Positions 1-36,664 of a stretch of 36,664 nucleotides of DNA are shown one piece after another. The translations under genes and the position numbers were made by a program. The stretch's first letter is position 1. Each line of letters opens with the position of its first letter. The notes under the pieces were generated by a model that had not been told where the DNA came from, made no database searches, and saw nothing but the letters and a program-made list of their open reading frames with translations. Source of the stretch: Ramlibacter sp. (lineage in GTDB: Bacteria > Pseudomonadota > Gammaproteobacteria > Burkholderiales > Burkholderiaceae_C); contig JAQGMY010000093.1 of the NCBI GenBank assembly GCA_028292105.1, forward strand, positions 1-36,664. Direction: 5' to 3'.

Positions 1-542
1 TGGGGTATGGATGCGTGCCTCCGCAGGTGGACTGTGTGAGCGGTCGTGGATAGCTGCAGGCCAGCATACCGAGCCGTCGCAACTGCCGGAATGACACCAT
101 CGACCTAATGCACGGGTGGCATGGTTCTAAAGTGCCATCGGCCTCGTCGCCCCCACTGACGGTGGTACAACGTGCGTCTTTGCGAGGCGTCATGGGCGAA
201 CTGCTGCAGTGTCCCCGTCGCTTCTTCGGGATCAACATGCCCGCTCGCATCGAGCTTCTGCCATGGTCGGCTTCGGATGTCGCCCCCGCTCTCAGATTGA
301 CATGCACTGCACCGGTGCACCGCGCGCCCTGCCGCGCACGCCACCGCCCCAACGTTGTGCACAACTCGGCTTTGCTTATCAAGCTGTTTCTGGACGGCGT
401 GTAGGACGGATCCGATTCTTTTGGAGTGTCGCCGCAAGCGCGCGTAGAACTTCACATTACGGCGGATTAGTCTGTTATGTTCCGCGACGTGCGTTACTAG
501 GTTTTACGTGTTCCCTATTCCTTTTTACTAGCACTGCTCACC

Positions 543-1553
543 ATGCGGGGCCCGTCAAGAGACGATCAGCGACTGACCGAGTTCTGGGAAACCATCCTGG
601 ACACGGTCAAGAACGCGAAGGTGGACGACGCACTTGCCGCCATCGCCGAGTTCTTCGAAAGCGCGGGCTCATGTGTCCTGAGGATGGTGGAGCTTCCGGG
701 CGCGCCCAGTGCGGTCTGGGCTTTCAACGAGCACACCTCCCACGCCCCTTTGCTCGACGCACTGAGGCAGCGGCTTGCCACCCAGGGGCTGGTCGGCATC
801 CTGCGCCGGTCACAGGATCGATCCGACGCATTGGTGATCTTCCGGCAGGGCCTCCCTTTCGATCAGGGAGACGTGTCCTGGCTCTCCCTCTTCCTGCCTT
901 GCCTGCGCTCCGCCATGAAGCTGGCGGAGGCGCCGGCACTGGCACTCCCAACTCTGCTCAGCGCAACACACTTTGCGAGTGTGCTGCCCACCCCATGCGT
1001 GCTGACGGATGAAGCAGGTCGGTGCGTGGAGAGCAGCAGCAGTTTCCAGCGGGTGGTCGAAGCCCTGGGCGGGGTGGTCCGTGCCGGCCGGCTGATGTTC
1101 AGCGACCCGCTCCTCCAGGACGCCTGGAGGAGCGCCCTGCAGGACGCGCATGCCACGGCTGCTGCCCAGTTCCTGCTCGCCAACGCGGCCACGGGCAGCC
1201 CATGGAAAGTGCACGTGGTTCCATTTGCCTGCGTCGCTGACGCCAGGGATCCGAACGCGCAGCGACTCATGTTCGCGTTCTTCGAGAGGTACTCCGAAGG
1301 CTCGATACAGAAGAAGGTTGTGCCGTCATCGCAACCGTTGACAAAGGCCGAATTGCAAGTTCTCGCCAGCCTGTTGATGGGACACACCGCCAAGGCTATC
1401 GCCCGGTCGCGCGGGGCCTCCGTGAACACGGTGCGTAGCCAGATCACCGCCATCCTGGGAAAGACGGGACATCACACGCAGAAGGAACTCATCGCGTCTT
1501 TCAGCACCAGCACGTACGGTGATATTTCATTGGGGCCGTCCACTGATCAATAG
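543..1553 (+). CDS. LuxR-family transcriptional regulator with C-terminal HTH
   Basis: 336-aa ORF; C-terminus LTKAELQVLASLLMGHTAKAIARSRGASVNTVRSQITAILGKTG matches the GerE/LuxR HTH pattern. Confidence 0.85.
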   Translation: MRGPSRDDQRLTEFWETILDTVKNAKVDDALAAIAEFFESAGSCVLRMVELPGAPSAVWAFNEHTSHAPLLDALRQRLATQGLVGILRRSQDRSDALVIFRQGLPFDQGDVSWLSLFLPCLRSAMKLAEAPALALPTLLSATHFASVLPTPCVLTDEAGRCVESSSSFQRVVEALGGVVRAGRLMFSDPLLQDAWRSALQDAHATAAAQFLLANAATGSPWKVHVVPFACVADARDPNAQRLMFAFFERYSEGSIQKKVVPSSQPLTKAELQVLASLLMGHTAKAIARSRGASVNTVRSQITAILGKTGHHTQKELIASFSTSTYGDISLGPSTDQ

Positions 1554-1631
1554 GCATAGTGCTTATGTACGATGAATCCGTTCTGAACCTTGTTACGATC
1601 CTGCGAAGCGCTACACACATCAGGGACACAA

Positions 1632-1868
1632 ATGTATGTCACGCGCACAAGGGTGCCGGCGGGTTTCCACCAAGCGCCCGGTCCGCAACAGTTCGATCGG
1701 GTGGGAACGGTGCTGTCGGGCACCCTCTACGTCACGTTCGGCCAACGCTTCGATGAACAAAACGTCGTTGCGATAGAGCAAGGGCGCATCTGGACGATCC
1801 CCGCGCACGTGTCCTGCTTTCTATGGGCCAAGGAAGGCGACGTGATCGTGCAGCTCGTCGGCAACTAG
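1632..1868 (+). CDS. Small cupin-like protein
   Basis: ORF 1590..1868; likely start at the internal Met MYVTRTRVPAGFHQAPGPQQFDRVGTVLSGTLYVTFGQRF...; cupin-like pattern of short beta-strand motifs (VLSGTLYVTFG). Confidence 0.6.
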   Translation: MYVTRTRVPAGFHQAPGPQQFDRVGTVLSGTLYVTFGQRFDEQNVVAIEQGRIWTIPAHVSCFLWAKEGDVIVQLVGN

Positions 1869-2271
1869 CACCTCGGCGCCGCAAGGCCGCACCACGCGGC
1901 ACACTCGACGCCCATCGCATCCAGTGGAAGTTTCACCGTCCCGGCAGGCAAGCACGAGGTCGAACTCCGGGCCGGCCCTGCTACGCAACTACCGTGCTGA
2001 CCTTGCCACTCCACTACCCGACGCAGTGACGCTGTTCGTCGGGCCGTTCGGCATCTTCGGCCTTCGTCGGTTCATGCCTCGTCGTCACACCTGACCGTCA
2101 GCGGTTGCACGACAGTGCCGCCCAAGAGGCCGCGTTTTTCTTTCCGATTCCAAGAGCGCGTCGCGCAAATGCGTGATGGCGCACCGATGCGCGGTCGCCA
2201 ACAATGTTCCCTTGCGTTTCCGTGCTTACATCTGGATGCCCCGGGGACGCGACCCATTCACTGGAGCGTTC

Positions 2272-3165
2272 ATGACTACCACACTCATTCCGCAACAAGC
2301 GCCGACGGTACGCGACGCTGAGTGGATCCTGCGAGTTTGCGAGCAGGCTCTGGCGGTGAGGAGCAGCTATGGCTGGTCGCAATGGCTGCTGGGAGACATC
2401 CAGGCCATCCTGCCCCATGAATTGCTGATCGCCGCGTGGGGTGACTTCCAGCGCGGGACGATTGCCTATGACGTGGTCACGCGCAGCCCTGCGCTTTCGG
2501 CCCAGTGCCTGGACCGCGACGTCATTCAGATTGCACTGGCAGAGCACTTCCGGCGCTGGTCGGACGGTGGCCAGCAGCCTGTGCTGGTGGACGTCAACAC
2601 GCTGTGGCCCGGCCTGCACCGCCCCACTTCCTCGCCGCCCTGCGTGTTGGTTCATGGGGTGGCCGACCAACGAACGCATCAGGACTTCCTCTACCTCTTT
2701 GCAGGGTCCGAGGCACTGTGCAGCCCCCACTCGAGGCGGGTCTGCGAGGTCATGCTGCCCTTCATCGACATGGGCTTCCGGCAGGTCACGGACCGCGGAC
2801 AGTCCGCAGCGACGCAGGCCCCGTTTGCGCGAAACGGGTGGGGCGTGAGCAGCTTTGCAGACGGCCTGGCCACCCGTCCGTCGCAGGAAAAGGGATGCGT
2901 CACGCGGCAGTACCGCGCCAGCACCTGGGCGCCTGCCGAAACGCAGGAAGGCGGCACTGTCCTGAGTGCCCGCGAGGCGGAGATCATGGAGTGGGTCCGA
3001 ATGGGGAAGACGAACTCCGAGATCGCGATGATCCTGACCCTCAGCACCTTCACGGTGAAGAACCACATGCGGCGCATCTACAAGAAGCTGGACGTCCTCA
3101 ATCGTGCGCAGGCGGTCGGCAGCCTCGGTCCGTCGCGGGCCATGCCGCGTAGTGCAAGCCGGTGA
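2272..3165 (+). CDS. epsA: EpsA-like LuxR-family regulator of the EPS/exosortase locus
   Basis: ORF 2173..3165; ATG at 2272 preceded by TGGAG; C-terminal HTH LSAREAEIMEWVRMGKTNSEIAMILTLSTFTVKNHMRRIYKKLDVLNRAQAVG; lies just upstream of PrsT-like gene. Confidence 0.75.
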   Translation: MTTTLIPQQAPTVRDAEWILRVCEQALAVRSSYGWSQWLLGDIQAILPHELLIAAWGDFQRGTIAYDVVTRSPALSAQCLDRDVIQIALAEHFRRWSDGGQQPVLVDVNTLWPGLHRPTSSPPCVLVHGVADQRTHQDFLYLFAGSEALCSPHSRRVCEVMLPFIDMGFRQVTDRGQSAATQAPFARNGWGVSSFADGLATRPSQEKGCVTRQYRASTWAPAETQEGGTVLSAREAEIMEWVRMGKTNSEIAMILTLSTFTVKNHMRRIYKKLDVLNRAQAVGSLGPSRAMPRSASR

Positions 3166-3209
3166 TCAGCCGATCCAACCTTGCGAACACCTGCCAGAAG
3201 GGAAAGTCC

Positions 3210-5606
3210 ATGACTCCGATGATGCGTTCCATTTCATCCGTGCTCCTTGCGCTCGCCGCCGGCTCGATGGTGGCCTGTTCGACGTCCGAGCAGAAGGTGG
3301 AGACCTTCAACAAGCGTGGCCAGGCGCTGATGGAAAAGGGCGACCTGGTCAAGGCAAGGCTGGAATTCCAGAACGCACTGCAGATCAACCCCTCCGCTGT
3401 GCCTGCGCTCTATGGCTTGGCACTGGTGGCCGAACGAACGCGCGACTGGGAAAGCGCCTACCACTTGCTGGTCAAGATCGTGGAGATGCAGCCCTCGCAC
3501 TTCGACGCCCAGGTGAGGCTGGGAAAACTGCTGCTGGCATCCGGCCAACTCGATGAGGCGCTGCGGACAAGTACGGCGGTGCTGGCCGCGAGGCAGGACA
3601 GCGCGGACGCATTGGCATTGCGCGCCGCAGTCCTGCTCAAGCTGGACGACAAGATCGCCGCTGTCACGTTTGCCAACCAGGCGCTTGCCAAGGATGCGCA
3701 CCACCTCGATGCGCTCGTGGTCCTTGCGTCCGAAAGGCTGCATGCCGGGGATGCCGAGACGGCGATCTCTTTTCTCGACCGCGGCCTGGAGAAGGACGAG
3801 CGGAACGTCTCGTTGCAAATCATCAAGGCGCAGGCCTTCGAAAAAATAGGCCGCCTCGACAAGGCCGAGGACGTGCTGCGCAGGCTCATCCAGCTGTTCC
3901 CGGAGAACACCGACTATCGCTTCCTGCTCGCCAGCTTCCATACAACACACAAACAGAACGAAAAGGCGGAAGCGGAGTACCGCGCGATCGTGGCCAACCA
4001 GCCCGCTGCGCACGCCCCGAAACTCGAACTGGTCAATTTCCTGCGTGTCACGAAAGGCATCAGCGCCGCGGCCGACCAGCTCGCCGAGTTCATCAGGACG
4101 AACCCGAAGGCTTACGACCTGCAGCTCGGCCTGGCGGGCCTCCGGCTGCAGCAAGGCAACCAGGACGCGGCGGTGGCCCTCTGGAAACGCGTGATCGCGG
4201 ACGGCGGAACGGACCCTTCAGCGCAGAAGGCGCGTGGCGCCTTTGCTTCCTACCACCTCGGGCGCCAGAACAAGGCGGCGGCAAAGTCACTCGTGCAGGA
4301 AATGCTCGACAAGGATGTCCGGGAAGAACAGGCCCTGTTCCTGCGTGCCTCGATGGGCCTGGACGAGGGACTCCTGGACGCGGCCGTGGCTGACTTGCGA
4401 ACCATCCTGAGGGACAACCCCGAGTCTGCGCGTTCGCACCTGCTTCTCGCGCGCGTGCACGAACGGCAGGGGCTGTCCGACCTCGCCACCCAGCACTACG
4501 CGCACGCGGCGCAGGCCAGCCGCCATGCGCCTGTCTTCGCGCTCGCGTACGCGGAACATCTGATGAAGAGCGGCCGCCCGCGCTTGGTCGAGGGCGTGCT
4601 GCGGGAAACATTGAAGGTGGCGCCCACCAACACGGCTGTGCTGCGCGTGCTGGCGCAGTCCTACCTGCAGACCGGCAATCTCGCAGCCGCCCAGACGGTC
4701 GCTGACGAAGCCGCGCGCCTCGGCTCCGACGAGATGGTGGCCACCCAGATTCGGGGCGCCGTCTCCGCGGCCCGGCGCGATTTCGGCAGCAGCATCGCCT
4801 CGTTCCGGCGGGCCTACGAACTTGCACCTGCCGACGACGCACACGCGATGGTCACGCTGGTTCGCAGCTACCTCGTGGCCAACAAGCAGAAAGAGGCCAT
4901 CAGCTTCCTGCAATCCGTGCTCGCGACCTCTCCGCAAAACCACGCGGCGCGGGTTCTCTACGGCCAGCTCCTGGCCCAGGCCGGGCAAGTCGGTGAGGGC
5001 CGCGCGGTCCTGAACGAAGCAGCCCGTCTTGCGCCGAAGAGTCCGCTGCCCTACCAGGCGCTCGCAAACGTTCTTCTCGCGTCCAACGACCTGCCGGGGG
5101 CAACCGAGGCCGTGAACCGGGGCCTGCAGGCTCTGCCGGATGACTTCGGGTTGCGTGTGACGCGCGCAGGCTTGCTGGAGATGCAGGGCCAGACCGCAGA
5201 GGCGATCGCATCGTACGAGGCGCTGCTGACCGAACGGCCGCACGCGATCGTGGTTGCGAACAATCTGGCTTCCCTGCTGGCCGACCACCCGAAGGACAGC
5301 GCCAGCCTGCGCCGCGCGTACGACATGGCGCAGCAGTTCCGAAACACGAACATCCCCCAGCTGAAAGACACGGTCGGATGGACCATGCATCTGGCGGGCA
5401 AGCACAGGGAAGCGACGGACCTGCTCAAGAGCGCGGCCGATGAAGCCCCGGAACTCGCGGTTGCGCACTACCACTACGGCATGAACCAGCTTGCATTGAG
5501 CAATACGAAGGCCGCCGCGGAGGCGCTCCGCAAGGCGATCGAGTTGTCCAAGTCGTCGCCCTTCCCGCAGGTGGACGATGCGCGCCGCGCGCTCCAGAGC
5601 CTGTAG
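3210..5606 (+). CDS. prsT: PEP-CTERM-system TPR-repeat lipoprotein (PrsT-like)
   Basis: ~798 aa from ATG 3210 (GGAAAG upstream); signal peptide and lipobox-like LAAGSMVACS; many TPR-like repeats; locus context. Confidence 0.85.
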   Translation: MTPMMRSISSVLLALAAGSMVACSTSEQKVETFNKRGQALMEKGDLVKARLEFQNALQINPSAVPALYGLALVAERTRDWESAYHLLVKIVEMQPSHFDAQVRLGKLLLASGQLDEALRTSTAVLAARQDSADALALRAAVLLKLDDKIAAVTFANQALAKDAHHLDALVVLASERLHAGDAETAISFLDRGLEKDERNVSLQIIKAQAFEKIGRLDKAEDVLRRLIQLFPENTDYRFLLASFHTTHKQNEKAEAEYRAIVANQPAAHAPKLELVNFLRVTKGISAAADQLAEFIRTNPKAYDLQLGLAGLRLQQGNQDAAVALWKRVIADGGTDPSAQKARGAFASYHLGRQNKAAAKSLVQEMLDKDVREEQALFLRASMGLDEGLLDAAVADLRTILRDNPESARSHLLLARVHERQGLSDLATQHYAHAAQASRHAPVFALAYAEHLMKSGRPRLVEGVLRETLKVAPTNTAVLRVLAQSYLQTGNLAAAQTVADEAARLGSDEMVATQIRGAVSAARRDFGSSIASFRRAYELAPADDAHAMVTLVRSYLVANKQKEAISFLQSVLATSPQNHAARVLYGQLLAQAGQVGEGRAVLNEAARLAPKSPLPYQALANVLLASNDLPGATEAVNRGLQALPDDFGLRVTRAGLLEMQGQTAEAIASYEALLTERPHAIVVANNLASLLADHPKDSASLRRAYDMAQQFRNTNIPQLKDTVGWTMHLAGKHREATDLLKSAADEAPELAVAHYHYGMNQLALSNTKAAAEALRKAIELSKSSPFPQVDDARRALQSL

Positions 5607-5615
5607 GCCAACCAG

Positions 5616-6461
5616 ATGTACGAAGCGTACTACGGGCTGCGGGAGAAGCCTTTTTCCATCCAGCCGGACCCCGGGTTCCTCTTCATGAGCAAGAGGCACG
5701 CGCTGGCCTTCACGATGCTGGAATACGGCATCCAGAGCCGGGCCGGATTCTCGGTGATTTGCGGCGACATCGGCTGCGGCAAGACGACGCTGCTGCGCAA
5801 GCTGCTCGACACCCTGGAGGAGTCTGTCACCGTGGGCCTGGTGTACAACACCCACACCGGCATCGCGGACCTCCTGGAATGGGTGATGCTCGCTTTCGGG
5901 CAACCGTACGCCGAGATGTCGCAGGTGGAACGGTATGACCGCTTCCAGCGCTTCCTGGTGGACCAGTTCGCCGCGCGACGCCGTGTGGTCCTGATCGTGG
6001 ACGAGGCGCAAAACCTGTGCGCGAGCGCGCTCGAGTCCCTGCGGATGCTTTCGAACATCAATGCCGACAAGGACCAACTGTTGCAGATCGTCCTCGTCGG
6101 GCAACCGCAGTTGCGCGAGCTGCTGAACCAGCCAGCCCTGCACCAGTTCACTCAGCGCATCGCGGTGGAGTTTTTCATCTCGCCGTTGTCTCCCGAGGAA
6201 GTGGCCCTCTACGTCCGCCACCGCCTGGCCGTGGCGGGATGCGACAGGGAACTGTTCTCCGAAGAGGCCATCGACCGGATCGCCGCCCACACCCGGGGCG
6301 TGCCTCGCAGCATCAACATCCTGTGCGACACGGCCCTGGTGTACGGCTTCGCCGCCGAACGGGAGCACATTGGTGCCGATCTCGTCGACGAAGTCCTCGC
6401 GGACCGCCGGGAATACGGCTTCCTGCGCGCGGACCCGGCAGGAAGACTCGCCCTCGCCTAG
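5616..6461 (+). CDS. ExeA-like AAA ATPase of the exosortase/EPS type
   Basis: MYEAYYGLREKPFSIQPDPGFLFMSKRH N-terminus; Walker A GDIGCGKTTLL; Walker B VVLIVDEAQNL. Confidence 0.88.
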   Translation: MYEAYYGLREKPFSIQPDPGFLFMSKRHALAFTMLEYGIQSRAGFSVICGDIGCGKTTLLRKLLDTLEESVTVGLVYNTHTGIADLLEWVMLAFGQPYAEMSQVERYDRFQRFLVDQFAARRRVVLIVDEAQNLCASALESLRMLSNINADKDQLLQIVLVGQPQLRELLNQPALHQFTQRIAVEFFISPLSPEEVALYVRHRLAVAGCDRELFSEEAIDRIAAHTRGVPRSINILCDTALVYGFAAEREHIGADLVDEVLADRREYGFLRADPAGRLALA

Positions 6462-6497
6462 TCGGACCCGAAGCCCACCGCGTGCTCCGAACGAAGT

Positions 6498-7322
6498 TCA
6501 ATAGTAGTCATTCTGCGGCAGCTTGTCGGAAACCTTGTTGATGACGGTGCCGAGGATGTTGGCTCGGCCGAGGTGGCGTTGACTCTCCTCGATCTCGCGG
6601 CGCGAACTGGCGCCGCTGGCGACCACCAGCAACACGCAGTCCACCTTCGGCAAGACCGCGATGACGTCGTCGACGGCCGCGACGGGCGGCAGGTCGAAGA
6701 TGACGATCCGGTCCGGGTGGTCGTCCCGCAAAGACGCGATGATGCTCGACACCTTGTCCGACGCCAGCATCTCGGCCGCGCCCGCAATCTTGCGGTGCGT
6801 GAGGAGCGTCTGGAACCTGGGAATCCCGACCCGCAGGATCGCATCGCTCAGGCGAGCCGTCCCCGCCAGGACCTCGTTGAGGGAAACGCGCTGCGGCGGC
6901 AGCCCCAGCGATGCCGCCACACAGGGCCGCCGCAGGTCGAAGTCAACGAGGAGTGCCGTGCGCGAAGGGTGATGGGCAATACTCAGCGCCAGGTTGGCCG
7001 CGATCATGGTCTTGCCCGATTGCACCGACGGTGATGTCACTGCAATCGTCCTCCAGCCATTCTCCTGCATCTTCTGCAGCACCTGTGTCCGCAGGAGGTC
7101 GAACTCACGGCGATAGGGATTGTCCTGGTCCAGGGCGACGATGCGGTAGCGCTCGAGGTGGGCGCGGTCCAGCGGCAGGATCTCGTCGCTCGTCGGTGTA
7201 CTTTCATGCCGCCCGGCAGCTGCCGACGCCAGCGAAGCTGGTGCCGCTCCGGAGGGCGCATTCGCAGCGGACGCCGCGGCCTGCTGGCGGGCGCGATCGA
7301 TGGCAAATTTGATTCGTTCCAT
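6498..7322 (-). CDS. Tyrosine autokinase (BY-kinase, CpsD/CapB/EpsG-like)
   Basis: Walker A-like VTSPSVQSGKTMIAANLA; Walker A'-like ALLVDFDLRRP; C-terminal NDYY; adjacent to chain-length determinant gene. Confidence 0.85.
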   Translation of the reverse strand: MERIKFAIDRARQQAAASAANAPSGAAPASLASAAAGRHESTPTSDEILPLDRAHLERYRIVALDQDNPYRREFDLLRTQVLQKMQENGWRTIAVTSPSVQSGKTMIAANLALSIAHHPSRTALLVDFDLRRPCVAASLGLPPQRVSLNEVLAGTARLSDAILRVGIPRFQTLLTHRKIAGAAEMLASDKVSSIIASLRDDHPDRIVIFDLPPVAAVDDVIAVLPKVDCVLLVVASGASSRREIEESQRHLGRANILGTVINKVSDKLPQNDYY

Positions 7323-7329
7323 GTTGGTC

Positions 7330-8898
7330 CTAGCCCAGGCGCATCAGAACCTTCAGGACCACCAGGTCAAGAGGCAGGTAGAAGAAGTGCACGGCCGCGA
7401 TGGCCGCGCCGACCACCAATACGGCTGCACCGGCGGCAGCCGCATGCATCCGCCGGCGCGCGGTGGTCTCTGCCGCCACCGGGATCACGGGGACGGAGAC
7501 CAGTGGCTTCTGACCCAGGATGGCGACGATCTGGCCGGCACCTCGGACCTTGCCGTTCAACGTTTCCGCCAGCGAGACCATCCCGGCGGGGACAGCCATC
7601 GCGAGCATCAGGCTGAGGGCAAGCAGCTTCTTGCGGTCCGGCTTGACGGGGCGGTCCGGCAGGGTCGGCGGCTCCAGCAAGGCGAACTTCTCCGCCTTCT
7701 GGTCCCCCTCCAGGCTCTCGGAGACCTGGGCCGACATCTTCTTGGCGACGATCTCCTCGTACTTCTTCTGTGCCGCCTGGTAGTCGCGGGCCAGCACCGC
7801 CAGCCCGCGCTCCACCTGCGGCAGCTTCACGAGATCCGCATCGTGCTGCGCCATCTGGCCCCGGACAGTCGCCCGCTGGCCGGCGAGCACCCGCAGCCGC
7901 TCGCGCAGCATCGTGGCACGTGCGTCGAAGCGCGCTAGGGCGACCTCCTCGGGAGTGCCTCTCCCGCCTGGACGCCCAGCCTCCGTCGCCTCGGCAGAGG
8001 CTGCCTGCTCAAGCTTCTCGACTCGCCGTTTCGCTGCTTTCAGGTCGGGGTGATCGTCGGTGTAGACCGCGCTCAAGCGTGACACCTCAACCTTCGCACG
8101 CTGGAGCTCCGTCAGGTTCGTCGAGGCTTGCGCGAGCTCTGGTCGCTTCGCGGAACGTTCCAGTTCCAGTGCGCGCAGTTCTTCTTCGGTCGCCGCGTAG
8201 TCGCGGTCGAGCTGTCGCAAGTCTCCTTCGACGCGCTGCAGGGCTGCGACGCCGAACGTCAGGTTCTCGGGCAAGGCCCTTCCGTTCTGCTGCTTGTACG
8301 TCGCGATCTGCGACTCGATCCCTAGCAGCTCTTTCTTCAGCTTCTCCGATTCCTGCGTCAGGAACTCGGTGGTTTGCGCTGCGCGCTGCGTCCGCACCTT
8401 CACGTTTTCGTCGAGGAACAGCGTCACCAGATCGTTTGCCACCGCCATCGCGATGCGGGGCTCACTGTGCTCGAAGGAGACATTGAACGCGATCGCCGCC
8501 GGTCCCTGGCGGTCCGCACGCAGGTTCGCGCTGACGAGCTCGACCTGGATGGTCTTGCGCATGTCGTTGATCTGGTCGGAGGGCGTGAACGATGCCCCCG
8601 CGTCGGCGAAGAGTTTGTGCTTGCGGATGATGCCCAGCAGGTTCTCGCGCGTCATCACGCGCTGCTTGATCACCTCGATGCGCTCATCCGCATAGGACGT
8701 GACCGTTGCCTGGACGAAATCCGTGGGGATCTGCTGCGACTCGATCAGGATGGATCCGGTCGAGCGGTAGACAGCCGGCACCATGAAGGTAACCGCGATC
8801 CCGATGACCAGCATGCCCGCGAAGCTGAGGATGATCAGCCACAGCCTGCGGCGGATGATGGCCAGGTAGTCGCCGAGCGTGAGTTGGTAGTCGTTCAT
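7330..8898 (-). CDS. epsF: Polysaccharide chain-length determinant (Wzz/EpsF-like)
   Basis: 522 aa; N-terminal MNDYQLTLGDYLAIIRRRLWLIILSFAGMLVIGIAVTFMVPAVYRS; coiled-coil middle; second TM near C-terminus. Confidence 0.85.
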   Translation of the reverse strand: MNDYQLTLGDYLAIIRRRLWLIILSFAGMLVIGIAVTFMVPAVYRSTGSILIESQQIPTDFVQATVTSYADERIEVIKQRVMTRENLLGIIRKHKLFADAGASFTPSDQINDMRKTIQVELVSANLRADRQGPAAIAFNVSFEHSEPRIAMAVANDLVTLFLDENVKVRTQRAAQTTEFLTQESEKLKKELLGIESQIATYKQQNGRALPENLTFGVAALQRVEGDLRQLDRDYAATEEELRALELERSAKRPELAQASTNLTELQRAKVEVSRLSAVYTDDHPDLKAAKRRVEKLEQAASAEATEAGRPGGRGTPEEVALARFDARATMLRERLRVLAGQRATVRGQMAQHDADLVKLPQVERGLAVLARDYQAAQKKYEEIVAKKMSAQVSESLEGDQKAEKFALLEPPTLPDRPVKPDRKKLLALSLMLAMAVPAGMVSLAETLNGKVRGAGQIVAILGQKPLVSVPVIPVAAETTARRRMHAAAAGAAVLVVGAAIAAVHFFYLPLDLVVLKVLMRLG

Positions 8899-8908
8899 GG
8901 CATCCGCC

Positions 8909-10036
8909 CTAGAAATCCGGGTGGCTGTAGGTCAACGCGATGGTGAGCAGGCGCGCCCTGGCAGTGCCTTCCACGCTTTGCTGGCTGATATGCGACGCGC
9001 GGGCGGAAACCGTCCAGGCGGCACTCAGTTGATGATTCACGGCCGCCGTCGCGATCGTCCGGCCGGTGGGCATGCCGCGGTCTCTTCCGTGGCCGGCCGT
9101 CAACTCCGCGTTGGTCGATCGGGTGATGTCATAGCTGGCACGCACCCGGAATTCCTGCCCGACGACCAGTCCGGCGGTGGCGATGCTGGTGCTGGGAGCG
9201 CGAGAGGCCTCCAGGGCGACGCGCAGCCGGTCGCCCGAGTATTCGAAGCGCGCCGTCCCCTGCCAATCGGTGCGCCCTCCTCCCTGGAAGAAGTGCATGG
9301 GCCCGGCGTTGATGTCGAAGCGGAGCTCGGGGCTGAACTGCTGGACCACGCCGGCCAGCAAGCCGGCCACTTCCGAACTGCCCGCGCCGTCCGGACGGTA
9401 CACGTCGCCATTGGCTGCAAGGTACCAGCTGCGGCGCTCGTCCTCCTCGCGCATCCAGCGTGCGTCAACGAGCGTTCTCTGGAAGTCGGGCAGCGTGCTG
9501 GCCGAGTTTCGCTCCCAGTCCTGGCGGACGCCGGCTTCCATTCGCGTGACTTCGCTGACGTCGCGGATCATCCGCCCCCCAACCGAGACCAGCGTCCGGG
9601 TGCCATCCACCCCAGCGGGTACCCGTTCGTCGATGCTCAAGGCCCGGAACGGACGGCGGTCGGCGAGCGCAAAAAACTCGGTGCTTCCCACATCGTCGGT
9701 ACGCCTCCAAGTGCCGCGGATCCGCGGATTGATGCGGTCCCTGGCGACGGAGGTGTCGCTGCTCTTTTCGAGCGACAGGGCGCCGTCCACGCTGTACTCC
9801 TCGGCACCCGCGACATAGCGAGCCGTGAACGCCGGCCTCGCACGAAGCCAGGTCGTGCCGCGCGGGGACACCACCGACATTGCGGGATTCGAATCTCTCT
9901 CAACCTCGACCGGTACCGCCACCGAGTAGATGGTCCTGGTCTGCGCCGAAGCCGCACCGGACGATGCGAAGCCCATCGCGCCGACAACGCTGCCGACCAT
10001 CAGGGCGGCCGAGCCCGCGCGCACCGCCACGGTCAC
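8909..10036 (-). CDS. Predicted outer-membrane beta-barrel protein of the EPS operon (EpsL-like)
   Basis: 375 aa with N-terminal signal sequence, alternating aromatic/hydrophobic beta-strand character, C-terminal LTIALTYSHPDF; 4-nt overlap with upstream export gene. Confidence 0.6.
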   Translation of the reverse strand: MTVAVRAGSAALMVGSVVGAMGFASSGAASAQTRTIYSVAVPVEVERDSNPAMSVVSPRGTTWLRARPAFTARYVAGAEEYSVDGALSLEKSSDTSVARDRINPRIRGTWRRTDDVGSTEFFALADRRPFRALSIDERVPAGVDGTRTLVSVGGRMIRDVSEVTRMEAGVRQDWERNSASTLPDFQRTLVDARWMREEDERRSWYLAANGDVYRPDGAGSSEVAGLLAGVVQQFSPELRFDINAGPMHFFQGGGRTDWQGTARFEYSGDRLRVALEASRAPSTSIATAGLVVGQEFRVRASYDITRSTNAELTAGHGRDRGMPTGRTIATAAVNHQLSAAWTVSARASHISQQSVEGTARARLLTIALTYSHPDF

Positions 10037-10602
10037 GGCACCACGACGGTGTCGCCGGGTCGCATCAGCACGTTGGATTCGAGTGCCTGGCCTCGGAGCA
10101 GTTCGTTGTAGCGGACGCGAAGCGTCTGGGAGCCGCCTGCCTGCGGGGACTTGCGCATGACCACGATCGCGTCGCCGTTGGCGAATCGGTCCAGGCCGCC
10201 GGCCTGGCTGAGAACCTGGAGCACGCTCGTGTCCGGTCCGGACAGGGCGATCTGTCCCGGCTTGAGCACCTTGCCGATCACGTATACGCTGTTACCTTCG
10301 GTCGCCGTGACCACCACGCTCACGACGGCATCGGGGATGTAGGCCTTGAGGCCGTCGACGATCCGCCTTTCGACGTCACCGGTCGAAAGCCCGGACACGA
10401 CGATGCGCCCGACGAGGGGAAACCCGATGCTTCCATCCGGCAGCACCTTCACTTCGCGATTCAGCGCTTCCTCACGCCAGACCGAGATCTGGAGCTTGTC
10501 ACCGTGGCGCAGAGCGTATGCGTCGCGCACCTCCTGTGCCGTTGCGGCGCCGGCGGAGAGCAGCATGAGGACGCAACATATGAAGCGAGCAAACATCATC
10601 AT
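10033..10602 (-). CDS. epsE: Polysaccharide export protein (Wza/EpsE-like, SLBB domain)
   Basis: ORF 10033..10608 begins at TTG; first ATG at 10602; YALRHGDKLQISVWREEALNREVKVLPDGSIGFPLVGRIVVSG is the poly_export signature. Confidence 0.85.
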   Translation of the reverse strand: MMMFARFICCVLMLLSAGAATAQEVRDAYALRHGDKLQISVWREEALNREVKVLPDGSIGFPLVGRIVVSGLSTGDVERRIVDGLKAYIPDAVVSVVVTATEGNSVYVIGKVLKPGQIALSGPDTSVLQVLSQAGGLDRFANGDAIVVMRKSPQAGGSQTLRVRYNELLRGQALESNVLMRPGDTVVVP

Positions 10603-10622
10603 TCCCAATCAATTATTCGCGC

Positions 10623-10648
10623 GGTCGGCTTCCGATGGGAAGCCGACC
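10623..10648 (-). terminator. Strong stem-loop between the sorting-signal protein gene and the epsE-like gene
   Basis: Perfect 11-bp inverted repeat GGTCGGCTTCC-GATG-GGAAGCCGACC; AT-rich but not pure U tract on the transcript side; located 3' of the minus-strand cargo gene. Confidence 0.6.
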
Positions 10649-10691
10649 GACCGACCGCAGGCGCCGTTGCCCGTGCAGCGTCCGCGACGAC

Positions 10692-11243
10692 TCACATCTT
10701 GCGGCGGCTGGAGATCCCCAGGAAGGCAAGCAGACCCGTGCCGAACAGCCAGATCGCGCCGGGCAGCGGGACGGCGGAGATGTTCGTCGAGATCGACAGT
10801 TGCCCCGCTTGCGTAGCGATCGCCAGGACGTACTGTCCCGCGGTCAGCAAGTAGGTGAAGAACGGCACATTGTTGTTCAGCGGGACGTCGCTCTGAGTCC
10901 ACGTGACGAGCTGCGGGCCCGTGTCACTCACGAAAGGACCTGTCTCGCCCAGTGCTGGATTGGTGTCCGTATAGAGGGTATACGTGGCGGGAGTTCCCAC
11001 CGGCTCGGCCGAGAAGGTCGTGAACTTCGTGAGCTGGTTCCACGAGGCGTCGACGATCAGCTGGTAGTAGCTGGTGGTCGGCGCGGTGAGGCTGCCGTCC
11101 GTTGCGATGTTGTAGACGGCCCCGGCTGCGGGGTTGGTGAGGAAAACCGTCTGCTCGATCGTGACGGGCGCTGCTTGGGCGCTCGCGGCCACGGCCATCG
11201 CGGCTGTGGCGATCGCAGTTGCGAGGCTTGATCTGATCGACAT
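10692..11243 (-). CDS. Secreted protein with VPLPx/PEP-CTERM-type sorting signal (exosortase substrate candidate)
   Basis: N-terminal signal peptide MSIRSSLATAIATAAMAVAASAQA; C-terminus SAVPLPGAIWLFGTGLLAFLGISSRRKM = motif + TM helix + basic tail. Confidence 0.88.
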   Translation of the reverse strand: MSIRSSLATAIATAAMAVAASAQAAPVTIEQTVFLTNPAAGAVYNIATDGSLTAPTTSYYQLIVDASWNQLTKFTTFSAEPVGTPATYTLYTDTNPALGETGPFVSDTGPQLVTWTQSDVPLNNNVPFFTYLLTAGQYVLAIATQAGQLSISTNISAVPLPGAIWLFGTGLLAFLGISSRRKM

Positions 11244-11330
11244 GTGAACTCCAGGTTGTGGTGAAAGGGCCCGATCAGGTTACGTACTGGAGGTGCTTCT
11301 CACAATGACTCGTTGGTGCCAATCATCAGC

Positions 11331-11353
11331 CGTGTGCGTCGCCGATGCACACG
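11331..11353 (-). other. Stem-loop 3' of the glycosylphosphotransferase gene, upstream of the cargo gene
   Basis: CGTGTGCGT-CGCCG-ATGCACACG: 9-bp stem with one G.T wobble; no U tract. Confidence 0.45.
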
Positions 11354-11364
11354 CTTCGACAGCT

Positions 11365-12801
11365 TCAGTACGCGTTCCTTCCGGTGAACGCCCTCGTCGT
11401 GCGCACGAGGATCGACAGATCCAGCCATACGGACCAGTTGTTGATGTACTCGATGTCGCTCTCGACGCGCAGCATCATCAGTTCGATGGAACGCGTCTCG
11501 CCGCGATGACCCCGGACCTGCGCCAGCCCGGTGATGCCTGGCTTGATGTTCTGCCGCGCGAAGTAGTGCGCGATGTGCTGGGCGTACTCCACGTCGTGCT
11601 GCACGGCGTGCGGCCGTGGCCCGACCAGGGACATCTCCCCGGCGAGCACGTTGAAGATCTGGGGCAGTTCGTCCAGGCTCGTGCGGCGCAGGAAGCGACC
11701 CACCCGGGTGACGCGCGGGTCACCTTGCCGGGCCTGAGCCAGGCGCCCGTCGTCGTCGTGCACATACATGCTCCGGAACTTCCAGATCCTGAATCGTTTT
11801 CCGCCCCAGCCCAGTCTCGCCTGCCGGAAGAAGACAGGCCCGGGGCTATCCAGCCTGACGGCGATGGCGATCAGCAACATCAAGGGCACCAGCGGGATGA
11901 GAAGCAGGACCGACAGGAGGCAGTCTTCGGCAAGCTTCAAGAGCCTGCGGGTGCCGATCAACGGCGTCTCGGAGAGCGTCAGAACGGGCAGGCCTGCAAT
12001 TTCGCTGACCGTGTGGTTCACCAGGCGCAGGGAGAAGATGTCCGGCACCCAATGGACGGCCACATGCTTGTCCAGCAAGCGGAAGTACAACGTCTCCAGG
12101 ATCTCGGACGCGTTCAGGGGAATCGCGAAGTACACGGTGCGGATCTTGTGCAGGGCAATCAGTTCGATGAGCTGTTCGAGGCGCCCGAGGCAGTGGGGGC
12201 TCTTGCCGAACGTGGACTGCGGCGCCGTGGGCGCCGCTTCCCGTCCGAGTTCCACGTAGCCCACGACGTGCTGCCCCAGCCAATCACTGCTTTCGATGCG
12301 ATGGTTCAGGTACATCGCGAGCTGGCCGCTGCCCACGATGATCACGTTGTTGACTTCGCTGGAATGCCTCAGCACTTCCTGGTAGGCAGCCCTGATCAAT
12401 GCCCGTGTCGCGAGCTGCGACAGGTAGCCCAGCACGAACAACTGCGCCAGCAGGAGCCGGGAGAAGACTTCCGATAGCTTGGTCGCGATGCCAAGCGCGA
12501 ACATCACCGAGAAGGCGAGCGCCCACGACTCGAGGAGATCGATGGCCTTGCGCGTGAAGTTCGTGTTTCGCCGATAGATGCCGAAGGCGTCGTAGAAGAA
12601 TCCCAGCGCGCAAAGGAGCAGCAGCACGAAGACGGTGTACTCGGCGGTCAGCACGCCGACGTGCTGCGTGATCAGGAAATAACAGAGGCCGATGAGGATG
12701 GTGCCATCGAGCGCTGCCTGCACGTCCGCGATGCTGCTTCGCCGCTGCACGACGGCGGGCTTGGCGAGAATCTGGTCTTCCATGGTTCTACTCGGGGACA
12801 T
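11365..12801 (-). CDS. Undecaprenyl-phosphate sugar phosphotransferase (WcaJ/WbaP/EpsB-like)
   Basis: 478 aa; C-terminal ...[30 protein letters not shown]...[33 protein letters not shown] signature; N-terminal TM segments. Confidence 0.93.
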
Positions 12802-14407
12802 GCGGCTTCAGGCGCGGCGCGGCGGCGCGGATGAACCCGACCAGCCTTTCATCGGCTACGCGCGCATCCTCGTTGCGTCCGATCTCGGTCACCACCCGCA
12901 CCATCGCCCCGTCCGTGCGATTGCGGAAGATCGCATCCCTCAACAGATACCACTTCATGGCGTATTCATTCGAGATGCGGCGGCCTCTCTGGTCGAACCA
13001 GTAATACACCAACGCCCGCTCTTTCCCCTTGCTGATCAGGACCCGGACGACGCCGAGCGTGGTGCCGCCGGACAGCAGGAAGTTCGCGTTGCGAATGTCG
13101 GAGATGATCCAGCCGCCCCCGGGGATGCACACTTGCGGGGAGTGCGGCGACACCCCCTTGCGCTGGGAAGCGTAGTAGGCCGCGTAGAGGTTCACCCGGT
13201 TGCGCCCCGAATCGACATAGTCCGCAAGCAGGTAGTCGTCGAAACCGAGGAATCGCTCCACCTCGATCGGCAACGAGGATTCGGTGGAACGCCAAGCCTC
13301 CAGCTGCCCGGGGAACAGCCGGAAGGAGTCCCGCGCGGGCTTGATTTCCGCGCGGCCGCTGACGACCTGTGCGGCCACGAACGCGCAGAGGATCAGGCCC
13401 GCCGCAGCGACGACCATGCCGACGCCGTCTCGAGGACCCGTGCCGGACGGAGCGATGGGAGCCACCTGCGGAAACTGCTGGACGTCGATCAGGCTCCTGC
13501 GCAGCGTCTTCCTCTCGATCAGCATGATCTCCAGCATCAGCACGATCTGGCAGAACAGGAAGATGATCCAGCCCTCGAAGTAGTGGAGAAAGCCCTCGGC
13601 CATCCCGTTGCCCCAGCGCTCGACCAGGACCCCGACGATGGCGATCCGCACGCTGTTGGTGAGGATGGTGACCGGAATCGTGGACAGGACCAGCAGCACC
13701 CGCCAGCGCATCGCCGCCGGGTACATGTACGCCATCAGGAATCCGACGCTGAACAGCGGATAGAGGTAGCGCAACCCGCTGCAGGCCTCGACGACCTGGA
13801 GCTTGTACGTGCCCAGGTCGATCACGTTCCCTTCGAGGAACACCGAGTAGTCGAGGGCGCGCAGCACAGCGACCCCGAGCTTGGAGGAGATGAGCTGCAG
13901 GCGCCAGGTGAGCTGCGACTCCACGAAGTACGGCATCGGGATGGACAGCAGCAGCACCCCGATGGGAAGGAGCGTCAGGCGCAGCAGGGAGACGCCGCCG
14001 TAGCAGAGGACGGCCCCCAGCAGGAAGCCAATGAAGGACAGCTGGACGAGCATCATCAGCGCCGCGAGCTCGCCGACAGCCAGCATCGCACCGCTGGTGA
14101 TGATCACGACCACACCCCACCGCGATGGCGCTCCCCTGCTTTCCACCAGCGCTTTCCTGCGGTGCCAGAGCAGCCATGCGGAAATCAGCGGGATGAAAAA
14201 TCCGTGGCTGTACTCCTCCTGCCGGTACCAGCGGTGCACCAGGTCGCTCAAGCCCCCGTAGCAGGCCGCGATCGCGCAAACCACGGCAAGGAGGAGGAAC
14301 ATTTCCCGCGGTCCCGCGCGCGCGCGCAGGGAGCGCTTCGCACTGGCTGGATCGGACGCGGTAGGGTCTTGAACATCGGTCAAGACGGTGCTGGTCGGAA
14401 GCGACAC
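12788..14407 (-). CDS. xrtD: Exosortase fused to C-terminal EpsI domain (XrtD-like, VPLPA-CTERM type)
   Basis: 539 aa; polytopic N-terminal half with VVEACSGLRYLYPLF (Cys), ILTNSVRIAIVGVL (Arg), LHYFEGWIIFL (His); C-terminal half EpsI-like (CIPGGGWII...VYYWFDQRGR). Confidence 0.85.
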   Translation of the reverse strand: MSLPTSTVLTDVQDPTASDPASAKRSLRARAGPREMFLLLAVVCAIAACYGGLSDLVHRWYRQEEYSHGFFIPLISAWLLWHRRKALVESRGAPSRWGVVVIITSGAMLAVGELAALMMLVQLSFIGFLLGAVLCYGGVSLLRLTLLPIGVLLLSIPMPYFVESQLTWRLQLISSKLGVAVLRALDYSVFLEGNVIDLGTYKLQVVEACSGLRYLYPLFSVGFLMAYMYPAAMRWRVLLVLSTIPVTILTNSVRIAIVGVLVERWGNGMAEGFLHYFEGWIIFLFCQIVLMLEIMLIERKTLRRSLIDVQQFPQVAPIAPSGTGPRDGVGMVVAAAGLILCAFVAAQVVSGRAEIKPARDSFRLFPGQLEAWRSTESSLPIEVERFLGFDDYLLADYVDSGRNRVNLYAAYYASQRKGVSPHSPQVCIPGGGWIISDIRNANFLLSGGTTLGVVRVLISKGKERALVYYWFDQRGRRISNEYAMKWYLLRDAIFRNRTDGAMVRVVTEIGRNEDARVADERLVGFIRAAAPRLKPHVPE

Positions 14408-14515
14408 TACGGGCTCGTTCGGTACCTGCCGGGAAGGGGCAGTTGGTTGGGGACAGCTTCCGCGACCTTACTGGACCACCCGGTGCGCGCACAACGGCAC
14501 GAAGGGACTAATCCG

Positions 14516-15715
14516 CTACGGGCGTGCCTGGCGGCTCGTACGGACCCAGGCCTTCTGTCTGCGCACCAGGAACAATGCATACAGTGGCAGCTTGCGCAGC
14601 ATGTACCACGGCACGGTGAGCAATTCGGCCAGCGATACCCATTGCCGCCCTGCGCGCCACCACGCCAGCAGGATGGTTGCCGCAAACACGCATGGCGTGA
14701 CGACCAGCGGAATCGCCGACCAGCCGACCAGGATGTCCCGGCTCGACATCCACGCGCCCACGGCCGCGGATGCGGCGATCAGCATGGCGAGCAGCGCAAG
14801 CGGCGGAACGAGCAGGTCGAGCGCGAGCGCCACAGCTTCGCCCCGCCGGGAAACGATCCCGGACCAGAGCGTGCGGGGCACAGTTGAGACGATCATGGAC
14901 AGGTGGCCGTGCTCCCATCGCCGGCGCTGCGTGTCAAGACCGCCGGCGTCGGCGGGAAACCAGCTTTCGACGCGCGCGTCCGGACAGAACTGCGCCGCCA
15001 GGCCGGCCCGTGCCAAACGCAGACCCAATTGCAGATCCTCCGCCACGTGGTCGCTCTCGATGCTCACGGCATCCATGCACTCCCAGGGCAAGGCCATGCC
15101 GGTGCCCATCAGGTGGCACGGAAGTCCGAGCCGCCGTAGGCCTCGCGGCCGCAAGTCGTTGTGCACCGCCCAGGCGAATGCCGCCATGCGGGTACGGAGC
15201 GAGGCGCCGGGCGCGGCCAGCATGAGATTCAGTGCCTGCATCGGCCGACCCGCCGCTTCCGCCCGCATCGCCAGCATGTCCAGTGATCCGGGCGCCGCGG
15301 TGCAGTCCGCGTCGAGGATCACCACGACCGCGGGCGGCGCCGAGCGCAGGTGTTCCACCCCGAATGCCAGCGCAAAGCCTTTGCCGCGGCGGCCCGCATC
15401 CGTGCGCTCGACGACCTCGGCGCCTGCAGTCCTCGCCTCGGCGGCCGTCGTATCGGAACAGTTGTCGGCCACTACCAGCACGCGAGCCGCAGGCGACGCC
15501 TGTTTTCTCGCTTCGGCGACCGTCCGGCCAATGAGACCACCCTCGTCGTGCGCGGGAATCAGGATCACGTACGCAGGAGCGTGTCGGTTCGAGCTGGCGC
15601 CATCGGAGCGCTTGTCGCGCGTGAGCCCGGCAAGCACCTCGGCGGCCAGCAACGCCACCAGCAGCGACGTCCACGCCGTGAATGCGACCGCAACGAGGAC
15701 CAGTACCTGGGTCAT
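14516..15715 (-). CDS. Membrane-associated family 2 glycosyltransferase
   Basis: N-terminal TM; YVILIPAHDEGGLIGRTV, VVILDADCTAAPG, RRRWEHGH; C-terminal TM helices. Confidence 0.85.
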   Translation of the reverse strand: MTQVLVLVAVAFTAWTSLLVALLAAEVLAGLTRDKRSDGASSNRHAPAYVILIPAHDEGGLIGRTVAEARKQASPAARVLVVADNCSDTTAAEARTAGAEVVERTDAGRRGKGFALAFGVEHLRSAPPAVVVILDADCTAAPGSLDMLAMRAEAAGRPMQALNLMLAAPGASLRTRMAAFAWAVHNDLRPRGLRRLGLPCHLMGTGMALPWECMDAVSIESDHVAEDLQLGLRLARAGLAAQFCPDARVESWFPADAGGLDTQRRRWEHGHLSMIVSTVPRTLWSGIVSRRGEAVALALDLLVPPLALLAMLIAASAAVGAWMSSRDILVGWSAIPLVVTPCVFAATILLAWWRAGRQWVSLAELLTVPWYMLRKLPLYALFLVRRQKAWVRTSRQARP

Positions 15716-16914
15716 GCCGGTTCGCCGAACAGCGCATGGAGCTTGCGCGCGGAGTCCATGGCGGAGTGCCTGCGTGCCACGCGTGCCGCTGCGCTACGGC
15801 CCATCGCGTCCAGCCGGTCCTGCGGGCACTCGAGGAGGTCCAGCCATGCATGGACAAGGGCATGACAGTCCCCCGCCGGCACGAGCCAGCCCTCTTCACC
15901 ATGCCGCACGAGTTCGGGAATGCCGGCGACTCGCGTCGTGATCACCGGGCGGCCTGCCGCCATCGCCTCCATGATCACCACCGGCAAGCCCTCGGCGAAG
16001 CTGGGGAGGATCAGCGCGCGCGACTGCGCGAGCAGCGAGCGGACCTCCGCGCCGCTGATCCAGCCGGTGATCCGCACCCTGTCTTCCAGTCCGTACGCGG
16101 TGATGAGGCGCTCGAGTTGCGGCCGCATGTCTCCGTCTCCGGCGAGCACGAGCTGGAAGTCGATTCCGCGTCCGCCCAGTTCACGCGCGGCGGCCAGCAG
16201 CAACGCCTGTCCCTTCTGCTCGCAGAGTCGCCCGACGCACAGCACCATGCGGGAAGCAGCGCCGCCCCCTTCCTTGGCGGGAGAGATGCCGTCCTCGATG
16301 CCGCAGTGCACGACGCGGATCTTCGGCCAATGCCGCAGGCCGACCCAGCGGTACATCTGGCTGCGCCCGAACGAGCTGATCACCGCCACGAAGGCCGCCC
16401 GTTCGGCCTTGTCCCTCAGGTGGAGCGCGCCAGGCATGTCGAACTCCTCGGGTCCGTGGACGGTGAACGAATACTTCGGCCCACCGACGGCGGTGCAGAG
16501 CATCGCGATCTCCGCGGCGTTGGTTCCGAAGTGGGCGTGCACGTGGGTGGCTTGGTGCATGCGTGTCAGTTCGAGCAGCCGGCACGCCTGCGCGAGGTAG
16601 GCGAGGTGCACGAGCACAGGTCTTGGCGATTGCCGGGCCATGCGCAGCGCCAGCCCGAGAGCGCGCAGCATGCGCATCGGCGACGCCGCGGTGGCGCGGA
16701 TCAGCGCCACCGCGAGACCCACGGCGCTGCCACGCAGCAGGTAATGGGTCCTGGAGCGTTCTTCCAGGTCGGCGTCATCGAACAGCGGGGCGTCCCATCC
16801 GCGCGAAGCCACGCGCAAGACGCAGGCGCCGAGCTTCTCCAGGGCAAGGATCTCCCGGCGGATGAAGCTGTGGCTGACCATCGGATACTGGTTGACGAGG
16901 TAGGCGATGCGCAT
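15712..16914 (-). CDS. Family 4 glycosyltransferase
   Basis: MRIAYLVNQYPMVSHSFIRREILALEKLG; C-terminal ALILPSFAEGLPVVIMEAMAAGRPVITTRVAGIPELV; 4-nt overlap with next gene. Confidence 0.9.
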   Translation of the reverse strand: MRIAYLVNQYPMVSHSFIRREILALEKLGACVLRVASRGWDAPLFDDADLEERSRTHYLLRGSAVGLAVALIRATAASPMRMLRALGLALRMARQSPRPVLVHLAYLAQACRLLELTRMHQATHVHAHFGTNAAEIAMLCTAVGGPKYSFTVHGPEEFDMPGALHLRDKAERAAFVAVISSFGRSQMYRWVGLRHWPKIRVVHCGIEDGISPAKEGGGAASRMVLCVGRLCEQKGQALLLAAARELGGRGIDFQLVLAGDGDMRPQLERLITAYGLEDRVRITGWISGAEVRSLLAQSRALILPSFAEGLPVVIMEAMAAGRPVITTRVAGIPELVRHGEEGWLVPAGDCHALVHAWLDLLECPQDRLDAMGRSAAARVARRHSAMDSARKLHALFGEPA

Positions 16915-17880
16915 CTACTTGTACTCGATGATGCGCGGGGAGCCGCCGCGAAGGCGCGTCGCGAAGAACTTGGCGACCCCGCCGAATTCCGGGAACCTGG
17001 CGAGCACCAGGTACACCGAGCGCACGACCTGCCCGTCCCGCGCGATGAGACGCAAGACCTGCGCCGGATAGACAAGCAAGAGGAGCCACGCCCAGGGGTG
17101 GCGACCCGATGCGAGAAGCAGCAGGGTGGCAATCGGCAGGACACCGCCGTAAGCCACCGCCCGCGCGCTCTCCCTCACCCAGTGCCGCTCGGGACCCCTG
17201 CCGTGGAGCCAGGCGCCTTCGGCGAAGGCGTAGCCGCCGCGCATGGTGCGCTTCCACCACTGGCTGAAGCGTGTCATGGCGGCATCGTGCAGGACCATCT
17301 CCGCGGCCATCCGGTAGACCCCGCACCCGGCACGACGCATCCTGAGGCAAAGTTCCGGTTCCTCGCCGGCGATCAGTTCGTCGCGGAAACCGCCGACCCT
17401 CCTCAGGGCCGACATGCGCATGAGTGCATTTCCCCCGCACGCCTTCGCCTCGCCGGGCGGGACATTCCACTCCATGTCGCAAAGCCCGTTGTAGACAGAT
17501 GAGTCCGGGTGCCGCTCTCTCACGCGCCCGCAAACGACCCCGTACCGCGGGTGCCTGCGCATGAAGCCCAGCGCCTTGCGCAGCCAGTCCTTGCGCAGCT
17601 CGCAGTCGCCGTCGACGAACTGGACGAACTCGACGGCGGGAGACAGCAAGCGCAGCGCAACGAGTCCGGCATTGCGCGCGCGGCCGGCGGTGAAAGGGAT
17701 CGACATGTCCAGCTCGACGACGTGTGCACCCGCGCCGCGTGCGGCCTCCAGCGACCCGTCGGTCGAGCCCGAGTCGACGTAGACCACCCGGCAGGCATGC
17801 ATCGGAAGCGAGGCGAAGCAGGCGCGCAGGCGGTCTCCTTCGTTGCGCCCGATCACCACGATGCCGAGGCAGGTGTCCAT
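16915..17880 (-). CDS. Family 2 glycosyltransferase
   Basis: LGIVVIGRNEGDRLRACFASL, VVYVDSGSTDGS, VEFVQFVDGDCEL. Confidence 0.88.
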   Translation of the reverse strand: MDTCLGIVVIGRNEGDRLRACFASLPMHACRVVYVDSGSTDGSLEAARGAGAHVVELDMSIPFTAGRARNAGLVALRLLSPAVEFVQFVDGDCELRKDWLRKALGFMRRHPRYGVVCGRVRERHPDSSVYNGLCDMEWNVPPGEAKACGGNALMRMSALRRVGGFRDELIAGEEPELCLRMRRAGCGVYRMAAEMVLHDAAMTRFSQWWKRTMRGGYAFAEGAWLHGRGPERHWVRESARAVAYGGVLPIATLLLLASGRHPWAWLLLLVYPAQVLRLIARDGQVVRSVYLVLARFPEFGGVAKFFATRLRGGSPRIIEYK

Positions 17881-17886
17881 CGTTGT

Positions 17887-18870
17887 CTATCGTGTGGGTC
17901 GTGAACCGAGGTGGGTGGCCACCGCGAGGCGAAGGCTCGTGCGGGTGGAGGAAGACCTTCCGGCCGCGCGACGCCAGCCCCGCCCACGCAAGAAGTCCTT
18001 CATTGCGAGCACCGCGTCGCCTGCGAGGAGGAGGCAGAGATGGAGCGCCAGCCCCCTGGCACCGAAGTGCTTTCGCACGTACAGCAGCTCGCTCTCCAGC
18101 TGCAGCACCGGCACTTCGCGCTCGGTCGACAACGCGCACACGGACTTGGCGCTTTCCCCACCAACGTGAACGACGCTGGTGGTCGGCAGGTACACCACGG
18201 ACCACCCCGCGTCCCGTACGCGCCGACAATGGTCGACTTCCTCGAAGTACAGGAAGAACCGCGGGTCGAACAACCCGACTTCGCGGAGGACGGCTCGGCG
18301 GACCAGGTAGTAGCAGCCCGGAACCCAGTCGCATCCGACGACGGCGGAGTGGTCGCGGGCGAGGTCGTCGCGCGCGCTCTCGAGTGGCACCACTCGGTGC
18401 AGCCCGGTACGCCGCAGGAACATGGTGATTGGTGTCGGGAACGTCCGGCGCGAAGGCTGCAGGCCTCCCTCTTCATCGGTCAGCCGCACGCCGACGATGC
18501 CGCAGCGGGGATTGCGCTGCATGTAGTCGACGGTGACGGTCAGGGTATCCGGGGAGACGAACGCGTCCGTGTTCAGGAGCAGGAGATAGTCGCCCCTGGC
18601 GTGTTCGGCCAGCTGATTGTTCGCGCGCCCGAAGCCGACATTCTTCTCGTTCTGGATGAACACGTCACAATCGAATCCGCTTCGCAGCAGCGACCCGGAG
18701 CCATCGGACGATGCGTTGTCCAGCACGAGCAGGCGCAGTTGCAGCCCGCAGGTCGCCATGTGGGCCAGGCTTTGCCGCAGGCGGTCCAGGAGGTGCGCGG
18801 TGTTGAACGAGACGATGAGGACGTCCACTGCGGGACCACTGGTGGACGCGTGTTCCGCGACGGCGGTCAT
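17887..18870 (-). CDS. Family 2 glycosyltransferase (rhamnosyltransferase-like)
   Basis: Start MTAVAEHASTSGPAVDVLIVSFNTAHLLDRL at 18870; LLVLDNASSDGSG, DYLLLLNTDAFVSPDTL; the longer 692-aa frame is a spurious extension through the flippase gene; 4-nt overlap with flippase. Confidence 0.85.
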   Translation of the reverse strand: MTAVAEHASTSGPAVDVLIVSFNTAHLLDRLRQSLAHMATCGLQLRLLVLDNASSDGSGSLLRSGFDCDVFIQNEKNVGFGRANNQLAEHARGDYLLLLNTDAFVSPDTLTVTVDYMQRNPRCGIVGVRLTDEEGGLQPSRRTFPTPITMFLRRTGLHRVVPLESARDDLARDHSAVVGCDWVPGCYYLVRRAVLREVGLFDPRFFLYFEEVDHCRRVRDAGWSVVYLPTTSVVHVGGESAKSVCALSTEREVPVLQLESELLYVRKHFGARGLALHLCLLLAGDAVLAMKDFLRGRGWRRAAGRSSSTRTSLRLAVATHLGSRPTR

Positions 18871-20264
18871 GCCAGCCTCCTCAGGAGTGAACCCGCCGCG
18901 AGCACCACGGCAAAGATGGCGAGGCTGCGGCACTCCAGCGCCAGGCTGAAGAGACCCAGCCTGCGCTGCAGCACCCAGCCATTCCAGAGCTGCGCCACGA
19001 GATAGGCAAGGGCCACGCCCCAGACGGCGCCGAGGGTGCCGAAAGCCCGGAACCCCACCAGCACGCCGACGAAGAGCGCCAGCATGTGCGCAGCCTGCTC
19101 GTACAGCATCAGGCGTGGCCGCCCGATGACCAGGAACACGTACGACAGCAGCCGGTACCGGATGCCCAGGAGCGAGATGGCCAGCACGCACAGGAAAGTG
19201 CCCGCCTCCGCATACCGGTCGTCGTACAGGACCCGCACGACGGTGTCCCCGCAGGTCGCCAGCAGGCCCGCGGTGACGACGCAGCCCAGGTCGGTGACGC
19301 CGCGCATTCGGAGGTAGGCCCTCCGCAGCGCGGCGGCGTCGCTCGCATAGACACGGCTCAGCGCGGGGTACGCGACCTGGCCCAACATCTTCGACAGCAG
19401 ATCGTGGAAAGGCGAGATGAGCAGCACGGCGATGGCGTACGCGCCCAGCGAAGAGGCGCCGAGCACCCAGCCGAGGATCAGCTTGTCTCCATTGGCCACG
19501 ATGCACCCCGCGCAAGAGGTGAGGAGCACGGGCAACCCGAACGCCAGCACTTCCCGGCAGGCTCGCGGATCGAGGTGTAGCCTGTCGTACGTTCCGGGCA
19601 GGAGCACGTGAGAACCGGCCGCCCGGCACGCCGCCGCGGCGCACGTCCCGGCCACGAGGGAGGCAACACCTGCGCCGGCCAATGCAAAGGTGATCGTGAC
19701 GGCCAGGCCAAGGAGTTGCGAGCCGAGATCGATGGCGACCAGGCGCGCTAGCTGGAGTTCGCGCATGGCCGTGGCAAGCTTCGTCGATTCCGTTGCGCCC
19801 AGGAGGGCGGCGAGCCCGAGCCAGGCGATGACCCGAGGGAGTTCCGGGTCGGCGAGCGTGCTCGCAGCGGGAATCAGTTTCGTCGACCCAGCGCCGGAAA
19901 TCGCCACGGCCGAAAGCAGCAGCAGGACAGCCACGAGCACTCCCTGCAGCAACTTGAGCGTCCACACCGTATCGAGGAACTCACGCTCTGCCGCCCGCGG
20001 ACTGCGCACGATCACCTGCCGGAAGCCGAGGTCGCTCGCCAGGGTGACCACCAGCCATGTCGCGTTGGCGATCAGCATCACGCCGAACGCTTCGGGCACG
20101 AGCAGCCGCGTGAGAACCAGGTTGCCGCACAGGCGGACAAGCTGACCGAGGCCGTGGCCGCCCAGGGTCAGCATCCCGGCACGTACCACGGCTGTCCGGA
20201 GCCGACCTGTGCCAGCACGCTCCGGCAAGGTGCGGGAGCTCAGGTCGATTTGTGCTGGTTGCAT
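18867..20264 (-). CDS. Polysaccharide flippase / oligosaccharide transporter (Wzx-like, MATE/MOP family)
   Basis: ORF 18867..20354, plausible start MQPAQIDLSSRT at 20264; GGHGLGQLVRLCGNLVLTRLLVPEAFGVMLIA and many TM helices. Confidence 0.85.
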   Translation of the reverse strand: MQPAQIDLSSRTLPERAGTGRLRTAVVRAGMLTLGGHGLGQLVRLCGNLVLTRLLVPEAFGVMLIANATWLVVTLASDLGFRQVIVRSPRAAEREFLDTVWTLKLLQGVLVAVLLLLSAVAISGAGSTKLIPAASTLADPELPRVIAWLGLAALLGATESTKLATAMRELQLARLVAIDLGSQLLGLAVTITFALAGAGVASLVAGTCAAAACRAAGSHVLLPGTYDRLHLDPRACREVLAFGLPVLLTSCAGCIVANGDKLILGWVLGASSLGAYAIAVLLISPFHDLLSKMLGQVAYPALSRVYASDAAALRRAYLRMRGVTDLGCVVTAGLLATCGDTVVRVLYDDRYAEAGTFLCVLAISLLGIRYRLLSYVFLVIGRPRLMLYEQAAHMLALFVGVLVGFRAFGTLGAVWGVALAYLVAQLWNGWVLQRRLGLFSLALECRSLAIFAVVLAAGSLLRRLA

Positions 20265-20407
20265 TTCATGCGCAGGGCCGTACGTGCTTGCGACAGCTGG
20301 TGAGGTCGGGCAGGGGAGTGTCATCCAGGGGTGATGCGGTCTCAATAGCTCCAAGGAACCATCCGGCGCGTGCGGTAACGTCTCCGAGCCGAGGAATCAT
20401 CCTGCAC

Positions 20408-21943
20408 ATGCAGGAACACATCCGCTCGCTCATCGTCGTGTTCGCCATCGCACTGGTGGTGTTCCACACCGCGCAGCGCAGCTTCGAACCGTTCACGCCG
20501 ACGCACGACTACCGCAGGCGGCGCAACGCCTTCCTCGCGCTCACTGCGTGCGGCTTCCTGGCGCCCGGCTTCTGGTTCTATGCCGTGCCCGCGCTTGTCG
20601 TGGTGCTCTTCACCGCACGCCGCGAGGACAACCCCCCTGCGCTTTTCTTCGCTCTGCTGTTCGCCGTTCCGCCGGCCGCGGAAGAGGTGTCGGGGATGGG
20701 GCTCGTCAACTTCCTGGTCGCCGTCGACCATCCTCGACTGCTCGCCATCCTGCTGCTGCTGCCGGCGGCCTTCCGGCTGCCGTCGGTCAGGCGCAGCGCC
20801 GCGACGCGATGGCCCGATCGTGCGGTGATGGGCTACCTCCTGCTCCAGGCCGTGCTCGCGCTGTCACGCAGCCCCAGCCTGACGAGTGGACTGCGCGCCC
20901 TGACTTACCTGGCGATCGACGTCTTGCTGCCTTACTACGTGATGAGCAGGGCTTTTCGGGACCTGCGCCAGATCAAGGAGGCGCTGTGCGCCTTCTGTGC
21001 ACCCGCCCTGGTCCTCGCGGCCGTCGCCATGCTCGAGACCACGAAGAATTGGCTCCTGTACCGTTCCCTGCTGGATCGGTGGGAGACCGATTTCGGCATG
21101 GGCAACTACCTTCTCCGCGGCGGCTCGCTACGCGCGGTCGCCAGCACCGGTCATCCCATCGTGCTCGGCTACGTGCTGATGGTGGCGCTTGTCTGCTTCC
21201 TGGCCCTGAAGCCACAGATGCGCCCGGGCATCGGCCGCAGCACGTGCCTGCTGCTTCTGATCGGCGGGATGTTCGCCACGTTCTCGCGCGGTCCCTGGCT
21301 TGCCGCGCTCGCAGCGTGGTTCGCATTCTGGGCGACGGCAACGCCCGCCAGGATGCGCGTCGGACTTGTCATCGCCGCGGGTGTGTCGCTCGTCTGGCTG
21401 CTGGATTCGCAACTCCCTCTCCTGCCCGCCCTCACGGCCGTCGATCAGTCCACGGTCCTGTACCGCGCAGACCTGCTGTCGAAAGCGCTGGACGTGCTGC
21501 AGGAGCGGCCCTGGTTCGGATCGACGGACTACGTGCAGCACCTTGCCGCACGCGGCATGGTGCAGGGGCAAGGTATCGTCGACATCGTGAACACGTACGT
21601 AGGCGTGGCACTTGCGAACGGAATTGTTGGACTTGCGCTGTTCCTGTGTCTCTTTGCAACCGTTCTGAGAAAACTCTGGACGAGCAGGGGACAATACCGC
21701 TCAGGCAGCTTGTACAGCGAGGCGGGTCACACGGCACCCGGGGGAATGGAAGGCGCAGCAACAGCGCCAGACGATGCCGCCACGATCCTGCGTGCCCTGA
21801 TGGCATGTCTCGTGGGCACACTCGTCACGATAGCTTCCGTGAGCAGCATCTCGGTGATCCCCTGGGTCTACTGGTCTCTGCTCGGGACTGCCGTGGCATT
21901 CGTGAGACTCGGCACCCCAACGACCGACCCGCGCCGGCTCTGA
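20408..21943 (+). CDS. O-antigen polymerase/ligase-like membrane protein (Wzy/WaaL-like)
   Basis: ORF 20252..21943, likely start MQEHIRSLIVVFAIALV; many TM helices; FSRGPWLAALAAWFAF and late periplasmic loop. Confidence 0.75.
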   Translation: MQEHIRSLIVVFAIALVVFHTAQRSFEPFTPTHDYRRRRNAFLALTACGFLAPGFWFYAVPALVVVLFTARREDNPPALFFALLFAVPPAAEEVSGMGLVNFLVAVDHPRLLAILLLLPAAFRLPSVRRSAATRWPDRAVMGYLLLQAVLALSRSPSLTSGLRALTYLAIDVLLPYYVMSRAFRDLRQIKEALCAFCAPALVLAAVAMLETTKNWLLYRSLLDRWETDFGMGNYLLRGGSLRAVASTGHPIVLGYVLMVALVCFLALKPQMRPGIGRSTCLLLLIGGMFATFSRGPWLAALAAWFAFWATATPARMRVGLVIAAGVSLVWLLDSQLPLLPALTAVDQSTVLYRADLLSKALDVLQERPWFGSTDYVQHLAARGMVQGQGIVDIVNTYVGVALANGIVGLALFLCLFATVLRKLWTSRGQYRSGSLYSEAGHTAPGGMEGAATAPDDAATILRALMACLVGTLVTIASVSSISVIPWVYWSLLGTAVAFVRLGTPTTDPRRL

Positions 21944-22029
21944 GTCCAGGCTGCCTTTCAGCGCCGTCGCGCGCCCGCCATACGGCGGCGCCCGACGTTC
22001 CGTGACTCAAATTCTGGTGGTTTTTCAAT

Positions 22030-23862
22030 ATGCGTATGAAACGATTGGGCCTGCTCGTGGCAGCGGCCATGGCGGTGGCATCCTGCGGGGGCGGAGGCAG
22101 CAACGAAGGGACCGATGAACAGGGCGCGAGCAACCTGGCGCCCGCGCCGGCGCCAGCATCATCGACCCCTGCGGCAGCAGCACCGACGTCCCCGGTCGCA
22201 GGGCCGGCTTCCGTCCCGGTCCTCCCTCCCGTCATCGCGCGCCGCCCCGACGCCCCGCCGCTGGGTGTCAACCTGGAGGCGCTGGACGACTGGGCGCGCT
22301 TGCAGCCCTTTGCCGACCTGATGAAGACCTCGCGCCCGTGGGGAACGGCCGATGCGCCGTGGGATGAGAAAGCTGTTGTGGATGCGCAGGGCTGGCCCAC
22401 CGGCGACGCCAGCGTGGTGGCGGTGTTGCGCACCTTCGACGCCGGCGACGAGAACAGCGCGTACCGCTACCTGAAGCCGGGCGTGTACGCCTTGAGCTTC
22501 CTCGGCAAGGCCCGGGTGACGCTCACCTCCTCGCAGGACGTGGAAGTGCGCAACTACCTGCACGACCCGGCCACGAACCGCTCGACGGCCGATGTGGTCG
22601 TCGGGGCCGCAGCGACCCAGATCATGCTGGGCTTTCGCGAAACCTCCGGCGGCGTTCGGGATGTCTCGCTGCTGCGGCCTGGCTACACGGCAGCGCAGAC
22701 CTTCACCGACGAGTTCAGGCAGGCGGTCGCTCCTTTCGGCGTGCTGCGCCTGATGGACTATCTCGCCTCCAACAGCACGCGCTTGCGCTCCTGGCAGGAG
22801 AGAACCACGCCGGCCTCGGCGACCCAGGCGGGCAGGAACGGCGGCTCCTACGAGTACGCCATCCAGATGGCCAACGAACTCGGCAAGGACCTGTGGATCA
22901 ACGTGCCGGTGCTGGCCGACGACGAGTACGTGCGCTCGCTGGCGCAAATGCTCAAGCGCGACCTGTCGCCGCAGCGCACCGTGTACCTGGAATACAGCAA
23001 CGAACTCTGGAACACGCAGTTCCCGCAGACCGCGGACAACCGCAATGCCGCGGTCGCAGAAGCCATCGCCGGTGACAAGACGCTCACCGGTGGCACGCTG
23101 TGCACCCAGGCGACGTTCGACGCGGCAACCGGTGGCCCCTGCAATGCATACTGGGCGGGCTACTTCCGAGTGGGCAAGCGGCTGGTGCGCATCAGCCAGA
23201 TCTTTGGCGAAGTCTTCGGCCCCGAGGCGATCAACACTCGCGTGCGCCCGGTCTATGCAGCGCAATGGGCGTCATCGGCCATCGCCGAGCAGGTCCTCAA
23301 GAACATCGCCACTTACCGCGGAAAACCCTCGTCGCTGCTGTACGCGGTGGCAGGCGCGCCGTACGTCAACCTCCCCCAGGAGATGATCACCGCCACCACC
23401 AGCACGCCGGACCAGATCCATGCCGCGCTGCAAACGTCGCTGGACACCGACTACGCGCCCTACTTCACCGTCGGCGCGTTCGTCGCGGGCTCCTACGTCC
23501 GCGGCACGGCCTACAACGGCGGCGACTTCACCCGCGCGACCCAGAAGGCCATCGCCGACTACTACGGCATCAAGAGCTTTGCCTACGAGGGAGGCCCGGA
23601 CCTGGGCCAGTCGGACGCGAGCGCGCTGGCCAAGCGCGCCGCCAATCTTGACCCGCGCATGGGCAACATCGTGACCGCCCAGCTGGCGCAGTGGTACGGC
23701 TGCGGCAACGACCTGTTCGTGTACTTCAACCTCACCAGCGCCTGGAACAAGTTCGGCCACTGGGGCCTCACCAACGATGCGGGCAACCTGAATTCACCCA
23801 AGTACGCGGCCGCCCGCCGCGTCGCCGAGAGCAGCCGCAGCGAGTGGAACACCTGCCGCTGA
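22030..23862 (+). CDS. Large secreted lipoprotein, glycosidase / cellulose-binding-protein-like
   Basis: MRMKRLGLLVAAAMAVASCGGGG signal with lipobox VASC; P/A-rich linker; LGVNLEALDDWARLQPFADLMKTSRPW; TVYLEYSNELWNTQF resembles glycosidase NE motif region. Confidence 0.65.
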   Translation: MRMKRLGLLVAAAMAVASCGGGGSNEGTDEQGASNLAPAPAPASSTPAAAAPTSPVAGPASVPVLPPVIARRPDAPPLGVNLEALDDWARLQPFADLMKTSRPWGTADAPWDEKAVVDAQGWPTGDASVVAVLRTFDAGDENSAYRYLKPGVYALSFLGKARVTLTSSQDVEVRNYLHDPATNRSTADVVVGAAATQIMLGFRETSGGVRDVSLLRPGYTAAQTFTDEFRQAVAPFGVLRLMDYLASNSTRLRSWQERTTPASATQAGRNGGSYEYAIQMANELGKDLWINVPVLADDEYVRSLAQMLKRDLSPQRTVYLEYSNELWNTQFPQTADNRNAAVAEAIAGDKTLTGGTLCTQATFDAATGGPCNAYWAGYFRVGKRLVRISQIFGEVFGPEAINTRVRPVYAAQWASSAIAEQVLKNIATYRGKPSSLLYAVAGAPYVNLPQEMITATTSTPDQIHAALQTSLDTDYAPYFTVGAFVAGSYVRGTAYNGGDFTRATQKAIADYYGIKSFAYEGGPDLGQSDASALAKRAANLDPRMGNIVTAQLAQWYGCGNDLFVYFNLTSAWNKFGHWGLTNDAGNLNSPKYAAARRVAESSRSEWNTCR

Positions 23863-23872
23863 AGTTGCTGCG
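23753..23872 (+). repeat. Direct repeat copy A (3' end of 610-aa lipoprotein gene)
   Basis: TGGGGCCTCACCAACGAT...AAGTACGCGGCCGCCCGCCGCGTCGCCGAGAGCAGCCGCAGC...AACACCTGCCGCTGAAGTTGCTGCG repeats at 28074..28197. Confidence 0.95.
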
Positions 23873-23957
23873 CTAGCTCGAAGGAGTCAATCCCGGCACG
23901 CGCATGGCATGGCTGACTACCATGCGGGGAGCTTCACACCCTCCCCACAGGACTGCC

Positions 23958-24749
23958 ATGCCGGCCGCCACCAGCCTCCCACCGTGCCCGCGGCTCACGC
24001 TCGGGCACGCGCGCATCCACGTCACGGACTTCGAGCAGACCGTCGAGAGGATCCTGCAACTGGCGCGTGCGAGCGCGCCGGCCATGGTGGTCACGCCGAA
24101 CGCGGATCACCTGGTCCTGCTCGAGACGCATGCCGGCCTGCAGGCGGTATACGCCGATGCCGATCTCGTGGTTCCCGACGGCATGCCGGTGATCTGGGCT
24201 TCCAGGTTGCTCCGGCACCGCCTGAAGGAGCGGGTGACCGGCGCCGACCTGATGCCGCGCCTTTGCGCGGCGGCTGCCGAGCACCAGTTGCGGGTCTACA
24301 TCCTGGGTGGCATGCCGGGAGTCGCGGACATGGCCGCGCGGCGCCTGATCGCCACGAATCCGGGACTGCAAATCGCCGGAACATATTCGCCGCCTTTCGG
24401 CTTCGAGCATGACCCGGCCGAGAACGACGGGATCGTCGCGGCGATCCGCAAGAGCGGTGCGGACCTGATCTTCGTCGGCGTTGGTGCGCCCAAGCAGGAG
24501 TTGTGGATCCACCGGCATCTGGGCCGCTTCGACAAAGGCGTGTTCCTGGCCGTCGGCGCTGCCCTCGACTTCTGTGCCGGGTCAGCCCGCAGGGCACCCC
24601 GTTGGATGCGGGCGTCAGGCCTGGAGTGGTTCTACCGCTGGCAACAGGACCCCGGCCGCTTGACCAGCCGGTACGTCAGGGATCTCTATGTCCTGGTGTT
24701 GATCGCCAGGGAGGTGTACCGCCAGCGCTGGGTACACCGCGCTCCCTGA
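23958..24749 (+). CDS. WecB/TagA/CpsF-family glycosyltransferase (GT26)
   Basis: MVVTPNADHLVLLETHAGLQAVYADADLVVPDGMPVIWASRLL...ERVTGADLMPRL; DLIFVGVGAPKQELWI. Confidence 0.92.
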   Translation: MPAATSLPPCPRLTLGHARIHVTDFEQTVERILQLARASAPAMVVTPNADHLVLLETHAGLQAVYADADLVVPDGMPVIWASRLLRHRLKERVTGADLMPRLCAAAAEHQLRVYILGGMPGVADMAARRLIATNPGLQIAGTYSPPFGFEHDPAENDGIVAAIRKSGADLIFVGVGAPKQELWIHRHLGRFDKGVFLAVGAALDFCAGSARRAPRWMRASGLEWFYRWQQDPGRLTSRYVRDLYVLVLIAREVYRQRWVHRAP

Positions 24750-24769
24750 CACCTCCAGCACGATCGTTC

Positions 24770-25888
24770 ATGCGCATCACCATCCTGAGTCCCCCGCCCA
24801 ACCTGAGCGGAGGCCTCCGCGTCGTCGCCATGCACGCCCGCTGGCTGCACGAGCAGGGCCACGAGGTGCGTCTCGCCTATCCGCGCGGGCATCCGTTGCC
24901 ACGCATCCGCGGCCCGCGAACTCTCTGGCTGGCGGCCCGGAACGCGCTTCTCCCCGGAGCCGACGCGGCCAGCCATTTCGACGCCCTCCCGGTGGAGCGG
25001 ATCGTCCTGCCTGCCGGCCATGCGCCCGGCGACGAAGATCTTCCCGACGCGGACGTGGTCGTGGCCACCTGGTGGGAGACGGCCGAATGGATGACGCGAC
25101 TGTCTCCCCGGAAGGGCGCGAAAGCCTACTTCGTGCAGGGTCACGAAGTCTTCGACCACCTGCAAGCGGACCGGGTCAGGGCCACCTACCGGCAACCTGT
25201 ACGCATCATCACGGTCTCCGAGTGGCTCCGCCGGACGCTGCTCGTGGAATACGGCGTCACGCAGGTGAACCTCGTGCCGAATGGGGTTGACCTGCGGCAC
25301 TTCCGGTACGCGCCGCGCCAGCGCAACTCCCCCCCCACCGTGGGGATGCTTTACTCGAAAGTGCCGATCAAAGGCTGCGACATCTCGATCGCTGCAATCC
25401 GGATGGCAAGGCAGCGAGTTCCGGAACTGAGACTCGTCGCATTCGGGAACGAAGACGCACCGCACCGCGGACTTGCGCTGCCCGGGCCAAGGGCTGAATA
25501 TCACTGCCGTCCCGCCCAGTCATTGATCCCGTCGCTGTACACACGTTGCGATGCGTGGTTGTTCGGCAGCCGCTCGGAGGGCTTCGGGCTCCCCATCCTC
25601 GAGGCGATGGCCTGCGGCACGCCCGTGGTGGCGTCGCCCGCCGGGGCGGCGCCTGAGTTGCTGGGCAGCGGTGGCGGCATGCTCGTTCGTCCGGAGAGCC
25701 CGCGCGCCATGGCGGACGCGATCGAGCAACTCTGCTCGTGCCCCGGGCCGGTCTGGGCGTCGATGTCCGCCGCGGCCGTCAGTACCGCGCGGCAACACTC
25801 CTGGGAGGCGGCTCACCGTCAGTTCGAGACGGCGTTGCTGGCGGCCGCGGCGTCTGTCCAGCCCCACCGCATGGAGTGCCCCGCGTGA
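24770..25888 (+). CDS. Family 4 glycosyltransferase
   Basis: MRITILSPPPNLSGGLRVVAMHARWLHEQGHEV start; CDAWLFGSRSEGFGLPILEAMACGTPVVASPAGAAPELL. Confidence 0.9.
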   Translation: MRITILSPPPNLSGGLRVVAMHARWLHEQGHEVRLAYPRGHPLPRIRGPRTLWLAARNALLPGADAASHFDALPVERIVLPAGHAPGDEDLPDADVVVATWWETAEWMTRLSPRKGAKAYFVQGHEVFDHLQADRVRATYRQPVRIITVSEWLRRTLLVEYGVTQVNLVPNGVDLRHFRYAPRQRNSPPTVGMLYSKVPIKGCDISIAAIRMARQRVPELRLVAFGNEDAPHRGLALPGPRAEYHCRPAQSLIPSLYTRCDAWLFGSRSEGFGLPILEAMACGTPVVASPAGAAPELLGSGGGMLVRPESPRAMADAIEQLCSCPGPVWASMSAAAVSTARQHSWEAAHRQFETALLAAAASVQPHRMECPA

Positions 25889-26225
25889 TCGCCGGTGCGG
25901 GCGTTGCCTGCGCCTGCGGCACGGATCTGGCCACCTGAAAAGACCCGGCCGGCAGCGACGGTGCCGCAGGCGAAACCCAGAATGCGCGGAATCGCCTGGC
26001 CAGCGCCTCGTCGGTGAACACCACGGACAGCGTGTGCCCGATCACGATCGGCTCTCCGTTGACGCAGATCTCGATGGGTATGAGGCGCTCGTTCCACAAG
26101 TCGCCGCGGGGGGGCAGCTGCTGCCGGCACCAGGCCTGGTAATGCGGGAGATCCTTCGACTTCTCCGTCGTCGAGATCTTCGCCACGTAGGCCGAGCCGC
26201 AGCTCACAGGCGTGAACACGAGCAT
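25779..26225 (-). CDS. Hypothetical protein
   Basis: From MLVFTPVSCGSAYVAKISTTEKSKDLPHYQAWCRQQLPPRGDLWNERLIPIEICVNGEPIVIGHTLSVVF; protein-like composition; proline-rich C-terminus overlaps GT4 3' end antisense. Confidence 0.5.
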   Translation of the reverse strand: MLVFTPVSCGSAYVAKISTTEKSKDLPHYQAWCRQQLPPRGDLWNERLIPIEICVNGEPIVIGHTLSVVFTDEALARRFRAFWVSPAAPSLPAGSFQVARSVPQAQATPAPAITRGTPCGGAGQTPRPPATPSRTDGEPPPRSVAARY

Positions 26226-26256
26226 GGCTGGACTTCCGCGTAACGCCGCGAGGCCT

Positions 26257-26499
26257 TCAGTCCCGCAGGCCGGCACCACCCGGCACCGCGAGGGCTTTCC
26301 TCGCGGCGGAGGTCGGGAGGCAGCTCATGGCGGCGTCGAACATGGTGTCCGACTCCCGCTTGAGGGCGGCCGCCTGCATGGCCAGCCTGACGGCGTCGCC
26401 GCCCGCCTGGCGCTCGGCGGCCACGCACGCCTCAAGCAGGGTCAGTTCCTTGTGCTTCGCCGCCCACGCGGCGAGACGTTGGTCGAACGTGGTCTTCAT
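26257..26499 (-). CDS. Small hypothetical protein
   Basis: MKTTFDQRLAAWAAKHKELTLLEACVAAERQAGGDAVRLAMQAAALKRESDTMFDAA; purine-rich SD AGGAGAGG upstream of ATG at 26499. Confidence 0.6.
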   Translation of the reverse strand: MKTTFDQRLAAWAAKHKELTLLEACVAAERQAGGDAVRLAMQAAALKRESDTMFDAAMSCLPTSAARKALAVPGGAGLRD

Positions 26500-26864
26500 G
26501 TGCCGCCTCTCCTCTGCTGTCCGTTGATGAGCCACTGTAGGTTCAAAGCCCTTCCGCGGAAAGAGCGTTGGTTAGCTCCATGGAGCCCTTTGTGAGCCCC
26601 TCTTGCAGGGCGGACCGGGTTCGCGTGAATGTCCGGCCCTCCAGCAGCCTGGCTGCGATCAGCAGAACGAGAGACCGGGCATACCAACCCGGATCGAACC
26701 CGGATGCGTATCGCCCGGTGGAAGCACAAGGCCACAAGCGCACAGCTCGCACGTCCCATGGCCGCCCCCTGTGCCGGCAAGGAACTTCCCACGCGCGGGA
26801 ACAGGCCCGTTCGAGCTATTGGTTCACGCCAAGAGTGGGACTACCCTGCCCAAAAGCGCATCCA

Positions 26865-27926
26865 ATGACCCACTCCGGCGCTACGGCAGCAAGCAAATGG
26901 ATCCCGGAGCTGGATGGCTGGCGGGCTATCAGTATCGCCCTGGTCCTGCTCGGGCACCTGATCCCGCTCGGGCCCAAGGCCTGGCAGCTGAACTCCACCG
27001 CAGCGGCCGCCGGGATGGGCCTCTTCTTCATCCTCTCCGGGTTCCTGATCACCACCTTCCTCCTGAACCGGCCGGAGCCTTGCGAGTTCATGATCCGCCG
27101 CGCTGCCCGGGTCGTACCGCTTGCCTGGCTCTACATGGCGCTCGCCCTCGGCCTGCATGGCGGCGCCAGCGCGGAGGCGCTGGCCCGCCACTTCCTGTTC
27201 GCCGCGAACCTGCCGCCGTTCGGCCTGGTCAGCACGACGGCGCACCTCTGGAGCCTTTGTCTCGAGATGCAGTTCTACGTCTCGGTGGCACTGCTCGTGG
27301 CACTGCTCGGAAAGCGTGGTCTCCTGCTGCTTCCACTCCTCTGTGTCGCAGTCACATCCCTGCGTGTGGCCTCGGAGGTTCCGATGTCGATCGTGACCTG
27401 GTTTCGGGCCGACGAGATCCTCGCAGGCGCGAGCGTGGCACTGCTGTACGAGTCCCGGCTGCTGCGGCGCGGGATTGGCGCCTTCTCTCCCTGGCTGCTG
27501 CTGCCGGCCGGCGTGTTCTATCTCGCCAGTGCGCATCCCGCGGCCGGTGTGCTGGCGTATCTGCGCCCCTACGCGGCGGCGACCTTGATCGTCTGTTCGC
27601 TCTGCACCAGGCCCGGCTCGGTGCTGCGCGTCCTGCGCAGCCGGCCGTTGCGGCACATCGCGCTGATTTCATACGCCTTGTACGTGTGGCACCCGTTGCT
27701 CGCCGACAGCTGGCTCGGTGCGGGCGAGGGGCTCACCAAGTACTACAAGCGTCCATTGCTGTTCGCTGCCCTTTGGGCCCTGGCATACGCGTCGACGACG
27801 CACTTCGAGGCATTCTGGATCTCCCTGGGCAAGCGACGCGGCCGGCGGCCGGCGCGCGATCTCGGGACCGCCATCGACTCCTCTGTCCGGCCGGATGCAA
27901 TGGAGCACCGGCCCCGCGTGCAATGA
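26865..27926 (+). CDS. Acyltransferase family 3 (OafA/NodX-like) membrane protein
   Basis: MTHSGATAASKWIPELDGWRAISIALVLLGHLIPLG; GMGLFFILSGFLITTFLL; polytopic. Confidence 0.9.
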   Translation: MTHSGATAASKWIPELDGWRAISIALVLLGHLIPLGPKAWQLNSTAAAAGMGLFFILSGFLITTFLLNRPEPCEFMIRRAARVVPLAWLYMALALGLHGGASAEALARHFLFAANLPPFGLVSTTAHLWSLCLEMQFYVSVALLVALLGKRGLLLLPLLCVAVTSLRVASEVPMSIVTWFRADEILAGASVALLYESRLLRRGIGAFSPWLLLPAGVFYLASAHPAAGVLAYLRPYAAATLIVCSLCTRPGSVLRVLRSRPLRHIALISYALYVWHPLLADSWLGAGEGLTKYYKRPLLFAALWALAYASTTHFEAFWISLGKRRGRRPARDLGTAIDSSVRPDAMEHRPRVQ

Positions 27927-27959
27927 AGTTCCCGACGAGAAGGTCCTGAAGAAAATACC

Positions 27960-28187
27960 ATGCGTGTCAGACGATTGCACCTGCGTCGGGTCGCGGTCCT
28001 GGGGATATGTGGCCTCGTGGGTAGTGGCGCCGTCGGAACGTCCGGGGCAGTGCAGCGCGCCGGCGATGCACCCTCGGCCCCACTGGGGCCTCACCAACGA
28101 TATGCCGCCAACCTGGATTCACCCAAGTACGCGGCCGCCCGCCGCGTCGCCGAGAGCAGCCGCAGCCAGTGGAACACCTGCCGCTGA
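27960..28187 (+). pseudogene. 75-aa ORF: signal-like N-terminus joined to a copy of the C-terminal tail of the 610-aa lipoprotein (probable truncated paralogue)
   Basis: ...LDSPKYAAARRVAESSRSQWNTCR* vs LNSPKYAAARRVAESSRSEWNTCR* of 22030..23862. Confidence 0.7.
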
Positions 28188-28197
28188 AGTTGCTGCG
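28074..28197 (+). repeat. Direct repeat copy B
   Basis: Near identical to 23753..23872 (about 4 substitutions and one 2-nt indel over the ~112-nt core, plus a 2-nt insertion at its 5' edge). Confidence 0.95.
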
Positions 28198-28283
28198 AGC
28201 CGCAGGCACCAAAGAGCCCTTGCTGACCCATCGAGTGGCCTGCAGACTTCGCCACAGGGGTGAACAGACGCCCTCCCATCCCT

Positions 28284-29087
28284 ATGGCGTGTAGAGCGGC
28301 TCCCACCCTGCCCGCGGCCGAGCAATGGCTGCAGGAGCGAAGCATTGCAAGGTATCGCTCCGTGCCGTGGGTCTTCGACGAGAACGACATCCTCAAGCAG
28401 CAGACGTTTGCCTTCCCCGTTGCCTTGATCTTCGTCAGAGGCGACCGGAAAGGGGATGGTCAAAGGGTCTGCGACCAGGTCCTCGCAAGCTTCCGCTCGT
28501 GGGCGAAGGATTCCGGTGGGGAGATCGAGATCGTCCTGGCGGGATGGACGCAGGACCGGTCAGGGGACTTGCTCTACTCCTCCGAAGACTTCATGGCGTT
28601 CAAGGAACGGCTGGAGGACCAGAGCCGCTGGAGGTACTCCGGAGACACGGACCTCCTGGTGGCGAGCCTGCAACTCACCCTCGACGGTCGCGGGCAGGGT
28701 TACTGGGCGTGGGACTTCTCGGAAGCGATCGCGCTGCGTCTGGAGCAGATGCTCTGGGAAAAAAGGATCGGAAGCGTCGACGGCTTCCTGTCGAGTCTGT
28801 TCCGTGAACCAGCGGGATCAGCAGGTCCCAGCGCGGTGAAGCGGGTGCCGACCTGGATGGTCAGTGACCGCGTTGCGATTCAAGGCACGCAGAAGGGCTT
28901 CATGGACGCGTTCACACGCATCGTGCTTGCCAGGTTCGCGGATGTGTTCATGGGCGCGACGCACGCGGTGGCGCAAGACCTGAACAACGGCGAGCAACGA
29001 ATCCACGTCCTGGACCGGGCTACGGCGGCGGTTTTGCGCCCGCGCGGGCGGTCCCGTTTGGCGAAGCTGAAGGCGCGGCACCCGTAA
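28284..29087 (+). CDS. Hypothetical protein (~267 aa)
   Basis: ORF 28260..29087 (GTG) with ATG at 28284; coherent protein-like sequence VFDENDILKQQTFAFPVALIFVRGDRKGDGQRVCDQVLASF. Confidence 0.7.
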   Translation: MACRAAPTLPAAEQWLQERSIARYRSVPWVFDENDILKQQTFAFPVALIFVRGDRKGDGQRVCDQVLASFRSWAKDSGGEIEIVLAGWTQDRSGDLLYSSEDFMAFKERLEDQSRWRYSGDTDLLVASLQLTLDGRGQGYWAWDFSEAIALRLEQMLWEKRIGSVDGFLSSLFREPAGSAGPSAVKRVPTWMVSDRVAIQGTQKGFMDAFTRIVLARFADVFMGATHAVAQDLNNGEQRIHVLDRATAAVLRPRGRSRLAKLKARHP

Positions 29088-29257
29088 CACGACCCAGCAG
29101 GCACACAGGTGCCATTCCGCTGACTTGATGGACGCCGAGACTGGATGCCCGCTCTGCGAACCCCTCCAGCTTTGCCTTCTCCTTCAAGTGCCCATCCTTA
29201 CATCTTGAGCTGCAATCGCGCGCTTCCCGGGGCGCAACGCTCGTCTAAAATTACCGC

Positions 29258-29482
29258 ATGAAGGTGGCGTATGTGAGCCAGGCAGGCAACGGTCCAACCT
29301 ACGAGATCGAGGCGGACCGCCACGGCAACTACAGTATTCGCTGCTCGGGACGGGTAGTGAAGCGCGTGACGTCGGTCACGAACTACATTGGCAAGCCGAG
29401 ATGGGGCAGCAGGGAACTTCAGCTGAACGCCATCGAAGAGGCGAAGGCTGCCATTGATGCGCACCACTCAGCGGAGCACTGA
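29258..29482 (+). CDS. Small hypothetical protein (74 aa)
   Basis: MKVAYVSQAGNGPTYEIEADRHGNYSIRCSGRVVKRVTSVTNYIGKPRWGSRELQLNAIEEAKAAIDAH; TAAAAT -10-like box at 29246. Confidence 0.6.
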   Translation: MKVAYVSQAGNGPTYEIEADRHGNYSIRCSGRVVKRVTSVTNYIGKPRWGSRELQLNAIEEAKAAIDAHHSAEH

Positions 29483-29554
29483 TCGAAGGTGTTCCCCTTC
29501 CAGGCACCGGCGGTCGGATGAGCCCAGCCGCCAGGTGACGGCGATTCGGGGCCG

Positions 29555-30103
29555 CTACGGAAAGAGCTGGGCATCGTGCAGGGCGACCCCGCGCTTGTCT
29601 TTCTCGGACAGCTTCGGCAACAGACCCTCCGCTGGCCATTGAACTCCGATGGCAGGATCGTTCCACATGATGCAGCGTTCGTACTCCGGCGCGTAGTAGT
29701 CCGTCGTCTTGTACAGCACGTCAGCCGATTCACTGACGACCAGAAATCCATGTGCGAATCCCCTCGGCACCCACATTTGTCGCTGGTTGTGCTCGGTCAA
29801 TTCAGTGCCGGCCCAGTGGCCGAAACGGGGTGAGGAGCGGCGGATGTCCACCGCGACGTCGAAGATGGCTCCCCGGGCAGCCCGGACCAGCTTCCCTTGC
29901 GTCTGGTGAAGCTGGTAGTGCAGGCCTCGAAGAACCCCACGCGTGGACCTGGAGTGGTTGTCCTGCACGAATTTCTCGTGCACGCCAACCACATCTTCGA
30001 AAACCTTCTGATTGAAGCTCTCGAAGAAGAAGCCCCGGGCATCACCAAACACCTGCGGCTCCAACACGAGCACTTCGGGCAGCTGCGTCGCGACCGCCTT
30101 CAT
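29555..30103 (-). CDS. rfbC: dTDP-4-dehydrorhamnose 3,5-epimerase
   Basis: [62 protein letters not shown]. Confidence 0.95.
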
Positions 30104-30990
30104 GCAACGTTCCGGCCGTCATACAGCACTTGCAGCAGGTACTTGCCATAGGCGTTCTTCCGCATGGGCTCGGCGAGGCGCTCGAGCTGGGCGTCGTCGA
30201 TCAATCCGGCGCGCCATGCGACTTCTTCCGGGCACGAGATCTTCAGCCCTTGCCGATGTTCCAGGGTGGCGATGAACTGGCTGGCTTCCATCAGACTCTC
30301 GTGCGTTCCGGTGTCGAGCCAGGCGAAGCCACGCTTCATGATCTGGACGGACAGCTCGCCTCGCTGCAGATACACGTCGTTGACGGCAGTAATCTCGAGT
30401 TCGCCACGCGCGCTCGGTTTCACCTCTTTTGCGATGTCGATCACGTCGTTGTCATAGAAGTAGAGCCCGGTCACGGCGTACTGGCTCTTGGGCTGCACGG
30501 GTTTTTCCTCGATGCTCGACGCCTTGCCGTCGGCGTCGAAAGCCACCACTCCATATCGCTGCGGGTCCTGAACGTGATACGCGAACACCGTGGCCCCGGT
30601 TTCCCGCAAATTCGCGCGTCCCAGCAGCGGCTGGAGATCATGTCCGTAGAAGACGTTGTCACCGAGGACCAACGCGCTTGGCGCATTGCCCACGAACTTC
30701 TCTCCGATGATGAATGCCTGCGCAAGTCCATCAGGACTGGGCTGCACCGCGTATTCGATGTTCAGGCCCCACTGCTTTCCGTCGGCCAGCAACTGCTGGA
30801 AACGAGGGGTGTCCTGGGGCGTACTGATCACGAGGATGTCGCGAAGACCCGCCAGCATCAACGTGCTGAGGGGGTAGTAGATCATGGGCTTGTCGTAGAG
30901 CGGAAGCAACTGCTTGCTCAGGGCGAGAGTCGCCGGGTGCAAGCGAGTGCCGGAACCGCCGGCCAGGATAATGCCCTTGCGTCGTGTCAT
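30100..30990 (-). CDS. rfbA: Glucose-1-phosphate thymidylyltransferase
   Basis: [44 protein letters not shown]; 4-nt overlap with rfbC. Confidence 0.96.
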
Positions 30991-31249
30991 AGGATCTCGT
31001 CAAGCATGCGGGAAATTATGTGTTCGACGAGTCGCGGGATGGCCGATTGCAGGTGTCAATAGGCCCTTGGAGCTCAGGGAGGCAGGCGTTGGTACGGGGG
31101 AGCTAACGGCCCCGCCAGGCCCTTGTCCGTGCCGTTCTTTGCGAACGCTACAAGCTACATTCGCCATGTTGTGATGAACTCGCTCCCAGCACCGAGAGGT
31201 TTGATGGATCCGGCAGGTGCCGGCCCAGGGCTCGAAATCAGGACGCAGC

Positions 31250-32677
31250 ATGAACAGGACCATCCACCCGATCATCCTCTGCGGCGGCTCCGGCACGCGC
31301 CTGTGGCCGCTGAGCCGCAAATCGTTTCCAAAACAGTTCGTGCCCCTGGTCGGTGGCAAGAGCTTGCTGCAGCTGACGCTGGAACGCGTCGCGCAGTTTT
31401 CCTCCAGCCTGATCACCGTCGCCGCTGAGGATCACCGCTTCCTCGTCGCCGACGCGCTGCGTGCGGCGAAGGTCGGTGGCACCGTCATTCTCGAGCCGGT
31501 CGCGCGCAACACTGCGGCTGCGATGGCACTGGCTGCGTTAGGTGCGAACCAGAACGACCTGCTGCTCTTCTGCCCTGCGGATCACCACATCCGAGATGCC
31601 GGCGCTTTTGCGGACACGGTAGCCAAGGGTGTGGCGGCAGCGGACACCGGCGCGATCGTGACCTTTGGCGTGATGCCAAGCTTCCCCAGCACCGCCTACG
31701 GGTACATCGCGCGCGGGGCAACGCGCCCCGACGGCAGTCATCAAGTCGCGAAGTTCATCGAGAAGCCCGACGCCCGGTCCGCCAGGGAACTGCTCTTGCA
31801 GGCCGACGTGCTCTGGAACGCGGGCATCTTCCTTGTGCGGGCGGATGCTTTCCTGCGGGCGATGCATCAGCATGCGCCCGACATTTTGAAGTCCTGCCAG
31901 CTGGCACACGAAGGGGCAACGACCGAACCCGCTCCGGGGGCGGGGCCCGAGACGGCTTTCGTGCGGCCTGATCCTGGTGCCTTCCATGCATGTCGCTCCC
32001 AGAGCGTTGACTACGCAGTCATGGAGCAGCACGGCGACGTCTGCGTCGTGCCTTTCAGTGGCCAGTGGAGCGACGTGGGAAGCTGGAACGCCGTTGCCGA
32101 CCTCATCGCGCCAGACAGCGAAGGCAACCGCGTCCATGGCCACGGTGTCGCGCACAACTCCTTCAACACCTTCATTCATGCGCCGCATCGCCCCGTGGTG
32201 GCCCTGGGAACGAACGATCTGTTGATCATCGACACGCCAGACGCCTTGCTCGTCGCGCATCGCGACGCAGCCGAACAGGTCAAGGAAGTCGTCGCGAATC
32301 TCGAAAAGGCCAGTACGGCGCAAGCCGTTTCGCACCGCAAGGTATGGCGTCCCTGGGGCTGGTACGACAGCGTGGATGTCGGCGATCGTTTTCAGGTCAA
32401 GCGCATAGGGGTGAAGCCAGGCGCATCCCTCAGCCTCCAGAAGCATCACCATCGCGCCGAGCACTGGATCGTGGTGAAGGGCACGGCTGAGGTCACCCGG
32501 GGCGTCGAGACTTTTCTTCTGTGTGAGAACCAGTCCACCTACATCCCGATCGGCGAGGTGCATCGGCTGCACAACCCTGGGAAGATGGAGCTCGAGATGA
32601 TCGAGGTGCAGTCTGGCGCCTACCTGGGTGAGGACGACATTGTTCGCCTCGACGACACTTATGGACGCTCGAGCTGA
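31250..32677 (+). CDS. manC: Mannose-1-phosphate guanylyltransferase / mannose-6-phosphate isomerase
   Basis: MNRTIHPIILCGGSGTRLWPLSRKSFPKQFVPLVG; C-terminal cupin RPWGWYDSVDVGDRFQVKRIGVKPGASLSLQKHHHRAEHWIVVKGTAEV. Confidence 0.95.
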   Translation: MNRTIHPIILCGGSGTRLWPLSRKSFPKQFVPLVGGKSLLQLTLERVAQFSSSLITVAAEDHRFLVADALRAAKVGGTVILEPVARNTAAAMALAALGANQNDLLLFCPADHHIRDAGAFADTVAKGVAAADTGAIVTFGVMPSFPSTAYGYIARGATRPDGSHQVAKFIEKPDARSARELLLQADVLWNAGIFLVRADAFLRAMHQHAPDILKSCQLAHEGATTEPAPGAGPETAFVRPDPGAFHACRSQSVDYAVMEQHGDVCVVPFSGQWSDVGSWNAVADLIAPDSEGNRVHGHGVAHNSFNTFIHAPHRPVVALGTNDLLIIDTPDALLVAHRDAAEQVKEVVANLEKASTAQAVSHRKVWRPWGWYDSVDVGDRFQVKRIGVKPGASLSLQKHHHRAEHWIVVKGTAEVTRGVETFLLCENQSTYIPIGEVHRLHNPGKMELEMIEVQSGAYLGEDDIVRLDDTYGRSS

Positions 32678-32740
32678 AGTTGCTCGGTGTCATGGACCGG
32701 GCCTTGACGGCGCCCCGCTGCTGGAGAAGCACCGGCCCCG

Positions 32741-32759
32741 CGCGCGTTGAGCACGCGCG
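32741..32759. terminator. Hairpin between convergent manC and histidine kinase genes
   Basis: Perfect CGCGCGT-TGAGC-ACGCGCG 7-bp stem in the convergent intergenic region; no T tract. Confidence 0.4.
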
Positions 32760-32782
32760 ATCCCGCTGGAAGCTCAGCCCGA

Positions 32783-33919
32783 TCAGTGGCCGAGCAGCGC
32801 CGGCTGCACGAGCGGCAGCGAGATCGTGAAGACGCAGCCGATGCCGGGAACGTCGCGAACGCCGAGCGTTCCCGAGTCTGCTTCTATGCTTTGGCGGGCG
32901 ATCGACAGGCCGATACCCAACCCGGACTTGTCGTCATTCAGCTGGTTGAAGGGACTGAACATCCGCTGTGCGCTGCCTGCCGGCAGGCCACCGCAATGGT
33001 CCTCGACCTCGATCAGGACGCGGTCGCCGCTGGCCCGGGCGCTGACGGTGACCTGGGAGTTCGCATGGGTGAATTTCAGCGCGTTCTGGATCAGGTTGCC
33101 CAGCGCGGCCTGCAGGAGCTCACGGTTGGCGCGAACCATCATGCCGGGATCCACCTCCGGCACGCGCATCGTGCATCCCCGCGCAGCCGCATCGAGCTGC
33201 GCCGTCTGTTCGGCGTCGCGCACCAACGCAGTCACCGTGAAGGGCGCCTGCTGGGCCGGAGCTTCGCTTCGTACTTCGATGAGCGAGCGGGTGATCAGGG
33301 TGTTCAGGGAGGCAAGACTGCGCTTGAGCACCGCGCCGGTGGCGCCGCTCAGGGTCATGTTGCCCAATTCGAGGGCGCTCGCCGCCAGCGTCGCGGTGCC
33401 CAGCGCATTGCGCAGTTCGTGCACGAGGAATCCCACGCGCTCGCGGGCATCGGCATGCTGCTGGCGCAGGACCGCGGCGTCGCGCTCGCTGCTGAACGCC
33501 GTCACTGCATAGGCAATCGCGTTGTCCACGCACCTGTTGAGGGTGCGGAATTCCTCGGTCGTGAACGGCTGATGCCGTTCGTGCGCCAGCTCGGCGAGCG
33601 CCTGGCTCAAGTCACCATAGTCGTACACGACCTGGTCGACCGAGAAGCCGAGCTTGAGAAGGTCCTTGCCGTGCGCCGTGGCGCTCACGCCGATCTCCGA
33701 CAAGCCGGTCGTGTCTCCACCCGCTGCTCCCGAGATCTTCAGGCTTCGCGCCGGTTCACCGGCCTCTTCGGCCTCCAGGGTGCGGGTCAGCTGGTCGAGG
33801 AACAAGGGCACCCCGTTGGCGAGCTGCACGTCGGTAGCGGCGCGCTGCGGCCGATGGGAAACCTTGAGCTTGCACCTGGCAATCAAGGCGTCACGGTTGT
33901 CTCTCAGGAAAGCATGCAT
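32783..33919 (-). CDS. Sensor histidine kinase
   Basis: H-box FLVHELRNALGTATLAA; N-box NLIQNALKFTHANSQ; G-box DKSGLGIGLSIAR. Confidence 0.88.
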   Translation of the reverse strand: MHAFLRDNRDALIARCKLKVSHRPQRAATDVQLANGVPLFLDQLTRTLEAEEAGEPARSLKISGAAGGDTTGLSEIGVSATAHGKDLLKLGFSVDQVVYDYGDLSQALAELAHERHQPFTTEEFRTLNRCVDNAIAYAVTAFSSERDAAVLRQQHADARERVGFLVHELRNALGTATLAASALELGNMTLSGATGAVLKRSLASLNTLITRSLIEVRSEAPAQQAPFTVTALVRDAEQTAQLDAAARGCTMRVPEVDPGMMVRANRELLQAALGNLIQNALKFTHANSQVTVSARASGDRVLIEVEDHCGGLPAGSAQRMFSPFNQLNDDKSGLGIGLSIARQSIEADSGTLGVRDVPGIGCVFTISLPLVQPALLGH

Positions 33920-34095
33920 GGCGAGTTTTCACTGGTGGAGAGCTTCAAGGCTGCGTGCAGCGCATGCCGCCAGGCACTCCATGCATCGGGGTCGTGCTTC
34001 GGATGGCCCGGAATACGCCCTTCCAGCGCCAGCCAGGTGCTGGCTTCGAGCTCGTAGGCGGCAGCCACGGTGGTTACGGGCGGATATGTAGGCAT
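33904..34095 (-). CDS. Small hypothetical protein (63 aa), overlapping start of histidine kinase
   Basis: ATG at 34095; MPTYPPVTTVAAAYELEASTWLALEGRIPGHPKHDPDAWSAWRHALHAALKL; 16-nt overlap with downstream kinase ORF. Confidence 0.55.
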   Translation of the reverse strand: MPTYPPVTTVAAAYELEASTWLALEGRIPGHPKHDPDAWSAWRHALHAALKLSTSENSPCMLS

Positions 34096-34105
34096 CGTCC
34101 TACAT
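34086..34105 (-). promoter_or_regulatory. Palindrome/stem-loop spanning the start codon of the 63-aa ORF
   Basis: ATGTAGG-CATCGT-CCTACAT, 7-bp perfect arms; minus-strand start ATG lies in the 6-nt centre. Confidence 0.5.
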
Positions 34106-34198
34106 TTTCGGTGCTACGGCCGGGCCGGTCGGTTCGGTGCCGCACCGAGCGACACAAAGGTCACGAATATGACAGCCACGGTGATCGCTGTGGCCGCG

Positions 34199-35089
34199 TC
34201 AGTTCTCCTTGCCGCGCGGGTGGAAGGTCGAGACGCGCGCGAGTTCCTGGAACAGCTCCTTCTCGCGCTCGGTCGGCGTTCCCGGGACATCGATGCGCAC
34301 GTGGGCGTAGAGGTCGCCCTTGCCCTCGGAGCTGCGCGCCAGCCCGCGGCCGCGCAGCCTCAGCTTGCGGCCGGCCCGCGTCCCCGGCGGCACCGTCAGG
34401 ACCACGGGCCCGTCCAGCGTCGGCACCTCCACCTCCGCCCCTAGCGCAGCCTCCCATGGAGCGAGCGCCAGGTCGAAGTGCAGGTCTTGCTGGTCGGCAC
34501 GAAAGACCGCGTGCGGCTTGAACGCGATGTGCAGGTAGATGTCGCCGTCGGTGCCGCCGTTGCGGCCTTTGCCCCCCTTGCCGCGCAGCCGCAGCTTCTG
34601 GCCATCGCGCACGGCGGGCGGAATCGTCACGTCGAGGGCGACGCCTTCATCGAGCTGCAGACGCACCGTCGTGCCGCGGCTCGCGTCTTCCAGGCTGACC
34701 TGCACGGTGGTTTCATAGTCGCGGCCGGGCGTCGGCCGCGCAGCGGCGTGCGCGCCCCGGCGCCCGCGGCCCATCGCCTGGAACAGGTCGCCGATGTCCA
34801 TGCCGTCGAAAGCCTTCGGATCGAAGCCGCGCTGCGCACCCCACTCGGGAGGCGGCGCGAACTGGGCGCCGGCCGGCCGCCGGCCGAGCTCGTCGTAGGC
34901 GGCTCGCTTGTCCTCGTCCTTCAGGGTGCCGTAGGCCTCGGCTGCATCCTTGAATTTCGCTTCGGCGTCGGCCGCCCTGGACACGTCCGGGTGGTATTTG
35001 CGGGCGAGCTTGCGATAGGCCTTCTTGATGTCTTCCGGCGAGGCGTCGGCGGGTACGCCCAGGGCCGCGTAGTAGTCCTTGTATTTCAT
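34199..35089 (-). CDS. cbpA: CbpA-like DnaJ-domain protein
   Basis: [37 protein letters not shown] (HPD motif) and DnaJ C-terminal domain without zinc finger. Confidence 0.92.
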
Positions 35090-35124
35090 TCCGCCTCACG
35101 TCTCCCGCTGTGCAAAACCAGCAG

Positions 35125-35902
35125 CATGCACCATCGTGCGGTCGGGCCGGTTCCCGGGTGTGCGGGGTGGCGCGCCGACGGTCCAATCGTGAAGGCGCAC
35201 ACTCGCGGCTTGGATCCTTCCCAGAATGAATTGATCGCCGGCCTCGGCCCCAAGGCGCGCAACAGCCTGCTGGACCTGGGCGAAACCGCACCACTTGCCT
35301 TGTCGCAGGTGCTCAGCGAAGCCGGCGGCGCGGTGCGCCATGTGTACTTCCCGGTCGAAGGCTTCATTTCGCTGGTGGCCGTCGTCGAGGACAGCCCCGG
35401 CATCGAAGTCGGAATGATAGGCACCGAGGGGATGCTCGGCGCCTCGCTCGCGCTGGGCGTGACCACCCAGCCGGTGCGCGCCATCGTGCAGGGCGCCGGC
35501 ACGGCATGGCGCATCCCGGCGCCAGCCTTCAGGGCGGAACTCGAGCGAAGTGCGCGCTTGCGCCGCGCGGTGTCGCGCTACCTGTTCGTGCTGCTTTGCC
35601 AGCACGCCAGCGCCGCCGTCTGCCTGCGTTTCCACCTGATCGGTCCGAGGCTCGCGCGCTGGCTTCTCATGAGCCAGGACCGGGCGCACTCGGACCGTTT
35701 CCACGTCACCCAGGAGTTCCTGTCATACATGATGGGCGTGCGGCGCGAAGGCGTCACGCAGGCGGCCGGCGACTTGCAGCGGCAGGGCCTGATCGCCTAT
35801 CGCCGCGGAGAGATGCACGTCCTGGACCGGGCCGGCCTGGAAGCCGCGGCATGCGCTTGCTACGGCGCCGAGCGAGCCATCTACGCCGACATCTTCCGCT
35901 GA
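35125..35902 (+). CDS. Crp/Fnr-family transcriptional regulator (start uncertain: ATG 35125 or GTG 35189)
   Basis: GGAVRHVYFPVEGFISLVAVVEDSPGIEVGMIGTEGMLGAS; HTH VTQEFLSYMMGVRREGVTQAAGDLQRQGLIAYRRGEMHVLDRAGLE. Confidence 0.85.
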
Positions 35903-35923
35903 CCGCTGCGCGCGAAAGTGCGC

Positions 35924-36643
35924 TCAAGCCGCGATGACGGCAGGCAGCAGCCGGTCGTATTCCTTCTTGACCACTGCGTAGCATTCGCAGGTCCTCTCCT
36001 CGAGACCCGGGCGGTCCAGCACCGTGATGTGGCCGCGCGCATAGCGGATCAGCCCACCGGCCTGCAGCTTGAGCGCCGCCTCGGTCACGCCTTCGCGGCG
36101 CACCCCCAGCATGTTCGCGATCAGTTCCTGCGTCATGCGCAGTTCACTGCCCTGCAGCCGGTCGAGGCTCAGAAGCAGCCAGCGGCAAAGCTGCTGGTCC
36201 AGCGAGTGGTGGCGGTTGCACACCGCCGTCTGCGCCATCTGGGTGATGAGTGCCTGCGTATAGCGCAGCAACAGGTGGAGCACGGGCCCGGCGCGGTTGA
36301 ACTCCGTCTTCATGGCTTGCGCCTCCAGCCGGAAGCCCCGCCCGGCGCTTTGCACCACCGCGCGGCTCGGCGTGGTTTCGCCCCCCATGAACAACGACAC
36401 GCCGACCAGGCCCTCGTTGCCGACCACCGCGATCTCGGCCGATGAGCCGTCTTCCATCACGTACAGCAGCGAGACGATGGAATCGATCGGGAAATAGACG
36501 TGCGTCAGCGAGAGGCCGGATTCGTACAGCACCCGCCCCAGCGGCATCTCCACGGGCTCGAGCAACGCTGACCAGCGCTCCCATTCCGCCTTGGGAAGTG
36601 CGGCCAGCAGCTGGTTGCGTCGGGGGTCTCGGGAAGGGTGCAT
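35924..36643 (-). CDS. Crp/Fnr-family transcriptional regulator
   Basis: SLTHVYFPIDSIVSLLYVMEDGSSAEIAVVGNEGLVGVS; MTQELIANMLGVRREGVTEAALKLQAGGLIRYARGHITVLDRPGLE. Confidence 0.88.
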   Translation of the reverse strand: MHPSRDPRRNQLLAALPKAEWERWSALLEPVEMPLGRVLYESGLSLTHVYFPIDSIVSLLYVMEDGSSAEIAVVGNEGLVGVSLFMGGETTPSRAVVQSAGRGFRLEAQAMKTEFNRAGPVLHLLLRYTQALITQMAQTAVCNRHHSLDQQLCRWLLLSLDRLQGSELRMTQELIANMLGVRREGVTEAALKLQAGGLIRYARGHITVLDRPGLEERTCECYAVVKKEYDRLLPAVIAA

Positions 36644-36664
36644 GGGGTCCTGGTTTGAGCTGCC

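Follow-up and report, generated by a model that had tools for sequence, protein, structure and literature searches.

The stretch of Ramlibacter sp. DNA analysed here (36,664 nucleotides, called the window) is likely to hold an XrtD/VPLP-CTERM sorting module inside a Wzx/Wzy-type exopolysaccharide (EPS) locus, in which XrtD would cleave or transfer a VPLPG-tailed secreted protein (the cargo), both genes would be co-regulated through a shared promoter element, and the cargo would keep an anchor role where the enzyme has been lost. The features of the locus are collected in Table 1.

Table 1. Features of the XrtD/cargo locus, with positions in the window.
Feature	Position	Strand	Description	Evidence
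LuxR-family regulator, EpsA-like	2356..3165	+	candidate binder of the element; GerE domain	TIGR03020 166.5, cut-off 170
PrsT-like TPR protein	3162..5606	+	slot lacks PrsT in G023/G017	TIGR02917 236.8
PEP-CTERM-system ATPase	5616..6461	+		TIGR03015 299.1
XrtA-type tyrosine autokinase	6498..7322	-		TIGR03018 134.6
Chain-length determinant	7330..8898	-		TIGR03007 224.8
Family-less conserved protein	8909..10036	-	in export operon; kept in other loci	Pfam/NCBIfam: 0 matches
Polysaccharide export protein (Poly_export + SLBB)	10033..10608	-	directly 3' of cargo	TIGR03027 126.4, PF02563
11-bp perfect hairpin	10623..10648	-	right after cargo stop; possible attenuator/terminator; missing in some relatives	
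VPLPG-tailed secreted cargo	10692..11243	-	183 aa, ATG start; signal peptide, variable body, tail VPLPGAIWLFGTGLLAFLGISSRRKM	A4 E = 7.9e-17; same-slot orthologues
Cargo promoter element	11277..11322	-	TTGGCACCAACGAGTCATTGTGA-N17-TAACCT; 20-bp element overlaps sigma70-like -35, then -10	
WcaJ-type undecaprenyl-phosphate glucose phosphotransferase (sugar transferase)	11365..12801	-		TIGR03023 470.8 bits, cut-off 410.75
XrtD exosortase with C-terminal EpsI domain	12788..14407	-	539 aa, GTG start	TIGR04152, PF09721, PF11984, TIGR02914
XrtD promoter element	14465..14511	-	TTAGTCCCTTCGTGCCGTTGTGC-N18-TAAGGT	also kept 5' of XrtD in R. ginsenosidimutans
Weaker element copy (tentative)	20340..20362	-	5' of wzx-like flippase operon	14.8 bits

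Judged by its sequence, the 539-aa protein is an exosortase of the already known class XrtD. Against TIGR04152 it covered profile positions 2-486 of 486 and scored 521.8 bits (cut-off 400). Both halves were far above chance: residues 45-294 matched the exosortase core PF09721 with 227.5 bits, and residues 335-535 the EpsI domain PF11984 with 192.6 bits (TIGR02914 gave 140.2 bits). The motifs C209-x-G, N251-x-x-R254 and H275-x-x-x-G279 were invariant in all five XrtD proteins compared. An earlier sequence-only reading, which had described an exosortase core with Cys/Arg/His motifs joined to an EpsI-like half and had pointed to the VPLPA-linked XrtD class, was thus borne out. The XrtA-system model TIGR03109 gave 179.6 bits, under its curated 208, and a PDB sequence search with XrtD returned no match. 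The enzyme shares with XrtD as defined by TIGR04152 (the VPLPA-CTERM-specific exosortase) the whole-length match, the EpsI fusion, the catalytic motifs and the EPS neighbourhood, but differs in having apparently one visible substrate, with VPLPG instead of VPLPA, and in that its gene has the same promoter element as its cargo.

The cargo was found as previously described, a 183-aa secreted protein with a VPLPG-TM-Arg end, encoded on the same strand two genes downstream of the exosortase; this spacing holds because exactly one gene, for the WcaJ-type transferase, intervenes. The motif, the TM helix and the basic C-terminus at the protein end, together with an N-terminal signal peptide, make up the tripartite arrangement of PEP-CTERM-type proteins. 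With PF07589 (PEP-CTERM) the cargo scored 19.9 bits against a gathering threshold of 20.7, and it was missing from the matches when the genome was scanned with that model; with TIGR03370 (VPLPA-CTERM) it scored 14.0 bits against 25.35, so that the tail is VPLPx-like, yet the protein is no member by TIGR03370. Since both models were too insensitive, the genome scan was done with profile A4, made from 22 VPLP tails, this cargo's included. In the assembled genome the runner-up to the cargo tail had E = 0.33, which leaves one credible tail; the many VPLPx-tailed proteins that the sequence-only reading had named as evidence against a dedicated pair are therefore not seen there. Further substrates may be missing because the assembly is 83.5% complete. 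Within the window, the absence of a second ORF with a sorting signal was confirmed, and shuffled windows contain about 0.05 such tails each. The body of the cargo, as was noted before, has no recognised domain, and no family matched it once the tail was removed. Its AlphaFold model, with a mean pLDDT of 44.5, gave no fold that could be relied on; this low-confidence model places helices at 3-20 and 160-178. A PDB sequence search gave only antibody matches at chance level.

The cargo resembles PepA (NF033554) of the floc-forming Aquincola and Zoogloea, which is likewise secreted, of PEP-CTERM type and linked to EPS, with PrsT in the system (PMC9850573). In Aquincola, PepA and PrsT act in floc formation and overexpression of PepA leads to more cell-bound EPS (PMC9850573). 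The match of the cargo to NF033554 was partial and C-terminal (residues 95-182, E 7.7e-8), and its score of 32.5 fell short of the cut-off, 80. The promoters differ as well: that of PepA depends on sigma-54 (RpoN), and the element at the cargo promoter is sigma70-like.

A 20-bp element, TTRGYNCNWWCGNNNCRTTG, overlies sigma70-like -35/-10 sequences 5' of both the XrtD and the cargo genes. Because each gene carries its own promoter-like element, the two are not simply one transcription unit, which corrects the single operon supposed earlier. The exact element occurs only twice in the assembled genome, at these two genes; it occurs three times in R. ginsenosidimutans, 5' of the cargo, of XrtD and of a second cargo that the tail profile found independently, and nowhere in two control Ramlibacter genomes. 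All four Ramlibacter that carry the locus keep the element and its 17-bp spacing at the cargo promoter. A matrix built from Ramlibacter sites alone scored above 20 bits at five held-out cargo promoters, where shuffles expect 0.017. In R. ginsenosidimutans, in a comamonad and in a Dechloromonas, genes for VPLP-tailed proteins likewise have the element 5' of them, and it predicted cargos outside the training set. It also provides a means of predicting XrtD substrates from the DNA sequence by itself, without recourse to their weakly conserved tails. An EpsA-like LuxR regulator was found in only 3 of 80 XrtD loci, namely those with cargo-associated sites; the nearby LuxR-type, EpsA-like regulator is probably what reads the element. 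A conserved DNA element 5' of sorting-signal genes, and a cargo often in its own transcription unit, were also features of the PEP-CTERM/EpsH systems of Haft 2006. However, the Haft motifs are a 17-mer ending in TTTACA and a -24/-12 sigma-54 site, and the present element differs from them in sequence and spacing. Sigma-54 control of the cargo, as expected from PepA and Haft 2006, was rejected: the GG...TTG spacing exceeds that of such a site by 5 bp, and a -24/-12 pattern scan upstream of the cargo gave no site. The element shared by XrtD and cargo appears to be new.

The four Ramlibacter genomes that have the locus (this genome, G021, G023 and G017) all hold the cargo in the slot between the WcaJ and export protein genes, and so does a Dechloromonas. 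This place in an EPS export operon fits the earlier proposal that the cargo is an EPS component. Cargos within the locus are not special to Ramlibacter, an idea that was dropped when the element scan and a looser regular expression found long-tailed cargos in the XrtD loci of CD01. With A4, 18 Ramlibacter genomes that lack the locus gave no credible tail, against 20-28 matches in two genomes with XrtD from a different family. Tails of the VP[LV]P-xx-W type are present in genomes of the order that carry XrtD. XrtD above cut-off was present in 12 of the 16 genomes positive with the cargo profile, and in 16 of 399 overall.

Two of the four Ramlibacter with the EPS locus, G023 and G017, have no XrtD but keep the cargo, its promoter element and its tail. 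No PF09721 member was detected in either at E <= 0.001, and one XrtD-less Ramlibacter is a complete genome without detectable exosortase. In the tree, XrtD and PrsT are missing from one branch (91% support), lost from two slots. Since the cargo persists there without XrtD, the enzyme is not essential for whatever retains it. Such a natural loss of XrtD with the cargo kept appears to be new, and makes these sister species a natural XrtD knock-out with the substrate retained.

These data bear on whether enzyme and cargo form a dedicated pair. One VPLPx tail in the assembly, and a promoter element common to these two genes only, at one locus, speak for it. However, at least two cargos of XrtD are driven by the motif in R. 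ginsenosidimutans, and in CD01 and Dechloromonas the enzyme has several VPLP-tailed partners, which goes against exclusivity; G023 and G017, when checked for co-occurrence, had the cargo without XrtD. The genome also encodes a second exosortase, XrtQ, on contig C309 (NF012182, 348.9 against a cut-off of 270). Like XrtD, XrtQ adjoins a PEP-CTERM-tailed protein, here of VIT-VWA type, but it is of another class and the partner's tail is TPEPATWG; no EPS genes were seen on the 14-kb contig. Because this tail differs, and because Ramlibacter that lack the XrtD locus also have an exosortase of similar score, XrtQ is unlikely to compete for the VPLPG cargo. As two of three findings set beforehand as contrary were made (a second exosortase, cargo without XrtD), a one-to-one pair is not supported, and the strict form, in which XrtD exists for this cargo alone and the cargo works only if processed, is already weakened and seems improbable.

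That the tail was retained when XrtD was lost (81% identity; dN/dS about 0.24), in genomes where A4 found no other VPLP tail, would suit a mere C-terminal membrane anchor of an EPS-assembly helper, with the local XrtD acting on other, unseen substrates. We regard this as quite unlikely, since the tail carries PLPG-x-x-W, common to tails of XrtD genomes and needless for a plain anchor, XrtD and cargo have a common promoter element, and no other XrtD substrate was seen. If the cargo of the XrtD-less species were a recent remnant of a system in decay, as Haft 2006 proposed for orphan PEP-CTERM genes, e.g. in Chlorobium tepidum (PMC1569441), this could explain its shorter, variable body and T in place of V in the G017 motif. 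It is an unlikely account, because the loss appears older than the split of G023 from G017. These two are far apart, at about 0.5 substitutions per site, and both still have the tail, the signal peptide and the element. The intact P-L-P-G-A-x-W may mean that the motif is still read there by a different protease substituting for XrtD; this too has a low probability, given the failure of PF09721 to find any member in these genomes.

The best reading is instead that the cargo is a surface protein associated with EPS and processed by XrtD, and that its tail doubles as a plain membrane anchor. The signal peptide would secrete it and the VPLPG-TM-Arg tail would hold it in the inner membrane; XrtD (Cys209/Arg254/His275) may then cleave or transfer it at VPLPG, and the freed body may leave with, or become attached to, the exported polysaccharide, in line with a putative EPS-anchoring or EPS-binding role. 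The shared promoter element would turn on enzyme and cargo together, probably through the EpsA-like LuxR-type regulator, with the cargo as the sole visible VPLPG substrate of this genome. In the lineage without XrtD and PrsT, selection would have retained the cargo as a plain tail-anchored envelope protein. More tentatively, TTRGYNCNWWCGNNNCRTTG could mark an undescribed regulon in Betaproteobacteria that comprises XrtD together with VPLP-tailed proteins and is controlled by a LuxR protein of EpsA type. One branch of Ramlibacter may have an EPS protein that still works, VPLPG tail included, after loss of exosortase and PrsT; the tail would then have a function independent of any exosortase.

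The action of exosortases on their substrates and the reason for their link with polysaccharide loci are still largely unsolved problems, in part since a typical genome encodes many substrates. In the present EPS locus a single enzyme and a single visible substrate come under a shared element, and the cultured species R. ginsenosidimutans has the same arrangement with a few extra candidate substrates. A further possible member of the element set is the site before the flippase operon, whose score compares with a null of 0.12 sites per window above 14 bits; the corresponding flippase operon of G021 has a 20.6-bit site upstream.

The exosortase-EpsI fusion (XrtD) and the secreted VPLPG-tailed protein proposed as its cargo were both found as the sequence-only reading had described them. 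In a profile search, TIGR04152 (XrtD) covers the entire 539-aa protein with 521.8 bits against a cut-off of 400; the exosortase core occupies residues 45-294 and the EpsI half residues 335-535. Cys209, Arg254 and His275 fall within the CxG, NxxR and HxxxG exosortase motifs set out by Haft (PMC1569441) and are unchanged in all five XrtD proteins compared. The enzyme is a member of a known family. The cargo consists of an N-terminal signal peptide, a body and a VPLPG-TM-Arg tail, which scores a little below the cut-offs of the general tail models; the body without the tail gave no family match.

Coordinates of the features discussed
Feature	Stretch	Position	Strand
PrsT-like TPR protein	window	3162-5606	+
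Cargo, 183 aa	window	10692-11243	-
XrtD, 539 aa	window	12788-14407	-
605-aa secreted protein	window	22045-23862	+
VIT-VWA protein, with XrtQ immediately behind	L015 (G000 contig C309)	4078-6120 and 6129-7076	+
Two tandem secreted proteins	L047 (R. ginsenosidimutans)	2433-3041 and 3523-4083	+

On the plus strand, from low coordinates, the locus carries an EpsA-like LuxR regulator, the PrsT-like protein and a PEP-CTERM ATPase. The minus strand holds, with rising coordinates, a tyrosine kinase, a chain-length determinant, a protein of unknown family, an export protein and the cargo, followed by the WcaJ sugar transferase, XrtD, four glycosyltransferases and a flippase. These genes are related to those of the XrtA/PEP-CTERM core set, and most score below the XrtA-specific cut-offs. 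With an export protein at least 67% identical as criterion, the EPS locus was found in 4 of 37 Ramlibacter genomes: the source genome (G000), R. ginsenosidimutans KACC 17527 (G021), G023 and G017. In all four, the cargo is flanked by WcaJ and the export gene. The order in Dechloromonas is WcaJ, a VPLPGALWLFGSALLGFLGLSNRRKF protein preceded by the element described below, a second VPLPA protein, the export gene, and then the unknown-family protein, chain-length and kinase genes; in Pseudomonas cuatrocienegasensis a VPLPG protein likewise stands directly before the export gene. This makes the cargo a long-standing part of this type of EPS locus.

Upstream of the cargo, all four genomes share TTGGCACCAACGNNNCATTGTGA, 17 bp, TAACCT, in which a 20-bp element overlaps a sigma70-like -35 and the -10 is conserved. 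G000 and G021 have this element in front of XrtD as well. It does not fit a sigma-54 site, and it differs from the motif pair of Haft 2006. Allowing 3 mismatches, a scan of the window gave 3 sites against 3.04 expected, a chance number; the two best, however, with 0 and 1 mismatches, reach 32.4 and 27.9 bits, both as members of the matrix training set, against a shuffle background of 0.12 matches per window above 14 bits. Exact matches to YTRGYNCNWWSGNNYYRTTG, a pattern drawn partly from some sites of the comamonad CD01 and Dechloromonas, were then counted genome-wide. G000 has 2 (cargo and XrtD), G023 has 1 (cargo), G017 has 2 (cargo and one apparently coding) and the control Ramlibacter genomes G007 and G013 have 0. 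The 3 sites of G021 lie at cargo, XrtD and C2:144184, the last preceding a TPLPG-tailed gene found independently by the tail profile. All 3 sites in CD01 are at VPLPG genes, and the single site in one Dechloromonas is at a VPLPAAIW gene. Cargo-matching sites outside pattern-building are G021 C2:144184, G437 C1:63020 and C33:4999, and G436 C142:30180 and C212:28900. Five cargo promoters outside the training set of a Ramlibacter-only matrix scored 24.8, 22.0, 21.5, 21.0 and 20.6 bits with it, against 0.017 matches above 20 bits in shuffles of the same 88 kb. Because three of the five stretches had been chosen for pattern matches, the CD01 XrtD locus by itself offers the cleanest test, with two matches above 20 in 21 kb. 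In stretches of CD01 and Dechloromonas (L300, L302-L305) several VPLPG/VPLPA genes carry the same element, so it may act as a substrate finder. A one-mismatch copy also lies about 200 bp upstream of a polysaccharide export gene in G007 (C1:2553881, L297), which lacks XrtD; with 25 one-mismatch matches genome-wide, this copy may reflect a wider regulon or chance. The EpsA-like regulator was found in 3 of 80 XrtD loci (Ramlibacter, CD01 and Dechloromonas), and these are the loci whose cargo genes are preceded by the element; we infer that EpsA reads it.

Among the four Ramlibacter genomes with the EPS locus, XrtD is confined to G000 and G021. Neither G023 (listed as 100% complete) nor G017 (69% complete) gave any exosortase match at E <= 0.001. 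In both, a glycosyltransferase directly adjoins WcaJ at the XrtD slot, and EpsA directly adjoins the ATPase at the PrsT slot. The concatenated tree is (G000,(G021,(G023,G017))), with support of 99 and 91%, and the two Ramlibacter XrtD proteins group apart from those of other genera with 100% support. The most parsimonious account is that XrtD and PrsT were lost once, from two separate slots, before the G023/G017 split. The PrsT-like protein is gone from exactly the two XrtD-less loci (L049, L050), and this joint loss suggests that both act together. Between G023 and G017 the cargo bodies are barely alignable, and the tails are 81% identical with a dN/dS of about 0.24, a rough value from 26 codons. 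That the tail persists where XrtD is missing suggests either a function for the anchored form itself or the action of another protease.

Cargos were counted with a profile built from 22 VPLP-type tails. G000 has a single credible tail (E 7.9e-17; next match 0.33), G017 and G023 have one each, and G021 has a strong one plus as many as three weaker ones; 18 Ramlibacter genomes without an orthologous EPS locus have no credible one. Two XrtD genomes from another family gave 20 and 28 matches. Because of these counts, the single cargo holds for the assembled 83.5% of the source genome (a 4.53-Mb draft in 496 contigs) and is no rule for XrtD. The proposal of a dedicated enzyme-cargo pair, while favored by the single cargo in the assembly, is weakened by the extra cargos that XrtD has in related genomes and by cargo persisting without XrtD. 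Adjoining the EPS locus of R. ginsenosidimutans, two tandem secreted proteins have degenerate tails (TPVPGALALFLGALGFLGLRRK...) and are possible additional substrates.

By the family model, the signal peptide would export the cargo, the tail would anchor it, and XrtD would recognize VPLPG at the periplasmic face and cleave; the product might then be released or transferred to an acceptor and incorporated into the EPS. The closest functional precedent is PepA of Aquincola, overexpression of which increased the bound EPS fraction at the expense of the soluble one (PMC9850573). Of added interest are the element shared by enzyme and cargo genes and the fact that XrtD and PrsT have been lost naturally.

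A second exosortase, XrtQ, is encoded on another contig of G000 (NF012182, 348.9 bits against a cut-off of 270). Its neighbor is a TIGR03788-like VIT-VWA protein with the PEP-CTERM-like tail TPEPATWG, and the two look like an independent candidate enzyme-partner system. Similarly scoring exosortases are present in G021 and in each of G034, G008, G005 and G009, which have no XrtD locus.

The 605-aa protein of the window, putatively lipoprotein-like, had no match in Pfam or NCBIfam; its R. ginsenosidimutans counterpart is 58% identical. For the genus Ramlibacter, PMC9658432 reports cysts with cell-bound EPS.
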